Positions 1-64,000 of a DNA stretch of 64,000 bases are shown here, in pieces. A model generated the notes under the pieces. It saw only the letters and a program-made list of their open reading frames with translations. It did not search any database and was not told where the DNA came from. The position numbers and the translations under genes are program-made. Numbering within the stretch: position 1 is the first letter of the stretch; every line of letters starts with the position of its first letter. The stretch is from Saprospiraceae bacterium (lineage in GTDB: Bacteria; Bacteroidota; Bacteroidia; Chitinophagales; Saprospiraceae): positions 124,001-188,000 of the forward strand of contig JAEUUO010000019.1 of the NCBI GenBank assembly GCA_016787575.1, read 5' to 3'.

Positions 1-99
1 GATGGGATTCAAAATTTTTATGAAGTTGGAGGAAATGGTACAGTCCTAAGCGGATTTTTAAAGCGGATCAACAGAGAATTGCCTATCAGTAGTTTATAA
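1..99 (+). CDS. fabD: Malonyl-CoA:ACP transacylase, C-terminal end (partial)
   Basis: Only the last 32 codons are inside the window; the gene enters from the left edge and stops with TAA at 97-99. The tail contains FYEVGGNGTVLSGFLKRI, which matches the usual FabD C-terminus (an F-EVGPG-VL-GL-KRI type motif). FabD loads malonyl groups onto acyl carrier protein for fatty acid synthesis in the cytoplasm. The stop overlaps the ATG of the next gene (TAATG), so the two are probably translationally coupled. With so little sequence the family call is likely but not certain. Confidence 0.7.
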   Translation, partial: DGIQNFYEVGGNGTVLSGFLKRINRELPISSL

Positions 100-671
100 T
101 GAAGCAAGCGAACAGATCTCAAGCTATTGAAACAGGAAATTTGTTGATTGCGGAACCCTTTATGTTGGATCCCCATTTTAAACGAACTGTGGTTTTAATT
201 GCAGATCATCATGAAGAAGAAGGGACTGTTGGATTTATTCTCAATCGTAAAACCGGATTAAAGTTAAATGAACTCACGGATGATTTTGGTGACTTTGAAG
301 CAGAAGTTTTTTATGGAGGTCCTGTAGACAATAGCAGTATGTATTTTATTCATACAGCTGGAAACATATTGGATGATTCATTAGAAATATGTCCGGGTAT
401 CTATTGGAGTGGCGATTACGAAAAATTAAAAGTATTGATTGAATGTAAACTAATCACTGCCGATAGCATTCGATTTTATATAGGGTACAGTGGTTGGTCA
501 GCAGGACAGCTAGAAGAAGAAATGAAAGATCCGGCTTGGATTGTTTCAGATATGGATCCGAATTATTTATACAAATCAAAGCCAGAGGAACTCTGGAAGG
601 AAATATTGGATCAAATGGGCTATCATTTTAGTGCTATTGGCCGTTTGGAAGGTGATGAATTAATGAATTAA
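99..671 (+). CDS. YqgE/AlgH family protein (UPF0301)
   Basis: This 190-residue protein has the full YqgE/AlgH pattern: GNLLIAEPFMLDPHFKRTVV near the N-terminus, then a GFILNR motif around residue 46, FYGGPVD around 71 and a late GYSGWSAGQLEEE segment near 129-141. The length is normal for the family. In Pseudomonas AlgH was linked to alginate gene regulation, but the biochemical role of the family is unresolved, so I do not assign a function. Its ATG overlaps the stop of the upstream fabD end, and the ABC-F gene follows after 9 bases, suggesting one transcript. Confidence 0.93.
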   Translation: MKQANRSQAIETGNLLIAEPFMLDPHFKRTVVLIADHHEEEGTVGFILNRKTGLKLNELTDDFGDFEAEVFYGGPVDNSSMYFIHTAGNILDDSLEICPGIYWSGDYEKLKVLIECKLITADSIRFYIGYSGWSAGQLEEEMKDPAWIVSDMDPNYLYKSKPEELWKEILDQMGYHFSAIGRLEGDELMN

Positions 672-680
672 AAGAAACAA

Positions 681-2570
681 GTGGTTCGATTTCAAAATGT
701 GAGTTTGTTTTTTGGTGAAAGAGTCTTATTTGATCAAATATCTTTTACCCTTTCAGCAGGTGAAAAATTGGCAGTTTGTGGACGCAACGGTACCGGAAAG
801 TCCACATTGTTTAAATTAATGCTTAAAGAACTGTTGCCAGATGGCGGCAGCATTGAATACATTGGAAATGTAAGTATTGGCATTCTTAAACAAGAATTGC
901 CTCCTGATAGAGGATTGTCTTTGTTTGATGAAGTAAAAAGTTCATTCGCAGATATTTCTAAACTAAAAGAAGATTACGATCAGCTTGAATTTAAAATAAG
1001 TCATGCTCATACAGATACCGATGATTTAATGGATATGATACATCGCATGGAAGAAATTCGTGTGCGTTTGGAGCATTTGGATATTGACAAATTGGATGGA
1101 AAAATTGAGAAAGTACTCTTAGGGCTTGGTTTTACCGCTGCAGATTTTGAACGTAAAATAAGCATGTTTAGTGGTGGATGGAGGATGCGAATTGAATTAG
1201 CTAAGTTGCTGCTTTCTAAGCCTGATTTATTATTATTGGATGAACCGAATAATCACCTTGACATAGTTTCTATAAGGTGGTTGGAGCGATATTTAAAAGA
1301 ATATGAAGGTACGGTAATTATTATTTCACACGATTTGAGTTTTATGGATCGCCTTGCAAATCGAATAATTGAAATAGATCGGGGTAAAATTTATGATTAT
1401 AAAGGTAATTACTCCAGTTACAAAACATATCGGGCTGAACGGAAGCAAATAGAATTAAATGAGTACAAGGCGCAGCAAAAAATAATCCAACAAAAGGAAA
1501 TGCTCATTGAAAAGTTCAGATATAAAGCAAGCAAAGCATCTTTTGCGCAGTCGCTTATAACTGAATTAAACCGAATGGATAAAAAGGAAATTCCTGAGGA
1601 AGAACAAGGAAGTATTAAACTGCGATTTAAGAGTTCCCAAAAGAGTGGTAATAAGGTATTAGAAATCAAGGACCTCGCTAAGTCGTTTGGAGATAAAGAA
1701 GTTTTAAAGCAAGTAAATTATTTTTTAGAACGTGGGCACAAAATCAGTTTGATAGGTGCAAATGGAAACGGCAAGACTACTTTGGTGAAAATGATTGTTG
1801 GAGAGTTAGAAGCAAGTCATGGAGCGATCGAATTTGGTCATAATGTTAAAATCGGGTATTATGCACAAGAATCTGAAGATGCATTAAATCGAATGGACAC
1901 AGCACTTGAAACTGTAGAAAATTATTCCATTCCAGAAATGCGGACCCAGGTGAGAAAAATTCTTGGTGGCTTAGGATTTGCAGGGGAGGAGGCAGAGAAA
2001 AAAATTGCTGTTTTATCAGGAGGTGAAAAAGCTCGAATTCGATTGGCGAAGCTTATTGTAAATGAACACAATCTGTTAATCCTTGATGAGCCAACACACC
2101 ATTTGGATTTAGCTTCCAAGGAAAAATTAAAAGATGCCTTAAAAAATTACGATGGTACGGTATTAATCGTTTCGCACGACAGGGATTTTTTAAAGGAACT
2201 TGCGGATAAGACCATTCTTTTTGAAAACAAAGGGATTACCGTATTTGAAGGAGATATAGACTATTATTTAGAAAAGACCGAAGAAAATACAGTGTATGAT
2301 TTGCCTGTAAAGCAGTCCGATTCTAAATTGAATCCTGTTGTTGAGCTAGATTATAACGAACGAAAAAAGGCACAACGCAAAATTCAAAATTTAGAACGAG
2401 ACATCGAAAAATTTGAAGCTAATTTATTGAGCATGCAGAAAAAAATGGAAGCCCCTGATTTTTATCAATCTGCCGGAGCAGCAGCGGTAATGGAGCAATA
2501 CGAGAAAGAAAAGCAAAAATTAAAAGAATGCATGGATGAATGGGAGCGTGTAGCTGCATTGCTGGGTTAA
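681..2570 (+). CDS. ABC-F family ATP-binding protein
   Basis: The 629-residue protein has two ABC ATPase domains in one chain and no membrane segments, which defines the ABC-F group (ribosome-associated factors such as EttA/Uup, or antibiotic-protection proteins). The first Walker A is GRNGTGKS near residue 35 and the second is GANGNGKT near 358. Signature motifs FSGGW and LSGGE and Walker B motifs LLLLDEPNNHLD and LLILDEPTHHLD are intact. A charged linker separates the domains, and the C-terminal ~80 residues are a Lys/Glu-rich coiled coil as in Uup-like members. The start is GTG at 681, nine bases after the YqgE stop. Which ABC-F subfamily it belongs to cannot be settled by eye. Confidence 0.95.
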   Translation: MVRFQNVSLFFGERVLFDQISFTLSAGEKLAVCGRNGTGKSTLFKLMLKELLPDGGSIEYIGNVSIGILKQELPPDRGLSLFDEVKSSFADISKLKEDYDQLEFKISHAHTDTDDLMDMIHRMEEIRVRLEHLDIDKLDGKIEKVLLGLGFTAADFERKISMFSGGWRMRIELAKLLLSKPDLLLLDEPNNHLDIVSIRWLERYLKEYEGTVIIISHDLSFMDRLANRIIEIDRGKIYDYKGNYSSYKTYRAERKQIELNEYKAQQKIIQQKEMLIEKFRYKASKASFAQSLITELNRMDKKEIPEEEQGSIKLRFKSSQKSGNKVLEIKDLAKSFGDKEVLKQVNYFLERGHKISLIGANGNGKTTLVKMIVGELEASHGAIEFGHNVKIGYYAQESEDALNRMDTALETVENYSIPEMRTQVRKILGGLGFAGEEAEKKIAVLSGGEKARIRLAKLIVNEHNLLILDEPTHHLDLASKEKLKDALKNYDGTVLIVSHDRDFLKELADKTILFENKGITVFEGDIDYYLEKTEENTVYDLPVKQSDSKLNPVVELDYNERKKAQRKIQNLERDIEKFEANLLSMQKKMEAPDFYQSAGAAAVMEQYEKEKQKLKECMDEWERVAALLG

Positions 2571-2575
2571 ATAAA

Positions 2576-2607
2576 AAAGGCCTTAAAGCTGATGCCTTAA
2601 AGCCTTT
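2576..2607 (-). terminator. Rho-independent terminator, minus strand
   Basis: A 14-bp stem including two G-U-compatible positions (AAAGGCCTTAAAGC paired with GCCTTAAAGCCTTT) closes a TGAT loop. Read on the minus strand it is followed directly by TTTTTTAT, a good U-tract. Read on the plus strand the A-run is in front and no U-tract follows, so it serves the leftward transcript best, although it also lies just after the ABC-F stop. It is nearly 400 bases beyond the histidine kinase stop and about 65 bases beyond the end of the broken ORF at 2673, which suggests that a leftward transcript really covers that region. Confidence 0.7.
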
Positions 2608-2672
2608 GGTGTACTAGTCAGATACTTCTAAATCAAAACTATATTACTTAACAACAAAATAGAAACTCCTAA

Positions 2673-2878
2673 TTAATCCAGAGGAGGACCACCGCTACAT
2701 TTTTTTAATTTCAAAGTATTATTTAAGAAATTATTCGAAGCGCGAAGAAAGGATTTTGTTAAACCATCCCTGAAAGTCCCATGTTTACAATTATAACCAA
2801 ACCTAAGATTTGTAAGATCGGCAGTCCTTCTCTACTGGATTCCATTTTTCAATATTCAAATCAAGCTTCCGTATTCAT
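2673..2878 (-). pseudogene. Possible small peptide gene, reading frame broken
   Basis: This 445-bp gap between the ABC-F and kinase genes holds no intact gene above 30 codons, but the minus strand carries protein-like pieces in successive frames. After ATG at 2878 (MNTE) one frame reads KLDLNIEKWNPVEKDC and stops near 2804. A second frame then runs to TAA at 2673-2675 through RFGYNCKHGTFRDGL and ends LKLKKCSGGPPLD. Two frame changes would give one ORF of about 65 residues. It lies downstream of the response regulator-kinase pair, on the same strand, between a palindrome array and a terminator. I recognise no family. Chance is possible; an overlapping intact 28-codon ORF (2759-2845) is the alternative reading. 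Confidence 0.4.
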
Positions 2879-2903
2879 TAACGTTTTAACGAATTGGATG
2901 ATA

Positions 2904-2911
2904 CAAAGGTC
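2904..2911 (-). promoter_or_regulatory. Weak -7-like element before the broken ORF
   Basis: On the minus strand GACCTTTG matches the Bacteroidota -7 consensus TAnnTTTG at five of its six defined bases (G instead of T first), about 25 bases before the ATG at 2878. The palindrome array ends about 21 bases upstream of it, so those repeats would sit over or just above the -33 region. I see no clear -33 TTG. Confidence 0.25.
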
Positions 2912-2932
2912 TATTATATGTATAAGCTGCAC

Positions 2933-2998
2933 ATCAGGGTAAACCCTGATTTTTAAAAATCAGGGTTTACCCTGATTCGAGTCAGGGTTTACCCTGAT
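2933..2998. repeat. Cluster of three 18-bp palindromic repeats
   Basis: Three copies of an 18-bp unit lie at 2933-2950 (ATCAGGGTAAACCCTGAT), 2959-2976 (ATCAGGGTTTACCCTGAT) and 2981-2998 (same with a G at the first base). Each unit is palindromic except for the central AAA/TTT, and the first is the reverse complement of the second. Together with the TTTTTAAAAA between them, the first two form a perfect 44-bp palindrome, 2933-2976. The array starts 18 bases beyond the kinase stop. It could be an operator set for a dimeric regulator, such as the NarL-type regulator encoded upstream, or a strong RNA hairpin ending the kinase transcript; no U-tract follows it. Confidence 0.9.
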
Positions 2999-3015
2999 TG
3001 AGCTTGTGATCTGGA

Positions 3016-4737
3016 CTATATTGGAATTTGGACTAAAAACAGAGTCCCCTGATTATCAGAGGATTCTATAGTGAACTCTCCTTTCAGGTAATTGATGCGG
3101 CTTCTTATGTTTTCCAATCCCATGCCGCGTTTTACTGTTTCTGCATCAAAACCTTTGCCGTCGTCTTCTACAGAAATTGTCATTTCATAAGCTGATTTGG
3201 AAAGCTGGACAAAGATCTCCTTACAATTCGCATGCTTTATTGAATTATTGACTAATTCCTGGATAACTCTGTAAATATTCAAAGCTGTATTTGAGTCAAT
3301 AGTTCCAGGCTTTTCAAATCCGAAATATTGGAAAATAATGTTGGGTCCGTGCTCATGGATGTGACGATTTAATAAGTCACGGATAGCTTCTATCAAACCC
3401 AATTTTTCGAGAGAACCAGGTTTTAAGTCGTTGCTAATGTTTCGAACCTCATCGCAAGCTGTATCGATAAGATCGTAGAGTTTTGTATAAGATTCTTGGC
3501 CGGTAATTTTTTGTTCATGCACCAATTTATCAAACCGAAGCTTTATGGTAGAAAGCAATCCACCTAAACTATCATGCAAATCCTGCGCAATGCGTTCACG
3601 TTCCGATTCTTGTCCATCTATCATGGACTGCATGGATTGCAGTTGCATGCTGTTTTCCAACTCTTTAATTTTCTGATTGTTAATTTGAGCACTTTGATCG
3701 TGTATGATATTGCTAGTTTCCAATTTTTGTTGGTAAAATAAAATCACAAAAAAACCAGCTAATAAAATAGCAGCAATGCTAAATAACAAGCTGTATAATG
3801 TAAAATTTGAACGTCGGCTCTTTAATTCAAACAAGCGTTTGCTTTTTTCAAGATCGATTTTCTCGGTTTGAAATTCTTTTTGCTCATATTTTCCAATTAG
3901 CCTTGACAGAGTCTCTGAATTTTTAATGTCGTTGAGCGAATCATTGTATTTAACAAAACTTAGTAAATATTCTGAAGATTGTTTAAAATCACCTGCATTG
4001 TGATTGCATTCGTATAATCGGAATGAAAATTCTTTACAATAATCGTAGTATTTAATGGGTTTGACCAATGCCAGGGCTTTTTTAAAAATAATCTCTGATT
4101 TTTTGTAATTGGCATTGTTAAAAAAATATTCCCCCAAAACTTCAAGAGATTTAATTTGTAAATCAATATTTCCAATAGATTTTGCATATTTAAAAACATG
4201 GTTCAAGGAAGTTGGAGATGCCAATCGATTTAAAAATAAATATGCATCTATTAAACTGTGTTCGTTCTTGCAAAATTCATTGTAGTTATCAGCTTTTTTA
4301 TTTTCACATTGACCTAAGAAGTAAAATGCCATGTCTGTATTACCTATTTTTTTATAGGCATAAGCCAAAGCATGTTGGCTTCTTACTAAGTCAAGATCGC
4401 GGCCCTCTTGCTTAAAATATACATGGCAATATTCCAAGCTATTGATTGCTTTTTGATAGAAGCCCAGAATTTGATAAATCCTTGCCAATACAAATCGGTA
4501 ATAATAAACTTTTTCTTGATTGTTTTCCTGCTTAAAATATTCAATAGCATTTAAAATGCTGCTAACTGCTTCCTGATATCTGTGTTGAGCAATATCTAGT
4601 TCAATTTCTTTCTCAAGGTCTTCGGGTTCAAGAAGTGAAATCTGAAAAGAATCCTTTTGCAAGACTGTGCTGTCTTGGGCGGACATGGATATTGAGCTCC
4701 ATGCCATAAATACAAATATCAGGAGAGTGCTTTTCAA
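3016..4737 (-). CDS. TPR-containing sensor histidine kinase (NarX/DesK type)
   Basis: The 573-residue protein starts with a signal peptide (residues 1-20, ending MSAQ), followed by an extracytoplasmic region of TPR-like helices (about 40-300), one membrane segment (about 313-335), a short coiled coil and a HisKA_3 dimerisation domain with the phospho-accepting His388 in ERIAQDLHDSLGG. The HATPase domain keeps the N box (ELVNNSIKHA), G1 (DDGKGFD) and G2 (GMGLENIRSR). It should autophosphorylate and pass the phosphate to the NarL-type regulator encoded 9 bases upstream on the same strand, the two forming an operon. The signal sensed is unknown; TPR sensor regions usually bind peptides or proteins. 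Palindromic repeats begin just past its stop. Confidence 0.95.
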   Translation of the reverse strand: MKSTLLIFVFMAWSSISMSAQDSTVLQKDSFQISLLEPEDLEKEIELDIAQHRYQEAVSSILNAIEYFKQENNQEKVYYYRFVLARIYQILGFYQKAINSLEYCHVYFKQEGRDLDLVRSQHALAYAYKKIGNTDMAFYFLGQCENKKADNYNEFCKNEHSLIDAYLFLNRLASPTSLNHVFKYAKSIGNIDLQIKSLEVLGEYFFNNANYKKSEIIFKKALALVKPIKYYDYCKEFSFRLYECNHNAGDFKQSSEYLLSFVKYNDSLNDIKNSETLSRLIGKYEQKEFQTEKIDLEKSKRLFELKSRRSNFTLYSLLFSIAAILLAGFFVILFYQQKLETSNIIHDQSAQINNQKIKELENSMQLQSMQSMIDGQESERERIAQDLHDSLGGLLSTIKLRFDKLVHEQKITGQESYTKLYDLIDTACDEVRNISNDLKPGSLEKLGLIEAIRDLLNRHIHEHGPNIIFQYFGFEKPGTIDSNTALNIYRVIQELVNNSIKHANCKEIFVQLSKSAYEMTISVEDDGKGFDAETVKRGMGLENIRSRINYLKGEFTIESSDNQGTLFLVQIPI

Positions 4738-4746
4738 AATGAAGAT

Positions 4747-5397
4747 TTATTTTTCAACAAGTTTTAGCTCTATGGCTGCACGTACCAAGCCGGCTGTATT
4801 TCTGACATTTAACTTTGAAACGAGGCTGCTTCGGTGTGATTCAACGGTTTTTAAGCTTATAAATAATTTTTCAGCAATTTCAGGTGTGGTGTACTCTTTT
4901 ACAATAAGTGCTAAAACTTCAAGCTCTCTTTTTGATATTTCAGGTATCAAAAAGGTGCTGGTTTTCTTTTGGGTTGGTTTTTTTAATAAAGCGCCCATGA
5001 TAGTTTCTGTAACATCTTTGCTGAAATAAGTTTGTCCTGAAGCTACAGTTTCTATAGCTTGTACAAGTTCAGCCCGGCCAGTATTTTTAAGAATGTATCC
5101 TTGCGCGCCGTTGTTAAGCATTTCAGAAACTATGCTTTCTTCATTATACATAGAAACAGCAATTATTTTGACGTCCGGAAAATCAGTATTTATTTTTTTA
5201 GCAACTTCAATGCCACTTATATCCGGTAAATTGATGTCTAATAAGAGTACATCAATTTGTTGTTTTGACAACATGGGAAAAACGGATTTTCCATCAAAAC
5301 ATCGATCAACGACCTTGATGGTTTCTTCGTCTCTTAATATGGATTCTATTCCATCCACAAACATGGCATGGTCATCTGCAATGGCAACTCTGTGCAT
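4747..5397 (-). CDS. NarL/FixJ family response regulator
   Basis: The 216-residue protein has a receiver domain (residues 1-120, acidic pocket D8/D9, phospho-acceptor D54 in LLLDINLPDISG, Lys in the LKNTG segment) and a LuxR-type helix-turn-helix at about 150-210 (ISKRELEVLALIVKEYT, then IAEKLFISLKTVESHRSSL). Such proteins bind inverted-repeat DNA as dimers once phosphorylated. It is the first gene of the pair, with the TPR kinase starting 9 bases after its stop, so the kinase is the obvious partner. A good -7/-33 promoter lies upstream at 5444-5474. The perfect palindromes at 2933-2998 are candidate binding sites, by inference only. Confidence 0.96.
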   Translation of the reverse strand: MHRVAIADDHAMFVDGIESILRDEETIKVVDRCFDGKSVFPMLSKQQIDVLLLDINLPDISGIEVAKKINTDFPDVKIIAVSMYNEESIVSEMLNNGAQGYILKNTGRAELVQAIETVASGQTYFSKDVTETIMGALLKKPTQKKTSTFLIPEISKRELEVLALIVKEYTTPEIAEKLFISLKTVESHRSSLVSKLNVRNTAGLVRAAIELKLVEK

Positions 5398-5443
5398 TGT
5401 TGTTTTTTTATTAAAAATAAAGGGAATGATTGAAAAAGGAAAA

Positions 5444-5474
5444 CAAAGCTAAATAAGTTTTCTTACAATTTCAA
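5444..5474 (-). promoter_or_regulatory. Bacteroidota-type promoter for the response regulator-kinase operon
   Basis: On the minus strand TAGCTTTG (5444-5451) matches the -7 consensus TAnnTTTG exactly, and a TTG at 5472-5474 sits 20 bases upstream, a normal -33 spacing. The element lies about 47 bases before the regulator ATG and overlaps the last codons of the upstream pseudouridine synthase gene. Confidence 0.6.
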
Positions 5475-6197
5475 TGTTGCTTGCCATTTTCTTAGCTGGT
5501 TTAATACAACCCTAAGGTCTTTTGGCAAGGGGGATTCGATTTTATAAGATTGGCCGTATAAGTTGAATTCCAGTGAACTAGCATGCAGAGCAGTACGACT
5601 CAATAAGGGCCTTTCGTGCTCAAAATCAGCATTTTTTGCATTGTATTTTATGTCTTTAATAAATAATTCCTTCCTTAAGCCATAAAGAGGATCGCATATA
5701 ATTGGACAAGACAGGGCGGCTAGATGAACTCTGATTTGGTGCGTTCTACCCGTTTTAGGGGCCAGTTCAACCAAGCAGAACCTCTTAAAGGATTCCACTA
5801 TTTTATAATAAGTGATGGATGGTTTTCCTTTTTTGTGAATGGTCATTTTGCCAGTTTCATAAGCAGAATGTGCAATGGGCATGTCGATTATACCGGATTC
5901 GGGTACTGGACAATTTTCTGTCAAGGCTACATACCGTTTCTCAATTGTATGATTTTCAAAAAGTAATGATAATAATCGATGGGTTTCTGAGTTTTTAGCA
6001 AATAGAACCAAGCCACTGGTCTCTTTATCGATTCGATGAACAACAAAAAGTTCATCATATTTTGCCTGTAATAATTTAATTAGATTGGGTTTTTCAAGAT
6101 CATATCTGTCAGGAATACTAAGCATGCCTGCGGCTTTGTCTACAACCAAGAAATGCTCATTCTCATAAATTGTATTAATTTCAGATGTACTCATCAA
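5463..6197 (-). CDS. RluA family RNA pseudouridine synthase
   Basis: The 244-residue protein has the RluA catalytic motif HRIDKETSGLVLFAK, with the catalytic Asp at residue 57, the family N-terminal motif (NEHFLVVDKAAGMLSIPD) and the later GRTHQIRVHLA motif. It converts uridines to pseudouridine in rRNA or tRNA; the exact target site cannot be read from sequence. There is no S4 domain, so it resembles the short RluA/RluC-like enzymes of Bacteroidota. Its start overlaps the stop of the ribF-glycosyltransferase gene by 4 bases, which implies translational coupling. Confidence 0.93.
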   Translation of the reverse strand: MMSTSEINTIYENEHFLVVDKAAGMLSIPDRYDLEKPNLIKLLQAKYDELFVVHRIDKETSGLVLFAKNSETHRLLSLLFENHTIEKRYVALTENCPVPESGIIDMPIAHSAYETGKMTIHKKGKPSITYYKIVESFKRFCLVELAPKTGRTHQIRVHLAALSCPIICDPLYGLRKELFIKDIKYNAKNADFEHERPLLSRTALHASSLEFNLYGQSYKIESPLPKDLRVVLNQLRKWQATLKL

Positions 6198-8203
6198 TCC
6201 TTAAAATAATTTTTAGGGATTTGCGAAAAAACTTTATTTCCTGAAAAATAAAATTGAATAAAAATGCTTGCTTTTAAAATTCCTTTCTGATTGAATTTAC
6301 TGTAGGCTAAATCGTTTATTTGTTTATCTGAATATTTTTTCTTTTGAATTAAATACAATGTATTAATAATGGCTACAATGTATGCTTGTATTATTTTATA
6401 AAATATATTTAATTTACCTTTAAATAGATAGCTAATTGCAATTAATAAATCCAGGATGAATCGAATTGGCAATATGTAAAGCAATTGAAGGTAACCGGTG
6501 TTTTTAAACAATGTAAATAAATTATTTCTAAAATTGAGATATGTTTTTCTTGGATTGTCGTAATCTAAAGTTCCACCACCTAGATGAAATATCACTGAAT
6601 CTGGCACATAAATTATTTTACCTCCCAAGCGTTTAATACGCCAGCAAAGATCAATTTCTTCTTGATGTGCAAAATAGTCGCCATCAAATCCTCCCAAGGA
6701 TTTAAAAGCCACTGCTTTAATTAGCATAGCTGCTCCGCTGGCCCAAAAAATTTCAGTTATATCCTGATATTGACCTTTGTCTGTTTCTAAATAATCAATC
6801 ATTCGACCTTTGCAAAATGGATATCCAAGCAGGTCAATATAACCCCCTGCAGCACCTGCATATTCAAATTTATCAGGTTCATTCAAAGATAAAATTTTTG
6901 GTTGGGCTATCAGAACAGTAGGGTCCTTTTGGATTTCAGATATCAAAGGACTTATCCAATCATTTTTAATTAAAACATCCGAATTTAGTAGAATAAAATA
7001 ATCAGCATCTATTTGAGCCAAGCCTTTATTATAGCCTGAAGCAAAACCATAGTTTTTCCTGAGTCTGATAATTTTTATTTCCGGAAAATGATGCTCTAGA
7101 AATACACAACTTGAATCAGTCGAATTATTATCAATAACATAAATGGGAAGATTGTGTTGGTTGTGTTTAGTAACTGATGGCAAATATTCTTTTAAGAATT
7201 TGTAACCGTTAAAATTTAATATGACAATTGCATAAATTGGTTTTCTGAATGGAAGGGTATGCAATTCGTTTCTGATTAAGGCTTTTTTACAGGCTTTTTC
7301 GTCAGAATGAATTTGGTTTTTTAAACTTTCAAGGCTATCAAATTTAACATCATTTCTAACAAAATCAATAATTTTAACAAGTACAGTCGTGCCATATATT
7401 TCCTTGTTAAAATCAAATAGGTGAACTTCAACAGATTGAGTCGATGATTCTTTTAAAGTTTCGCTCTTGCCAATATATAGCATGCCATTGAAGAGTAATC
7501 CATCGACTAGTATTTTAACGGCATAAATCCCATCTGGAGGTATTAATTTAGATTGGTCTGTAAACTCTAAGTTTGCAGTAGGATAACCAATTTTTCGCCC
7601 TAATTTGTCTCCAGGGATTACTTTGCCTTCGAGTTGATATGGATAACCCAAATATAAATTTGCTTGATGAATTTTTTTTTCTTGAATTAAACTTCTGATT
7701 TTTGTTGAGCTTAATTTTGATTCCTCAACATATTGTGCCTTGATTTCGTCAAATTCAAAATAGTTTTTTGAGGCGTAATAGCGCAATAATTCACAATCAC
7801 CTTTGCCATCTTTGCCAAATCGATGATCATATCCTGCTATAATTTTTTTTGGCCTAAAATATTTTACAAGAAAGTTTTCGATATAATCTTCTGGTACCAT
7901 CTGTGCAAAAGAGTATTCAAAAGCGATTAAAATCAAATAATCCAGAGTGGTACTGTTTAAAATTTGGATTTTCTCGTCAAGTGTGTTTAGCAAGGCAACC
8001 GGTTGATCTCCAGGATCTAAAACAGTGCGTGGATGTGGATAAAAGGAAATTAATATGCTTTCACCTCCTATTGATGCAGCTGATTGACAGAGTTGTGAAA
8101 TTATTTTTTTATGCGCCAGATGAAGCCCATCAAAGGTCCCAACTGTTAATACAGGATTCTTAAAATCTGGTAAAGGGTCTTGCCCATAATAGATAATGCG
8201 CAT
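6194..8203 (-). CDS. ribF: Fusion: bifunctional riboflavin kinase/FAD synthetase + GT2 glycosyltransferase
   Basis: One 669-codon frame joins two enzymes. Residues 1-311 form a complete RibF: FAD synthetase part with TVGTFDGLHLAHKK and SFYPHPRTVL, then the riboflavin kinase part with GDKLGRKIGYPTANL and PPDGIYAV. Residues 320-669 form a family 2 glycosyltransferase (AIVILNFNGYKFL, VIDNNSTD, KNYGFASGYNKG, LLNSD at 406-409, then a GGFDGDYFAHQEEIDLCWR segment) with hydrophobic C-terminal helices. RibF makes FMN and FAD from riboflavin; the GT2 half probably transfers a sugar at the membrane. There is no stop and no ATG in the linker (about 300-325). The usual RibF is about 310 residues, so this is a real fusion or a single-base joining of two adjacent genes. 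Confidence 0.9.
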   Translation of the reverse strand: MRIIYYGQDPLPDFKNPVLTVGTFDGLHLAHKKIISQLCQSAASIGGESILISFYPHPRTVLDPGDQPVALLNTLDEKIQILNSTTLDYLILIAFEYSFAQMVPEDYIENFLVKYFRPKKIIAGYDHRFGKDGKGDCELLRYYASKNYFEFDEIKAQYVEESKLSSTKIRSLIQEKKIHQANLYLGYPYQLEGKVIPGDKLGRKIGYPTANLEFTDQSKLIPPDGIYAVKILVDGLLFNGMLYIGKSETLKESSTQSVEVHLFDFNKEIYGTTVLVKIIDFVRNDVKFDSLESLKNQIHSDEKACKKALIRNELHTLPFRKPIYAIVILNFNGYKFLKEYLPSVTKHNQHNLPIYVIDNNSTDSSCVFLEHHFPEIKIIRLRKNYGFASGYNKGLAQIDADYFILLNSDVLIKNDWISPLISEIQKDPTVLIAQPKILSLNEPDKFEYAGAAGGYIDLLGYPFCKGRMIDYLETDKGQYQDITEIFWASGAAMLIKAVAFKSLGGFDGDYFAHQEEIDLCWRIKRLGGKIIYVPDSVIFHLGGGTLDYDNPRKTYLNFRNNLFTLFKNTGYLQLLYILPIRFILDLLIAISYLFKGKLNIFYKIIQAYIVAIINTLYLIQKKKYSDKQINDLAYSKFNQKGILKASIFIQFYFSGNKVFSQIPKNYFKD

Positions 8204-8217
8204 AAAAAACAGATTTG

Positions 8218-8225
8218 CAAATTTA
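8218..8225 (-). promoter_or_regulatory. -7-like element for ribF fusion gene
   Basis: TAAATTTG on the minus strand matches TAnnTTTG, 14 bases before the ribF ATG. No convincing -33 TTG is seen at the normal spacing. Confidence 0.35.
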
Positions 8226-8260
8226 TTAATTTTAATAGACCATTCCGGAATAAATCGAAT

Positions 8261-8268
8261 TATTTTTG
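8261..8268 (+). promoter_or_regulatory. -7-like element for mrp
   Basis: TATTTTTG matches TAnnTTTG and ends 8 bases before ATG 8277. It supports 8277 rather than the upstream in-frame ATG at 8196 as the start of the Mrp protein. No -33 TTG is evident. Confidence 0.35.
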
Positions 8269-8276
8269 TCCAAAAT

Positions 8277-9362
8277 ATGAATCAGTTAATTCAAGAAATT
8301 ATTGAAAAATTGCAATTTGTTATCGAACCAGACTCTGGTAGAAACATAGTACAACTACGAATGATCAGAGACATTCGATTAGAAAATGAGCAGTTTCATT
8401 TTAAAATTTACCTTCCATCCGCTACGTATAAGCATAAGGACAAGCTTTATGCTGAAATTCATGAAATTTTAACAAATTCATTTCCTGGTTTGCAACTTCA
8501 CGCTCATTTTGTAAATCAATTGCCAATGACGGATGCCCCAAATACCAATTTTCCCAATATTTCGAATTTTATAGCTGTTGGATCTGGGAAAGGAGGTGTA
8601 GGCAAATCAAGCATTTCAGCATTTTTGGCCATTTCTCTTAGAGCTGCAGGTTATAAGGTGGGTTTATTGGATGCAGATTTGTACGGTCCTTCCATTCCAA
8701 CAATGTTTGGGATTCGAGATCTTAAGCCAAAAGTTGTGGAATCTGAGGGTAAACATAAAATGTTGCCCATAGATGTACAAGGATTGTCCATTATTTCTCT
8801 TGGGAATATCATTGATCCTGAGCAAGCAGTAGTTTTGAGGGGGCCAAGATTGGCTGCTATTATTAAGCAATTTTTCTTTGATACCCTATGGCCCGAGCTG
8901 GACTATTTAATTATTGATTTGCCTCCGGGTACCGGAGACGTTCAACTAACTTTAGTTCAAACCATCCCACTAACTGGGGTCGTTATGGTTACAACTCCAC
9001 AAGAAATAGCATACATAGATGCAGTAAAGGCTGCCAATATGTTTACAATGGATCAAATAAAAGTTCCAATTTTAGGAGTCATTGAAAATATGTCCTGGTT
9101 TGAGCCGGACGACAATCCAGGGAAAAAGTATTTCATATTTGGGCAAGGTGCAGGTCAAAGGCTGGCAACCAAAACCGAATCGAGCCTGTTAGGTCAAATT
9201 CCAATTCGGGAAGGTATGCGCCAATCATTTGATAGCGGTAATGCTTTTCAATTGGATTCTTTTTATTCAGAGTTATTTAATCCAATTATTAAAAAATTAA
9301 AAGATAAAATTGATTTTAGAAATTTAATTTATGCTCCAAGTCAAGTGGTACAAGCTAATTAA
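8277..9362 (+). CDS. mrp: Mrp/NBP35 family ATP-binding protein (Fe-S cluster carrier)
   Basis: I start this gene at ATG 8277 (361 residues); a longer frame from 8196 would overlap the divergent ribF start and adds 27 residues foreign to the family. Residues 1-85 are a DUF59/MIP18 domain, followed by the deviant Walker A GSGKGGVGKSS (103-112), LLDADLYGPSIPTMFG and DYLIIDLPPGTGD. Mrp/ApbC proteins bind and transfer Fe-S clusters to target enzymes in an ATP-dependent way. The C-terminal CxxC found in E. coli ApbC is not present: the segment after ENMSWF reads EPDDNPGKKYFIFG, as I recall for other Bacteroidota members. pyrF follows 6 bases downstream. Confidence 0.93.
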   Translation: MNQLIQEIIEKLQFVIEPDSGRNIVQLRMIRDIRLENEQFHFKIYLPSATYKHKDKLYAEIHEILTNSFPGLQLHAHFVNQLPMTDAPNTNFPNISNFIAVGSGKGGVGKSSISAFLAISLRAAGYKVGLLDADLYGPSIPTMFGIRDLKPKVVESEGKHKMLPIDVQGLSIISLGNIIDPEQAVVLRGPRLAAIIKQFFFDTLWPELDYLIIDLPPGTGDVQLTLVQTIPLTGVVMVTTPQEIAYIDAVKAANMFTMDQIKVPILGVIENMSWFEPDDNPGKKYFIFGQGAGQRLATKTESSLLGQIPIREGMRQSFDSGNAFQLDSFYSELFNPIIKKLKDKIDFRNLIYAPSQVVQAN

Positions 9363-9368
9363 TGCAAC

Positions 9369-10187
9369 ATGTTTAAATCTTCCGATTTTCTATTTGATCA
9401 AATAAAGTGTAAAAGTAGTCTCTTATGTGTTGGCTTGGATCCTGAACTGTCTAAACTGCCTGCTCAGTATAAAAAGCAGGATCAAGCTTATCTTAATTTT
9501 TGTAAGGATATTGTTGAGCTCACTCACAGATCGGCAATTGCCTATAAAATTAATGTAGCTTTTTTTGAATCTCAGGGTGTATCCGGTTGGTTACAATTTG
9601 AAGAGCTTGTAAAATTAATTCCATCTGAATGCCTAATTATTGCAGATGCCAAGCGGGCTGATATCGGAAATACTTCAAAACAATATGCAGAATACTATTT
9701 TAATAAACTTAATGTAGATGGATTGACTTTGCATCCATATATGGGAGTGGATTCCTTGCAACCCTTTTTAGATTTTAAAAATAAGTATAGTATTGTCCTA
9801 GCTTTGACATCTAATCCTGGAAGTGAAGATTTTGAGTTTACAAAAGATTTAAATGGAAGTTTATTGTATGAACGTGTTATAGAAAAATTTACTCAATTAG
9901 CATATTCTGAAAATATTATGTTTGTTTGTGGGGCAACCCATCCACAAGAATTTATTAAAATACGCAAAATTTGTCCGGAACATTTTCTATTAGTTCCTGG
10001 AGTAGGGGAGCAGGGAGGTGTATTAAAAGACACTATAGAATCTGGTAAAAATAGTAAAGGAGGATTGCTCATAACGATATCACGGAAAATATGTTATCCT
10101 TCGGTTGAATTGGATTTTAAGACGGAGGTACAGAAGTCTGCGATGCGTTTTCAAACGGACTCTTACAATTATTTTTTGGGAGTCTGA
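9369..10187 (+). CDS. pyrF: Orotidine 5'-phosphate decarboxylase (type 2)
   Basis: The 272-residue protein fits the longer type 2 OMP decarboxylases: LCVGLDPELSKLP near residue 19, KINVAFFESQG at 60-70, the catalytic DxKxxD in IADAKRADIGNTS (D93, K95, D98), LTLHPYMG, and a late VPGVGEQGG phosphate-binding loop. It removes CO2 from OMP to give UMP, the last step of de novo pyrimidine synthesis; pyrR and pyrB are also in this window at 41.6-43.2 kb. It probably shares a transcript with mrp (6-base gap). Its 3' end overlaps the convergent nuclease gene by 19 bases. Confidence 0.95.
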   Translation: MFKSSDFLFDQIKCKSSLLCVGLDPELSKLPAQYKKQDQAYLNFCKDIVELTHRSAIAYKINVAFFESQGVSGWLQFEELVKLIPSECLIIADAKRADIGNTSKQYAEYYFNKLNVDGLTLHPYMGVDSLQPFLDFKNKYSIVLALTSNPGSEDFEFTKDLNGSLLYERVIEKFTQLAYSENIMFVCGATHPQEFIKIRKICPEHFLLVPGVGEQGGVLKDTIESGKNSKGGLLITISRKICYPSVELDFKTEVQKSAMRFQTDSYNYFLGV

Positions 10188-11584
10188 TCTTCTTTGAATA
10201 GTATTTTTTTTATGCTCTTGTCTTTGGATAAATAATAATCAATAATCCTATTTGATTCAATATTGCCAGCATATGGAGTGAGAATATCTTTGAGTAAATC
10301 GATATTGGTATATGCTTCTCTCTTATCTAAATAACCTGTGTATCTGCAAAAGCCGTCTTCGACTAAAACAATGCCGAGCTCTTCATTTCCTGGTCCATCT
10401 GTTATTAATGTAAAATCTTGTTTAAATATGCGGTTAATTGAATCGTAAGCGTTGTTAAACCGATCTGTATAATCTATTAAATCTTCTTTTCCTACACATG
10501 CGCCATGGCATTGACCTATTTGGTAATTGTTACAAGCTTTGATTTCTGAATTTTGCGAATTTATTTTTGTACAAAGTTGGAATGAGCTTATAATAAAATC
10601 AAGATGTTGTTTAGCGGCCAATTTACTTGGATAGTGATGTATTACTTCATCATTTTGGTCAAGCCATTCAGATTCTTTAATTGTAAAGACAGGAAATTTA
10701 TTAGCAAGCCTTCTGGAGGTCATTAAAAATGCATGAGACTTTTTCCTGAGAGCTCTATTTATTTCTGGTTGAAATTTTTTAATTTCTTCAATCTCAAGCA
10801 AGGAGGCCATTAATTCACTGCCAGTTAATGTGTAATCGATGCTATGGACTCCATGGAGCATTTTAAGTGTCTTTGTACTGGAATCATTAAAATGTTGGTA
10901 TATGCGTTCTTTAATATTTTTGCTTTTTCCGATATATATAGCCTCATTTTGAATGTTTTTCATTCTATATACTCCAGGCCATTCAGGAAGATTTTCAATG
11001 TCTGCCTTATTTAGTGTGGGCGGTATTTTGGTATCACTTAACAGTCCTGCAATCGGATTGATTGATGCATCCAGATTCTTGTTAATGGTTAAAATACGGC
11101 CAAAAACATCCAGGGTAGCCAATGCATCATCCATTGCACGGTGTCTGTTTTTGACCTCTATTTTAAAATGTGAAATTAGAGATTCTAGGCTATAGGAGCG
11201 CAAGCCCTTAAAATATCTTCTACTTAATTGAACGGTGCAAAGTTTTTTTCTGGAAAAGCTATAACCTAGTTGATGGAATTCTTCTTTAATAAAATTGTAG
11301 TCAAAAAACACATTGTGTGCGACAAATATGCACGCTTCAGTTTTGCTTAGTATTTCCTTGGCGATTTCATAAAATTTGGGTGCATTTTCTACCATATCGT
11401 TTGTGATTCCCGTTATTCGTGTTATTTCGTACGGGATGGATCGTTCAGGATTGATTAAGCTTTCATAACGATCAATTATTCTATTGTCCTGATATACGAT
11501 TATAGCAATTTCAGTAATTTTGTCACGTTTAGCTATGCCACCAGTTGTTTCTATATCTATTATTGCAAAACGAGGACTTGTCAA
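10169..11584 (-). CDS. DnaQ-type 3'-5' exonuclease fused to a UvrC-like GIY-YIG domain
   Basis: Residues 1-165 form a DEDDh exonuclease (AIIDIETTGG with D8 and E10, VAHNVFFDYNF, HRAMDDALATLDVF). Residues about 200-290 are a GIY-YIG nuclease (WPGVYRMKN, IYIGKSKNIKERIYQHF). The rest resembles the UvrC/Cho homology region, including a Cys-containing CNNYQIGQCHGACVGKED stretch. This architecture is known in Bacteroidota and Actinobacteria and is usually annotated as a DNA polymerase III epsilon-like exonuclease; a role in DNA repair is likely, the exact substrate unknown. The start region overlaps the divergent DUF1343 frame. Confidence 0.93.
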   Translation of the reverse strand: MTSPRFAIIDIETTGGIAKRDKITEIAIIVYQDNRIIDRYESLINPERSIPYEITRITGITNDMVENAPKFYEIAKEILSKTEACIFVAHNVFFDYNFIKEEFHQLGYSFSRKKLCTVQLSRRYFKGLRSYSLESLISHFKIEVKNRHRAMDDALATLDVFGRILTINKNLDASINPIAGLLSDTKIPPTLNKADIENLPEWPGVYRMKNIQNEAIYIGKSKNIKERIYQHFNDSSTKTLKMLHGVHSIDYTLTGSELMASLLEIEEIKKFQPEINRALRKKSHAFLMTSRRLANKFPVFTIKESEWLDQNDEVIHHYPSKLAAKQHLDFIISSFQLCTKINSQNSEIKACNNYQIGQCHGACVGKEDLIDYTDRFNNAYDSINRIFKQDFTLITDGPGNEELGIVLVEDGFCRYTGYLDKREAYTNIDLLKDILTPYAGNIESNRIIDYYLSKDKSIKKILFKEDQTPKK

Positions 11585-11600
11585 TCGGGTACTTTTATTT

Positions 11601-12782
11601 ATGCTGTTTTGTTTGATATATCAATCAAAATTAATGGCTTTTAGAGAATCGTTTAGTTCAGAGCCAAAAATTATTTTACCGGCAGCCTATAAGTTCAATT
11701 CTTATTTGCCTCTACTTGAAGGAAAACGGGTAGCTTTAATAGTAAATCATAGCTCTTTAGTAGGCAGCGTTCATTTAGTCGATACCTTGCTTAAAAAGTC
11801 AATTAAAATTGTTAAAATATTTGCACCCGAACATGGTTTTAGAGGAGATGTAGAAGCTGGCGCTGCTATTGATAATCAAGTTGATTTAAAAACAAGAATT
11901 CCTATCATTTCGATATATGGAAAAAAGTCAAAACCCAGTTCTGAAGATTTAAAAAATGTTGATTGTATTTTGTTTGATATTCAGGATGTAGGGGTTCGAT
12001 TTTTTACTTATATAAGTACGTTGCATTATGTAATGGAGGCTTGTGCAGAGAATGGTTTGCCTCTGATTGTGCTGGACAGACCGAATCCAAATGGGTTTTA
12101 TGTTGACGGGCCTGTTTTAGATAGCTGTTGTAAAAGTTTTGTTGGCATCGATCCAATTCCAATAGTATACGGTATGACTATAGGGGAACTAGCTAAAATG
12201 ATAAAGGGTGAAGCCTGGATTCATGATGCTAATAATCTTCGTTTAACAATTATTCCCTGTGTAAATTATTCGCACAAACAGTTGTACGAATTGCCTGTTC
12301 ATCCTTCTCCAAATTTAAAAAATCAGACGGCCGTAATCTTGTATCCTTCACTTTGTTTTTTTGAAGGAACACCCATTAGTATTGGCAGAGGAACTGATTG
12401 GCCATTTCAAATTTTTGGCCATCCACAATTTCATAATAAATATCCATTTAGTTTTACACCCAGATCACGAATAGAATCTATAAATCCTCCCTGGATCGAT
12501 CAACAATGTTTTGGTCCTGATTTGAGAAAGGTTAATTTAAAGAAAATATACCAGTCAAAAAAAATCAATTTAACTTATTTGTTTGAGGCGTTTCAAGTTT
12601 ATCCAATTAAAGATAGTTTTTTCTTAAAGAATTTATTTTTTGATAAACTAGCTGGAACTAGGACGCTCCGTCAACAGATACTAAAGGGATATTCTGAATC
12701 TGAAATAAGAAAATCCTGGGAGCCGGGCATTAAAAAATTTATGACCAAAAGAAAGAAATATCTTTTATACGATGATTTTTAA
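11601..12782 (+). CDS. DUF1343 / NamZ-like exo-beta-N-acetylmuramidase
   Basis: The protein has the DUF1343 (YzbB/NamZ) signature: GKRVALIVNHSSLVG, IFAPEHGFRG, CILFDIQDVGVRFFTYIS, LIVLDRPNPNG and EGTPISIGRGTDWPF, ending with the usual W-PG segment. NamZ of Bacillus removes terminal MurNAc from peptidoglycan fragments, so this is probably a cell-wall recycling enzyme. The open frame runs from 11520, but that would overlap the divergent nuclease gene; the first ATG outside the overlap is 11601, giving about 393 residues with a short hydrophobic leader (MLFCLIYQSKLMA). The start remains uncertain. No neighbouring recycling genes are seen. Confidence 0.88.
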   Translation: MLFCLIYQSKLMAFRESFSSEPKIILPAAYKFNSYLPLLEGKRVALIVNHSSLVGSVHLVDTLLKKSIKIVKIFAPEHGFRGDVEAGAAIDNQVDLKTRIPIISIYGKKSKPSSEDLKNVDCILFDIQDVGVRFFTYISTLHYVMEACAENGLPLIVLDRPNPNGFYVDGPVLDSCCKSFVGIDPIPIVYGMTIGELAKMIKGEAWIHDANNLRLTIIPCVNYSHKQLYELPVHPSPNLKNQTAVILYPSLCFFEGTPISIGRGTDWPFQIFGHPQFHNKYPFSFTPRSRIESINPPWIDQQCFGPDLRKVNLKKIYQSKKINLTYLFEAFQVYPIKDSFFLKNLFFDKLAGTRTLRQQILKGYSESEIRKSWEPGIKKFMTKRKKYLLYDDF

Positions 12783-12827
12783 AAATATTCGAACTTATAC
12801 GCTTTCAAATAGTCCTAAGAATAATTA

Positions 12828-13802
12828 TTAATTTAATTTTTGAATCATACCAGCGGCATTAAAAGTATATGTTCCACATTCTTTTTTAGGGGCTTTTTGG
12901 TCAACTTGAAATTTATATTGTTGCATTTTACGCTGTGCTTCTAGAATAAACTTCATATCCTTAGTTTTAGAAAGTTTAGCGTTGTATTTGATATAGGTAA
13001 CCAAACCTTCTCTATTAATGCACATATTAAACACAACAATTTGCGCATTGACTCGAGCCAAGTCTTTTAAGTCTGGGCGCCAAATTGGTTTCCGCTTTAG
13101 GGGACCTGTTTCGTCAAAATCTACGCCAACTCCATCACCGGATCCCGTACCAGTTCCTGATCCCGTTCCACCACCACCACCAGCGCCTGAGCCTGAATTT
13201 GCAGGTCCAGGACCAGTTCCTGTTCCTGAGCCGGTGCCTGATCCGCCACTTCCAGGATTGTCATCATCCCCTGTAGAAGCATTGCCGGAAGTGCCGTGAG
13301 CACCTCCTGTTGAAGGTGCTGGTTTTGTTTCAACCGGTGGTTTAATTACCTCAGGACTTGGACGAGTCGTTGGGGTGTGCGTTTCAACTTTTGGAGGATC
13401 AACTTTTACAACTTGGGGTTCTGGATCTACAATTATTGGTTTAGGGGCAGGTGTGGCAGGTACAGGAATTGTTTTTTGAGGTTCAGATCGATCCACTTGT
13501 TTTTCCATTTCCTCTAAAGCCGGTTTAGCTTCACTTCCTTTTGAACCTCCCTGCTGAGCTTCTTCAGATTCAGGTCCAGGGCTAGAGCCGCCCCCGGTTG
13601 CAACTGGAGGTTCCTCTATCACAATTTGACTGGGTAAAAGAATTTCTACTCCAATTTCTTGTTCAGGTTCTTTGGAAAAATCCAGAATTCTAAGAAAGAA
13701 GATTAATAACAACAAAGCATGAATTATTGCTGAAATCAATATTCCGGTTCTACGGTGTCCGGATTCAATTTTATGGGCGTCGTAATAATAAATTTGGCTC
13801 AT
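12828..13802 (-). CDS. TonB-like membrane-anchored protein with Gly-rich linker
   Basis: The 324-residue protein has a short cytoplasmic N-terminus, one membrane helix (about 20-40, GILISAIIHALLLLIFF), then a Pro/Glu/Lys-rich segment, a low-complexity Gly/Ser/Thr stretch (about 170-225, many GSGTG units) and a C-terminal folded domain of about 90 residues (from RKPIWRPDLKDLARVNAQI). This is the layout of TonB/TolA-type proteins that span the periplasm. No ExbB or ExbD gene is in the window. The long plus-strand frames opposite the Gly-rich DNA are shadows. A small membrane protein gene lies 74 bases upstream on the same strand. TonB-type function is inferred from layout. Confidence 0.75.
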   Translation of the reverse strand: MSQIYYYDAHKIESGHRRTGILISAIIHALLLLIFFLRILDFSKEPEQEIGVEILLPSQIVIEEPPVATGGGSSPGPESEEAQQGGSKGSEAKPALEEMEKQVDRSEPQKTIPVPATPAPKPIIVDPEPQVVKVDPPKVETHTPTTRPSPEVIKPPVETKPAPSTGGAHGTSGNASTGDDDNPGSGGSGTGSGTGTGPGPANSGSGAGGGGGTGSGTGTGSGDGVGVDFDETGPLKRKPIWRPDLKDLARVNAQIVVFNMCINREGLVTYIKYNAKLSKTKDMKFILEAQRKMQQYKFQVDQKAPKKECGTYTFNAAGMIQKLN

Positions 13803-13876
13803 GGTGACAAATTAGTATGTAAAGGACGTAAAATTCAACTAATTTAGTACTAATGTTTGGTTAAAATATTACAATT

Positions 13877-14086
13877 TTATCTATTTGTTAGTGATATGTA
13901 AAAAATTACGAGACCACATACAACCATTAACAATTTAATGCTGGTCGACCACAAGAGGCCTAAATTATCAATTGGAAGCATGAATTGAAGGCTGACACCT
14001 ACCATGCTGAGAATCAGTGACAACATACCAAAGATAAACATTAAAAACCCCAAAATGAGTAGAGCGCTTCTTTTTCTATTTTCCAT
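13877..14086 (-). CDS. Small two-helix membrane protein, hypothetical
   Basis: A 69-residue protein starting MENRKRSALL, chosen at the ATG at 14084-14086. A longer frame exists from 14215, but it would run through the divergent HMG-CoA lyase start, and a -7 element at 14128-14135 fits the shorter form. Two hydrophobic helices (about residues 7-30 and 47-66) predict an inner-membrane protein with a short loop. I recognise no family. The TonB-like gene is 74 bases downstream on the same strand, so they may be cotranscribed. Confidence 0.6.
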   Translation of the reverse strand: MENRKRSALLILGFLMFIFGMLSLILSMVGVSLQFMLPIDNLGLLWSTSIKLLMVVCGLVIFYISLTNR

Positions 14087-14127
14087 AGTATTTTTGAGCT
14101 GCTGATAACAGCAGATGCTTTGAATTG

Positions 14128-14135
14128 CAAAGATA
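14128..14135 (-). promoter_or_regulatory. -7-like element for the small membrane protein gene
   Basis: TATCTTTG on the minus strand matches TAnnTTTG exactly, 41 bases before the ATG at 14086. No clear -33 TTG is seen. It supports the 69-residue start and lies between the divergent starts. Confidence 0.4.
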
Positions 14136-14142
14136 TAGGCAA

Positions 14143-15009
14143 ATGAGTCGCACTGTAAAATTAATTGAATGCCCAAGAGATGCCATGCAAGGTTTACATG
14201 ACTTTGTGCCAACAAATGTTAAAATTCAGTACTTACAACAACTCATAGATACCGGATTCGATGCATTGGATTTTGGAAGTTTTGTATCTGTAAAGGCAAT
14301 ACCTCAAATGCAGGATACCCATCAGATTGTAGAGCGATTGGATCTAACAAATTCAAATACAAAACTATTAGCCATTGTAGCAAATAAACGAGGAGCAGAA
14401 GAAGCCACTCGTTATTCCCAAATAAGTTACATCGGTTATCCATTTTCTGTTTCTGAAACATTTCAAATTCGAAACACAAATTCAAGAATTCCGGATTCAG
14501 TTGAAAACATCAAACAAATTCAGGAGCTTTGTAAAAAAAGCGGTAAACAAATGCTGATTTATATATCGATGGCATTTGGAAATCCTTATGGCGATCCCTG
14601 GAACGCAGAAATTGTTATGTATTGGGTAGAGGTTTTGGGAAATTTAGGTATTCAAACATTTGCATTATCAGACACCATTGGTGTAGCTGAACCTGAATCG
14701 ATTCGATACTTGTTTTCAAATTTAATCCCTTCGTATCCAAATATAGAATTTGGGGCTCATTTTCATACACTTCCAGCATTTTGGGAAGAAAAACTTTTGG
14801 CAGCATTTGAATCTGGATGTAGACGATTTGATGGTGCCATATATGGTTATGGCGGATGTCCAATGGCTAAAGATGATTTGACTGGAAATATGCCTACTGA
14901 GCATTTGATTTCATATTTTCACAATCGTGAACTTATTAATCATATAAATTTAGAGCAATTTTCTATGGCAATGATTCAGGCCAAACATATTTTTGATACC
15001 TATCATTAA
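14143..15009 (+). CDS. Hydroxymethylglutaryl-CoA lyase
   Basis: A 288-residue HMGL-like TIM barrel: VKLIECPRDAMQG at the N-terminus (PRDGLQ in most members), DFGSFVSVKAIPQM, LSDTIGVAEPESI, FGAHFHT, and the catalytic-loop motif GYGGCPMAKDDLTGN with the active-site Cys. It splits HMG-CoA into acetyl-CoA and acetoacetate, the last step of leucine breakdown. I take ATG 14143 (MSRTVK) instead of the in-frame ATG at 14125, because the extra six residues have no family counterpart. A GNAT gene follows after 10 bases. The DA in place of DG in the first motif is a minor deviation. Confidence 0.9.
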   Translation: MSRTVKLIECPRDAMQGLHDFVPTNVKIQYLQQLIDTGFDALDFGSFVSVKAIPQMQDTHQIVERLDLTNSNTKLLAIVANKRGAEEATRYSQISYIGYPFSVSETFQIRNTNSRIPDSVENIKQIQELCKKSGKQMLIYISMAFGNPYGDPWNAEIVMYWVEVLGNLGIQTFALSDTIGVAEPESIRYLFSNLIPSYPNIEFGAHFHTLPAFWEEKLLAAFESGCRRFDGAIYGYGGCPMAKDDLTGNMPTEHLISYFHNRELINHINLEQFSMAMIQAKHIFDTYH

Positions 15010-15019
15010 ATAAATCAAA

Positions 15020-15454
15020 ATGCATTTTTTGCCTATTTTATTTATGAGTCCCGAGTACGATGCAGCAGTTGCAATCCGCACTGCAGTTTTAAGAATTCCT
15101 TTAAACCTTGAATTTACAGAGGAACAGTTAGAGTCAGAATCAGAAGAATTTCACTTTGGTGTATTTTCAAATGAGGATGAATTACTGGCTTGCTTGACTT
15201 TTAAACTTGATTCAAAGCAATGTTTACAAATGCGTCAAGTTGCAGTAAAAACTACATTTCAAAATACCGGTATTGGGATGTTTATGGTTAGACAAGCAGA
15301 AGTATGGGCTAAGGAACAGGGATTTCAGAAAATTATTTTGCATGCAAGAGATTCAGCAGTCCCATTTTATTTAAAACTGGCTTATGAAATTGTTGGAGAG
15401 CCATTTATAGAAGTTAATATACCTCACTGTCATATGAGAAAAAACCTTTGTTAG
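15020..15454 (+). CDS. GNAT family N-acetyltransferase
   Basis: At 144 residues this is a single GNAT domain. The acetyl-CoA motif A is RQVAVKTTFQNTGIGMFMVR (Q/RxxGxG type, around residues 72-91), followed by the usual helix and KIILHARDSAVPFYLKLAY, where the Tyr probably acts as general acid. It resembles the ElaA/YjcF-like small acetyltransferases. The substrate cannot be predicted. It sits 10 bases after the HMG-CoA lyase gene and 23 bases before the Mpo1-like gene, so all three may be one operon. Confidence 0.9.
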   Translation: MHFLPILFMSPEYDAAVAIRTAVLRIPLNLEFTEEQLESESEEFHFGVFSNEDELLACLTFKLDSKQCLQMRQVAVKTTFQNTGIGMFMVRQAEVWAKEQGFQKIILHARDSAVPFYLKLAYEIVGEPFIEVNIPHCHMRKNLC

Positions 15455-15477
15455 TTTTATAATTTATTTTTTAAGCC

Positions 15478-15954
15478 ATGCAAACTTTTGATCAGTTGTT
15501 AAACAAGTATGGAGAAAGTCACCAGAATAGTGTAAACAAGCTTATCCATTGGATATGTATACCAGCAATTCTTTTTAGTTTAGTAGGATTGTTGATGCAC
15601 ATTCCTGTTCCCGAAGAAGTCTCTTTTAATGCATACAAAAATTGGGCAGGATTGGTTTTGGCTTTAAGTCTTATTTACTATGCGAGGCTTTCATTTGGAA
15701 TGTTTGTTGGTTTTAGTTTAATCAGCTTACTATTGCTCAATACAAATTTGATTTTAATAAACTTTTGCGGAGCGCGTGATTGCAATTCTATTTGGATCTT
15801 ATTATTAATCTTTACATTCGCTTGGATTGGGCAATTTGTAGGTCATAAAATAGAAGGTAAAAAACCATCTTTCTTTGAGGATTTGCAATTTTTGTTAATT
15901 GGTCCAGCTTGGTTGCTCCATTTTATTTATAAAAAATTGAGCATTCCTTATTAG
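15478..15954 (+). CDS. Mpo1/DUF962 family membrane protein
   Basis: The 158-residue protein shows the DUF962 (YGL010W/Mpo1) pattern: LLNKYGESHQNSVNKLIHWI at the N-terminus, with conserved histidines H15 and H23, several membrane helices, and GHKIEGKKPSFFEDLQFLLI-GP near the C-terminus with a further conserved His. Yeast Mpo1 is an iron-dependent dioxygenase for alpha-oxidation of 2-hydroxy fatty acids; bacterial members may do the same, which is inference. It probably ends the HMG-CoA lyase-GNAT operon and converges on lpd. Confidence 0.9.
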   Translation: MQTFDQLLNKYGESHQNSVNKLIHWICIPAILFSLVGLLMHIPVPEEVSFNAYKNWAGLVLALSLIYYARLSFGMFVGFSLISLLLLNTNLILINFCGARDCNSIWILLLIFTFAWIGQFVGHKIEGKKPSFFEDLQFLLIGPAWLLHFIYKKLSIPY

Positions 15955-15987
15955 CAAGTAAAACTAATTGCTAATGTGATTTCAAAA

Positions 15988-16005
15988 AGAAACTTTATAG
16001 TTTCT
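15988..16005 (-). terminator. Terminator after lpd
   Basis: A 7-bp perfect stem (AGAAACT / AGTTTCT) with a 4-base loop is followed on the minus strand by TTTTT. It starts 5 bases past the lpd stop. On the plus strand no U-tract follows. Confidence 0.65.
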
Positions 16006-16010
16006 GCGAT

Positions 16011-17408
16011 TTAAAGATGGATGACTTCTCCATATGCAGCTGCAGCCGCTTCCATTATTGCTTCTGACATAGTAGGGTGGGGATGAATGGCTTTCACGAT
16101 TTCATGCCCGGTTGTTTCCAGTTTTCTGGCAACCACCACTTCTGCTATCATTTCTGTTACATTCATACCAATCATGTGAGCTCCTAAAAACTCTCCATAT
16201 TTTTTATCAAAAATCACTTTAACAAACCCTTCTTTAGATCCTGAAGCACTTGCTTTTCCTGATGCTGAAAATGGAAATTTGCCGACTAGAATTTCATAAC
16301 CAGCATCTTTGGCAGCTTGTTCTGTATAGCCGACAGAAGCAATTTCGGGATTGCAATAGGTGCAACCTGGAATGTTATTGTAGTCTATTGGCTGAGTATG
16401 GTGGCCCGCAATGGATTCCACGCAAATAATTCCTTCAGCACTTGCAACATGGGCCAATGCCTGGCCTGGAGTTACATCACCAATCGCGTAAATTCCGGCA
16501 ACGTTAGTTTTGTATTGAGCATCTACTTTAATTAAACCTTTTTCAATAATTACACCCAAATCTTCTAATCCCAAATTTTCTATGTTTGCGGTTACGCCAG
16601 CTGCTGAGAGTACAACATCGCATTCTATTTTTGTTTCCTTATTGTCTTTCCTGTCCTTGGTTAGCACGATTAAACCTTCTTTGGTTTTTTCAACTTTCTC
16701 GACACTTGTATTGGCTAAACTTTGGATGCCAGCTTTTTTAAAAATTTTAGTTAGTTCTTTAGAGATATCTGAATCTTCGCGTGGCACCAGACCTTGTTCC
16801 ATAAATTCTACGACAGTAACCTGAGTTCCCATAGAATTATAAAAATAAGCAAACTCGACTCCAATAGCTCCGGCTCCTACAATTACCATCTTTTTTGGAA
16901 GGGATTCCAATGACATAGCCTTACGATAATCAATAATATTTTTACCATCAATAGGCAAATTTGGTAATTCTTTGGCTCTGCCACCTGTAGCAATTATAAC
17001 GTGATCTGCTGTTAACAGGTCTTTTTTTCCAGCATTATCAGTAACCTCTACTTTTTTATCTTTTAATAATTTGGCTGTTCCCATTACTACTTGAATTTTA
17101 TTCTTTTTCATTAGAAACTGGATGCCCTTGCTCATGCCGTCCGCAACATTTCTGCTTCGTTTTACAATGTTTCCAAACTCAGGTTTAGCTTCGCTGACTT
17201 GAATTCCGTAATCTGATGCATGTTTAATATATTCAAAAACTTGTGCACTTTTTAACAAAGCTTTAGTTGGTATACACCCCCAGTTAAGACAAATGCCTCC
17301 AAGTGACTCGCGTTCAACAATTGCTACTTGCTTGCCAAGTTGAGCTGCTCTGATAGCTGCTACATAACCACCTGGGCCGGAGCCAATTACTATAATATCA
17401 AATTTCAT
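16011..17408 (-). CDS. lpdA: Dihydrolipoyl dehydrogenase (E3)
   Basis: The 465-residue flavoprotein begins with the FAD-binding GSGPGGYVAAIRAA motif and carries the redox disulfide C40/C45 in GGICLNWGCIPTKA, an NAD-binding GAGAIGVEFAYFY, a second FAD motif (YAIGDVTPG) and the C-terminal catalytic dyad in IHPHPTMSEA. It reoxidises lipoamide in pyruvate, 2-oxoglutarate or branched-chain dehydrogenase complexes in the cytoplasm. No E1 or E2 genes are beside it. A terminator lies immediately downstream. Confidence 0.97.
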   Translation of the reverse strand: MKFDIIVIGSGPGGYVAAIRAAQLGKQVAIVERESLGGICLNWGCIPTKALLKSAQVFEYIKHASDYGIQVSEAKPEFGNIVKRSRNVADGMSKGIQFLMKKNKIQVVMGTAKLLKDKKVEVTDNAGKKDLLTADHVIIATGGRAKELPNLPIDGKNIIDYRKAMSLESLPKKMVIVGAGAIGVEFAYFYNSMGTQVTVVEFMEQGLVPREDSDISKELTKIFKKAGIQSLANTSVEKVEKTKEGLIVLTKDRKDNKETKIECDVVLSAAGVTANIENLGLEDLGVIIEKGLIKVDAQYKTNVAGIYAIGDVTPGQALAHVASAEGIICVESIAGHHTQPIDYNNIPGCTYCNPEIASVGYTEQAAKDAGYEILVGKFPFSASGKASASGSKEGFVKVIFDKKYGEFLGAHMIGMNVTEMIAEVVVARKLETTGHEIVKAIHPHPTMSEAIMEAAAAAYGEVIHL

Positions 17409-17552
17409 AATCCTGTATATTTTGGGCGAAATTATTGTAAATAATTGACAAGCAATTGCTTTTAGTGATTCTAAAGCTTAAATTTTGGATAAAAAGATTT
17501 AATCTGGCAATGAATTCACCTTCTTGTCTCATTATTCTAATTTTAAGCACCC

Positions 17553-17560
17553 TATCTTTG
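17553..17560 (+). promoter_or_regulatory. -7-like element for coaD-pruA
   Basis: TATCTTTG matches the Bacteroidota -7 consensus exactly, 14 bases before the coaD ATG. A TTG lies 26 bases upstream (17524-17526), further than the usual -33 spacing. The rest of the gap between lpd and coaD shows nothing else. Confidence 0.5.
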
Positions 17561-17574
17561 CATAAAACAATTTA

Positions 17575-18054
17575 ATGGCGAATAAAATAGCTGTTTTTCC
17601 GGGGTCGTTTGATCCAATTACAAAAGGGCATCAGGATATCGTGTTAAGAGCCTTGCCATTATTTGATAAAATTGTTATTGCCATTGGTGAAAACTCTCAA
17701 AAGAAATCCTTGTTTTCTTTAGAGCAAAGGCTTAAATGGATTCAAATCCTTTTTGAAAATGAACCAAAAGTTTCTGTGACTAGTTACAATGGTCTCACTG
17801 CATTATTCTGTGATTCAATTCATGCCAATTATTTAGTAAGAGGAATCAGAAATGCTTCTGATTTTGACTATGAAAAAACGATTTCACAAATAAATCACAC
17901 CTTGGTAAATCGAATTGAAACTGTTTTTTTTATTGCCAGACCTGAGTTGTCTCATGTAAGCAGTACAATTGTAAGGGAATTAATTTTAGGCAAAGCAGAT
18001 GTAAAAGCATTTGTGCCTGAAATTGTAAATGTGTTAAATATAAAAATTCAATAA
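17575..18054 (+). CDS. coaD: Phosphopantetheine adenylyltransferase
   Basis: A 159-residue nucleotidyltransferase with AVFPGSFDPITKGHQDIVLRA (T/HxGH motif) at the start, KKSLFSLEQRLKWI, LVRGIRNASDFDYE and a final SSTIVREL motif. It makes dephospho-CoA from 4'-phosphopantetheine and ATP, the fourth step of CoA synthesis. Its stop is immediately followed by the pruA ATG with no spacer. In other Bacteroidota coaD often sits beside rsmD and a DUF3822 gene; here those are 19 kb away. Confidence 0.97.
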   Translation: MANKIAVFPGSFDPITKGHQDIVLRALPLFDKIVIAIGENSQKKSLFSLEQRLKWIQILFENEPKVSVTSYNGLTALFCDSIHANYLVRGIRNASDFDYEKTISQINHTLVNRIETVFFIARPELSHVSSTIVRELILGKADVKAFVPEIVNVLNIKIQ

Positions 18055-19686
18055 ATGTCTAATTTAATCGTAACAATTCCAATTGCTAAAAACGAAGGGG
18101 TTTTAAATTATCGACCAGGATCAATAGAAAAATTGGAAGTCAAAAAAGCTCTTGACGAATTGCAATCCAAAGTTTTGGACATCGGAATGACAATAAATGG
18201 GAAAAAAGTTACCACCAATGTTCAAAAAGATATATTTCCCCCTCATAAGCGCAATCACAAAATTGCACACTATTTTAAAGGAGATGCAAGCCATGTAAAA
18301 CAAGCAATTGATGCGGCATTGGAGGCTAAAGAAAATTGGGAATCTATGCCATGGGGAGAAAGGGCAGCTATTTTTTTAAAAGCTGCTGATTTGATTGCGG
18401 GTCCATATAGGGCTAAAATGAATGCAATGACGATGTTAGGGCAATCAAAAAACATTTATCAGGCAGAAATCGATGCTGTTTGTGAGTTTTGCGATTTTTT
18501 AAGATTTAATGTCCGATTTATGACTGAAATTTATTCTCAGCAACCTGAATCAGCACCAGGAATTTGGAATCAGTTGCAGTATCGGCCTTTGGAGGGATTT
18601 GTTTTTGCTTTAACTCCATTTAATTTCACTTCAATTGCTGGTAATTTGCCTTGCGCACCTGCCTTAATGGGTAATGTTGTTGTTTGGAAGCCTGCAGAAA
18701 CTCAGATTTATTCAGCTTCCCTAATAATGGAAATATTGCAAGAAGCCGGTTTACCTGATGGAGTTATAAATTTAATTTTTGTTGAGGGTGCTGTAGCAGG
18801 AGATGTAATTTTTAATCATCCGGAATTTGCGGGGATTCATTTTACAGGATCTACTCAGGTTTTTAAATCCATTTGGAATAAAGTTGCACAAAATTTGAAT
18901 ATTTACCGCTCATTTCCACGTTTGGTAGGTGAAACAGGTGGAAAGGATTTTATTCTGGCTCACCCAACCGCTAATCCAAAGCAACTTGCAGTTGCTTTGA
19001 TTAGAGGTGCATTCGAATACCAAGGTCAAAAATGCAGTGCGGCTTCAAGAGCTTATATTCCGGAAAGTTTATGGCAGGAAGTTTCCGGACATTGCTCAAC
19101 AATGTTAGCCGAAATAAAAATGGGAGATCCTTATGATTTTACAAATTTCATTAATGCAGTTATCGATGAAAAGGCTTTTGATAAAATTTCCTCTTATATT
19201 TTAACAGCGAAGCAAAGCAATGAAGCTGAAATCATTTATGGCGGACAATTTGATAAATCTGAAGGTTATTTTATTCAACCAACTGTTATTAAAACTACCA
19301 ATGCAGAATATAATACTATGTGTGAGGAGATTTTTGGTCCAGTTTTAACAATCTTTGTATATGAAGATTCGAAATTTGATGAAATTTTAAAAACAGTAGA
19401 CAATACATCCCCTTATGCTTTGACCGGAGCTTTGTTTTGTCACGATAAAAATATTACTGTTCGGGCATCTCATTCATTAAGAAATGCTGCTGGAAATTTT
19501 TATATTAATGATAAGCCAACCGGTGCTGTTGTTGGTCAACAGCCATTTGGTGGAGCCAGGGGGTCAGGCACAAACGATAAAGCTGGTTCGCATTTAAATC
19601 TTTTACGCTGGGTTTCTCCAAGAACAATAAAAGAAAACTTCAATCCACCAGATAGTTTTGATTATCCATTTATGCAAGAAGTATAA
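18055..19686 (+). CDS. pruA: L-glutamate gamma-semialdehyde (P5C) dehydrogenase
   Basis: The 543-residue aldehyde dehydrogenase matches the stand-alone P5CDH type: an N-terminal extension, then FALTPFNFTSIAGNLP, the general base in RLVGETGGKDF and the catalytic Cys in EYQGQKCSAASRAYI, then TCEEIFGPVL-like (MCEEIFGPVLTIFVYED) and the C-terminal PFGGARGSGTNDKAG. It oxidises glutamate semialdehyde from proline breakdown to glutamate with NAD+. The ATG directly abuts the coaD stop. No proline dehydrogenase (prodh) gene is in the window. Confidence 0.95.
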   Translation: MSNLIVTIPIAKNEGVLNYRPGSIEKLEVKKALDELQSKVLDIGMTINGKKVTTNVQKDIFPPHKRNHKIAHYFKGDASHVKQAIDAALEAKENWESMPWGERAAIFLKAADLIAGPYRAKMNAMTMLGQSKNIYQAEIDAVCEFCDFLRFNVRFMTEIYSQQPESAPGIWNQLQYRPLEGFVFALTPFNFTSIAGNLPCAPALMGNVVVWKPAETQIYSASLIMEILQEAGLPDGVINLIFVEGAVAGDVIFNHPEFAGIHFTGSTQVFKSIWNKVAQNLNIYRSFPRLVGETGGKDFILAHPTANPKQLAVALIRGAFEYQGQKCSAASRAYIPESLWQEVSGHCSTMLAEIKMGDPYDFTNFINAVIDEKAFDKISSYILTAKQSNEAEIIYGGQFDKSEGYFIQPTVIKTTNAEYNTMCEEIFGPVLTIFVYEDSKFDEILKTVDNTSPYALTGALFCHDKNITVRASHSLRNAAGNFYINDKPTGAVVGQQPFGGARGSGTNDKAGSHLNLLRWVSPRTIKENFNPPDSFDYPFMQEV

Positions 19687-19699
19687 AAAATGCATGATC

Positions 19700-20296
19700 C
19701 TACACTCCATATTTTATAATTAGGCCAAGCAGCAAACCGATCACGGAGCCATAAAAGTGTGCGAAATGATCAATGTGATCATTTGGATTTTTAGATGCCC
19801 ACCAAGAATAAATTAAGTAAAGTGGTGCAAATAAAATTGCTGGAATGGGAACCATGCCAAATATATATAACAATTGAAAAGGGTAATAAAGTACATAAAT
19901 AAACAAGATTCCTGAAATTGCACCGGATGCGCCTATACTAGAATAGTTGACATTGTTTGAATAATGAAAATATGTCGGAATGCATCCAATTACCAAAATA
20001 ATCAGGTAGACACTTAAAAACAGGAGTCCGCCAAAATAAAAGCCAAATTGAGACTTATAAATGAATTCAATAGTACTTCCAAATTGATAGAGTACAAACA
20101 AATTTAATGCAAGATGCAACCAGTTGGCATGAAAAAATCCACAACTTAACCAGCGATAAAATTGACCTTGTCTTTTTTCTCTGTAAGGATAATGACTGTA
20201 TTCTAAAATGAGATGAGATTTTGAAAAACCAATCATAGAAATAATGAGAATGGACAACATTAAACCATAAGTCATTAATGGTGGTAGGCTATTCAT
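19700..20296 (-). CDS. Rhomboid family intramembrane serine protease
   Basis: The 198-residue protein has about six membrane helices and the rhomboid catalytic dyad: the Ser in IGASGAISG (S124) and a His in the last helix (H180 in HFAHFYGSVIG). The HxxxN-type motif in GFFHANWLHLALNLFVLYQFG is also present. It cleaves membrane-protein substrates within the bilayer; the substrate is unknown. It overlaps the end of rlmH by 8 bases and is the last gene of a four-gene minus-strand run (SWIM protein, GH13-like, rlmH, rhomboid). Confidence 0.92.
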   Translation of the reverse strand: MNSLPPLMTYGLMLSILIISMIGFSKSHLILEYSHYPYREKRQGQFYRWLSCGFFHANWLHLALNLFVLYQFGSTIEFIYKSQFGFYFGGLLFLSVYLIILVIGCIPTYFHYSNNVNYSSIGASGAISGILFIYVLYYPFQLLYIFGMVPIPAILFAPLYLIYSWWASKNPNDHIDHFAHFYGSVIGLLLGLIIKYGV

Positions 20297-20759
20297 TGTG
20301 GTATGGAATTTTATTAATAATTGTAAAAGCCCTGAAAAGCTGTTCTAAAAATATCAGGCGAGTCATTTGATGCGTATAGGTCATTTTTGAAAGCGATAAT
20401 TTATTGGGTACTAATTTTCTTATAGTGCTCGAAAATCCATAAGAGCTTCCAATAATGAAACAAACTTTTCTATTGTGGGTTATAGATTGTTTTTGCAACC
20501 AGGTTGCAAAATCTCCAGATGTATATTGTGTTCCAATTTCATCCAATAATACAGGTAATATGCCTGGCGTTTGCAAAGCTTTCAGCAGGGCAGGTTCTTC
20601 AAATTGACGGATCGAATCAATAGATTTTAAGCCTTTAGCTTCTTTAAACTCACGAAACGTGGTACTTGCATAATGCGCTAATTTCTTTTGGTAGACAGAG
20701 ATGCCATCTTGCAAATAAATGTCCTTTGTTTTGCCAATCCACCAAACTTCTAATTCCAT
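20289..20759 (-). CDS. rlmH: 23S rRNA (pseudouridine1915-N3)-methyltransferase
   Basis: At 156 residues this is a full SPOUT-class RlmH: LDEIGTQYTSGDFA, the SAM knot FIIGSSYGFS (GGAxG in most homologues) and the C-terminal LSLSKMTYTHQMTRLIFLEQ with YHNE at the very end. It methylates pseudouridine 1915 in helix 69 of 23S rRNA on the assembled ribosome. Its ATG directly follows the stop of the GH13-like gene and its end overlaps the rhomboid gene, so it is inside one operon. Confidence 0.96.
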   Translation of the reverse strand: MELEVWWIGKTKDIYLQDGISVYQKKLAHYASTTFREFKEAKGLKSIDSIRQFEEPALLKALQTPGILPVLLDEIGTQYTSGDFATWLQKQSITHNRKVCFIIGSSYGFSSTIRKLVPNKLSLSKMTYTHQMTRLIFLEQLFRAFTIINKIPYHNE

Positions 20760-22049
20760 TTATAAAACATTTGAAAACAAAATAGATTGAAATGGACCTA
20801 ATTGTAAATCGGTGTTTTTAAGAAAACTAACCGGAACTTTATTAAATATTTCATAGTAATTTGAATAGTCTTTGTCAATTTGAAATTGGACTACTTTGTT
20901 GGTTATATTGAACAACATAACAATACATGAATTGCCAGACTTTCTTTCAAGTGCTAAAACTTCTTTAGAGTTTGAAATTTTTATTGGCATATTTGCAGGA
21001 TCCAGATTCCACAAAGCTGGGTTCTTGGATTTTTGCATAGCCATGCTTCTAAAGAAGTCATTATTAAATTTATACTGTCGGGAAAATGGGTGGCTTGAAA
21101 AAATACTTATCCGCTCAAATTGTGGACCTTCTTGTCCATTTAGAATCCATTGTATTCCAGGTAGAAAAAAAGTAAGAGTATGAAAATATTTGTAAGAATT
21201 GTAAAAGGCATTTACATCAGAGCCATATCGTTCATTTATTAGATTATCCTGCACGTAATTTAGAAATTGAAATTTACTACAGCTGTCAACAATCATATCT
21301 AATTCATCCATAGTAGAGCCTTCAGAATCAATATTCTGAAATTTGGAATACAATCCGGAATTGCTATGGTAATGAAACCCATTTGATAGTGTTGAGCCAT
21401 GTTCAAACAATGCAAAACCAGTTTTGCGATTAATGCTGCGGAGAATTTTGTTTAAAAAATCAGAAGGATACCGTTCGGTATCATAAAGAACAACCCCATC
21501 AAATTGAAATTTGTTAAAAAAAACTTTATAGGATTTTATTAGCTTGTTTTGGAGCGATGAATTGTCTAAATTTAATTTTACATAGTCCTGGTTGTATTTC
21601 TTGTCTACTATTTTTACATCAGATTTATAGTATTCAGGATTATTCAGACGCCATGGATGACTTGGGCCAGTGACTGCAAAATTCATTTCCATTAAAATTT
21701 TTAGTCCTTTTGCATGAGCAGAATCTATAAGTTCTATTAAATCAGATTCTTGACCAAGGTTTGAATCAATTTGATCAAATGATTTAATTGCAAACGGACT
21801 GACTGGATTGAATGCATTTCCTGCCTCATCACGTTCAAAGAGCGGAAGTATCACTAGGGTATTAAAGAAAAAACTTTTTATGCGATCCAATTCTAAAGTT
21901 ATTCCTTTTAAATTTTTTGAATCAGAATATTGTCTTGGCATTATTTCGTAAATAGTACTGTTCTTTGTCCATTCAGGAGCAATAGGTACAGATTTGTCGG
22001 ATTCGCATCCAAGTAAAAGTATACATGCCAGCACGAAATAATATTTCAT
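20760..22049 (-). CDS. GH13 alpha-amylase-like lipoprotein with degenerate active site
   Basis: The 429-residue protein has a lipobox (LLLGC, Cys15) and a GH13-type barrel: STIYEIMPRQYSD, then FNPVSPFAIKSFDQIDSNLG, HAKGLKILMEMNFAV and HPWRLNNPEYY. The catalytic strands have changed: the NH of the region I DxxxNH motif is replaced by AV (125-126), and region II reads FDGVVLYDTE, so the invariant Arg is Val187 and the nucleophile position is Tyr189 (Asp190 is one residue off). Region IV (NHD) reads VQD. It may be a non-catalytic glycan-binding lipoprotein facing the periplasm or cell surface. It directly abuts rlmH and follows the SWIM gene. Confidence 0.82.
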   Translation of the reverse strand: MKYYFVLACILLLGCESDKSVPIAPEWTKNSTIYEIMPRQYSDSKNLKGITLELDRIKSFFFNTLVILPLFERDEAGNAFNPVSPFAIKSFDQIDSNLGQESDLIELIDSAHAKGLKILMEMNFAVTGPSHPWRLNNPEYYKSDVKIVDKKYNQDYVKLNLDNSSLQNKLIKSYKVFFNKFQFDGVVLYDTERYPSDFLNKILRSINRKTGFALFEHGSTLSNGFHYHSNSGLYSKFQNIDSEGSTMDELDMIVDSCSKFQFLNYVQDNLINERYGSDVNAFYNSYKYFHTLTFFLPGIQWILNGQEGPQFERISIFSSHPFSRQYKFNNDFFRSMAMQKSKNPALWNLDPANMPIKISNSKEVLALERKSGNSCIVMLFNITNKVVQFQIDKDYSNYYEIFNKVPVSFLKNTDLQLGPFQSILFSNVL

Positions 22050-22050
22050 A

Positions 22051-23709
22051 TTAATTTAATATTTGTTTGATTAATTTTCTATCTGGAAATAGTCTTTTAA
22101 TAGAATTAGAAAATTCCAAATAATTATTTTTGCTAAAATTATTCTTAATTCTTCTTAAACTTAATTCTAATTTTTGATTGGCCTGATATCCAGCGTGTTC
22201 ATTTAAATATTTATCAAAAAACAAGATGTAAATTTTTATGTATTCCTGGGCTAATTCTTCTGGTAAGTCCAAGTCATATATTTCTAATAAATGTAAATCA
22301 TCAGTTTTTTGAAGCTCTTTAAAAAAAACTGTATACTGATGACTGTAAAAGCTTAGATCTAAAGTTGTTCTTTTTGACAATATAGTAGTGGCTGTATTTT
22401 TTAGCAGAAAATTAGTAGCCTCGATGTATGCTTCTGGGGTATGGTTGGATGTAAAATACAGTTTTAGAAAGCTTGAATCTTTGCTATCCATATAAAACAA
22501 TAGCAAAAACTCATCTAATGGTTTTTGATCGCTGGAAATTAGTAATTTTAAATACAATTGACCTATATATTTTTTTAAATCAGGAGCTGCAATGGAGTAG
22601 ATGCACTTATAATAATTTACCAAATAGCTTGTTGGCAGGCTAACTTTTCTTGAGTTTAACCAGTTAAGGCTTGTGTAGAAATTAGAGTTTAATTCGTGTT
22701 TTAATAATAGATCCGAAAGTTGCTCTGGATTTATTTGGTATAAATAGTCCAATATCGTAAATTTAAAATCATCCGGAATGGAATAATATATTTTTAATAG
22801 TAGCGGCTTAAATCCATCTTTTATAAATTGCTGAAAGAAGGACTTTTTAGAGAGCAATCGATCAAATAAATTGGAATTTTTATTTAAAATTAGATATTCT
22901 TTTGATGTGGCGCAGTCATAAGTCAGTTTTTGAATTTTATTTAGCGCACCAGGAGCAACAATTAACTGACTGAATTGCAAGAATGCAGTGTGTAACTTAT
23001 CATTCATTTGGATAAGTTTGGTAAAATTTTTAAAAAGGGTATAGTCTGCAGTGCAGTGTATAAAATGTATTCCTGCAAGAAGAGATTCTGTAGCTTCTTC
23101 TATGTTAGAATGATTGTAATGATAAAACGAAATCTGATATAATTCTTCTAATATATCTAGTTTATTTTTTAATCGGGTTGCAGGATTTTTACTAGATACT
23201 TCTAAGAAATGATTTATTTCCAACAAAAGTTGTGTATATTTTGAAAAGGGTTTTTCTGTGATAGATCGACCAGTCAGGATGAAATGGACCCATTGTTTGT
23301 TTAGACCATTGTTTTGACATAGTGCGGATAAAACATAACTGAGATCCTCTTTGCTAAAGTTGTTAAATGTTTGAAATTTGTTTTTAAAATCAATGGAGGC
23401 TGGTGTAACGTTTACATGTATATTCTGAAAATGCCAAATTGAAGCAATCAAAGCGTGTTTGCAATATTTGCCAGGTGATTTGGCGCCACATCCGCAAACA
23501 AAAGATTTAATATTTTTTGAATTATAATGGACTTCCAATTCAACCAAATTAGATTCAAACTTGATTAAATAGTTCCAGCGAGATTTACCCGTTTGGTTGG
23601 CTTTTCTAATGCAACCCTGATCGATGCTGTTTTTAAAGTAGACTAAATCCTTTTCACGAATTTCAAAGTCTAAATATTCAAAATTTATTGGTTTGTGACT
23701 GGAATGCAC
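22051..23709 (-). CDS. SWIM zinc finger domain protein
   Basis: The 552-residue protein carries a SWIM zinc finger near the N-terminus, CxCx8CxH: C72, C74, C83 and H85 in VCGCGAKSPGKYCKHA. The remaining ~450 residues are Leu/Lys/Asn-rich and probably helical, with no motif I can name and no Snf2 helicase domain. SWIM fingers bind nucleic acid or protein partners. It is the first gene of the four-gene minus-strand run, 1 base from the GH13-like gene. A -7 element lies at 23731-23738. Confidence 0.85.
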   Translation of the reverse strand: MHSSHKPINFEYLDFEIREKDLVYFKNSIDQGCIRKANQTGKSRWNYLIKFESNLVELEVHYNSKNIKSFVCGCGAKSPGKYCKHALIASIWHFQNIHVNVTPASIDFKNKFQTFNNFSKEDLSYVLSALCQNNGLNKQWVHFILTGRSITEKPFSKYTQLLLEINHFLEVSSKNPATRLKNKLDILEELYQISFYHYNHSNIEEATESLLAGIHFIHCTADYTLFKNFTKLIQMNDKLHTAFLQFSQLIVAPGALNKIQKLTYDCATSKEYLILNKNSNLFDRLLSKKSFFQQFIKDGFKPLLLKIYYSIPDDFKFTILDYLYQINPEQLSDLLLKHELNSNFYTSLNWLNSRKVSLPTSYLVNYYKCIYSIAAPDLKKYIGQLYLKLLISSDQKPLDEFLLLFYMDSKDSSFLKLYFTSNHTPEAYIEATNFLLKNTATTILSKRTTLDLSFYSHQYTVFFKELQKTDDLHLLEIYDLDLPEELAQEYIKIYILFFDKYLNEHAGYQANQKLELSLRRIKNNFSKNNYLEFSNSIKRLFPDRKLIKQILN

Positions 23710-23730
23710 GATGTATTAGTACTTAACCAG

Positions 23731-23738
23731 CAAAGGTA
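23731..23738 (-). promoter_or_regulatory. -7-like element for the SWIM-GH13-rlmH-rhomboid run
   Basis: TACCTTTG on the minus strand matches TAnnTTTG, 21 bases before ATG 23709. It lies back to back with a plus-strand -7 element one base away. No -33 TTG is evident. Confidence 0.45.
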
Positions 23739-23739
23739 G

Positions 23740-23747
23740 TAGATTTG
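23740..23747 (+). promoter_or_regulatory. -7-like element for sixA
   Basis: TAGATTTG matches TAnnTTTG, 23 bases before ATG 23771. Because it overlaps the GTG at 23747 that would give a longer frame, it favours 23771 as the true start. Confidence 0.45.
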
Positions 23748-23770
23748 TGATAATAATAGTGAACCAGGGT

Positions 23771-24268
23771 ATGAATGTTTATTTTGTCAGGCATGCTAAA
23801 TCTTCATGGAACAATTCAAATCTTTCGGACATAGAGCGACCGTTGAATAACCGTGGGTTAGCCACTGCGCCGAAAATGGCTGAATTTCTATTGAAAAACC
23901 AAAAATTTGATTCTTTTTGTATATTTTCAAGTCCTGCTGAAAGAGCGTTTGTTACCGCATCCTATTTTGCGGATGTTTTGAAAATCCCCCATTCAGATAT
24001 TGTTAAGCATGAAGCTCTTTATTTTGGAACAAGTTTGGATTATATTGAATGTGTAAATTTGGTCAAATCTGATGTGGATTCAATTTTAATTTTTGGGCAC
24101 AATCCCATTTTGGAAGAACTGGCTGGCCAATTAGAAAACCCGTACTTCGGTTTAGTGCCAACTTGTTCAATAATTCATGCAGTTTTAAATCGCAAGAATA
24201 GTCAAACTGTATATAAGGATTTTGAAATCAAAAATGTATACATTCCAAAGATCATTTTGCAATCATAG
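23771..24268 (+). CDS. SixA-type phosphohistidine phosphatase
   Basis: A 165-residue histidine phosphatase beginning MNVYFVRHAKSSWNN, the RHG-type motif in its SixA form, followed by LSDIERPLNNRG, IFSSPAERAFVTASYF and LIFGHNPILEEL with the second catalytic His. E. coli SixA removes phosphate from histidine phosphotransfer domains; here the target is unknown, but a two-component pair lies 400 bases downstream. A longer frame from GTG 23747 is rejected because of the promoter element. A DUF4296 lipoprotein gene follows after 9 bases. Confidence 0.9.
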   Translation: MNVYFVRHAKSSWNNSNLSDIERPLNNRGLATAPKMAEFLLKNQKFDSFCIFSSPAERAFVTASYFADVLKIPHSDIVKHEALYFGTSLDYIECVNLVKSDVDSILIFGHNPILEELAGQLENPYFGLVPTCSIIHAVLNRKNSQTVYKDFEIKNVYIPKIILQS

Positions 24269-24277
24269 AACATAATT

Positions 24278-24598
24278 ATGCGGTACATACTATTTATTTG
24301 CTGTTTTCTGTTTGCTTGTTCTAAAAATATTAAAGAACCTGAGTTTAAATTTGACAAAAATGAATTTGCTGGATTGATGTCACAAGTTTATTTACTGGAT
24401 GCGCATTTTAATGGACTTCCTGGCCCAATAAAGGACAGTTTGATGTCTATAAAATTTAAGGATTTACTCGATTCAAAGGGCCTTCTTATGAGTGATTTTA
24501 TTAAGATTCAGCAATATTATAAATACAATTATAAAGAGCAAGAGGCTTTGGAAAAGCAAATTATTCAAATCGTTAAAGATTCAGCGGCCCAGAATTAA
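24278..24598 (+). CDS. DUF4296 family lipoprotein
   Basis: This 106-residue protein has a lipoprotein signal peptide (LFACS, Cys14) followed by an all-helical domain with the DUF4296 pattern (MSQVYLLDAHFN, then a Y-Y-N-Y segment and a basic C-terminus). The family is typical of Bacteroidota and has no known role. It is 9 bases after sixA and 64 bases before the OmpR-type regulator, in the same direction. Confidence 0.8.
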   Translation: MRYILFICCFLFACSKNIKEPEFKFDKNEFAGLMSQVYLLDAHFNGLPGPIKDSLMSIKFKDLLDSKGLLMSDFIKIQQYYKYNYKEQEALEKQIIQIVKDSAAQN

Positions 24599-24662
24599 TA
24601 ATTTCTTAATATTGGAAGTAATCAATTACAAGTTGTAGCTGTTTATTATTAAACAATGGTAT

Positions 24663-25343
24663 ATGAAGTACAAAATTCTTTTAGTTGATGACGAACCTGA
24701 TATTCTTGAATTTTTGTCTTATAATTTGATTAAGGAAGGATATGAGGTCTTTACTGCCTCTAATGGCTTATTGGCATTAGAATCGATAAAAAAACAAGTT
24801 CCTGATTTAATTTTACTTGATATTATGATGCCGGTAATGGATGGTATAAAAACTTGTCAGGAAATCCGAAATGTGCCCGAATGGTCGGCTGTATCAATTA
24901 TATTTCTAACTGCCCGATCAGATGATGAGACTCAAATTGAAGCCTTAGAGCAGGGTGGTGATGATTTTATCCAAAAGCCTGTTAAAATTAAAATTTTGCT
25001 AAGCCGTATTAAAGCGATTATAAGGCGAAAGTTAAATCCTTTAGCTATTGATGCAGATCAAATTATTAGTTTTGAAAACATCTCCATCAATCCGTTAAAA
25101 ATGGAAGTTGAATTTATGGGAAATAAATTAGAGTTTGCCAAAAAGGAATTTTTACTGTTATATTTGTTGGCTTCTTATCCGGGCAAAGTATTTAAACGAG
25201 AGGAGATATTGGATCGAATTTGGGGAAAAGAAGTCATAGTTGGAGATCGAACCATTGATGTGCATGTGCGTAAATTAAGAGAAAAACTGGAAGATTCCTT
25301 CATTAAAACCATTAAAGGTGTTGGGTATAAATTTGAATTATGA
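24663..25343 (+). CDS. OmpR/PhoB family response regulator
   Basis: The 226-residue protein has a receiver domain (LLVDDEPDI with D9/D10, phospho-acceptor D53 in LLDIMMPVMDG, T in FLTARSDDE, K in IQKPVK) and a winged-helix output domain (about 130-226, ending RTIDVHVRKLREKLE and IKGVGYKF). It binds DNA as a dimer when phosphorylated. The histidine kinase gene overlaps its last 26 bases, so the pair is translationally coupled. The overall form is PhoB-like; the regulon is unknown. Confidence 0.96.
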   Translation: MKYKILLVDDEPDILEFLSYNLIKEGYEVFTASNGLLALESIKKQVPDLILLDIMMPVMDGIKTCQEIRNVPEWSAVSIIFLTARSDDETQIEALEQGGDDFIQKPVKIKILLSRIKAIIRRKLNPLAIDADQIISFENISINPLKMEVEFMGNKLEFAKKEFLLLYLLASYPGKVFKREEILDRIWGKEVIVGDRTIDVHVRKLREKLEDSFIKTIKGVGYKFEL

Positions 25344-26397
25344 ATTTTTAAAGAATATTTCTGTAAGGAAATTTTCAGCTATTGTAAGTTTAGTTATTTC
25401 ATTGGTTTTTTTATTAATTTATTTAGTATTAACAGGATTAAATATTATTTCTGGTCCTGCTGTTAATGTGTTTTTATTTGTTTGGATAATATTTGGGACA
25501 TCTTACTTCGTTTTAAAACTATTTATAAATACTTTTATATCGAGAAAGTTAAAATTGCTTTACAAATTAATAAGCGATTCAAAACTTGGTGAAGAAATAA
25601 AAAAAGATTCAAATTTTACTGATGCATCCATGTTCACTCAAATTGAACAAGATATTGAAGCTTGGATAGTAAGAAAGAATTATGAGTTAGACCAACAAAA
25701 ACATCTTGAAAAATACAGGAAAGAATATATTGGTAATGTATCTCACGAATTAAAAACACCTGTTTTTAATATTCAAGGCTATTTGCAGACTTTATTGGAT
25801 GGAGGATTAGAAGATTCAAGTATAAATAAAGTTTTTTTAAAGAAGGCTTTGAAAAACACGCAAAGGTTGCAATCAATCATCGATGACCTCAATATAGTTT
25901 ATAAACTGGAATCAGGTCAAGAGTCTCTTGAGTTAAGTCATATTAATATCAGGGAGTTGATTGAAGAAGTTTTTGAAGAAAATGCTTCTTTGGCAACTTC
26001 AAGAAATATTAAATTAAAATTTAAAAAGGGAACTGACCAGGATTATATTGTTGAAGCAGACAAAGAGTATCTCCATATTGTTCTTACGAATTTAATTAAT
26101 AATTCTATTAAATATGGAAAAGAAGGAGGTTTCACAAAATTAAGTTTATACGATATTGAACCTGAGATATTAATTGAGGTAAGTGATAATGGAATAGGAA
26201 TTCCAGACGAACATTTAAAACACGTATTTGATCGTTTTTATAGGGTTGATAAAAGCAGATCTCGTGAGCAAGGAGGCAGTGGTTTGGGATTGTCGATTGT
26301 AAAGCATATTGTAGAATCGCATGGACAAAAACTCCATGTCCGAAGCAAAGAAGGATTCGGCACCACTTTTGGATTTACCTTGAAGAGGATAAAGTAA
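25318..26397 (+). CDS. PhoR-like membrane sensor histidine kinase
   Basis: A kinase of up to 359 residues with two membrane helices (about 20-42 and 50-72), no large sensor domain, a HisKA domain with His143 in YIGNVSHELKTPVF, and a HATPase domain (NLINNSIKYG, DNGIGIP, FDRFYR, GGSGLGLSIVKHIV). It is the partner of the OmpR-type regulator it overlaps. No ATG is available; the frame opens with GTG 25318, with TTG 25321 and TTG 25333 as alternatives, so the exact start is uncertain. With so little extracytoplasmic sequence it may respond to a membrane partner. Confidence 0.93.
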   Translation: MLGINLNYEFLKNISVRKFSAIVSLVISLVFLLIYLVLTGLNIISGPAVNVFLFVWIIFGTSYFVLKLFINTFISRKLKLLYKLISDSKLGEEIKKDSNFTDASMFTQIEQDIEAWIVRKNYELDQQKHLEKYRKEYIGNVSHELKTPVFNIQGYLQTLLDGGLEDSSINKVFLKKALKNTQRLQSIIDDLNIVYKLESGQESLELSHINIRELIEEVFEENASLATSRNIKLKFKKGTDQDYIVEADKEYLHIVLTNLINNSIKYGKEGGFTKLSLYDIEPEILIEVSDNGIGIPDEHLKHVFDRFYRVDKSRSREQGGSGLGLSIVKHIVESHGQKLHVRSKEGFGTTFGFTLKRIK

Positions 26398-26401
26398 TTT
26401 T

Positions 26402-27697
26402 TTAAGAATTTTTATTAGTATTTAGTGCAGTACTAAATTGAATAGCATTCAATTCGTGGATTATACTATCCCGATGAATAAAATATTCATCCAACTGATG
26501 TTTTGGCAATGGGTCTGGTGATGGAAAATGCAAATTTCTATGATTGACTTGAACACCATTTTTCCAAAATCTAAAACATACATGTGGCCCACTTGCTAAA
26601 CCTGTTGACCCTACGTAACCAATAATCTGACCTTGGCTTACAGGAGTACCTTTCCGAATTCCTTTTGCAAACTTGGACATATGCAAATATTGCGTTTGGT
26701 AGGTATTGTCATGTCTGATTTTGACAAAATTGCCGTTTCCGGAAGTATAGGATGCAGCCTCAACAGTGCCGGCTCCTACTGATAAAATAGGTGTGCCATA
26801 TGGAGCAGCATAATCTGTTCCTAAATGAGGTCGGGAATACTTTAAAACAGGATGAAAGCGACGCATGTTGAATCCTGAACTTATTCTGGAAAATCTAACA
26901 GGTGCTTGTAAAAACCGGCTCATCATTGGGCTGCCTTTTAAATCGTAAAACCCTTTTTTTGTACTTGGCTTGAAAGAAATGGAAAAATGCTCTCCGTAAT
27001 CTGTTTCAAAATAAGCAGCTAAAAGATCGCCAGCTTGAGTTGGTTTGCCTTCTATGTAAAGTCGATTGTAAATCAATTTAAAGGTATTGCCTTTTTGAAC
27101 ATGATGAAAGTCAACAGAGGATGACAAGGCGTCTTCCATCTGATCAATAAGGTCTAAGGATAAATTTTGACCCTCCAAAGCGTTCCATAAAGATGTTTCA
27201 ATTATCCCAGAAGCATGCTCGCGCTTTAATTCCGAATTCCGGTATTGCAGGTTGACACAATGATCGCCTTTTAATTCGCAGGTCAAATATTTTGAAGCAT
27301 CTATTTCATAAATAAAATAGTCCGGTTCAAGACAAGGATTTGATGTTATAAAACCATAGGTGTTGCCAGATCTAAGATTTCTAAGATCAATCAGTTCAGA
27401 GATGTTTTTGATTAATTTTTCAGATTTTGAACCATCTATTGAATTGGATTTGAAAAGCTCAGAAAGGGATTTGCCGTTTGGCATTTTTCGAGTATCTATA
27501 ACAAAATGGAGGGGGTCAAAACCAAAAATTAGATTTGAAGATTTTGTTTGGCATTCTTTTAGATCAAAATGACCGACTGTTTTGTTTAGACCATTGTCAA
27601 GATTCAAAATGAAATCCAAAATAAAGCTATTGGCAATTAGCAGCAATGCAAGCGTTATAATTTGAGCGAGGGCAAAGAAAGCCTTCTGGATTTTCAT
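26402..27697 (-). CDS. M23 family metallopeptidase (LytM type)
   Basis: From ATG 27697 the protein has 431 residues: an N-terminal membrane anchor or signal (MKIQKAFFALAQIITLAL), a middle region with LysM/Csd3-like segments and a C-terminal M23 domain. The zinc site is HLGTDYAAPYG (His and Asp) and the GPHVCFRFW segment, where the usual HxH is HVC, a variant I recall in Bacteroidota M23 proteins; QYLHMS supplies another His. These enzymes cut peptidoglycan cross-links in the periplasm. The longer start at 27742 is unlikely because a -7 element lies inside it at 27730-27737. It converges on the histidine kinase gene. Confidence 0.9.
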   Translation of the reverse strand: MKIQKAFFALAQIITLALLLIANSFILDFILNLDNGLNKTVGHFDLKECQTKSSNLIFGFDPLHFVIDTRKMPNGKSLSELFKSNSIDGSKSEKLIKNISELIDLRNLRSGNTYGFITSNPCLEPDYFIYEIDASKYLTCELKGDHCVNLQYRNSELKREHASGIIETSLWNALEGQNLSLDLIDQMEDALSSSVDFHHVQKGNTFKLIYNRLYIEGKPTQAGDLLAAYFETDYGEHFSISFKPSTKKGFYDLKGSPMMSRFLQAPVRFSRISSGFNMRRFHPVLKYSRPHLGTDYAAPYGTPILSVGAGTVEAASYTSGNGNFVKIRHDNTYQTQYLHMSKFAKGIRKGTPVSQGQIIGYVGSTGLASGPHVCFRFWKNGVQVNHRNLHFPSPDPLPKHQLDEYFIHRDSIIHELNAIQFSTALNTNKNS

Positions 27698-27729
27698 GTG
27701 TAAGCTTAAATAAATATTGAAATAGACTG

Positions 27730-27737
27730 CAAAAATA
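27730..27737 (-). promoter_or_regulatory. -7-like element for the M23 peptidase gene
   Basis: TATTTTTG on the minus strand matches TAnnTTTG, 32 bases before ATG 27697. No -33 TTG at normal spacing. Confidence 0.4.
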
Positions 27738-27851
27738 AACAATTTTATGAAACTTTATAATTTTATAATCTATTGATAAACAATTTCATATGAATTATTT
27801 TATACACATTACCTTTATTTCTTAATTCAATTTGAAACCATTTAAGCTGGC

Positions 27852-28727
27852 ATGATTTCTAGAAATGATATTGAACAAATTTTCAGTTCAGGCTCACGGC
27901 CATTGATTATGGGCATTTTGAATTTGGATCCTGAAAGTTTCTATGCTGAAAGCATAGCACATTCTGAATTTCAGGCACTTAAAATGGTAGAGTTAAAATT
28001 GGAGGCAGGATTGGATATTTTAGATCTCGGAGCGTTTTCAAGCCGGCCAGGTGCCAAAATACCAAATGAAACTATTGAATCTCAATTGATTATGCCTATT
28101 TTAAAAGCAATAAGGAATGCTTTTCCAAATTTGCCCATTTCAATTGATACCATGAGGGCCTCAATTGCTAAGAATAGCCTGGATTTAGGGGCTGATATTA
28201 TTAATGACATAAGTGGGGGTATTTACGACGGGGAATTACCGCTATTGGTAGCCCAAAGGAAGGCTGTTTATATTGCCATGCATATGAATGGGATGCCTGA
28301 AAATATGCAATCAACAAATAACACAAACTACAACAATGTCGTTGAAGATTTACTTCGGTATTTTCAACACAGGGTTTCTATGTTTAAATCTATTGGACTT
28401 CATAAATTAATTCTGGACCCCGGATTTGGATTTTCAAAAAAGCTTCAGGACAATTATAGGCTTTTAAGGCATCTTGAATTGTTTAATATTTTTGAAAAAC
28501 CAATTTTGGTAGGAGTTTCACGAAAAAGTATGATTTGGAAAATAACCAATTCTTCTGCATCAGATTCTTTGGTAGGTAGTATTGTGGCTGGATTTTATGC
28601 AATCCTTAATGGGTGTTCAATATTGAGAGTTCACGATGTCAAAGAAACTGCGGATATGCTCCAAATTTATAATGCAATTAATCTTTCGGAATCTTTGAAA
28701 AATAAAAACAATAATATTGGTTTTTAA
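27852..28727 (+). CDS. folP: Dihydropteroate synthase
   Basis: A 291-residue TIM-barrel enzyme with the FolP landmarks: IMGILNLDPESFY (18-31), DLGAFSSRPGAK, SIDTMRASIA, INDISGG, HMNGMP-NMQ, LDPGFGFSK and GVSRKSMI near the C-terminus. It joins p-aminobenzoate to the pterin pyrophosphate in folate synthesis. The first loop deviates from the common NVTPDSF: D26 replaces Thr and E28 replaces Asp. The ATG of the TamB gene overlaps its stop (TAATG), an odd but tight coupling that is seen in related genomes. Sulfonamide response cannot be judged. Confidence 0.92.
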   Translation: MISRNDIEQIFSSGSRPLIMGILNLDPESFYAESIAHSEFQALKMVELKLEAGLDILDLGAFSSRPGAKIPNETIESQLIMPILKAIRNAFPNLPISIDTMRASIAKNSLDLGADIINDISGGIYDGELPLLVAQRKAVYIAMHMNGMPENMQSTNNTNYNNVVEDLLRYFQHRVSMFKSIGLHKLILDPGFGFSKKLQDNYRLLRHLELFNIFEKPILVGVSRKSMIWKITNSSASDSLVGSIVAGFYAILNGCSILRVHDVKETADMLQIYNAINLSESLKNKNNNIGF

Positions 28728-31700
28728 TGAGTACTCCTGTTGCACATAGCAAAGCGTTACAAAAAATATCAGTTAAGGCACTGGAATACTTATTAAAGTT
28801 GCTTGGATCTATTTTGGTTTTTGTATTTTTATTTATTGTTTTTTTAAAAGCAGAATTTGTTCAGGATTGGTCTCGAAATTGGATTGTAGATTATCTCAAA
28901 GAACGGTATAATCAGGAAATCCAAATTAATTCTTTTTATTTAGATCCGTTTAATGGATTTAAAGGCTCTTTTTTAATTAAAGATCATCACCAGGATACTT
29001 TATTTTATACCCAGAACATTCAGCTTGGATTTATGAAAAGTATACGTTCTTTGTTATCAAGAAAGTTATTTCTGGATAATGTAGAATGTGATTCAGTTTT
29101 GGTAAAGCTAAAATATTATGAAGGGGAATCCAACTCAAATTTAAATGTTTTCATTTCAAAATTTAGCGACCCTAATAGCAAAGTCAAAACGCCTTTTCAG
29201 TTAAATTTTAATCATGTGGTATTTAAAAATTCAAAATTTAGCTATTTGGATTCAAAGCAATTTCTTCATTTGGCATTTAATAAACTTGATTTATTAGTTG
29301 ATTCTCTTAATTATGATATTCAATACTTTAGTATACGAAAAATTTTGTTAGATAACCCGATTGTAAACTACAATAAATTTAGCGATTCTTTAAATACTAA
29401 TTTAGTTAAGCCAATTGCAACGAAAGATAGTTGTAAAAATATGCCATGTGTATACATTAGATTCTTTAATATTAATAATGGGTATTTGAGTTATATCGAC
29501 CCAATACATACTAGTGCTAATGGTTTGGAATTTACAAATGTAAATCTAACTTCCAAAAACATATTTCATGGAGAAGAGTTAGATCAGATTGAATTCTTGC
29601 ACACTAACTTAAAAAGCTCTGATAATTTTGCAATTAAAAATGCAGCATTAAGAAATTTTAAATTGAGTCGTGATCAACTTATAACAGATGATTTTTTATT
29701 AGAGACATTGTTAAGTTCAATGAGATTTAAATTGAATAGCAATTTAAGTTATTCAGAAGCTGACCATAAGCTAGATTTAAAAAATTCATTTATACAACTT
29801 CAATTATTAAAAGGACAATTTGATTTATTTGATTTTGATAAATTATTCCCTAAATTTAATTTGCTTAAAAATTTAAATTTAAAGAATGGATCTTCTTTTA
29901 ATTTGACTGGTAAATTGTTTGGTAGGCTAAATAATTTAAAAGGATCTAATATTTTATTCAAATATTCTGACCAATTTAATTTTGCTGGAAATCTTGGATC
30001 CCGCAACCTATTTAATAAAGATAAATTGATTTTAAATTTAAAAATTGATCAATTGTTGACTTCGGCTTCCTTTTTAAGAAAATTGTTTAACAGATACAAT
30101 ATTCCTGAATCATACGATCGGTTTGGAAAAATTAAAATGAATGGGCAATTCGATGGTTATTTAAATGATTTTGTTGCCTATGGGTCATTTAATACCGAAC
30201 TTGGGACAATTCGCTCAGACATTAAAGTGAATTTATCGACAAACCAAAATCAAGATGCAATGTATAGCGGAGGGATAAATACATTTAATCTTGATTTAGG
30301 TAGGCTTTTGCAAAAGGAAAACTTTGGGATATTAAATTCTGAAATAAAAATCATTAATGGAAAAGGTTTGTCTTCAAATAATTTTTCTGCTAATATTGAT
30401 GGTAGTATAAAGGAATTCGTTTATAAAGAATATCATTATTCGGGAATTTCTATAAATGGTTTTTTTAATAAATCCATTTTACAAGGTGAGTTGAAAATTC
30501 AAGATATAAACGCAGATGTTGTGCTTAAAGGAAGTTATAACCGGTTGGATGATAAAGGTCTTTTTAAAATAGATGGGGATATTAAAAAATTGAATCTACA
30601 TGCTTTAAATCTTACAAAAGATACGGCATCGTATTCCGGTAATATGAGTATGAATCTAGGCATTTTGAATGGGAAGAATGCAACAGGTTCTTTAGAAATA
30701 CTTAATTCAAGTATTTTAATAAATTCTGAAAAAGTATATTTGAATAAATTTCTATTTACTTCCAGCGATAAAGGAGACAAAAGCAAACTTTCTATTTTGT
30801 CAGATTTTGCTGATATTGAATTTACCGGACAATTTGAATTGAATAATGTGGTAAATGATTTAAAAGGACTTTTGGTTTCAAAGTATCCTATATTGGATAG
30901 TGTAATCCACTACAAGAAGAGCATTCATGCCTCTTCATTAATTGGAAAAGGCTCAGTGTATATAAAAGATTCTAAAAGTTTGGCTAAATTATTTAATTGG
31001 CCTCTTGAAATGAATTATTCAGATTTTGATATTTCGTTAAATAATAATAAAAACGAATTTGAAGTACGTTCAAATCGATTTGACCTAACATACAAAGCTT
31101 TCAAGTTTGACAAGTTTAGCTTGGTTGTTAATTCAAGCGATAATTTGAATGCTATTTTTACTGCTGACTATTTTTTGATTAATGGAGTTCGTCGCGCAGG
31201 TAATTTTAGATGTGTTGGAAATTTAGTAGACTCTATTGGTAAATTATCGTTATTGCTGTTTGATACTTTAAATGTTAAAATATTAAGCAATATCAATACA
31301 AATATTAATTACAATAAGGATTTGTTTTCTATTCATATATTGAATAAGGATCTTTTCTTTAATAATTCCAGATGGGTAATTAATGATAATAATTATATTC
31401 AAAAATCAAAGAATGGATTATTTGTTAAAAATTTTGAATTAAGTGATTCTTTGCATTTTTTTAGTTTACGTGATATTGAAGGCAAAGGTCTTGTTTTAAA
31501 ATCAGATGGATTTGATATATCTTTTGTCAATCAATTTATTAGAAACAAGACCATTTCATTTTCGGGTTTATTTGCTGCAAACATTGAAATTCCAAATTAT
31601 AAAAATCTAAAAGGATTAAATGGCAATTTTGAATTTTTTCAACTTCATTTTAATAAGGATAATTTCGGACCCTTTAATTTAAGTTTTGATGTTCCCGATA

Positions 31701-33502
31701 TAATGAAGCCTTGGAATGTTAAAGTAGAGAATGTGTTTCAAGAGCACAGGATAAGTGGCACGGGATCTATAAATATCCCGATTATCAAGAAAAATTATCA
31801 GTATAACCCATTTGACTTTAGTATTGATTTGAGTATAAAAGCATTTCCATTTAAATTTCTTGAAAATTTTGTAAGTTCTATTTCTAAATCTACCGGAGGT
31901 GCCGATGGAAATTTAAAGTTTTATGGAGTAAAAGGCAATCTATTTCTAACGGGCCAATTAAATGCAGCTCAAGGCAGCACATTTATTAATTATTTAGGAG
32001 TTCCTGTTTTGTTTGAAAATCAGCCAATAGTTTTTAAAGAAAATGAAATAATTTTTAATAATATTGAAATATTAGATAAGTTTCGAAATCCTATTAAATT
32101 GGATGGCAAGCTGACTCATAATTATTTTAAAACATTTGCAGCATACGTTAAATTGCTTGCGCCCAAAGCCCTTATCTTGGATACTAAGAAAGGTGAAAAT
32201 ATTTATTACTATGGTTATGGAATAGGTAGTATTGATGTAAGTTTTAACGGTCCATTTAGTGCTATGGACATGGATGCAAAAATCACAAGTTTAAAAGGCA
32301 CAAAGTTTAATATTCCAGTTACATATGATCAGACAGCAACGGATTCACGATTTGTTAGATTTTCATCTTCTGCACAGAATATTGATTCTGTAGTTAAACC
32401 TGTTATCCCTTCGATAATTGGACTTAATATGAATATGCAATTAACTATTACTGAAGATGCAGATATCTCCATAATATTTGATGAGTTGGCAGGTGATATA
32501 TTGAGAGGAACCGGAAGGGGGAATTTATCAATAACAAGTCTTAGAACAGGTCTGTTTAAAGTAAATGGATTGTATGAGGTAGAACAAGGTCAGTATTTAT
32601 TTACTTTGTATAATTTTGTAAATAAACCCTTTGCAATTGCAAGAGGCGGCACAATCAATTGGACAGGAGATCCTTTAAATGCTAATATTCAACTAGAAGC
32701 TGTTTACGAAGGCTTATCTACTTCACCTTATATTTTGATTCAAGAGTATTTAGGGACCGATCAACGTCTAATTGAAGAAGCGAAGAGAAGGACTGATGTG
32801 AAATTAAAAATGTTATTGACGGGATCTTTATTATTTCCGGATATAAAGTTTGATATAGACATGCCTGATTTAACTGGTCAGTTAAAGAATTTTTCTGATA
32901 ATAAAATCAGGTATTTAAGAACGAATCAAGATCAACTTAATCAACAGGTTTTTGGACTTTTGGTGCTACGAACTTTTTTGAATTCATTTGACCCAACAGA
33001 AATTGGTTCAAATTTAAGTACAACCACTATTAATACAATGAGTGAAATGTTGTCAAATCAATTTTCGCTATTTGTAACCAGCTTATTAAGCAATGCATTT
33101 GATGATGTTAATTTTATTTCCGGGGTAGATTTTAATGTGGGTTATGATTTTGACAATACCATTCCCGGTGCGTCTAAATTTAATGAAGGCGAAGTTGTTT
33201 TTAGTTTAAAGCATAGATTGTGGAACGATCAATGGATAGTAACATTGGGGGGTAATTATAAATCATCTAGTTCATCAATTTACGGAAATTCTTATTTTAA
33301 TCCGGAAAGTATTATCGAATGGAATACACCCGTTCCTGGTTTGAAATTACGAATTTATTATCGTGGAGATGAGTCGATAGAAGGTTTAAAACATAAAATT
33401 GGGACTGGAATAAGTTATAGAAAAGAATTTGATTCGTTTTTTGATTTTAAAAAAGCCTTAGATTCCAAGGCAAAAAGCACTAAAAAAAATAGCATTGAAT
33501 AA
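28727..33502 (+). CDS. TamB-domain translocation and assembly module protein
   Basis: At 1591 residues this is the largest gene here. One N-terminal membrane helix (about 22-44) is followed by a very long, Asn/Lys/Phe-rich beta-strand region, typical of the bridge-like lipid-transfer fold, and a conserved C-terminal TamB (DUF490) domain from about 1150 (KGTKFNIPVTYD, LRTGLFKVNGLYEVEQGQYLF, then FGLLVLRTF). TamB proteins span the periplasm and help move phospholipids to, or insert proteins in, the outer membrane, usually with a TamA/BamA-family partner that is not in this window. The start overlaps the folP stop and mutS2 overlaps its end by 8 bases. Confidence 0.93.
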   Translation: MSTPVAHSKALQKISVKALEYLLKLLGSILVFVFLFIVFLKAEFVQDWSRNWIVDYLKERYNQEIQINSFYLDPFNGFKGSFLIKDHHQDTLFYTQNIQLGFMKSIRSLLSRKLFLDNVECDSVLVKLKYYEGESNSNLNVFISKFSDPNSKVKTPFQLNFNHVVFKNSKFSYLDSKQFLHLAFNKLDLLVDSLNYDIQYFSIRKILLDNPIVNYNKFSDSLNTNLVKPIATKDSCKNMPCVYIRFFNINNGYLSYIDPIHTSANGLEFTNVNLTSKNIFHGEELDQIEFLHTNLKSSDNFAIKNAALRNFKLSRDQLITDDFLLETLLSSMRFKLNSNLSYSEADHKLDLKNSFIQLQLLKGQFDLFDFDKLFPKFNLLKNLNLKNGSSFNLTGKLFGRLNNLKGSNILFKYSDQFNFAGNLGSRNLFNKDKLILNLKIDQLLTSASFLRKLFNRYNIPESYDRFGKIKMNGQFDGYLNDFVAYGSFNTELGTIRSDIKVNLSTNQNQDAMYSGGINTFNLDLGRLLQKENFGILNSEIKIINGKGLSSNNFSANIDGSIKEFVYKEYHYSGISINGFFNKSILQGELKIQDINADVVLKGSYNRLDDKGLFKIDGDIKKLNLHALNLTKDTASYSGNMSMNLGILNGKNATGSLEILNSSILINSEKVYLNKFLFTSSDKGDKSKLSILSDFADIEFTGQFELNNVVNDLKGLLVSKYPILDSVIHYKKSIHASSLIGKGSVYIKDSKSLAKLFNWPLEMNYSDFDISLNNNKNEFEVRSNRFDLTYKAFKFDKFSLVVNSSDNLNAIFTADYFLINGVRRAGNFRCVGNLVDSIGKLSLLLFDTLNVKILSNINTNINYNKDLFSIHILNKDLFFNNSRWVINDNNYIQKSKNGLFVKNFELSDSLHFFSLRDIEGKGLVLKSDGFDISFVNQFIRNKTISFSGLFAANIEIPNYKNLKGLNGNFEFFQLHFNKDNFGPFNLSFDVPDIMKPWNVKVENVFQEHRISGTGSINIPIIKKNYQYNPFDFSIDLSIKAFPFKFLENFVSSISKSTGGADGNLKFYGVKGNLFLTGQLNAAQGSTFINYLGVPVLFENQPIVFKENEIIFNNIEILDKFRNPIKLDGKLTHNYFKTFAAYVKLLAPKALILDTKKGENIYYYGYGIGSIDVSFNGPFSAMDMDAKITSLKGTKFNIPVTYDQTATDSRFVRFSSSAQNIDSVVKPVIPSIIGLNMNMQLTITEDADISIIFDELAGDILRGTGRGNLSITSLRTGLFKVNGLYEVEQGQYLFTLYNFVNKPFAIARGGTINWTGDPLNANIQLEAVYEGLSTSPYILIQEYLGTDQRLIEEAKRRTDVKLKMLLTGSLLFPDIKFDIDMPDLTGQLKNFSDNKIRYLRTNQDQLNQQVFGLLVLRTFLNSFDPTEIGSNLSTTTINTMSEMLSNQFSLFVTSLLSNAFDDVNFISGVDFNVGYDFDNTIPGASKFNEGEVVFSLKHRLWNDQWIVTLGGNYKSSSSSIYGNSYFNPESIIEWNTPVPGLKLRIYYRGDESIEGLKHKIGTGISYRKEFDSFFDFKKALDSKAKSTKKNSIE

Positions 33503-35897
33503 ACGTCACTTACCTGGTTCGCTATTTGTTAAATCTCAATTGCTGCTTGAATTTGATAAAATAATTCAACTGGTAATTAACTATGCAGTTTCAGATCAGG
33601 CTAAATTGACTTTAGAACAATTAATTTATGAACCCTTTGTTGAAAATATTCAATTTGAGCTCGATTTACTTGAAGAATTAACAGAGGTAATTGGCTTGAA
33701 AGCTTTGAATTTAATTAATTTTGAACCTATCGAGTCTGATTTAACAAAGTTAAAAATTCCTGGCATTGAGGTTTCAGTTGATTCAATACTTAGATTAAGA
33801 AAAGTATTAATAAACAACCAGGAAATACTCCGATTTGCATCTGATCCTATTTTCCAAAATTATAAGCATTTTTTAAATTTCGTTAGTCTTTTGCCTGATT
33901 TGAATAAGCCATTACATGCTATAAATAAAATAGTTGACTTTAATGGTCTGATTCGTGACGATGCATCGTTGGAATTGTTGTCAATTCGCGAATCTATACA
34001 AAAACTCAATCGTTCACTTTATTCTACATTTAAAAGGGAGCTGGATCTATATAAGGTTAAATCATATTTAGCAGAAGGTGATGAATCTATTCGAAATGGA
34101 AGATATGTTTTAAGAGTTCAAGCAGAACACAAGAGAAAAATTCCAGGGATGTTGGTGGGTGAATCTGATAGCGGAAAAACCGCATTTATTGAGCCTCAGG
34201 TTTGTTTTGAACTAAATAATAAATTAACAGAACTTAATCTGGATGAACAGCGGGAAATTAGTAAAATATTGGCCAATCTTGGTTTGGTTCTTAGGCCATT
34301 TATGGAGCTTTATAAAGTATCGTTTAATCAAATTTTAGCTACTGATATATTGCTTGCAAAAGCTCATTATGCTAAGAGTATCCAGGCAGTTAAACCCATT
34401 TTAAATGAAAATAAGTTGCTGCAATTAGTTACAGCTTTTCATCCGTTGTTGATTAATAAGTTTCAAAAATTGGATAAACTTCCAGTGCCAATGAACATTC
34501 GATTGGATGAAACCCAAAGAATTCTTTTGATTTCAGGTCCAAATGCTGGCGGCAAAACTCTTGTTTTGAAAACAGTTGGATTGCTCCAATTGATGTTGCA
34601 AAAGGGTTTTTTAATACCAGTTTCAAAGAAATCAAATATTTGTTTGTTTAAAAAAATTTGGGTTGATATCGGTGATTGGCAGTCATTGGATGAAGGATTA
34701 AGCACTTATTCTGCTAAATTGGCTTACATGAAAAAACTTGTAAATGAAGCAGATAAAACCTCTCTGGTATTGATGGATGAGCTGGGAAGTGGCACTGAGC
34801 CCAAAATTGGAGGTGCCATTGCTGAGGCGGTTTTAAGTGAACTATTAAACTTAAAAGCTACTGGAATAATTAGTACGCATTATTCAAATTTAAAATCGTT
34901 TGCTCATGTCAATAAAGGGATCCAAAATGGTTCTATGTTGTATGATGAAACTAAAATGACTCCATTGTATAAATTGCAAATTGGAAAACCTGGAAGTTCT
35001 TACGCTTTAGACATTGCTAAGAAAATGCACTTTCCTAAAAAGCTAATTAAATATGCAAAAGAAAAGGTAGGAAATGATATCGTTAAGATGGAGGATCTTC
35101 TATCTAAAATGGAAGAAGAAAAGAGAAATCTGGAAGCATCCGTTTTAAATTATAAGAATAAGATTGACTCATTAAATAAATTGATTAAGGCTTATGAGGC
35201 TATGCAAAAACAATATGAGTTAAAGCGTCTTAAGTTGAAAATGGACAGCAAGCATGTGGAGTTTCAACAAAATTTGGAAATCAAAAAAGAGAATAACAAT
35301 ATTTTAAATGAGATACGTTCAAAATTGGACTTTGCTGAAGCCCAGAAGCAATTGGAACTTTCAAAGAAAAAAGTTAAGGAAGTTGCAGGTGAATTGAATC
35401 AGGCAGAGAGCGAATACTTTAATTTGGTTAAATCAACGCTTCCAAACCGCCTGATCAAACCTGGTGATAAAGTTTTCTTGATCAAACATGGCATGTCAGG
35501 GATAGTTGATGAAATTAATGATAAAAGGGCAAAAATAGTTACTGAATTTTTTACAGTGGAGTTAAATGTAAATGAATTGGTTTTTGAAAATCAAAGTCTA
35601 ATTGTAGAAAAAAAACCAAATGTAAACATTCAATTAGTTGACAAAGTGGCCACTTTATCTGGGACGATCGATTTAAGAGGGCAAAAGGTCGAACATGCAA
35701 TTCTGGCATTGGAAGATTATCTGGATCAGGCTTTGCTTACGAGTTTAAAAACGGCAAAAATTCTTCATGGCAAAGGATCAGGAGTTTTAAAAACGGCCAT
35801 TCACAAACAATTGAAGAAGTTTAAATTTGTGCAGTCATTCTATCATCCGGAAGAGGAAGAGGGTGGTGCAGGGATAACCATCGTTACATTTAACTAA
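33495..35897 (+). CDS. mutS2: MutS2 endonuclease/ribosome-rescue ATPase
   Basis: The 800-residue protein has a MutS core and clamp, ATPase domain with Walker A GPNAGGKT at 348-355 and Walker B LVLMDELGSGTEP, a long coiled coil (about 530-640) and a C-terminal Smr nuclease domain (LRGQKVEHAILALEDYL, LHGKGSG). There is no mismatch-binding domain I, which separates it from MutS1. MutS2 suppresses recombination in some species and splits collided ribosomes in Bacillus. The start is TTG 33495 inside the end of the TamB gene (stop 33500-33502); the next in-frame ATG would remove conserved sequence. It converges on tsaD with an 8-base overlap. Confidence 0.95.
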   Translation: MNKRHLPGSLFVKSQLLLEFDKIIQLVINYAVSDQAKLTLEQLIYEPFVENIQFELDLLEELTEVIGLKALNLINFEPIESDLTKLKIPGIEVSVDSILRLRKVLINNQEILRFASDPIFQNYKHFLNFVSLLPDLNKPLHAINKIVDFNGLIRDDASLELLSIRESIQKLNRSLYSTFKRELDLYKVKSYLAEGDESIRNGRYVLRVQAEHKRKIPGMLVGESDSGKTAFIEPQVCFELNNKLTELNLDEQREISKILANLGLVLRPFMELYKVSFNQILATDILLAKAHYAKSIQAVKPILNENKLLQLVTAFHPLLINKFQKLDKLPVPMNIRLDETQRILLISGPNAGGKTLVLKTVGLLQLMLQKGFLIPVSKKSNICLFKKIWVDIGDWQSLDEGLSTYSAKLAYMKKLVNEADKTSLVLMDELGSGTEPKIGGAIAEAVLSELLNLKATGIISTHYSNLKSFAHVNKGIQNGSMLYDETKMTPLYKLQIGKPGSSYALDIAKKMHFPKKLIKYAKEKVGNDIVKMEDLLSKMEEEKRNLEASVLNYKNKIDSLNKLIKAYEAMQKQYELKRLKLKMDSKHVEFQQNLEIKKENNNILNEIRSKLDFAEAQKQLELSKKKVKEVAGELNQAESEYFNLVKSTLPNRLIKPGDKVFLIKHGMSGIVDEINDKRAKIVTEFFTVELNVNELVFENQSLIVEKKPNVNIQLVDKVATLSGTIDLRGQKVEHAILALEDYLDQALLTSLKTAKILHGKGSGVLKTAIHKQLKKFKFVQSFYHPEEEEGGAGITIVTFN

Positions 35898-36894
35898 TGG
35901 GATACCTTGCCAAAGGCAGAAAACTATCTTCGCTAAATTCAAATTGTAAAAATTTATAATAACCTGCTGTTGCAATCATAGCTGCATTGTCAGTGCAATA
36001 ACTTAGTTTTGGTATACTGCAATTCCAACCATGTTTGATGCATAAAATGGATAGTTCTTTTCGCAGCTGAGAATTTGCGGACACTCCTCCGGCAATGCCA
36101 ATTGAAACGGCATTTTTATCTATTGCTGCTAATTCTAATTTTGTTATTAAGCTTTTTACAATGTTGTCTTGGATTGATGAACAAAGATCATTTAGGTTTT
36201 CTTTGATAAATTGAGGATTTGAGTTTAATTGATCTCGTAGAAAATATAAAACACTGGTTTTTAATCCACTGAAGCTAAAATTATAATCATTAACTTTTGC
36301 CATAGGAAATTTAAACTTAGCTTGCCCATTTTTAGCTAATTTGTCCATTTCCGGACCTGCAGGATATGGAAGGCCTAATAATTTGCCGGTTTTATCAATA
36401 GCTTCGCCAGCTGCATCGTCTAATGTTTGACCCAGCACTTCAATTTTAAAATTTTCTGAAATTAACAGGATTTGGGTATGGCCGCCTGAAACTGTTAAAC
36501 AAATCAATGGTAGCAAAGGCTTTTCATCAATAAACAAAGATAAAACATGCGCTTGTAGGTGATTCACTTCAATTAAGGGTATTTTAAGGCAAATGCTTAG
36601 CGCTTTGGCAAAGCTAATGCCCACCAGAAGTGATCCAATTAAACCAGGTCCACGGGTAACTGCAATTGCGCTCAGACTGCTTTTTGTAATGCCAGCTTCT
36701 TTTAAAGCTTGATCGCACAACGGTACAATAGTCTCTACATGCAATCGTGAAGCGGCTTCAGGTACTACCCCTCCAAATTTTTTGTGAATCCATTGTGAAC
36801 TTATTAGATTGGATTTGACTTCTCCGTCAATAACAACAGAAACGGAGGTGTCATCACAGGATGATTCTATACCCAGAATAGTTATTTTGGACAT
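35890..36894 (-). CDS. tsaD: tRNA N6-adenosine threonylcarbamoyltransferase
   Basis: The 334-residue Kae1/TsaD protein begins with ILGIESSCDDTSVSV, has the metal-binding His pair in EVNHLQAHVLS (H112, H116), VSGGHTQI, the DDAAGEAIDKTGKLLGLPYP segment and GGVSANSQLR near the C-terminus. With TsaB and TsaE it adds threonylcarbamoyl to A37 of tRNAs reading ANN codons. TsaB/TsaE are not in this window. It overlaps the end of mutS2 by 8 bases and is divergent from the DUF3822 gene. Confidence 0.97.
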   Translation of the reverse strand: MSKITILGIESSCDDTSVSVVIDGEVKSNLISSQWIHKKFGGVVPEAASRLHVETIVPLCDQALKEAGITKSSLSAIAVTRGPGLIGSLLVGISFAKALSICLKIPLIEVNHLQAHVLSLFIDEKPLLPLICLTVSGGHTQILLISENFKIEVLGQTLDDAAGEAIDKTGKLLGLPYPAGPEMDKLAKNGQAKFKFPMAKVNDYNFSFSGLKTSVLYFLRDQLNSNPQFIKENLNDLCSSIQDNIVKSLITKLELAAIDKNAVSIGIAGGVSANSQLRKELSILCIKHGWNCSIPKLSYCTDNAAMIATAGYYKFLQFEFSEDSFLPLARYPIS

Positions 36895-36922
36895 TGACAG
36901 TTAAAAATTGTAATAATTCCTG

Positions 36923-36930
36923 CAAAATTA
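36923..36930 (-). promoter_or_regulatory. -7-like element for tsaD
   Basis: TAATTTTG on the minus strand matches TAnnTTTG, 28 bases before the tsaD ATG. No -33 TTG is evident. Confidence 0.35.
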
Positions 36931-36989
36931 ATAACCTTGCATTAGAAATTTGTACTATAACATTTTTTGCAATATTCAAAGTCTAAATT

Positions 36990-37505
36990 ATGAGCACAGA
37001 AAATCCTTATTTTATTGATGCTGGTTGTGCAATTTCAATGACTTCTAAATTTCATATTTTATCAGAAAATTTAAATTTTGGAATTGAAACCTTAGTGCCT
37101 GTATATCCTAATGAAAGTATCATCAACCATACGGATACATTAAATTATCTAAAATATCAGTTTTGTGTTCCTGTGGAATTTATCAGTAATTTAAGCGTTC
37201 AAAATTTAAAACTTAAGCACATTACCGAATATTTCTTAAAATTTGAAGTGCTTAACGGAATCAATGTCTATATCAATGCAAATTATGCATTGATTTATAT
37301 AATTCGTATTGCAGATCCTGTGTTTATAAATATATTTAAGTTTAATACTCCTGAGGATTTGTTATATCACATAGTTCGGGTAAATCAGGAATTAAATCTG
37401 GAAAATGAAAATCAAAACATACAACTATTTGGTAGGATAGCAGAAGATTCTCAGATTATAAGATTATTAAAAATCTATTTTAGCAATGTTAGTAGTTTCA
37501 ACTAA
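36990..37505 (+). CDS. Short DUF3822-like protein
   Basis: A 171-residue protein with FKFNTPEDLLYHIVRVNQEL and LYINANYAL-like segments (YINANYALIYIIRI) that resemble the C-terminal half of DUF3822, an actin-like family found in Bacteroidota directly before rsmD. Here too rsmD follows after 25 bases, which supports the call. Most DUF3822 proteins I know are nearer 250-280 residues, so this one seems shortened in its first half. Function unknown. It may head the long plus-strand run through rsmD, argS, glnS, pyrR and pyrB. Confidence 0.65.
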   Translation: MSTENPYFIDAGCAISMTSKFHILSENLNFGIETLVPVYPNESIINHTDTLNYLKYQFCVPVEFISNLSVQNLKLKHITEYFLKFEVLNGINVYINANYALIYIIRIADPVFINIFKFNTPEDLLYHIVRVNQELNLENENQNIQLFGRIAEDSQIIRLLKIYFSNVSSFN

Positions 37506-37530
37506 TCTTTTTATCTAATTTTTAATTAAG

Positions 37531-38070
37531 ATGCGTATTTCTGGTGGTTTTCTTAAGGGTAGAGTTTTCAATCCACCTGCTAAAAACTGGCCAACTCGAC
37601 CTACGACTGATATATCTAGAGAAGCCCTTTTTAATATTTTAACAAATATTCTTGATTTTGAGTCAACTGATATGTTAGATTTATTCGGTGGAACCGGTGC
37701 ACATACATTTGAATTGATCTCAAGAGGAGGTAAAAGTTCTTGTTATGTTGATTTGCACAGGCCATGTTTGGAGTTTGTCAAAAAAACAGCAACTTCCTAT
37801 CAAATTCAAGATTTTATTGAATTTGTTAATTCCGATTACCTCCACTTTATAAAAAGTTGCAGAAAAAAATTCAATTATGTCTTTGCGGGGCCACCTTACC
37901 CTTTGCCAGGGCTCGCAAATATTCCTGATTTAATTGCAGAAGCAGCTCTGGTCTTGCCCAATGGCGTTTTTGTATTGGAGCATAATCCACAACATGATTT
38001 TAAGAACCATTCCCATTTTTGGCAGGAGCGGCATTATGGTCAAACATTTTTCAGTTTTTTTCGCTTTTAA
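37531..38070 (+). CDS. rsmD: RsmD family 16S rRNA methyltransferase, altered catalytic motif
   Basis: The 179-residue protein follows the RsmD pattern: MRISGGFLKGR start, PTRPTTDISREALFNIL, SAM motif I LDLFGGTGAHTFE (49-61). RsmD methylates N2 of G966 in 16S rRNA. The catalytic motif is normally DPPY; here residues 119-123 read AGPPY, so Gly120 replaces the Asp whose side chain holds the target amino group. The base sequence (gcg ggg cca cct tac) is clear. The enzyme may be slower, inactive, or use another residue. It is 25 bases after the DUF3822 gene and 20 bases before argS. Confidence 0.88.
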   Translation: MRISGGFLKGRVFNPPAKNWPTRPTTDISREALFNILTNILDFESTDMLDLFGGTGAHTFELISRGGKSSCYVDLHRPCLEFVKKTATSYQIQDFIEFVNSDYLHFIKSCRKKFNYVFAGPPYPLPGLANIPDLIAEAALVLPNGVFVLEHNPQHDFKNHSHFWQERHYGQTFFSFFRF

Positions 38071-38090
38071 TGCTTAAATTTGGGCTTTGA

Positions 38091-39962
38091 ATGGATATGC
38101 TTTCGGCCCTTTTTCAAGAATCTTATTTTACTGTTTTTAATTATAGCGGAGACAAGTCTGAGTTTGCTGTAATGAATTGTTCCCAAGAATTTGATGCGGA
38201 TTTTACATTTGTGTTATTTCCTTGGGTAAAAAAACTCGGATTAAAGCCAGAAGAGATTGGTTTAAAACTTGGAGAGTATTTATTAAATAATAATTCCATT
38301 TCCGGATATTTTGTAGTTAAGGGATTTTTCAATTTTACATTGCATGACAATTTCTGGATGGATGAAATATATAGAATCCATAAATTAAAAACCAATGAAC
38401 TTGTTGTTCAAACGGATACTCCTTTAAAGTATTTAGTGGAGTATTGTTCTCCAAATACAAACAAGCCTCTTCATTTAGGGCATATCAGAAATATTTTACT
38501 TGGTTGGTCTTTGTCAAATATTCTTAAGGCAATCGGTCATCGAGTAGAGACAACGCAAGTAATAAATGATCGCGGTGTTGCTATTTGCAAAAGCATGCTG
38601 GCATGGAAGAAATTTTCCAATGGTGAAACGCCGGAGTCTACTGGGATAAAGCCAGATCATTTTGTTGGGGATTATTATGTTTTGTTTGATAAAAAATTGA
38701 ATGAAGAATATTTATCGTGGCAAAATTCTGATGAAGGTAAAACGATATTAAAAAACCTATTGGGCCAGTATGTGAATAGTTTGAATTCTGACCCATCCGT
38801 AAATGACGAAAAAATAACTTCAGATTTATTTAAAAAATATAAAAACGATTATTTCAATACATATAGCGTATTAGGTAAAGAAGTGCGTGAAATGTTATTG
38901 AAATGGGAAAATCACGATCAAGAAACCAGATTGCTTTGGAAAAAAATGAACGATTGGGTTTATTTGGGATTTAATGAATCATTTAAAAAATTAAATGTTT
39001 CATTTGATTACATATATTATGAGTCCAATACCTATTTATTAGGAAAAGATATTGTTGAGCTGGGTTTAAATAAAGGAGTATTTTACCAGTTGCCAGATCG
39101 ATCTGTTTGGGTTAATCTGGAAGATGTTGGACTAGACAATAAAATCGTCCTTCGAAGTGACGGAACATCTGTATATATAACACAAGATCTGGGTACAATA
39201 AAGCAACGATACGAAAGGCATCATTCTGATAAATATATTTATATTGTAGCAGATGAACAAGACTACCATTTTAAAGTATTATTTGAGACGGTTAAAAAAC
39301 TTGGCGAGCCTTATGCTCATAATTTATATCATTGCTCCTATGGTATGGTGGATTTGCCAACCGGAAAAATGAAATCTCGGGAAGGAACCGTAGTTGATGC
39401 CGATGATTTAATAGCAGAGGTAATACATGAAGCCACCTCTATGGCAGAAGAACGAGGCGAAATAGCTGCTTTGCCAAAAGAGCAAAAAGATAAAATTTGC
39501 ACTGATATCGCATTGGCAGCATTAAAGTACTTTATATTAAAAGTCTCGTATAAGAAGCGTATGATTTTTGATCCAAAAGAGTCTGTTGATATGCAAGGTC
39601 ATACAGGGCCTTATATCGTAAATGCATATGTAAGGATTCAATCTATTTTAAGGAAAGCGACTTTTAGCATAGATTTAAATGTGCCTGCTAAAATAAGTCG
39701 TCCAGAAAGAAATTTGATTCGATCCATGAATACGTATGATAAAATACTATTTGAAGCAGCTGATTCATTTGATCCTGCTCATTTGGCTAATTATTTATAC
39801 CAATTGGCAAAAGATTTTCACAAATATTACCATGACCATAGAATTTTGAATGCTGAAACAGCTGAGTTAATAAACTTTAGATTAATGATTTGTGAAAATG
39901 TTGCAAAATACTTAACGCATGGAATGAATTGTTTAGGAATCAGTATGCCCGATAGAATGTAA
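38091..39962 (+). CDS. argS: Arginyl-tRNA synthetase
   Basis: At 623 residues this class I synthetase has the ArgRS N-terminal tRNA D-loop domain (about 1-115), the HIGH motif as HLGH in SPNTNKPLHLGHIRNILLG, VTQDLG-type sequence (YITQDLGT), DEQDYHFKVLFE, the KMSK-like GKMKSREGTVVDAD and a C-terminal DALR anticodon-binding domain. It charges tRNA-Arg. Start at ATG 38091 (MDMLSALFQ); ATG 38097 is equally possible. glnS follows after 9 bases in the same direction, an unusual pairing of two synthetase genes. Confidence 0.97.
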   Translation: MDMLSALFQESYFTVFNYSGDKSEFAVMNCSQEFDADFTFVLFPWVKKLGLKPEEIGLKLGEYLLNNNSISGYFVVKGFFNFTLHDNFWMDEIYRIHKLKTNELVVQTDTPLKYLVEYCSPNTNKPLHLGHIRNILLGWSLSNILKAIGHRVETTQVINDRGVAICKSMLAWKKFSNGETPESTGIKPDHFVGDYYVLFDKKLNEEYLSWQNSDEGKTILKNLLGQYVNSLNSDPSVNDEKITSDLFKKYKNDYFNTYSVLGKEVREMLLKWENHDQETRLLWKKMNDWVYLGFNESFKKLNVSFDYIYYESNTYLLGKDIVELGLNKGVFYQLPDRSVWVNLEDVGLDNKIVLRSDGTSVYITQDLGTIKQRYERHHSDKYIYIVADEQDYHFKVLFETVKKLGEPYAHNLYHCSYGMVDLPTGKMKSREGTVVDADDLIAEVIHEATSMAEERGEIAALPKEQKDKICTDIALAALKYFILKVSYKKRMIFDPKESVDMQGHTGPYIVNAYVRIQSILRKATFSIDLNVPAKISRPERNLIRSMNTYDKILFEAADSFDPAHLANYLYQLAKDFHKYYHDHRILNAETAELINFRLMICENVAKYLTHGMNCLGISMPDRM

Positions 39963-39971
39963 ATTTATATT

Positions 39972-41642
39972 ATGGATGAAAGTGTAAACAAAACCTTGAA
40001 TTTTATCGAGGATATTATAGAGGAAGACATTAGAAATGGAAAACATGGAGGAAGGGTTCATACCAGATTTCCTCCCGAGCCAAATGGCTATCTTCATATA
40101 GGTCATGCAAAATCAATTTGCTTGAATTTTGGATTGGCATTAAAATATAAAGGCAAAACAAATCTTAGATTTGATGATACAAATCCTGTTACTGAAGAAA
40201 CAGAATATGTAGAGTCCATAAAACAAGATATTCAATGGCTAGGATTTAGTTGGGAGGATCGCGAATTTTATGCAAGCGATTATTTTGAGCAATTGTTTCA
40301 ATTTGCTGTGCAACTAATTAAAAAAGGCAAAGCTTATGTGGATGATTTAAGTGCTGAAGAAATTGCAAAATATAAAAAGAGCCCTACGGAAGCAGGATTG
40401 GAAAGTCCGTTTAGAAACAGAAATATTGAAGAAAATTTAGACTTGTTCTTCAAAATGCGGGATGGTAAATTTCAGGAGGGAGAAAAGGTTTTACGTGCAA
40501 AAATAGATATGGGCTCTCCAAATATGCATATGAGAGATCCCATTTTATACCGCATTTTATACAAGCCACATCATCGCACAGGTACTGAGTGGTGCATTTA
40601 TCCAATGTATGATTTTGCACATGGACAGTCAGATTCTATTGAAGGCATAACGCATTCGATTTGTACATTGGAGTTTGAAAATCACAGACCTTTGTATAAT
40701 TGGTGTATTGAAAATCTAGGCATTTTTCCTTCACAACAAATTGAGTTTGCAAGATTGAATTTAAGTTATACAGTAATGAGCAAACGGAAATTACTGCAAC
40801 TCGTTCGTGAAAATTATGTAGAAGGGTGGGACGACCCTAGAATGCCTACTTTGTGTGGACTTAGACGTAGAGGCTATACTCCTGAAGCTATTCGGCATTT
40901 TACAAATTTGGTTGGGATTGCCCGTAGAGACAATGTGATTGATTTGGCTTTACTTGAATTTGCGGTTCGGGAAGATCTAAATAAACGAGCAACCCGTGTC
41001 ATGGCAATTTTCGATCCTTTAAAAGTAATTCTTACAAATTACGAGAATCAAATTGAGCAATTAGAAATAGAAAATAACCCTGAAGATCCTGAAGCAGGAA
41101 AGCGACTTGTGCCTTTTGGAAAAGTATTGTATATTGAACAAGAAGATTTTATGGAAAACCCCGTTGATAAGTACTTTCGCTTAACCAAAGACGGAATGGT
41201 TAGATTAAAGGGAGCTTATATTGTAAAATGCGAAGAAATTATTAAAGATAATAATGGTAAAGTAATTGAATTGCATTGTTCGTATATTCAAAATAGTAAA
41301 AGTGGTCAGGATCAATCGGGACTGAAACCCAAAGCTACTATTCATTGGGTTGAGGAGAGCAATGCAATTAATGCTGAATTGCGATTGTACGATCGGTTAT
41401 TTACGGTGCCTGACCCGGATGATCAAGAATTAGATTTTAAAGCATTTATTAACAAGGATTCTTTGGTTAAAATTAAAGCTGCTAAGGTTGAACCATTTTT
41501 GAAATCAACGAAGCCAGGAAATTTTTATCAGTTTATAAGAAAAGCTTATTTTGCTACAGATTTAGATTCGACATCGGAAAATTTGATTTTTAATCGGACT
41601 GTCAATTTGAAAGATTCTTGGCAAAAAACACAGGATAAATAG
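39972..41642 (+). CDS. glnS: Glutaminyl-tRNA synthetase
   Basis: The 556-residue GlnRS has [17 protein letters not shown] (HIGH motif at 43-46), [10 protein letters not shown], the GlnRS-specific [20 protein letters not shown] and VMSKRK as the KMSKS motif, then two beta-barrel anticodon domains. It charges tRNA-Gln directly, so glutamine need not be made by the Glu-tRNA(Gln) amidotransferase route. Nine bases separate it from argS and eight from pyrR. Length and motifs are normal for Bacteroidota/gamma-proteobacterial type GlnRS. Confidence 0.97.
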
Positions 41643-41650
41643 ATTTTGTA

Positions 41651-42205
41651 ATGAGTAAAAAGGCCAAAGTTATACTTACAGAAGAAGCAATGAATATTGC
41701 TCTTGACAGGCTTTGTTATCAATTAATTGAACAACACGATGATTTTTCTAACAGCTGTTTAATTGGAATTCAACATAAAGGCGCTTTACTTGCTGATCGA
41801 CTTTTTCGAAAATTGAAAGATTTGAATCCCACCAATTATCTTGAATTTGGAAAAATAGACATTACCTTTTCCAGAGATGATTTTAAAACTAATTTTAAAT
41901 TACAACCCTCTTATCCAACAGAAATTAATTTTTTGGTTGAGTCTAAGCGGGTCATCCTGGTAGACGATGTTTTATATACTGGTAGAACCATTCAAGCAGC
42001 TTTGCATGAAATTCAAAATTATGGAAGACCCCATAAAACAGAACTTCTCGTATTGGTTGACAGACATTTTAACAGGCAAGTTCCAATTCAAGCAGATTAT
42101 TTTGGAATTCGAGTTGACGCATTGGACAATTCCTACGTAAAGGTAGATTGGAAAGAGGAAAGCGGTACGGATCGCGTTTTATTTTATGAAAAAGAACGTG
42201 AATAA
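41651..42205 (+). CDS. pyrR: PyrR family bifunctional regulator / uracil phosphoribosyltransferase
   Basis: A 184-residue PRTase-fold protein with the PRPP motif VILVDDVLYTGRTIQAAL at 101-118, GIQHKGALLADRL, DITFSRDDF and LVDRHFNRQVPIQADYFG, all PyrR features. In Bacillus PyrR binds pyr mRNA leaders in the presence of UMP and attenuates transcription; it also makes UMP from uracil. The next gene is pyrB, in keeping with a pyr role. I see no leader or attenuator between glnS and pyrR (8 bases), so any PyrR-RNA control must act elsewhere, for example before other pyr genes. Confidence 0.93.
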   Translation: MSKKAKVILTEEAMNIALDRLCYQLIEQHDDFSNSCLIGIQHKGALLADRLFRKLKDLNPTNYLEFGKIDITFSRDDFKTNFKLQPSYPTEINFLVESKRVILVDDVLYTGRTIQAALHEIQNYGRPHKTELLVLVDRHFNRQVPIQADYFGIRVDALDNSYVKVDWKEESGTDRVLFYEKERE

Positions 42206-42215
42206 TCTTTTAGAA

Positions 42216-43154
42216 ATGACGGACCAAAAAATAAGCACCAGACATTTAATTGGTATCAGAGATCTGACAGTTGCTGATATTAAATTATTGCTAGAAACAG
42301 GAAAGCAATTTAAAGAAGTATTGCAAAGACCAATTAAAAAAGTGCCATCTTTAAGAGATGTTACAATAGCCAATTTATTTTTTGAAAACTCTACTCGAAC
42401 CAGGATGTCATTTGAATTGGCTGAAAAACGACTCTCGGCGGATGTAATAAATTTTTCAGCAAGTGGCTCTTCTGTTTCCAAAGGAGAAAGTCTATTGGAT
42501 ACTGTGCAGAATATTCTGGCAATGAAAGTGGATATTATTGTTTTGCGACATGCTGCAGTTGGGGCGGCAAAATTTTTATCCGAAAAAGTTCCGGCAACTA
42601 TTGTAAATGCAGGTGATGGTACGCACGAACATCCAACACAAGCATTGTTAGATGCCTTTTCAATTCAAGAGGCTTTGGGCACTATAAAGAATGTTAAAGT
42701 TGCATTAATTGGAGATATACTTCATAGTAGGGTAGCGCTTTCTAACATACTTTGTTTAAATAAATTAGGTGCAAAAGTTAAGGTCTGCGGACCTCCAACC
42801 TTGATTCCAAAATACATAGAATCCTTGGGCGTTGAAATTGAATTCAATCTACAAAATATTTTAAATTGGTGTGATGTCGCCAATGTTTTGCGAATTCAAA
42901 CTGAACGAATGGAATTGCAGTATTTTCCTTCGGCAAGGGAATACAGTCAATTTTTCGGAGTATCAAAAAACGAACTTGATTTATTGTCAAAAAAAATTGT
43001 ATTGATGCATCCGGGACCTATTAATAGAGGTGTTGAATTGAATTCTGATGCCGCAGATTCTGAATATTCTATAATTTTAAACCAAGTGGAAAATGGAGTA
43101 GCAATTCGCATGGCTGTTCTTTATCATTTGGCGGGTCATAGAATGTCAAGTTGA
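42216..43154 (+). CDS. pyrB: Aspartate carbamoyltransferase catalytic subunit
   Basis: From ATG 42216 the protein is 312 residues, starting MTDQKISTRHLIGIRDL, which matches the short N-terminus usual in homologues. An in-frame ATG at 42186 would overlap pyrR by 20 bases. Motifs: FFENSTRTRMSFELAEKRL (carbamoyl-phosphate binding), the K in SGSSVSKGES, HEHPTQALLDAF-type GDGTHEHPTQALLDAFS, and MHPGPINRGVE. It makes carbamoyl-aspartate, the first committed step of pyrimidine synthesis. No pyrI regulatory gene is present. It lies 10 bases after pyrR and 10 bases before a glycosyltransferase gene. Confidence 0.95.
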   Translation: MTDQKISTRHLIGIRDLTVADIKLLLETGKQFKEVLQRPIKKVPSLRDVTIANLFFENSTRTRMSFELAEKRLSADVINFSASGSSVSKGESLLDTVQNILAMKVDIIVLRHAAVGAAKFLSEKVPATIVNAGDGTHEHPTQALLDAFSIQEALGTIKNVKVALIGDILHSRVALSNILCLNKLGAKVKVCGPPTLIPKYIESLGVEIEFNLQNILNWCDVANVLRIQTERMELQYFPSAREYSQFFGVSKNELDLLSKKIVLMHPGPINRGVELNSDAADSEYSIILNQVENGVAIRMAVLYHLAGHRMSS

Positions 43155-43164
43155 CGCATTTTGA

Positions 43165-44343
43165 ATGATGGAGTCCTATATTTTGCATTTGCCAAAATGG
43201 TTTCCAAACGATGATGATAATCTTGAGGGTGTTTTTGTTCGTCGTCACATCCAGTGTTCATCCTATAAATATCATGCTAAACTTATTTATCTTAAAAGCA
43301 GCTCAAGAATAATTCCGAAATCATTTTATATTGTAGAGAACATTAAGCATGATTTTGGTGATTATTATTTGATTTATTATAAAAAAAATTATGTTGGACT
43401 TGAGTCTATTGATAAATTAATTAAATTATTTGTTTATTATTATTTGTTGTTAAAATATTGCAATAGAATAATTAGACTTAATGGGAAGCCACATGCTATT
43501 CATGTTCATGTTTTATTGAGATCGGCTATGGTCGCATTGTATTATAAATTATTTTATTCAATTCCCTATTTTATCACAGAACACAATACAATTTTCACAA
43601 ATTCTCAAAAATTATTGCCAAATAATTTAAAGCATCAATTAAGGAAATATGTAGTTGTCAAAGCTAAAGGCATAATTGCAGTTTCAGATAATTTAAAATG
43701 GGGAATGCTTAATTACAAATTGCAGAATACTAATTATAATGTAGTTTACAACAATGTCGACACATCTGTGTTTTGCAAGGCACCTAAAAAACCATCAGTG
43801 GTTTTAAAATGCCTTCATGTTTCTGAATTTAAAAATGATCATAAAAATATAATTGGAATTTTAAATGTCATTAAGGAACTTAAAATGCAAGGATTTCCGG
43901 TTTATCTCGACTTAGTAGGATATGGTCAGGATTGTCAAATGTTACTGGATTTTATAAAAGGAAATGAATTGGATTCTCATATTCGGTATTTGGGTAAACT
44001 ATTGCCAAATGCTTTGGCAAAGTGTTATCAAGCTGCGGATGTATTCGTATTATTCAGCAATAAAGAGAATATGCCCTGTGTAATAGCCGAATCTCTTTGT
44101 TGCGGTACTCCCGTAATAAGCACTCACGTTGGAGGAATTCGGGAGGTTGTGCACTCTGGGAATGGAATTTTGATTGAAGCCGGGAACCAGTTAAGTTTAA
44201 AAAAAGCAATGGAGGACTTTTACTTAAACAGGCATCAATATCATGCTGATATAATTTCCGATGAGGCTATTTCTAAATTCTGTGACCAAGCTATTGGCGC
44301 TAAAATTACCAAATGCTATGACACATTGACTGCATGTGGTTAA
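43165..44343 (+). CDS. Family 4 glycosyltransferase
   Basis: A 392-residue GT-B fold protein. The N-terminal half starts with LPKWFPNDDDNLEGVFVRRH and contains HVHVLLRSAMVAL and PYFITEHNT; the C-terminal half has LKCLHVSEFKNDHKNI, VDLVGYGQD, and the GT4 donor-site motif VLFSNKENMPCVIAESLCCGTPVISTH with the key Glu residues. It should transfer a sugar from a nucleotide donor to a surface glycan or lipid in the cytoplasm; the product is unknown. It stands alone with no capsule or LPS cluster around it, 10 bases after pyrB. Confidence 0.92.
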   Translation: MMESYILHLPKWFPNDDDNLEGVFVRRHIQCSSYKYHAKLIYLKSSSRIIPKSFYIVENIKHDFGDYYLIYYKKNYVGLESIDKLIKLFVYYYLLLKYCNRIIRLNGKPHAIHVHVLLRSAMVALYYKLFYSIPYFITEHNTIFTNSQKLLPNNLKHQLRKYVVVKAKGIIAVSDNLKWGMLNYKLQNTNYNVVYNNVDTSVFCKAPKKPSVVLKCLHVSEFKNDHKNIIGILNVIKELKMQGFPVYLDLVGYGQDCQMLLDFIKGNELDSHIRYLGKLLPNALAKCYQAADVFVLFSNKENMPCVIAESLCCGTPVISTHVGGIREVVHSGNGILIEAGNQLSLKKAMEDFYLNRHQYHADIISDEAISKFCDQAIGAKITKCYDTLTACG

Positions 44344-44381
44344 AGTAATGTTATTGTGGTTTTAAGAACTTTAGACTGCAT

Positions 44382-44389
44382 TAATTTTG
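44382..44389 (+). promoter_or_regulatory. -7-like element for the TlpA-like gene
   Basis: TAATTTTG matches TAnnTTTG, 14 bases before ATG 44404. A TTG at 44354-44356 is 25 bases upstream, longer than usual spacing. Confidence 0.4.
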
Positions 44390-44403
44390 GGTAAAAATTA
44401 AAT

Positions 44404-45840
44404 ATGAGCTTTAATCATTTTGAGTTTAATTTAAGGTTTTTTGCAATTTTGGTTGTTACCATTCTCAGTTTGCCTAAGCTACAGGCAGAAGCTTATAAAA
44501 TTAAAGTCGATATTACCGGTTATAGAAATGATACCCTTTTATTGGGATATCATTTTGGAGACAAACAATATATTAGGGATACAGCGTTCAGAACCAAAGA
44601 TGGATTTGTGTTTAAGGGAGATTCATTGCTTGAAGCAGGAATGTATCTAATTGTAGTTTTACCTTCCCATGACTTTTTTCAGTTTCTAGTTGATGGTGAA
44701 AAACAAAATTTTAGTATTCAAACTAAAATCGAGAATCTTACCGAAAATTTGTCATTTAAATCCTCCAAAATAAATGATGATTTTGTAAAGTATGTTGATT
44801 TTATTTCAAGCAGGAGAATTCTAGCAGATTCTTTTTCAAGGCAAGTGAAATTAGAAAAAGATTCTACTAGAATAAAATTTTTTGAATCACGTCTAAATCA
44901 GTTTGATACGGAAGTTAAAGCCTACCAGCAAGATGTATTAAGCAAACAGCCCACGAGCCTTCTTAGTTTAATTATTCGCTCCAGTTTGGATGTTGAGATA
45001 CCGGACTTTAGTAAGTTGCCTCCGGAAAAGAGAGACATAGCTATTTTTGATTACTACAAAGAACATTATTTTGATCATTTTGATTTTAAAGATGATCGGG
45101 GAGTCAGGATTCCGCTGTATTTCCAAAAAATAGATAGGTACATTGAAAAACTTACTGTTCAGCATCCCGATTCGATTGGTTTGGCACTAGATTTTGTTTT
45201 GAATAATTGCACGGCTAATTCAGAAAATCTTAAATTTCTTTTATCGCATTATTTAAATTCATATGCAAACTCAAAATACGTCGGAATGGATGGAGTATAC
45301 GTTCATCTAGTTGAAAATTTCTATGCCAATGGAAAAGCACCCTGGATGGATAAAGAAAATCTTGCTAAAATGATTGCGGATGCTAAATCTTTAAAACCTC
45401 TGTTGATTGACCGAATTGCTCCAAATATTAAAGTTTTTAGAAAAGATTCTATTCCGATCCAATTACATGAAATAAAATCACCATATCTTGTGTTAATATT
45501 TTGGGCGCCGGATTGTGGACATTGTAAGAAATCTATGCCTTTTGTGGTAGATTTTTATAATAAGTTCAAAACCAAAGGAGTAGAAATTTTAGCAGTTTGT
45601 ACTAAAACTGGCCAGGATGAGAAAACTTGTTGGGAAAGCGTAGAAAGTATGCACATGGGAAACTGGATAAATGCCTCAGATCCAACGCATTCATCCAAGT
45701 TTAAGATTATTTATGACCTAAAAACCACCCCCCAAATTTACATTCTTGATAAAAACAAGAAGATTTTGACAAAAAAAATTGGGGCAGAACAACTTGGAGA
45801 TATAATGGATAAGTTGTTGACTATCAAAGAAAACGAATAA
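44404..45840 (+). CDS. TlpA-like thiol-disulfide oxidoreductase (DUF4369/DUF5106 type)
   Basis: The 478-residue protein has a signal peptide (about 1-28, ending LQAEA), a DUF4369-like beta domain (about 30-115), a helical DUF5106-like middle region and a C-terminal thioredoxin domain (about 340-478). The active site is WAPDCGHCKKSMPF with C371 and C374, and cis-Pro is in LKTTPQIYIL. It probably reduces or rearranges disulfides in the periplasm or on cytochrome c maturation substrates. A -7 element sits before the gene, so it may have its own promoter. Confidence 0.93.
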   Translation: MSFNHFEFNLRFFAILVVTILSLPKLQAEAYKIKVDITGYRNDTLLLGYHFGDKQYIRDTAFRTKDGFVFKGDSLLEAGMYLIVVLPSHDFFQFLVDGEKQNFSIQTKIENLTENLSFKSSKINDDFVKYVDFISSRRILADSFSRQVKLEKDSTRIKFFESRLNQFDTEVKAYQQDVLSKQPTSLLSLIIRSSLDVEIPDFSKLPPEKRDIAIFDYYKEHYFDHFDFKDDRGVRIPLYFQKIDRYIEKLTVQHPDSIGLALDFVLNNCTANSENLKFLLSHYLNSYANSKYVGMDGVYVHLVENFYANGKAPWMDKENLAKMIADAKSLKPLLIDRIAPNIKVFRKDSIPIQLHEIKSPYLVLIFWAPDCGHCKKSMPFVVDFYNKFKTKGVEILAVCTKTGQDEKTCWESVESMHMGNWINASDPTHSSKFKIIYDLKTTPQIYILDKNKKILTKKIGAEQLGDIMDKLLTIKENE

Positions 45841-45912
45841 TTAAACTTTTAAAGGAAGTCGTAAATGGTTTAAAAATTTATTTAGTTAATTATATATTAT
45901 AAATAATTATAA

Positions 45913-45920
45913 TATATTTG
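45913..45920 (+). promoter_or_regulatory. -7-like element for the haloperoxidase-fold lipoprotein
   Basis: TATATTTG matches TAnnTTTG, 44 bases before ATG 45965. It overlaps the GTG at 45920 that opens a longer frame, so it favours the ATG at 45965. Confidence 0.45.
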
Positions 45921-45964
45921 TGACTGATAACGTTGTTATCGTGTATTTTGTAAAACCATTGAGT

Positions 45965-47314
45965 ATGACCTATATAAGAACCTCACTTAAAGGCTTATTT
46001 TTATTATTTGCCTTTTTATTAATGACTTCGTGTCAAAAGGAAACAAATCATGTTCCTGAAAGTCCATTTATAAACAATGCAGATCCACAGATTGTACAGG
46101 ATTGGGTTGGATTGTCAATCGATTTATCAAATGCCTGCAATGGATTTAATGACCTGATTGCCAGTAGAGCTCACTATTATTTGGCTTTAACTATGTATGA
46201 ATCCTTATTACCTGGATTAAGAAATTATCAAACGCTTCAGGTTCGCTTGGCTAATTTTCAAACAACTTTACCTATCCCGGATCAAACAAAAACCTACAAT
46301 TGGATGATTGTTTCAAATCAAGCCTTAGCTATTGTTGCAACTGAATTATTTCAAGCATCCGGTACGCAGAATTTAAATAAAATTACCCAGTTAAGAGATA
46401 AATACATCTTGGCTGCATCGAATGAATTAAATGAAGAAATTATTCGAAATTCTAAAGAATTGGGCAATGAAATAGGTTGGAAAATACGTGACTATTCTCA
46501 ATTAGATGGTCGTTCAGATTCCTATTTAAATAATTATCCCGCTTATACCTTGCCATCTAAGGAGGGATGCTGGATTCCGACTCCTCCTGATTATTCAGCT
46601 AAATTATTGTTGCCCTATTGGGGCTCCAGCACGCCTGCAATGACTGAAAATGTACAAAGTATATTGCCTTCTCGGTTATTGCTCTACAATACTTCCCAAT
46701 CTTCTATTATGTATTCTGAAGCAATTGAAGTGTATAATATGACAAATAATTTAAGCACTTCTCAAAGAGAATTCTATGAATATTGGAATCAACCCAAGGA
46801 TCATGAGGCAACTCCATTGAATCATTGTCTATTGTTAATGTCGCAAATGAGTGATGACAAAGGATTGCGTTTAGATCAAGCCCTAGAGCTATATACCAGG
46901 ATGGCTATTGCTATTTATGATGGTTATATTTTAAGTTGGAAAACAAAATTTACATACAATTTATTGAGACCTTCCAGCTATATTAAACAAAATATAAATA
47001 GATATTTTATTCCTGAATATTCAAGCAATCCAACTCCTGATTTTGTCTCTGAAAATGCGCTTATTTACAGTGCTTGTTCAGAAATATTAGGCAACTATTT
47101 TGGTTATAGAACCTCCTTTGTGGATTACACACAATCGACTCGGATTAATTTACGAGAAAGCAAACGACATTTTGAATCTTTTAATATTATGGCAAAAGAA
47201 GCAGCTTATGTCGATTTATTTTCTGCTGCCTATTTCCGTACGAGTATAGATATTGGCTTTCAAATGGGTTTTGACCTGTCTCAAAATGTTTTAAATCTAA
47301 AATTACAATACTAA
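45965..47314 (+). CDS. Vanadium haloperoxidase/PAP2-fold lipoprotein lacking active-site residues
   Basis: From ATG 45965 the protein has 449 residues with a lipobox (LLMTSC, Cys23). The helical body resembles the vanadium-dependent haloperoxidase family of Bacteroidota: SRAHYYLALTMYESLLPG, then KTKFTYNLLRPSSYI (K328, R335), DFVSENALIYSACSEIL and EAAYVDLFSAAYFRTSIDIG. The family active site normally reads PSGH and SRxxGGIHYR. Here the acid-base His is Asn364, the Arg is Asp417 and the vanadate/phosphate-ligand His is Tyr423. It is therefore probably not an active peroxidase or phosphatase. A bidirectional terminator follows at 47379-47410. Confidence 0.8.
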   Translation: MTYIRTSLKGLFLLFAFLLMTSCQKETNHVPESPFINNADPQIVQDWVGLSIDLSNACNGFNDLIASRAHYYLALTMYESLLPGLRNYQTLQVRLANFQTTLPIPDQTKTYNWMIVSNQALAIVATELFQASGTQNLNKITQLRDKYILAASNELNEEIIRNSKELGNEIGWKIRDYSQLDGRSDSYLNNYPAYTLPSKEGCWIPTPPDYSAKLLLPYWGSSTPAMTENVQSILPSRLLLYNTSQSSIMYSEAIEVYNMTNNLSTSQREFYEYWNQPKDHEATPLNHCLLLMSQMSDDKGLRLDQALELYTRMAIAIYDGYILSWKTKFTYNLLRPSSYIKQNINRYFIPEYSSNPTPDFVSENALIYSACSEILGNYFGYRTSFVDYTQSTRINLRESKRHFESFNIMAKEAAYVDLFSAAYFRTSIDIGFQMGFDLSQNVLNLKLQY

Positions 47315-47378
47315 TGAAATTCAAACAGTTTTATTTAAAATCTTTAATTTGAATTTTAATAGTGTGTTCTAAAATATT

Positions 47379-47410
47379 AAAAGAAGTAAGTTTTATTGCT
47401 TACTTCTTTT
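47379..47410. terminator. Bidirectional terminator containing a stop codon
   Basis: A perfect 12-bp inverted repeat (AAAAGAAGTAAG with CTTACTTCTTTT, 8-base loop) lies between convergent genes. On the plus strand TTTTTT follows at 47412-47417; on the minus strand TTTTAATATTTT overlaps and follows the stem. The stem includes the stop codon of the minus-strand AsmA-like gene (47400-47402). Confidence 0.8.
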
Positions 47411-50400
47411 CTTTTTTAAATGGATTCCATTCTTTCATTTTATTCTTAATATCATCTACATTCACCTTGTCGCCTGGTTTTTTTAAACTATCTAAAGGTT
47501 GATTTAAGATATCTTTCGCTTTCTTGACTAAATTAGAATCGATAACTTTAGTTGCTTCCTTGCTTCCTTTCTCCAAAATATCTTTTTTGAAATTATCTGT
47601 TTTTTCGTTTGCTTTTTTCAATAAACTATCTTCATATTTATTCAGTTCATTTGCTGCACGTTCCTTCAATTTTTCAGATTCTTGCTCCGCCCGATTTGTA
47701 AGGCTGTCTTTTATGGAGTTTTTTAAATCAGACCCAACTGTTGAGGCTGATTGTTCATCACCCTTATCGTTTACCCACTTCAGATTTAGCTCCGGATTTG
47801 TTAAACTGCCCTTCATAGAAACCAAAATATTCAAAGTTTTAAAGTTTAGTCCATTTATACCTGTTTTTGAAAGCACACCATTTAATTTTTCCAAACCCTT
47901 TTCAAGTTGAACCGTCTTGCTAACTTGTTCAAATTTATTCTTTGGTATATTAAATAAAAACTTGTAATCCATTTCGCCATTAATCTTATGGTTACCACCT
48001 ATGGTTATGCCAACATCCTCTATAGACTTGTTGAATTCTTTAATAGAGACAAATCCATTTTTTACAGTTATCCAATTTTTTGTATTTTTTAAATTAATGT
48101 TCTTTATAGAGGATAAATTTAATTTGCTGGCCATTTGATCAATGGGTTTAAATCCTTTTATTGAACCTTCAAGTGTTTCTATAAAACCATCTAAATTGAT
48201 ACTTTCGTAAATTGGGTTAAGAGCTTTATCTAAACTTCCTTGCAGGATAATATTGCTGTTAAAAAAACCCTGAATATAACCCATGATCGGTGCAAGTTTT
48301 TTAACACTTACTAAAGAATTAAAAGCGTTAGAAAACCGAACTTTTGACAAATCATACTTAAAATTGTAGCTCGGACTGGTTGGATTCTTAGTACTAAACA
48401 AGCCATTTAAAATCATTTTGCCTCCCATTGCATTTGAATTTATATTATCAAACAAAACTTCGGATTCAGCTACCTTCATCTGGCCTTGCAATTCATTCAT
48501 TTTGAGGGGGCGATATATAAACTGTTTTACCTTAAAATTGATGTCTAAATTAAATTCCGGTGGGATTTGGAAAGCTAAAGTGTCCGCACCTTGTGTTGTT
48601 TGAATATTCGTGTCAATTTTTAGAAAGAGGTCTGCATCAAATACAGCAGCATTTAACTGCATTTTACCCTTTAATACTTTGTTTTCAAGCATATAAGAAG
48701 CTAAATTATTAAAGGTACCATTGGCTTGAATTTGATTTCCATTAATTTCTGCCGAAAAATCACTGAGCTGAAATTGATCACTTAAAAGCAATCCAGAACA
48801 TGCTAAATTATTTATTTTGTAATCCGGATAGATTAATTTCGAAATGCTGGATTTAATTGATATTTGAACTCCTTTTAAGTCATTTGTTGTAATAGTGGAT
48901 GGTTCAGATTTAGTGGAAGTTTCCTCGCTAAGCCATTCGGTTAAATCTATGATTTGACTTTGGCTTTCAATTTTAATATTTAGGTTTGATGAAGCTGTAA
49001 AGTACTTGAGAGGCTGGATCCAATCAATTTTAGATTTTATATCACTTTTTCCAAACAGCATGTTAAAATTTGAAACTTGGATCAACTCAGGATTTAAGTT
49101 TACAGTTGCTTGGGTAATATTAATTTTAGGCACTTGAGGGGCCATATAAATTATATTATCGCAAAATACACTCCCTTCCAATTTTATTTCAGAATATGCA
49201 TTATTAGCAATAGCATGTTCGTTAAATTTAAAATCAATATTAGGCAATACTTTTCCAGAAATAGTAGTGCCATTTGACATCGGATAAAATGAATTTAAAT
49301 CTGCTAAGTTTAAGATGCCTTTTAGCTTTCCAGAAATATTCTTTTCTTTAAAAATATCTAATATTTCAATAGAGCCACTTAAAACCTGATTGTTTAAATT
49401 CATTTTAAAATCATTCATAGTAAAATAGGCTCCATTTCCATAAATATCTGAATTTGCAGATTTAATGTCAAAATAGACATCTTGGATTTTTAATTGCTTC
49501 TGAGGATATTTAAGGGTTCCATTATCGATTTTGCATTGAATGTCCCAATTTGGATACAACTTATTTAGAGAGGAATAGATTCCATTAAATTTTGCTGCAA
49601 GCATGAATGTACCATCTGATTCAACAGACTTGTAGTCTTTGGTATAGGCATTTGGCAATATTGAAAACAAATCTTTAAACTGATTTCCCGGTGCTTGGAG
49701 CGCTAGGTTTAATACAGTAGAATCTTTAAGCAATTGAATGTCACCATTGCATTGTAATTTAAGGTTATTAAAATTTAATGCAGCTTCTCTAATTTTAAGT
49801 TTTGAATCATACTCAGAATAGTTTAAATTTAATTTTAGATCCATTAAAAGATTTGCAAATAAAGGGATGCCATTGGAAGAATAATTAAAGGATTGAATGG
49901 TCGTATTAGAATTAAGATCAAAACTTTCATTAGATTGTAAAATCTTGCCATTGTGATTTAAATTAAGTAATTGCAAAGTAACATGGTTAAACCTATCTTC
50001 CAATATAAAACTACCATTTTCAATGAAGTAACTACTTATTTCAAGGCTGGCATTTGTATTTGCTGTTGATGAGTCGGAATTTAGTTTCAATATTTGACCA
50101 TTATTTCGCAAACTGTCATATTGTATGTAATTAATTGTGGGTTGAATCAAGCCAAAGGATTTTATAACCATATTTTGGCGATCCATTAATATTTTCCAAA
50201 AATTTAGGCTTACCCTTATTTCCTCGCCGTTAAAGAATTGCGAAGTATCCGTTTCGCTATATACATAACATTGAGGTTTTAGAATTGAAATTGATAGATT
50301 TGGAAAGTCTTTCAAAAGGGATAAATTGGCATCTTCAAATTCAAATTTTCCATTTATTAAGGTATTGGCCTCATTTTTCAAAGCATTCACAATTTGAGGT

Positions 50401-50480
50401 TTGAAAAAAATTGGCAAAATAAGCATGATCAATAGGAGTCCAAGAATGCTGTAAAAGCTAATTTTTAATATTTTTCTCAT
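47400..50480 (-). CDS. AsmA/TamB-related membrane-anchored protein
   Basis: From ATG 50480 (MRKILKISFYSILGLLL) the protein has 1026 residues; a frame from 50519 adds 13 residues before a natural-looking membrane anchor. One N-terminal helix is followed by long beta-rich repeats (LLKDFPNLSISILKP, typical of AsmA-like proteins) and a C-terminal tail of about 130 residues full of Lys, Glu and Asp, probably coiled coil (NRAEQESEKLKERAANELNK). AsmA-like proteins bridge the periplasm and move lipids between membranes. It is distinct in sequence from the TamB gene in this window. Confidence 0.88.
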   Translation of the reverse strand: MRKILKISFYSILGLLLIMLILPIFFKPQIVNALKNEANTLINGKFEFEDANLSLLKDFPNLSISILKPQCYVYSETDTSQFFNGEEIRVSLNFWKILMDRQNMVIKSFGLIQPTINYIQYDSLRNNGQILKLNSDSSTANTNASLEISSYFIENGSFILEDRFNHVTLQLLNLNHNGKILQSNESFDLNSNTTIQSFNYSSNGIPLFANLLMDLKLNLNYSEYDSKLKIREAALNFNNLKLQCNGDIQLLKDSTVLNLALQAPGNQFKDLFSILPNAYTKDYKSVESDGTFMLAAKFNGIYSSLNKLYPNWDIQCKIDNGTLKYPQKQLKIQDVYFDIKSANSDIYGNGAYFTMNDFKMNLNNQVLSGSIEILDIFKEKNISGKLKGILNLADLNSFYPMSNGTTISGKVLPNIDFKFNEHAIANNAYSEIKLEGSVFCDNIIYMAPQVPKINITQATVNLNPELIQVSNFNMLFGKSDIKSKIDWIQPLKYFTASSNLNIKIESQSQIIDLTEWLSEETSTKSEPSTITTNDLKGVQISIKSSISKLIYPDYKINNLACSGLLLSDQFQLSDFSAEINGNQIQANGTFNNLASYMLENKVLKGKMQLNAAVFDADLFLKIDTNIQTTQGADTLAFQIPPEFNLDINFKVKQFIYRPLKMNELQGQMKVAESEVLFDNINSNAMGGKMILNGLFSTKNPTSPSYNFKYDLSKVRFSNAFNSLVSVKKLAPIMGYIQGFFNSNIILQGSLDKALNPIYESINLDGFIETLEGSIKGFKPIDQMASKLNLSSIKNINLKNTKNWITVKNGFVSIKEFNKSIEDVGITIGGNHKINGEMDYKFLFNIPKNKFEQVSKTVQLEKGLEKLNGVLSKTGINGLNFKTLNILVSMKGSLTNPELNLKWVNDKGDEQSASTVGSDLKNSIKDSLTNRAEQESEKLKERAANELNKYEDSLLKKANEKTDNFKKDILEKGSKEATKVIDSNLVKKAKDILNQPLDSLKKPGDKVNVDDIKNKMKEWNPFKKEKK

Positions 50481-50573
50481 AGAATGTGTTTGATTAATGT
50501 AAAAACCCAATTTATGCAAAATTAGTATTTACATTGTAAACAATTAGTTCAACTTTATTGCTTTATTTGTGAA

Positions 50574-52283
50574 GTGAATTTATTAGAAGTAAAAAATTTA
50601 TCGTTAGGCTTTAATAATTCAGGGGGTTTTTCAAAAGTCCTTGATTCAATTGACTTTGAAATCCCTGAAAACTCTATTTTAGGAATTGTAGGGGAGTCCG
50701 GCTCCGGAAAAACACTGACAGCGCTTTCAATTTTAAAACTGTTAGATAGCAAGGCTGTACAGTGTTCCGGGGAAATTTTATTTCAGGAAGATGGACAAAT
50801 TACAGATTTAGCCCGTTTAAGCGAGAAGCAAATTCGGACATTCAGGGGTCGCAAAATAGGCATGGTATTTCAGGAACCCATGTCTTCTTTAAATCCTTTA
50901 TTAAGTTGTGGCTTTCAAGTTTCTGAAGGCCTATTAGCCCATAAAATGGGAAATTCAAAGGAAATAAAAGATCGGGTTATGCATTGTTTTGATTTAGTAG
51001 GATTAAAAGACCTTGATCGCATTTATAAATCATATCCTTTTCAATTATCCGGTGGCCAACTTCAAAGGGTTTTAATAGCGCTCGCCATAAGTTGCAGCCC
51101 TAAATTAATCATTGCGGATGAACCTACCACCGCACTGGATGTAAGCCTTCAACAGCATATTATTGATTTGCTAAAAAAGTTAAATTATGATTTAAATATT
51201 TCAATACTATTTATTAGTCATGATTTAAATGTGATTAAGAAACTATGCAACGACGTTTTGGTAATGTATAAAGGCCAAATTGTTGAAAGAGGTCCTGTTA
51301 ATTCAGTATTTAATAGTCCAATTCAAGATTACACAAAGGCTTTGCTTAGTGCTCGTCCACCTTTAAATAAAAAGCTAAATAGGCTTTTGACTAAGGAGTA
51401 TATTGAAAAAAATTTAATTTACAACAAAGATGAAGCTGCTTTTTCTGTTTTGACCAATGAGCAAATTAAAGTTGATTTAGAAAAATTGCTGAAGCAGGAT
51501 CCGTTGATTCAATTAGAGCATGTACATATTAAATACCCATTAAAATCAGGTTTGTTTGGTTTGAAAAAGCAATTTGTACATGCTGTAAAAGATGTTAATC
51601 TAACCATATTGGAAGGTGAAGTATTAGGATTAGTAGGAGAATCCGGTAGTGGTAAGTCTTCTGTTGGTAAAGCTATTTTAAATTTAGCACCAATCTCCGA
51701 AGGAATTATTACATATCGAACGAGAAAGCTTAATAAGCTTGACAGCAATCAATGGAAATTGCTTCGTAAGGATATGCAGCTTATTTTTCAAGATCCCTAT
51801 TCTGCTTTAGACCCAAAACAAAGCATTGGCGAAGCGATTCTAGAACCCATACTCGTTCATCAACTGTTCTCCAATAAAAAGACCGCCAGAGAACGCGTTT
51901 ATGAATTATTGCTTAAAGTAGGTTTAAAGGAGGATCAGTACAATAGGTATCCGCATCAGTTTTCAGGTGGGCAGCGGCAGCGGATATGCATTGCAAGAGC
52001 TTTAGCTCTTGAACCTAAATTTTTAGTATGCGATGAACCTGTTTCAGCACTTGATGTTTCTGTACAAGCTCAAATTCTAAACCTACTTAAAGATTTGCGT
52101 GATGAATTCAAATTAAGTATGTTGTTTATAACACATGATATGTCTGTAGTAAGATTTTTAGCGGATCGCATCGCTGTTATGCATGAAGGCTCAATGGTAG
52201 AATATGGAAATTGTGAGCAGATTATCAACGATCCACAACATGAATATACAAAGCAATTAATTGAGGCTATTCCGGTTTTTTAA
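50574..52283 (+). CDS. Dual-ATPase ABC transporter protein (Dpp/Opp type)
   Basis: The 569-residue protein fuses the two ATPases of a peptide-type importer: domain 1 with GESGSGKT (about 40-47), LSGGQLQRV and IIADEPTTALDVS; domain 2 with GESGSGKS (about 355-362), FSGGQRQRICIARALA and LVCDEPVSALDVS. Each has the C-terminal oligopeptide-binding-ATPase signature (VMYKGQIVERG and VMHEGSMVEYG). Similar DppD-DppF-like fusions (YejF/GsiA type) energise peptide or glutathione import. No permease or binding-protein gene is adjacent. The start is GTG 50574. It overlaps the convergent fmt gene by 17 bases. Confidence 0.95.
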   Translation: MNLLEVKNLSLGFNNSGGFSKVLDSIDFEIPENSILGIVGESGSGKTLTALSILKLLDSKAVQCSGEILFQEDGQITDLARLSEKQIRTFRGRKIGMVFQEPMSSLNPLLSCGFQVSEGLLAHKMGNSKEIKDRVMHCFDLVGLKDLDRIYKSYPFQLSGGQLQRVLIALAISCSPKLIIADEPTTALDVSLQQHIIDLLKKLNYDLNISILFISHDLNVIKKLCNDVLVMYKGQIVERGPVNSVFNSPIQDYTKALLSARPPLNKKLNRLLTKEYIEKNLIYNKDEAAFSVLTNEQIKVDLEKLLKQDPLIQLEHVHIKYPLKSGLFGLKKQFVHAVKDVNLTILEGEVLGLVGESGSGKSSVGKAILNLAPISEGIITYRTRKLNKLDSNQWKLLRKDMQLIFQDPYSALDPKQSIGEAILEPILVHQLFSNKKTARERVYELLLKVGLKEDQYNRYPHQFSGGQRQRICIARALALEPKFLVCDEPVSALDVSVQAQILNLLKDLRDEFKLSMLFITHDMSVVRFLADRIAVMHEGSMVEYGNCEQIINDPQHEYTKQLIEAIPVF

Positions 52284-53187
52284 AATTAGTTACTTGAATT
52301 CCATTCAAGTACTCTTGTGTACTCATTTTACGCTTTCCCTCAGGCTGTATTTCAAGAATTTGTATATAACCATCCTTGGTTGCTATTTTAAACATATCCT
52401 TCTCCAAAAGCCATGAACCTGGAGTTAACATGTGCGATTGAATGATTTTAGAAGCTTTATGAATTTTAAATATTTTTTTTTCATGGTAAAACCAAGCGCA
52501 AGGGTATGGTATTAATGATCTAATTAAATTGTAGATTTTAAAAGTAGATTGATTCCAATCTATACAACAATCTTCTTTAAATATTTTTGGTGCAGGGCTT
52601 GCCATATTTTCGTTTTGAGGCTTAAATACTGCGTTTCCGGCTTCAATTTCTTCTAAACTTTTTAATAGAAGTGGAGCTCCCAAATTAGCCATCCTGTCAT
52701 GCAATTCCCCTCCAGTCTCATCTAAGCCTATTGATAATTCCATAGCATTTATTATTTCCCCGGTGTCTATTTCAGGCGCTAATCGAAATACTGTTAAGCC
52801 CGTGTGAGTTTCTCCTTGCATTATGGCACGTTGAATCGGGGCAGCACCTCTGTATTTCGGAAGCAGGGATGCATGCAAATTTATTGAACCAAATTTTGGT
52901 AAATTTATTAAAGGTGTCGGCAGCATTCTAAAGGCAACAACCACGTTAATGTCTGGATTTAATTTTTCTATTTTTTTTAAAAAGCTGACTGACTTTAGGT
53001 TTTTTGGTTGAAAAAGTGGAATAGAATGATTTAAACAATACGTTTTAATAGGGGATACCTTCATTTGATGCCCTCTACCAGCCGGCTTATCGGGAGCAGT
53101 AATTACACCAACCAGCATATGTTTATGAATAATTGCATCCAAAGAGGGAATAGCAAATTCCGGAGTCCCCATAAATAGTACACGCAT
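52267..53187 (-). CDS. fmt: Methionyl-tRNA formyltransferase
   Basis: The 306-residue enzyme has MRVLFMGTPEFAIPSL, TAPDKPAGRGHQMKVSPIK, the formyl-folate binding motif NLHASLLPKYRGAAPIQRAI with the catalytic Asn-His-Asp set (D in APEIDTGEII), and a C-terminal OB-like domain (SPAPKIFKEDC onward). It formylates the initiator Met-tRNA for translation start. No def gene is beside it. It converges on the dual-ATPase ABC gene and is divergent from the SPOR-like gene. Confidence 0.97.
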   Translation of the reverse strand: MRVLFMGTPEFAIPSLDAIIHKHMLVGVITAPDKPAGRGHQMKVSPIKTYCLNHSIPLFQPKNLKSVSFLKKIEKLNPDINVVVAFRMLPTPLINLPKFGSINLHASLLPKYRGAAPIQRAIMQGETHTGLTVFRLAPEIDTGEIINAMELSIGLDETGGELHDRMANLGAPLLLKSLEEIEAGNAVFKPQNENMASPAPKIFKEDCCIDWNQSTFKIYNLIRSLIPYPCAWFYHEKKIFKIHKASKIIQSHMLTPGSWLLEKDMFKIATKDGYIQILEIQPEGKRKMSTQEYLNGIQVTNFKKPE

Positions 53188-53234
53188 ATCTGTCCTTTTC
53201 GATGCAAAATAAGCCTGAAATCATCATATTGAAA

Positions 53235-53242
53235 TAGATTTG
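53235..53242 (+). promoter_or_regulatory. -7-like element directly at the SPOR-like gene start
   Basis: TAGATTTG matches TAnnTTTG and ends only 5 bases before ATG 53248. If functional, transcription would begin at or just after the ATG, giving a leaderless mRNA. No clear -33 element. Confidence 0.3.
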
Positions 53243-53247
53243 CATTT

Positions 53248-53613
53248 ATGAATCGACTTATTTGCTATGGACTTGGTACCATCTTGATATTAAATTTCAA
53301 TTTAAACATAGTTAATTCTTGTTTTTACAATTTAAAAACACCTGCTATAAGAAATTCTGTTTTTACTATTGTTACTGAGGATACGAGTCGCTGTTTTTTA
53401 ATTTCTGGAAGTTTTTTAATTCCACAAAACGCTGACAATCAGCTTAAAATATTAAAAAACCAAGGATTCAAAAAAGCATATAAATATAACTTTCCACAAA
53501 CAGAATATTATTCTGTTGTTGTTGATAGTTTTAATCCAGGTGACACCTTGCATAAAATACTTATAGAACAACTTCTTCGTTCAAAACAGACTTATTTTAT
53601 TAAGTGTCGCTAG
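53248..53613 (+). CDS. Small secreted SPOR-like protein
   Basis: A 121-residue protein with a hydrophobic N-terminus (1-22; possible signal or anchor) and a single SPOR-like domain: CFLISGSFLIPQNADNQLKI, LKNQGFKKAYKYNF, then EYYSVVVDSFNPGDTLHKIL. SPOR domains bind denuded peptidoglycan at division sites. The usual SPOR protein is longer or has an extra catalytic domain, so this is a minimal version. The LptF/G-type permease gene begins 23 bases downstream in the same direction. Confidence 0.75.
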   Translation: MNRLICYGLGTILILNFNLNIVNSCFYNLKTPAIRNSVFTIVTEDTSRCFLISGSFLIPQNADNQLKILKNQGFKKAYKYNFPQTEYYSVVVDSFNPGDTLHKILIEQLLRSKQTYFIKCR

Positions 53614-53636
53614 GCTTATAGAGTCTAAATAATAGT

Positions 53637-55115
53637 ATGATAGCCATTAAAAAATTAGATCTGATGTTGATAAAAGGTTTTATACCTCCTTTTTTCATTT
53701 CATTTCTTATGGCCTTGTTTGTATTGGTGATGCAGGTATTTTGGCTTTATATAGATGACATTCTTGGAAAAGGCGCCGGCATCTTTGTCATTTTAGAGTT
53801 TTTATTCTATTTGAGCTTTTCTTTAACCCCTTTAGCCTTGCCAATTGGGGTACTAATGGCCGGAGTATTTTTATTTGGAAATTTAGGGGAGCAATATGAA
53901 TTATCAAGTATGAAATCAGCAGGGATTTCACTTTTTAGAATCATGCTTCCAGTGATGCTTATGGCACTTTTTGTAGCGCTCTTTTCATGGATTTGCTCAG
54001 ACTACATTATCCCCAGATCGAATCTTAAATATTTGAGCCGATTGCATGATTTGAAGAGGCAAAAACCAACTTTAGGTTTAGATGAAGCGGTCTTTAATGA
54101 AGATTTTTATGGATATACTATCAGAATAGGACATAAAAGTTCTAATGGGAATGATATTTCCGATATTTTAATTTATGACCACAGTAAGTTTGAAACCTCA
54201 GGTGAAAAGACAACAATTTCAGCTTCTACAGGTAAAATGTACGTTACTCCGGAAGATCGCTTTTTGGTAATGGCATTGCAAAATGGGACTGTATACCAAG
54301 ATCCTGGGCATCGAAATTCGACAAACTCCGAATTGCCTTTTATAAGAACCTCTTTCAATGAATTAACTAAAGTATTTGATCTGAGTGAATTTCAATTAGA
54401 CAGAACCGATGAGGATTTGTTTAAAAATGATAAACGTATGAAAAACAGTCAACAACTCAGACTGGAGATAGACAGCATTGGACGCCATTTAGAACGTAAA
54501 AATCACGATCTATTTACAACCTTATCGCTTGACCGGATTTTAAATAAAAAGGAAGATACAATTTCAAAATCTAGTCCGTTTACTCATTATTACTCAAAAC
54601 AAAATATAGCTTTATTAGACAGTTTGGTTTGCGAATACGAAACAAAAGGGAGCATATTGTTTCGTGCCTTGTCTTCGAAAATAATTCAAAATGTTGAAAT
54701 AAATCAGGAGCGAAGAAACAGTTTTATTAAAGAGTCAAGGCAAATAAAAGTACAGAAAGCTAAATTTGAATATGAGTTATTTATAAAATATTCATTAGCG
54801 GTAGTTTGTTTGCTGTTTATTTTCGTGGGAGCCCCATTAGGTGCTATTGTTCGAAAAGGGGGATACGGGTATCCTTTTATAATATGTATTCTTGTATTCG
54901 CCGCATATATTTTACTGAATACTTTTTGTAAACGATTGACTGAGGGACTTAAAATTCCAACTGTTTGGGCTGCATGGCTTCCTTGTCTTATTTTAGCCAT
55001 TCCTGGAATATTTATTACCTGGTCAGCAATGCGTGACCGCAATGCTTGGGATGATATAAAACTTATAAGCAGGAGACTCATTGAGGTAATTTGGAGCTCC
55101 AATAAAACAAAATAA
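53637..55115 (+). CDS. LptF/LptG family permease
   Basis: The 492-residue protein has the YjgP/YjgQ layout: three N-terminal membrane helices (about 15-40, 55-80, 100-125; SLTPLALPIGVLMAGVFLFG and ISLFRIMLPVMLMAL), a large periplasmic beta-jellyroll domain and three C-terminal helices (about 385-460). The LptFG complex with LptB extracts lipopolysaccharide from the inner membrane. Only one such gene is present, so it may pair with a second copy elsewhere. The periplasmic part carries a helical insertion (about 260-370) that is common in Bacteroidota members. A strong hairpin follows. Confidence 0.93.
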   Translation: MIAIKKLDLMLIKGFIPPFFISFLMALFVLVMQVFWLYIDDILGKGAGIFVILEFLFYLSFSLTPLALPIGVLMAGVFLFGNLGEQYELSSMKSAGISLFRIMLPVMLMALFVALFSWICSDYIIPRSNLKYLSRLHDLKRQKPTLGLDEAVFNEDFYGYTIRIGHKSSNGNDISDILIYDHSKFETSGEKTTISASTGKMYVTPEDRFLVMALQNGTVYQDPGHRNSTNSELPFIRTSFNELTKVFDLSEFQLDRTDEDLFKNDKRMKNSQQLRLEIDSIGRHLERKNHDLFTTLSLDRILNKKEDTISKSSPFTHYYSKQNIALLDSLVCEYETKGSILFRALSSKIIQNVEINQERRNSFIKESRQIKVQKAKFEYELFIKYSLAVVCLLFIFVGAPLGAIVRKGGYGYPFIICILVFAAYILLNTFCKRLTEGLKIPTVWAAWLPCLILAIPGIFITWSAMRDRNAWDDIKLISRRLIEVIWSSNKTK

Positions 55116-55116
55116 A

Positions 55117-55147
55117 AACAGACCACTGGATATTCCAGTGGTCTGTT
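55117..55147. terminator. Bidirectional hairpin between convergent genes
   Basis: A perfect 14-bp stem (AACAGACCACTGGA with its complement) has a 3-base loop and starts 2 bases after the permease stop. On the minus strand TTTTATT follows, so it also fits the lipoprotein transcript ending at 55169. On the plus strand the U-tract is poor. Confidence 0.8.
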
Positions 55148-55168
55148 CTAATAATAAAATTGGCTGTT

Positions 55169-55774
55169 TTATTTGTATACAGGGTTAACCACAAATCCTT
55201 GAAACGCCAGGGTTTTTAAATCTGAAATTCTTGTTACATACAAAGTGTATTTTATTGAATAAGAGCATTCCAAAATACTAGCGTCAACCAATGGTTTGTC
55301 ATCTAGGCTCCATCTAAAAACATATCCGGATTTCTGACCTTTTAATTCTTCATCGAGGACTACTGGAACCAATGTAATTCCGCCAGCAAAACAACCAAAC
55401 TTTTGAATTTTGATGTTAAAACCCAATCGTTTGTCTATAGTTTTTGGCCCATCAGTTTCAAGTGCTGCTGCAGCAAAGCATGCTCCAGATTTTGGACTGA
55501 CAAAAAGCGAATATCCAATTTTATTGCCATTGGAACAGCAAATAACTTCGCCTGTAACTGAACTGCAAATTTTATCTGCTTCCTGCTGTAGCTCAATTAA
55601 TTTGGCATTGATTAACTCTTTGCATTCCAATTTGGAATTACAAGGTCCCGCTAATTGCTTTAAACTTTCAGGATAGGCTGATTTAACATCAGGAACTGGA
55701 GCTGGAATTTGAATGCCTTCTTTTTGACAGGATGCTAATAATAAAATTAAGCAAAATAATGAAATCGTTTTCAT
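55169..55774 (-). CDS. Hypothetical lipoprotein
   Basis: The 201-residue protein has a lipoprotein signal (LLLASC, Cys16) and then a Cys-containing N-terminal part (GPCNSKLECKELI, CSSVTGEVICCSNG, GACFAAAAL) followed by a beta-rich C-terminal part with FNIKIQKFGCFAGGI. Six or more cysteines suggest disulfides in a secreted domain. I do not recognise the family. It stands alone between a terminator and the XseB gene, and is probably a surface or periplasmic lipoprotein. Confidence 0.7.
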   Translation of the reverse strand: MKTISLFCLILLLASCQKEGIQIPAPVPDVKSAYPESLKQLAGPCNSKLECKELINAKLIELQQEADKICSSVTGEVICCSNGNKIGYSLFVSPKSGACFAAAALETDGPKTIDKRLGFNIKIQKFGCFAGGITLVPVVLDEELKGQKSGYVFRWSLDDKPLVDASILECSYSIKYTLYVTRISDLKTLAFQGFVVNPVYK

Positions 55775-55885
55775 GTTAATTAAATTTAGGGTGAATAATA
55801 TTAAATTACATGATTGAATTGCACGACTTCCAAAAGGTTATCAGTTCATCTTGGATTATTTTTTTTTTGAATTTCATTTAAATAA

Positions 55886-55918
55886 AATTAGACCGTATAC
55901 CCACAAAAAAGTCTAATT
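55886..55918 (-). terminator. Possible terminator after xseB
   Basis: An 8-bp inverted repeat (AATTAGAC / GTCTAATT) with a 17-base loop lies 54 bases past the xseB stop. On the minus strand TTTTATTT follows. The long loop makes it weaker than the other hairpins. The rest of the 55775-55972 gap holds a T10 run and nothing else I can support. Confidence 0.4.
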
Positions 55919-55972
55919 AAGTAAACTTATTCTCAATAAAAGCAAGTAATATTAGTATAAATTTAGCGTGGT

Positions 55973-56170
55973 TTAGCTTTTATTTGAATCTGCAGGTTCA
56001 ATTTCTTGCTCAATAGAGCGCAACAGTTCCTGGCAATAAATCAGCAAGGCACGCGCTTTCCGAATTTCTTCCGCTAAGTTTTCAAGAGGAATTTTTTCCT
56101 CTTTTAACCTGTCACAAAGCAATTGCAATTGCTCCATAGCTTCTTGATAATTCAACTTTTTTGCAGCCAT
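55973..56170 (-). CDS. xseB: Exodeoxyribonuclease VII small subunit
   Basis: A 65-residue helical protein with the XseB pattern: LNYQEAMEQLQLLCDRLKEE, then ENLAEEIRKARALLIYCQELL. Several small subunits bind one large subunit of exonuclease VII, which degrades single-stranded DNA. Its ATG overlaps the end of xseA by 19 bases, so translation is coupled. It is the last gene of the run metalloprotease-metalloprotease-sucC-xseA-xseB. Confidence 0.93.
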   Translation of the reverse strand: MAAKKLNYQEAMEQLQLLCDRLKEEKIPLENLAEEIRKARALLIYCQELLRSIEQEIEPADSNKS

Positions 56171-57399
56171 TTTTCAGTAATTATACTTTTAAATTTACCA
56201 TTCATAATTTTTGTTTCAATCAAATCTTCCAACTCAATTATTTCAATATCTTTTACAACCTGTCCATTTTTGTAAACCAGACTGTATCCTTTACTTAAGA
56301 TTTTATCCGGATCATTTTGATCCAAACTAGCTTTTACTGATTCAAGTTGTAAAAGATTCTTGTTTACTATTTGAGATAAAAGTCGATATAGCTGGTGCTT
56401 AAGTTCTATTACATTCTTTTGCTTTTCAAACAAGAGTCTGTGAATTGTATTATTTATTATACTTTCAATGGATTTTAACTCTATTTTATAGTTGTTTTTC
56501 CTAGAATTAGCATAACTGCAAATTTCTTGGAAAATTATAACTAGCTCGGATTCAAATTGATGATTTATATGTAGGATCTCTTCAGCAACAGCTGTTGGCG
56601 TTTTTAAAGATGTGTAAGCAGATAGATCTGCTAGTGATTCATCAATAAAATGGCCAATTCCTGTAAAAACAGGGTAAGGACATTCTGAAATCGCTTTTGA
56701 AATTGCATACTCGTCAAAGTCCAAAAGATCGTGCTTTGAGCCACCTCCACGTATAATAACAACCATATCAGGCTTAAATGAAACTTCGCTTTTAATTAGT
56801 TCGAATGCCTTTCCAATTTGCTCGGATGTGTTATTTCCTTGCATGGTTGCTTCATAAATTTTAAGTTTAAAAGTATAGGCGTAATGATTTTCTTCAAGCT
56901 GATTAATGAAATCCCGAAAGCCTGCACTGCTGGAACTACCAATTATTGCGATCTTCTTAATGGCGCAAGGTAAATTGCATTCCTTGTTTTTTTGCCAAAG
57001 TTGTTCAGACTTTAGTCGCTCAATAACTTTGAGTTTGCTTTGAATTAGTTTTCCTAAAGTAAAAGAGCTATCCAAATCTTGAACAATCAATTTCAAGCCA
57101 TAACGTGCGTTATAATCAACCGTAACAGCTATCAATACTTTATTGCCAGCAGATAAAATTTGAAAAAGATCGTAAGAGCATTTCTTTTGTAATGCAGCCG
57201 ACTGGGTTTTCCATATCACAGCAGATGATTGAGCAATAATTTGATCTTGCTCATCTTTTTCAATTAAATCTAAATAGATATGGCCCGATTTCTCTTTAAC
57301 ACTCAATAATTCACAATCAATCCAAATCGGGTCCTCAAAATTAACGGCGATAACACGCCGAATATAAAGATTGAGTTTGCTTAAACTAAATTGTTCCAA
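56152..57399 (-). CDS. xseA: Exodeoxyribonuclease VII large subunit
   Basis: The 415-residue protein has an N-terminal OB-fold (LSKLNLYIRRVI, IWIDCELLSVKEKSGHIYLDL), and a nuclease core with IAIIGSSSSAGFRDFINQL, IIRGGGSKHDLLDFDEY and PVFTGIGHFIDESLADLSA, then a long coiled-coil region and KGYSLVYKNGQVV near the end. It forms exonuclease VII with XseB. Its ATG directly follows the sucC stop with no spacer and its end overlaps xseB. Confidence 0.96.
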   Translation of the reverse strand: MEQFSLSKLNLYIRRVIAVNFEDPIWIDCELLSVKEKSGHIYLDLIEKDEQDQIIAQSSAVIWKTQSAALQKKCSYDLFQILSAGNKVLIAVTVDYNARYGLKLIVQDLDSSFTLGKLIQSKLKVIERLKSEQLWQKNKECNLPCAIKKIAIIGSSSSAGFRDFINQLEENHYAYTFKLKIYEATMQGNNTSEQIGKAFELIKSEVSFKPDMVVIIRGGGSKHDLLDFDEYAISKAISECPYPVFTGIGHFIDESLADLSAYTSLKTPTAVAEEILHINHQFESELVIIFQEICSYANSRKNNYKIELKSIESIINNTIHRLLFEKQKNVIELKHQLYRLLSQIVNKNLLQLESVKASLDQNDPDKILSKGYSLVYKNGQVVKDIEIIELEDLIETKIMNGKFKSIITEKWLQKS

Positions 57400-58605
57400 T
57401 TAAGCTTTTAATACACTTTTAATTAAATCCGCCGCTTCTTGTAAAAGAATAGCAGAATGAACTTCCAATCCGGATTCATCTATGATTTTCTTCGCGATTT
57501 CAGCATTGGTACCTTGAAGACGGACAATGATAGGTATCTGGATGTCTTTCATGTTTTTATAAGCATCAACAATACCTTGGGCTACACGATCGCAACGTAC
57601 AATTCCTCCAAAAATATTAACAAGTATGGCTTTAACTGCAGGATCTTTCAAAATGATCCTAAATGCTTGTTCGACGCGGCTGGCATCTGCCGTTCCACCG
57701 ACATCTAGAAAATTAGCAGGATTGCCTCCGGAAAGCTTAATTATATCCATAGTTGCCATAGCCAAACCTGCTCCGTTTACCATGCAACCCACATTTCCAT
57801 CAAGCTTCACATAATTTAAATTGAAAGCTTTTGCTTCGATTTCTGTAGGGTCTTCTTCAGTTTCGTCTCTCATTGCCTCAATGTCTGTATGACGATAAAG
57901 TGCATTTTCATCCATAACCATTTTGCAATCTACTGCAACTATCTCATCAAGACCATTTTTTAAAGTTGGATTAATCTCAATTAAGCTGCAATCGGTTGAT
58001 ACAAAAGCATTGTAAAGTGATTTGGTAAATGCCTGCATTTCTTTAAAAGCTTTGCCACTCAACCCCAGATTAAAAGCTATTTTGCGGCATTGAAAATCCT
58101 GTAAACCTAATGCAGCATCAACATACTCTTTAAATACGAGCTCAGGAGTTTCCTCAGCTACTTTTTCAATATCCATACCACCCTTAGGAGAATATATTAT
58201 TACGTTTAATTGTGAAGATCGGTCAGTAAGAACTGAAAAGTAATATTCCTTACACTGATCAAATTGTGGTACATATGAATCTTCAGCAATTAAAATCTTC
58301 GAAACCAATTTGCCAGGTCCGGTCATGCCGCCGGGTGTTTGAGGTGTTTTCAAATGCATGCCAAGAATTTCAGAAGCATGTTTAACTAAATCCTCTTTTG
58401 ATTTTGCCAATTTAACACCACCACCTTTGCCACGTCCTCCTGCATGAATTTGCGCCTTAACGATTGCAAAAGGCGAATTGCTTTCTGCTACTATTTTTTC
58501 GTAATTGCTTATAGCTTCTTCTTGTGTAGTCGCTAGAAATCCTTTTTGGGTGCGGATATTAAATCGATTGAGTATTTCCTTTCCCTGGTATTCGTGTAAA
58601 TTCAT
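57400..58605 (-). CDS. sucC: Succinyl-CoA synthetase (ADP-forming), beta subunit
   Basis: The 401-residue ATP-grasp protein has MNLHEYQGKEILNRF, AQIHAGGRGKGGGVKLA, the metal site LIEINPT, CMVNGAGLAMATMDIIKLSG and the NIFGGIVRCDRVAQGIV power-helix region. With SucD it interconverts succinyl-CoA and succinate with ADP phosphorylation in the TCA cycle. No sucD gene is adjacent. It directly abuts both the upstream metalloprotease gene (stop at 58606-58608) and xseA, so it appears to sit inside one transcript with unrelated neighbours. Confidence 0.97.
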   Translation of the reverse strand: MNLHEYQGKEILNRFNIRTQKGFLATTQEEAISNYEKIVAESNSPFAIVKAQIHAGGRGKGGGVKLAKSKEDLVKHASEILGMHLKTPQTPGGMTGPGKLVSKILIAEDSYVPQFDQCKEYYFSVLTDRSSQLNVIIYSPKGGMDIEKVAEETPELVFKEYVDAALGLQDFQCRKIAFNLGLSGKAFKEMQAFTKSLYNAFVSTDCSLIEINPTLKNGLDEIVAVDCKMVMDENALYRHTDIEAMRDETEEDPTEIEAKAFNLNYVKLDGNVGCMVNGAGLAMATMDIIKLSGGNPANFLDVGGTADASRVEQAFRIILKDPAVKAILVNIFGGIVRCDRVAQGIVDAYKNMKDIQIPIIVRLQGTNAEIAKKIIDESGLEVHSAILLQEAADLIKSVLKA

Positions 58606-60069
58606 TTATTTATTTTTAATAACTAATTTGACCGGTTTGAAAGCTGAAGCTTTGCGTGTTGACAATACATAAACTCCGGGTTTGGTATCATATAAAGTAA
58701 AAATGAGATGGTCGCCCATAACTTCTTTATTAAATAATTCATATTGTTTTCCAATGCTGGAAGTAAGAATAAAATCTTCCGATGCAAGGGCCTTTCCATT
58801 TTGCAACATAAAATTTTGATTCTCAGAAATTGGATTTGGAATTACAATGGATTTAATATTCGCGGCTGTTTGGTCATCCAAAGAAACGATTTGATCTGTT
58901 CTAAATAAACCCACCTCTGAACTCGATCCACAAAAGTCAAATGCTGAAAAAGCCCTTACTTTCCACCAATAATTTTTATTTGATATTAATGAATCCAATT
59001 CTACATATGGAGTATTCACCATTAGATTTTTTACAACTACCGTAAAATTTTCTGTTCTAGAAATCTGCAAATTGTAATAGGTAGCATTTGGTATGGCCTG
59101 CCAGGATAAAATTATTTTTGCTGGTGGAATAACAACGCTATCTATAGGAAAATTTAAAGCAATTGGGTTTGAAGCAATATATTTTGGATTTACATTCACC
59201 CTTTTAAGATTAGCTCTAGGGCCATTGTAATAATTAAGCATCGCACTCATTTGGTCAGTTGAAAAACGCTTCATGCATTCGTCATTAGAATAGGACATAA
59301 ACAATGTCCCGTCAACGCGAAAGGTTGAATCTTTCGTGTCCTTTAAAATGGATCCACTAAATCCATCACCTGAGCAGGTCCATCTATTGCTTATATAATC
59401 GGGCTCGGTGTCACAAAAATTGTCTGCCTGAAATTTGCAATTCTTACGTTCAACATTTTCAATTGATGTAAATACTTGACTTTGGTAATCTTCAGTAGCT
59501 TTGCCATTTGAATACCGAATTCCTTCCCAGCCATAAAAAGTATGAGGCAATGAAAAATAATGACCAAGTTCATGTGCCCAAGTATGACTATTTTTTCCTA
59601 CACAGTTTTTGCTTAAGGCTACAGCATCTCCGCGGTATGTATAATAACCACAATTACCTGCTGGATTGGCTACTAAATAACAATTAACAACATTTGGGTA
59701 ATTATTCTTCAGCATCATCTCTTCTCCTTTCTGAAATTCAGGATGATCATTCCAAGAAGTGTTTCGAATATAATTTATTTCATTTTCCAAATAAAACTGC
59801 ATACCACTTGGTAAAAAATCTTGATTTAAAGTGCACAAGGATTCAAAAATAATTAGATTGGAAAAAAAGCCTACAGCATTGTCATTTCCGACGTTGTGAA
59901 TTTGCAATGGTATGTATATAATCCCCTGATCTGCTTTATCAATATTAAAATTTGCTGCCCGGAGATTCAATAAATAAGCCTGATCTTCTATGCCAGTTCC
60001 ACAAAAAGAAGATTGTGCATTTGCACTTACATTTAATAAGCAAAATGCAAGAAGTGTATAAAACCTCAT
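58606..60069 (-). CDS. Secreted M43-like zinc metalloprotease with T9SS-like C-terminal domain
   Basis: The 487-residue protein has a signal peptide (1-19, ending NAQ) and a catalytic domain with HELGHYFSLPHTF: zinc ligands H166, H170 and H176 and Glu167, an HExxHxxxxxH motif of the pappalysin-like M43 type. A Met-turn candidate is FMSYSNDECMKRFS. A fibronectin-III-like domain follows (IILSWQAIPNATYYNLQISR) and the C-terminus (PGVYVLSTRKASAFKPVKLV) resembles a type IX secretion sorting domain. It is homologous to the next gene upstream. sucC starts immediately after its stop. Confidence 0.88.
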   Translation of the reverse strand: MRFYTLLAFCLLNVSANAQSSFCGTGIEDQAYLLNLRAANFNIDKADQGIIYIPLQIHNVGNDNAVGFFSNLIIFESLCTLNQDFLPSGMQFYLENEINYIRNTSWNDHPEFQKGEEMMLKNNYPNVVNCYLVANPAGNCGYYTYRGDAVALSKNCVGKNSHTWAHELGHYFSLPHTFYGWEGIRYSNGKATEDYQSQVFTSIENVERKNCKFQADNFCDTEPDYISNRWTCSGDGFSGSILKDTKDSTFRVDGTLFMSYSNDECMKRFSTDQMSAMLNYYNGPRANLKRVNVNPKYIASNPIALNFPIDSVVIPPAKIILSWQAIPNATYYNLQISRTENFTVVVKNLMVNTPYVELDSLISNKNYWWKVRAFSAFDFCGSSSEVGLFRTDQIVSLDDQTAANIKSIVIPNPISENQNFMLQNGKALASEDFILTSSIGKQYELFNKEVMGDHLIFTLYDTKPGVYVLSTRKASAFKPVKLVIKNK

Positions 60070-60081
60070 ATTTGGTTTAGA

Positions 60082-61623
60082 TTAGTATTTTACAAATTTT
60101 CCAGAGTTACTTCTTCCGGTTTTTTCAGAAATTCTGTAGTAGTATATTCCAGGCACTAAATTATCAAATTCAAAATTATTGTCGCCTGATTGCAGTTGGT
60201 AATTAGATTGAATCAATCCTTGTCCATCATTTGTAAATAATTGCATGTGCAAAGATTGTTCTTTGTCAGATTTAATTGTAAGAGTAATTCTTTGTTCATC
60301 AAATTGTCTGAAATAAACTTGAACATTTGAAATTTCAATGTTCTCACTTTTTACAGTCCATGACGGCGTTCTGAAATTTGTAATTTTAGGAACAACGCAA
60401 AAGCTATTAGTATTGTAAGGAGTTACGCGCCAATAATGATTTGCATTCTTTTTAAGGTTGTATAAAACCGTATCTGAATGAGATAAAACGAACAATTTGT
60501 TATTAATGTTAAAACCTATGTTTTCGGCGACTTCAAAAACATATTTATCTGCATTTGGAACATCATCCCAATCAAAACGTACTGTATCATAACCTAAAGG
60601 TGGAGTGCTCCCGGTAGGTGTTAAGTAATTTACAGCATCGGTTATATCTGGCTTAGGTGTATAGACAGGAGTTCTTAAGTAGTTTCTACCAGAAGATAGG
60701 TAATCCTTTGTAATCGCAGCTTTTTGTTCTTCTGAAAAGTTTTTAATACAATCCAGAAAGTAACTCATCAGGTTTGCCTCATCAGGGTCCAATTTAGCAT
60801 TGTCCGGATCTTTAGCACAACCATTGTAAACACAACCAGGGCCTTGAAATCCAAAACCTAGATTGTAGTCCGCCGGGGTATCACAAAAACCATCTGCAGA
60901 TTGGTTGCAATGTAGTTTTCCATTACTTCCTTGTTTGGCACGGTCGACATATTCAGTTTTTACTTCGTTTCCTCTGTAAAATATTGAAACAGGGGGAGGA
61001 ACCGTACAGTTATTTGAAACGGTCAGATATGTCGTTTCTTCCCATCCAATAAAAGTATGAGGCAAAGAAAAGAAATGGCCAATTTCATGGGCCAGGGTTG
61101 TACCGTTGGGTCCAACGTAAAGTTTACCACTAACAATGTAATCTCCGTCCCCGGTATAAAAAGCCAAAACTCCTGTTTCGCTGGCATTTGCAACATTTCC
61201 TACAAATATATTTATCGCATTTTTGTTGGAAAGCATGAATTGGTTAATGTAGGCTTTGCCAAGAGTACTGCTTGGATCATCATAAATAAATGAATTATTT
61301 ACTGAATTTGCAGCTTTTAGGTAAAAAACGATATTGAGCGACTCATAAATTCTATTGATAGCACAAAGGTTTTCTATGACATTTTTAATTGTAATCCGAC
61401 CACTTCCGTCCGCTTTGGCAACCATCCAATAAGTTACAGGAACATAAAAGGGAGCTCCTCCTCGAATTAACATTTGGTCTTTAAATGTTTCCCGATTTTC
61501 AAACATCCGTTCACGAATTGCTAAATTTTCATGCAATCCGGTACCGCATTTACCGATCTCCTGGGCAAAAGTGCTGGTTGAGGTCAGTAGTCCAACTAAA
61601 AATACAAAAAAAACTCTATTCAT
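60082..61623 (-). CDS. Secreted M43-like zinc metalloprotease, tandem paralogue
   Basis: The 513-residue protein has a signal peptide (1-20, ending TFA), a CGTGLHEN segment like the CGTGIEDQ of its neighbour, and the zinc motif HEIGHFFSLPHTF (H179, E180, H183, H189). The Met-turn segment is LMSYFLDCIKNFSEEQ. A fibronectin-III-like domain (VRFDWDDVPNADKYVFEVAE) and a C-terminal GIYYYRISEKTGRSNSGKFV domain follow. Both paralogues share layout and motifs, so they arose by tandem duplication; the gap is 12 bases. Likely a surface or secreted protease using T9SS; substrate unknown. Confidence 0.88.
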   Translation of the reverse strand: MNRVFFVFLVGLLTSTSTFAQEIGKCGTGLHENLAIRERMFENRETFKDQMLIRGGAPFYVPVTYWMVAKADGSGRITIKNVIENLCAINRIYESLNIVFYLKAANSVNNSFIYDDPSSTLGKAYINQFMLSNKNAINIFVGNVANASETGVLAFYTGDGDYIVSGKLYVGPNGTTLAHEIGHFFSLPHTFIGWEETTYLTVSNNCTVPPPVSIFYRGNEVKTEYVDRAKQGSNGKLHCNQSADGFCDTPADYNLGFGFQGPGCVYNGCAKDPDNAKLDPDEANLMSYFLDCIKNFSEEQKAAITKDYLSSGRNYLRTPVYTPKPDITDAVNYLTPTGSTPPLGYDTVRFDWDDVPNADKYVFEVAENIGFNINNKLFVLSHSDTVLYNLKKNANHYWRVTPYNTNSFCVVPKITNFRTPSWTVKSENIEISNVQVYFRQFDEQRITLTIKSDKEQSLHMQLFTNDGQGLIQSNYQLQSGDNNFEFDNLVPGIYYYRISEKTGRSNSGKFVKY

Positions 61624-61656
61624 TATAAAATTTTAAAATATGTGCATTTGCGGGCA

Positions 61657-61664
61657 CAAAATTA
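61657..61664 (-). promoter_or_regulatory. -7-like element for the metalloprotease-sucC-xseAB run
   Basis: TAATTTTG on the minus strand matches TAnnTTTG, 33 bases before ATG 61623. No clear -33 TTG. It lies beside a plus-strand -7 element for mdh. Confidence 0.4.
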
Positions 61665-61676
61665 ATACTTAGTTAA

Positions 61677-61684
61677 TAGTTTTG
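61677..61684 (+). promoter_or_regulatory. -7-like element for mdh
   Basis: TAGTTTTG matches TAnnTTTG, 25 bases before ATG 61710. A TTTG at 61647-61650 lies 26 bases upstream, longer than the usual spacing. Confidence 0.4.
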
Positions 61685-61709
61685 CCCTATTATTTAATAA
61701 CGAATCAAA

Positions 61710-62651
61710 ATGAATAAAGTTACCGTTATCGGAGCCGGAAATGTAGGGGCAACTGTTGCCAATGTATTGGCACATAAGGATTTTATCAGAGAAATTGTAC
61801 TGGTTGATATAAAGGCCGAAATGGCTATGGGAAAAGCACTTGACACTTGGCAACAAGCACCTGTAGATCATTATTCTAGCCGGATTATCGGAACCCAGGA
61901 TTATCAAATGACGGCAGATTCTGAAATAGTGGTTATAACAGCTGGATTGCCAAGAAAGCCTGGAATGAGCAGAGATGATTTAATCAGCACAAATGCAGCA
62001 ATAGTAAATTCAGTCACAAGCTCAGTATTGAAATATTCTAAGAACCCTATAATCATTGTGGTTTCTAATCCATTGGATGTTATGACTTATGCTGCTTATA
62101 AAGTAGCCGGTTTGGCTGAAAACCGGGTCATTGGTATGGCAGGAATACTTGACACTGCCAGATATCGTGCGTTTTTGGCTGAAGCATTGGATGTTAGTCC
62201 CAAAGACATTCAGGCCATATTAATGGGTGGTCATGGCGATTCTATGGTCCCTTTGCCCAGATTAACAACTGTTTCAGGCATACCTGTTACAGAATTAATT
62301 GCCATGGATAAACTCCAGGCTATTGTTGATCGAACCAAGCAAGGTGGGGGAGAACTTGTAAAATTAATGGGAACTTCAGCCTGGTATGCGCCAGGTGCTG
62401 CAGCTGCACAAATGGTTGAAGCCATCGCGAAAGATGAAAAGCGTATTTTCCCTTGTTGCGTTAAGTTAAATGGGCATTATGGCCTTAAAGATGTATTTGT
62501 CGGTGTGCCGGTTAAACTTGGTAAAAATGGAGTTGAACAAATCTTAGAACTTAAGCTAAGCCCAGATGAAACTGCATTGCTGCATCAATCTGCTCATGAA
62601 GTGAGGTCAACAATGGACGTTTACGATAATTTGCCATCACAACCTGCTTAA
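61710..62651 (+). CDS. mdh: Malate dehydrogenase (LDH-like type)
   Basis: The 313-residue NAD-dependent enzyme has the Rossmann motif VTVIGAGNVGATVANVL, the substrate loop LPRKPGMSRDDL, VSNPLDVMTY, the catalytic-loop GGHGDSMVPL with the active-site His, and DTARYRAFLAEAL. The RKPGMSR loop identifies malate over lactate as substrate. It oxidises malate to oxaloacetate in the TCA cycle; sucC is transcribed divergently nearby. A peroxiredoxin-like gene follows after 30 bases in the same direction. Confidence 0.97.
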   Translation: MNKVTVIGAGNVGATVANVLAHKDFIREIVLVDIKAEMAMGKALDTWQQAPVDHYSSRIIGTQDYQMTADSEIVVITAGLPRKPGMSRDDLISTNAAIVNSVTSSVLKYSKNPIIIVVSNPLDVMTYAAYKVAGLAENRVIGMAGILDTARYRAFLAEALDVSPKDIQAILMGGHGDSMVPLPRLTTVSGIPVTELIAMDKLQAIVDRTKQGGGELVKLMGTSAWYAPGAAAAQMVEAIAKDEKRIFPCCVKLNGHYGLKDVFVGVPVKLGKNGVEQILELKLSPDETALLHQSAHEVRSTMDVYDNLPSQPA

Positions 62652-62681
62652 ACTTTTAATGCCTAGCCTTGTTCTGACAAC

Positions 62682-63209
62682 ATGGCTTCCATTAATGAGG
62701 CAATTCGCAATATGTTTACAACAGATGGGGAAACCGTCTACCAAAAATCATTGGATCAAGATGTAATTCTGGTATTTTTAAGACATTTTGGTTGTACTTT
62801 CTGTCGAGAAGCTTTAGAAGAATTGCATGATTTATTTAATGGGCACAAATTCGACAAAAATTGTCTGATTTTAGTCCATATGTCAACGGAGGATATAGCC
62901 TGTAAATATTTTGAACGATACGGTTTAACTTCAGTACCTCGGGTTGCTGATCCTGACTGTTTTTTCTATAAAGAATTTGGACTATTAAAAGGCACTTTTA
63001 ATCAATTGTTTGGATTTCGTTCCTGGTTAAGAGGAATTGAAGCCGGCTTGATCAAAGGGCATGGATTTGGCACACAATTAGGCGACGGCTTTCAAATGCC
63101 AGGAGTTTTTATAATCCAAAAAGGGCTCGTTACCAATGAATTTCGACATAAGTACCCTTCAGATAAACCCGATTACTTAAAATTAATGGCTTGTCCACAA
63201 TCACAATAA
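62682..63209 (+). CDS. Peroxiredoxin-like (PRXL2/AhpC-TSA) protein
   Basis: A 175-residue thioredoxin-fold protein with the site HFGCTFCREALEELHDL: C38 and C41 form a CxxC rather than the single peroxidatic Cys of classical peroxiredoxins. Later segments YGLTSVPRVADPDC and FFYKEFGLLKGTFNQLFG resemble PRXL2/SelL-related proteins. A thiol oxidoreductase or peroxide-reducing role is likely; partners are unknown. It probably shares a transcript with mdh and is followed after 28 bases by a conserved hypothetical. Confidence 0.85.
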   Translation: MASINEAIRNMFTTDGETVYQKSLDQDVILVFLRHFGCTFCREALEELHDLFNGHKFDKNCLILVHMSTEDIACKYFERYGLTSVPRVADPDCFFYKEFGLLKGTFNQLFGFRSWLRGIEAGLIKGHGFGTQLGDGFQMPGVFIIQKGLVTNEFRHKYPSDKPDYLKLMACPQSQ

Positions 63210-63237
63210 AACACTATAAATAAGCGTAGTTGGTTTA

Positions 63238-64000
63238 TGAAATACGGGATTGCAAGTCTTATTATGTTATTTTATACTTACCAGTGTAAAACTCAGGTTT
63301 TAAACACAAAACAAGATAGTTTTCGCTTTTATGCTGACGCTATGTTTTTTCTAAATCAAGCCGAATTCAGGATGCATGCAGAATCGGCTTTTAATAGACT
63401 ATTAAAGGAATTGATTGTAACAACAGCAGATAGTTCAAAGCTCAACTTCCTACCATCATTTGTTAAATGTGAGACTCCCGATAAAAGTATCAGTATTATT
63501 AGTTGGCAGGTGGAACGCCAACCAAAAGATTTTCATTATGCCGCGGTTGTATTTCAGGCAAATGCTAAGCCTTTGTACTTATTTGATGTGAATCGTACAA
63601 TCTCTAAAATAAATTTTGAATCATTTAATTCCAAAAATTGGTACGGAGCACTCTATTACCATGTGATTCCTGCAAAAATTAAAAATACCTATACTTTGTT
63701 GGGTTATCGTTTTGGAAAGGATGGTTCAAAATATAGGATTATTGATGCGATCGAAATAAAAAATAATGATATAGAAATTGGGGCACCAATATTTAAACAT
63801 ACAGATGAGAAAGGGGAGGAGGAATGGTATTACAGACATGTAATTAATTATTCGCCTTCAGCAAATGTGGCTATTAAATACGATGAAGCATCTCAAATAA
63901 TTTATTTTGATCATGTTGAAACGTTTACAGATATAAAATCCGGAGAAGTTGTTCGCGCACCAGATGGGACATTCGAATCTTTAGAGTATAAAATTGATTA
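63238..64000 (+). CDS. Conserved Bacteroidota hypothetical protein (partial, runs off the right edge)
   Basis: The frame opens at ATG 63238 and stays open for 254 codons to the window edge. After a hydrophobic N-terminus (SLIMLFYTYQ, perhaps a signal peptide) come segments such as SIISWQVERQPKDFHYAAVV, NWYGALYYHVIP, YTLLGYRFGKDGSKYRIID and a late YDEASQIIYFDHVE with APDGTFESLEYK. I recall this arrangement (WYGALYY, LLGY, FDHL, PDG-YEG) in a conserved secreted family of Bacteroidota with no known function. The C-terminus is missing. It follows the peroxiredoxin-like gene by 28 bases. Confidence 0.8.

Follow-up and report, generated by a model that had tools for sequence, protein, structure and literature searches.

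Prokaryotic bifunctional FAD synthetases of the RibF type, such as C. ammoniagenes FADS and T. maritima TM379, combine an FMN adenylyltransferase module with a riboflavin kinase module, and they normally end at about 310-338 residues. The combination of a vitamin-pathway enzyme with another domain has a precedent among the riboflavin-pathway fusions compiled in PMC4921024; in the text of that article, as distinct from its supplementary tables, RibFa and RibFk are among the examples, and no RibF-glycosyltransferase fusion is given. Likewise, the open papers searched contain, in their main text, no report of such a fusion, and ribF is absent from the main text of the GeneTack survey of frameshifts. 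Another set of precedents is relevant to the way in which two products may arise from one gene. Because runs of nine or more A provoke transcriptional slippage, the genes of many bacteria avoid them (PMC1088944). In Thermus thermophilus dnaX, which carries an A9 run late in an ORF with the long product in frame, about half of what is made is the short product, formed by slippage (PMC1088944), and dnaX homologues with A10 are found in other bacteria (PMC3711429). Conversely, the long product of Shigella mxiE needs slippage (PMC1088944; reviewed in PMC5009743), and in both mxiE and spa13 the downstream frame is reached only in this way, as shown by experiment.

Here we describe a gene in which RibF runs on into a family 2 glycosyltransferase (GT2). 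It is located in a 64,000-nucleotide stretch of a Saprospiraceae bacterium genome (assembly GCA_016787575.1, contig JAEUUO010000019.1, positions 124,001 to 188,000), referred to below as the window. According to the ORF listing, the minus strand from 8203 to 6194 is occupied by a single intact ORF of 669 codons, with ATG at 8203 and a TGA stop at 6196-6194, and with full-length homologues in other genomes, while the plus strand over the same interval has many stops. A sequence-only reading had placed the ORF correctly at 6194-8203, although it missed the minus strand; its main claim, that a complete RibF and a complete GT2 share one uninterrupted reading frame, is borne out, as the domains and motifs of both halves are intact and inspection of the sequence at the junction (7230-7310) reveals neither a stop nor a frame break. 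The protein is composed of RibF (residues 1-308), a linker (309-321) and GT2 (322-669), with Pfam matches to FAD_syn at 15-167 (5.5e-40), Flavokinase at 185-308 (4.5e-39) and Glycos_transf_2 at 326-433 (4.4e-20). The source genome consists of 41 contigs totaling 3.57 Mb, with an estimated completeness of 100%; the fusion gene is its sole riboflavin kinase match, and a search of this genome for a second, separate ribF found none, while GT2 matches number 17. A viral fold search returned nothing matching the whole fusion protein.

The RibF half has both Pfam domains in the expected order, PF06574 at 137 bits (cut-off 27) and PF01687 at 134 bits (cut-off 19.6), and scores 246 bits against the TIGR00083 ribF model, for which the cut-off is 184. 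Its FAD synthetase module (residues 15-167; 7703..8161, minus strand) retains GTFDGLHLAH, PHP and SSTKIR, and its riboflavin kinase module (residues 185-308; 7280..7651, minus strand) retains GYPTAN, DGIYA and EVHLFDF, the latter including E259, which by sequence would be the catalytic-type Glu of this module. In 21 aligned fusions the GxFDGxHxxH, PHP, SSTxIR, PTAN and DGIYA motifs and E259 are conserved, being invariant or nearly so. In the predicted model, residues 1-322 can be aligned to the C. ammoniagenes FADS structure (2x0k) with a Z-score of 32 over 310 residues and an rmsd of 2.5 Å, and both modules and motifs of the characterized enzymes are likewise present in the fusion. By every sequence test applied, this half is RibF, and its enzymatic activity is predicted.

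The GT2 half (residues 322-669; 6197..7240, minus strand) exceeds the PF00535 cut-off of 23.3 with 72.7 bits and has a GT-A fold. The motifs DNNSTD, NSD (407-409) and HQEEIDLCWR (513-522) are intact, and in the 21 aligned fusions DNxSTD, NSD and HQEEIDLCWR are conserved; moreover, NSD 407-409 and EEID 515-518 are conserved in 43 sequences which include stand-alone enzymes from Flavobacteriia. By analogy, NSD may serve as the metal/nucleotide DxD-type motif, and EEID may supply the catalytic acidic residue. None of the named GT2 subfamilies could be assigned, as all glycosyltransferase models listed in NCBIfam (rhamnosyltransferase, MftF, PgaC and others) scored far under their cut-offs. The GT-A fold of residues 319-650 is shared with polypeptide GalNAc-Ts and with mycobacterial and nocardial GlfT2 (Z 22-24), and with GlfT2 the alignment also covers the C-terminal helices, up to residue 630; identity to these enzymes is only 12-19%. 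Hydrophobic helices occupy the C-terminus at about 571-632, and the most hydrophobic segment, 571-594, is consistent with membrane association. An orthologue of the GT2 is conserved across the phylum in the phylum sample.

The genomic surroundings differ between the window's family and other taxa. Downstream, a pseudouridine synthase gene (PF00849; 5463..6194, minus strand) begins with ATG at 6194-6192, overlapping the stop of the fusion, which makes co-transcription of the two genes probable and suggests translational coupling. The overlap reads TGATG (6192-6196), with one base common to the stop and the start. Of 80 family loci, 48 have a pseudouridine synthase next to the fused or tandem genes. 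Upstream and divergent are a Mrp-type NTPase and pyrF, and in the window the divergent intergenic region (8204..8276) separates the fusion from a Mrp/NUBPL-type P-loop NTPase gene with a probable start at 8277. Over 8196-8277 the mechanical ORF call lets the NTPase begin within the 5′-terminal part of the fusion gene; the ATG at 8277 is the likelier start. In outgroups of the order, ribF follows truB and uppP in 8 of 10 cases (gene names assigned by sequence reading), and the stand-alone GT2 is found elsewhere; of 9 such genes, 3 lie beside a lipid A-type acyltransferase and 4 beside WbqC. In the Flavobacteriia (L054-L111), a stand-alone GT2 orthologue lies in a conserved block with the small protein HSDR_N_2, an OmpA-family gene, and holA-like and Sua5-like genes, the last two named by sequence reading. 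Neighbors of the GT2 in the outgroups and the Flavobacteriia are no more than suggestive of work on the cell envelope.

The sequence-only reading had offered a lost stop codon or a sequencing indel as an alternative to a real fusion, to be recognized by separate ORFs in close relatives and a correctable indel at the junction. Neither was found within the genus: the locus was found in seven same-genus genomes, and in every one the protein matches end to end at 48-61% identity with no stop, while an eighth genome, 66% complete, yielded no match to the locus. In a family-wide set, composed mostly of Saprospiraceae with one Lewinellaceae, 274 of 298 genomes had a match, which in about 220 (~80%) covered nearly the whole query as a single hit, and in 53 was re-examined as split or partial; the spanning matches include a few tandems with an in-frame stop (L012, L029, L211, L212). 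Full-length homologues in the seven congeners and most of the family indicate that the join did not arise by chance, and the in-frame fusion across genus and family refutes a lost stop or indel for the window's gene. Merging of two neighboring genes during sequencing or assembly might be imagined, given that ribF and GT2 adjoin each other in relatives, many of which are metagenome assemblies; it is nevertheless practically negligible as an explanation, since about 220 family genomes share the in-frame join while their linkers are independent, among them the complete, isolate-sized chromosome of G155 (a single contig of 8.37 Mb), and the window's seam has no long homopolymer. We conclude that the RibF-GT2 fusion in the window is genuine; it is also unusual, as initially claimed.

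Separate ribF and GT2 ORFs occur only in more distant family members and represent natural variation, most having their own stops and starts. Among 212 distinct family genes, in-frame fusions account for 165 and adjoining separate ORFs for 47, as in G087, where the genes are in tandem; the start overlaps the stop in 15 of the 47 unfused pairs. Pairing is nearly universal in the family, the exceptions seen being G086 and G106, in which the genes are unlinked, and G129, in which they are 1.36 kb apart. Outside the family, no fusion was found in the order-wide or phylum-wide samples, where the places listed match either the GT2 or the RibF half only. Four loci (L012, L201, L211 and L212) have ribF and GT2 in the same frame, parted by one or two stop codons, for which recent stop gain or loss, or readthrough, are possible on sequence grounds.

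Trees built without the junction require at least 11 changes between the fused and separate states in a set of 109 rows including 10 outgroups, and 13 in a set of 211 rows, counting fusion and fission alike; the state differs even among sister groups (G093 and G185 versus G247 and G290). Since the two genes are unlinked in the outgroups and paired across the family, they must have been brought together in the family ancestor, and since unfused members are mostly tandem, pairing came first, while joining and splitting were recurrent. By the sequences compared, the fusion is an old, family-wide trait of Saprospiraceae, and the pattern is most naturally read as retention of coupled synthesis, the covalent join being readily gained and lost.

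The window's linker (7241..7279, minus strand) extends the C-terminal helix of RibF, and contains no ATG or GTG and only one in-frame TTG. That TTG is the sole candidate for an independent GT2 start within the junction, which makes such a start unlikely. Between fixed landmarks, the linker in the family measures 18-42 aa, with 28 in the window's protein, and its sequence is not conserved. The AlphaFold2 model of the window's protein (pLDDT 90, pTM 0.84) predicts a continuous helix at 291-315, and its confident domain orientation implies that the halves could interact; the model of a second, more distant family member has a pTM of 0.55 and a low-confidence linker. From these models, a defined domain packing is possible within the window's genus, and a flexible tether is likelier across the family.

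These features bear on the idea that the fusion itself is selected, with RibF docking on the membrane-bound glycosyltransferase as a local source of FMN or FAD, or with mutual regulation of the two halves. The predicted helix bridging the domains in the window's protein, the hydrophobic C-terminal helices and the retention of the fusion in every same-genus genome with the locus found all speak for it. We nonetheless consider it quite improbable, as about one-fifth of the family is unfused with repeated transitions, the linker varies in sequence and length, the second modeled member is predicted to be flexible, and GT2 chemistry has no flavin requirement. The related suggestion of the sequence-only reading, that RibF is thereby brought to the membrane, stays plausible in view of the hydrophobic C-terminal helices and the GlfT2-like fold, although the varied junctions argue against it being a selected function.

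The junction attracted our attention for yet another reason. The A-rich seam of the window's gene (7283..7299, minus strand) has only an A5 (7299-7295) and an A6 (7288-7283), and none of the seams in its genus reaches nine A, the longest runs being A7, but of the 205 relatives with a short junction, 27 (about 1 in 8) carry 9-11 consecutive A in the homologous region. Slippage was rejected for the gene of the window itself, its A-runs being too short; with just an A6 and an A5 at the seam, the fusion is constitutive there. A classic -1 frameshift heptamer at the A6 (TGT AAA AAA GCC) is out of phase.

In the relatives, runs of at least nine A number 28 in 17.6 kb of junction sequence versus 3 in the 392-kb remainder of the same genes (208-fold enrichment, Fisher 2e-35), and runs of at least ten number 18 versus 0. 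Runs of G or C are not enriched in the junctions, and T contributes a single run. By length, the runs become fewer from A3 (339) to A8 (8), but A9 (10) and A10 (17) are again more frequent and a single A11 is the last, so that a second peak is centered at exactly 10 and no run is longer than 11. Most of the runs are some 20 nt upstream of the GT2 domain; each of the three codon phases is represented, and the phase differs between species.

Such runs could be neutral, if Lys-rich flexible linkers simply tolerate the growth of A homopolymers, with neither slippage nor switching under selection. The linkers are indeed variable and Lys-rich, the A≥9 state is gained and lost on the tree (it changes 17 times among 211 genes, versus 24.9 in shuffles, and clusters in one part), and the base and codon composition of junctions is by itself sufficient to raise the expectation, to 2.4 runs in base-shuffled junctions (maximum 8 of 300 shuffles) and to 5.2 in codon-order shuffles of fused genes (maximum 12). 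We regard neutrality as unlikely, however, because 28 and 24 runs, respectively, were observed, and because of the second peak at length 10. Furthermore, the runs occur even at the seams of genes with 55-59% GC, and for genes with GC>0.48 there are 8 runs in 4.1 kb of junction, while the DNA flanking the loci, used here as the background, has 1 in 86 kb. A Lys-rich peptide does not need pure AAA codons, yet Lys triplets are written as AAAAAAAAA in 12 of 21 cases in the junction versus 2 of 36 elsewhere (Fisher 2.5e-5), and A9 is often avoided in bacterial genes (PMC1088944).

In 23 of the 27 A-run loci the fusion is in frame, and the gain or loss of one A leads to an early stop and RibF alone. 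This layout is that of T. thermophilus dnaX; unlike in dnaX, the run joins two unrelated enzymes, is present in some relatives only and is absent from the window, and slippage in these relatives is a prediction from the sequence. In the remaining four loci (G093, G185, G252 and G153, corresponding to L142, L138, L144 and L157) the GT2 is one frame off ribF, with 10-11 A shortly upstream of the ribF stop, at the overlap, and there is no proper GT2 start, only a late TTG in G185, so that slippage would be needed to make the GT2. These four resemble mxiE and spa13, except that the latter are experimentally established, while the former are read from draft assemblies, in which homopolymer miscalls are possible; a miscall in the in-frame A10 genes could not easily occur without breaking the frame. 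Thus, both the dnaX-like and the mxiE-like layouts are found in one orthologous family of Saprospiraceae ribF-GT2 genes.

The main rival to slippage at the A-run is phase variation, whereby replication slippage would turn the GT2 on or off according to frame, with RibF always made. Homopolymer tracts, poly-A included, are known sites of phase variation, for which genes for surface structures are typical targets (general knowledge; PMC3711429), 4 of the 27 tract-bearing genes are out of frame, and placement of the tract after RibF leaves the essential enzyme intact. We view a phase-variable switch as rather unlikely, since the GT2, unlike the usual variable surface glycosyltransferases, is conserved phylum-wide, 23 of 27 genes are in frame with lengths held at 9-11, and no within-species variation was seen, with a single genome per species.

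Taken as a whole, the explanation we favor, and hold to be probable, is that a single RibF-GT2 protein ensures coupled production of its two halves, with dual products made by slippage in those relatives that have A9-11 seams. Selection would act mainly on the joint supply of two housekeeping enzymes by a single message, with each half largely autonomous: the RibF half would form FMN and FAD, and the GT2 half would transfer a sugar onto an envelope lipid-linked acceptor at the membrane, its location there presumably holding RibF near the inner membrane. In the subset of relatives with an A9-11 seam, slippage of RNA polymerase (or of the ribosome) may yield RibF alone as well as RibF-GT2, and in the four out-of-frame relatives an additional A, or else a -1 shift of the ribosome, would link RibF to GT2, slippage being the apparent route to the latter. 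The more specific proposal, that A9-11 slippage in this subset is selected to provide both free RibF and RibF-GT2, and that the in-frame, slippage-dependent and coupled-tandem states represent ongoing fusion and fission with slippage as an intermediate, could in our judgment go either way. Only a minority of relatives have runs of at least nine A, a state that changes 17 times on the tree, so that slippage does not characterize the family in general.

Proteins of this kind, encoded in sequenced genomes, must already be present in databases, and species with an out-of-frame A-run are liable to be labelled by annotation pipelines as having broken or overlapping genes. Across an entire lineage, the fusion couples an essential enzyme of cofactor synthesis to a sugar transferase of the envelope type. 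The two have no obvious chemistry in common, which calls for caution in inferring a common pathway from gene fusion. With all types of junction represented in one family (overlapping, out-of-frame poly-A, in-frame poly-A, plain fusion and separate genes), the Saprospiraceae offer a natural experiment on gene fusion and splitting, and on transcriptional slippage as a possible stepping stone between these states.
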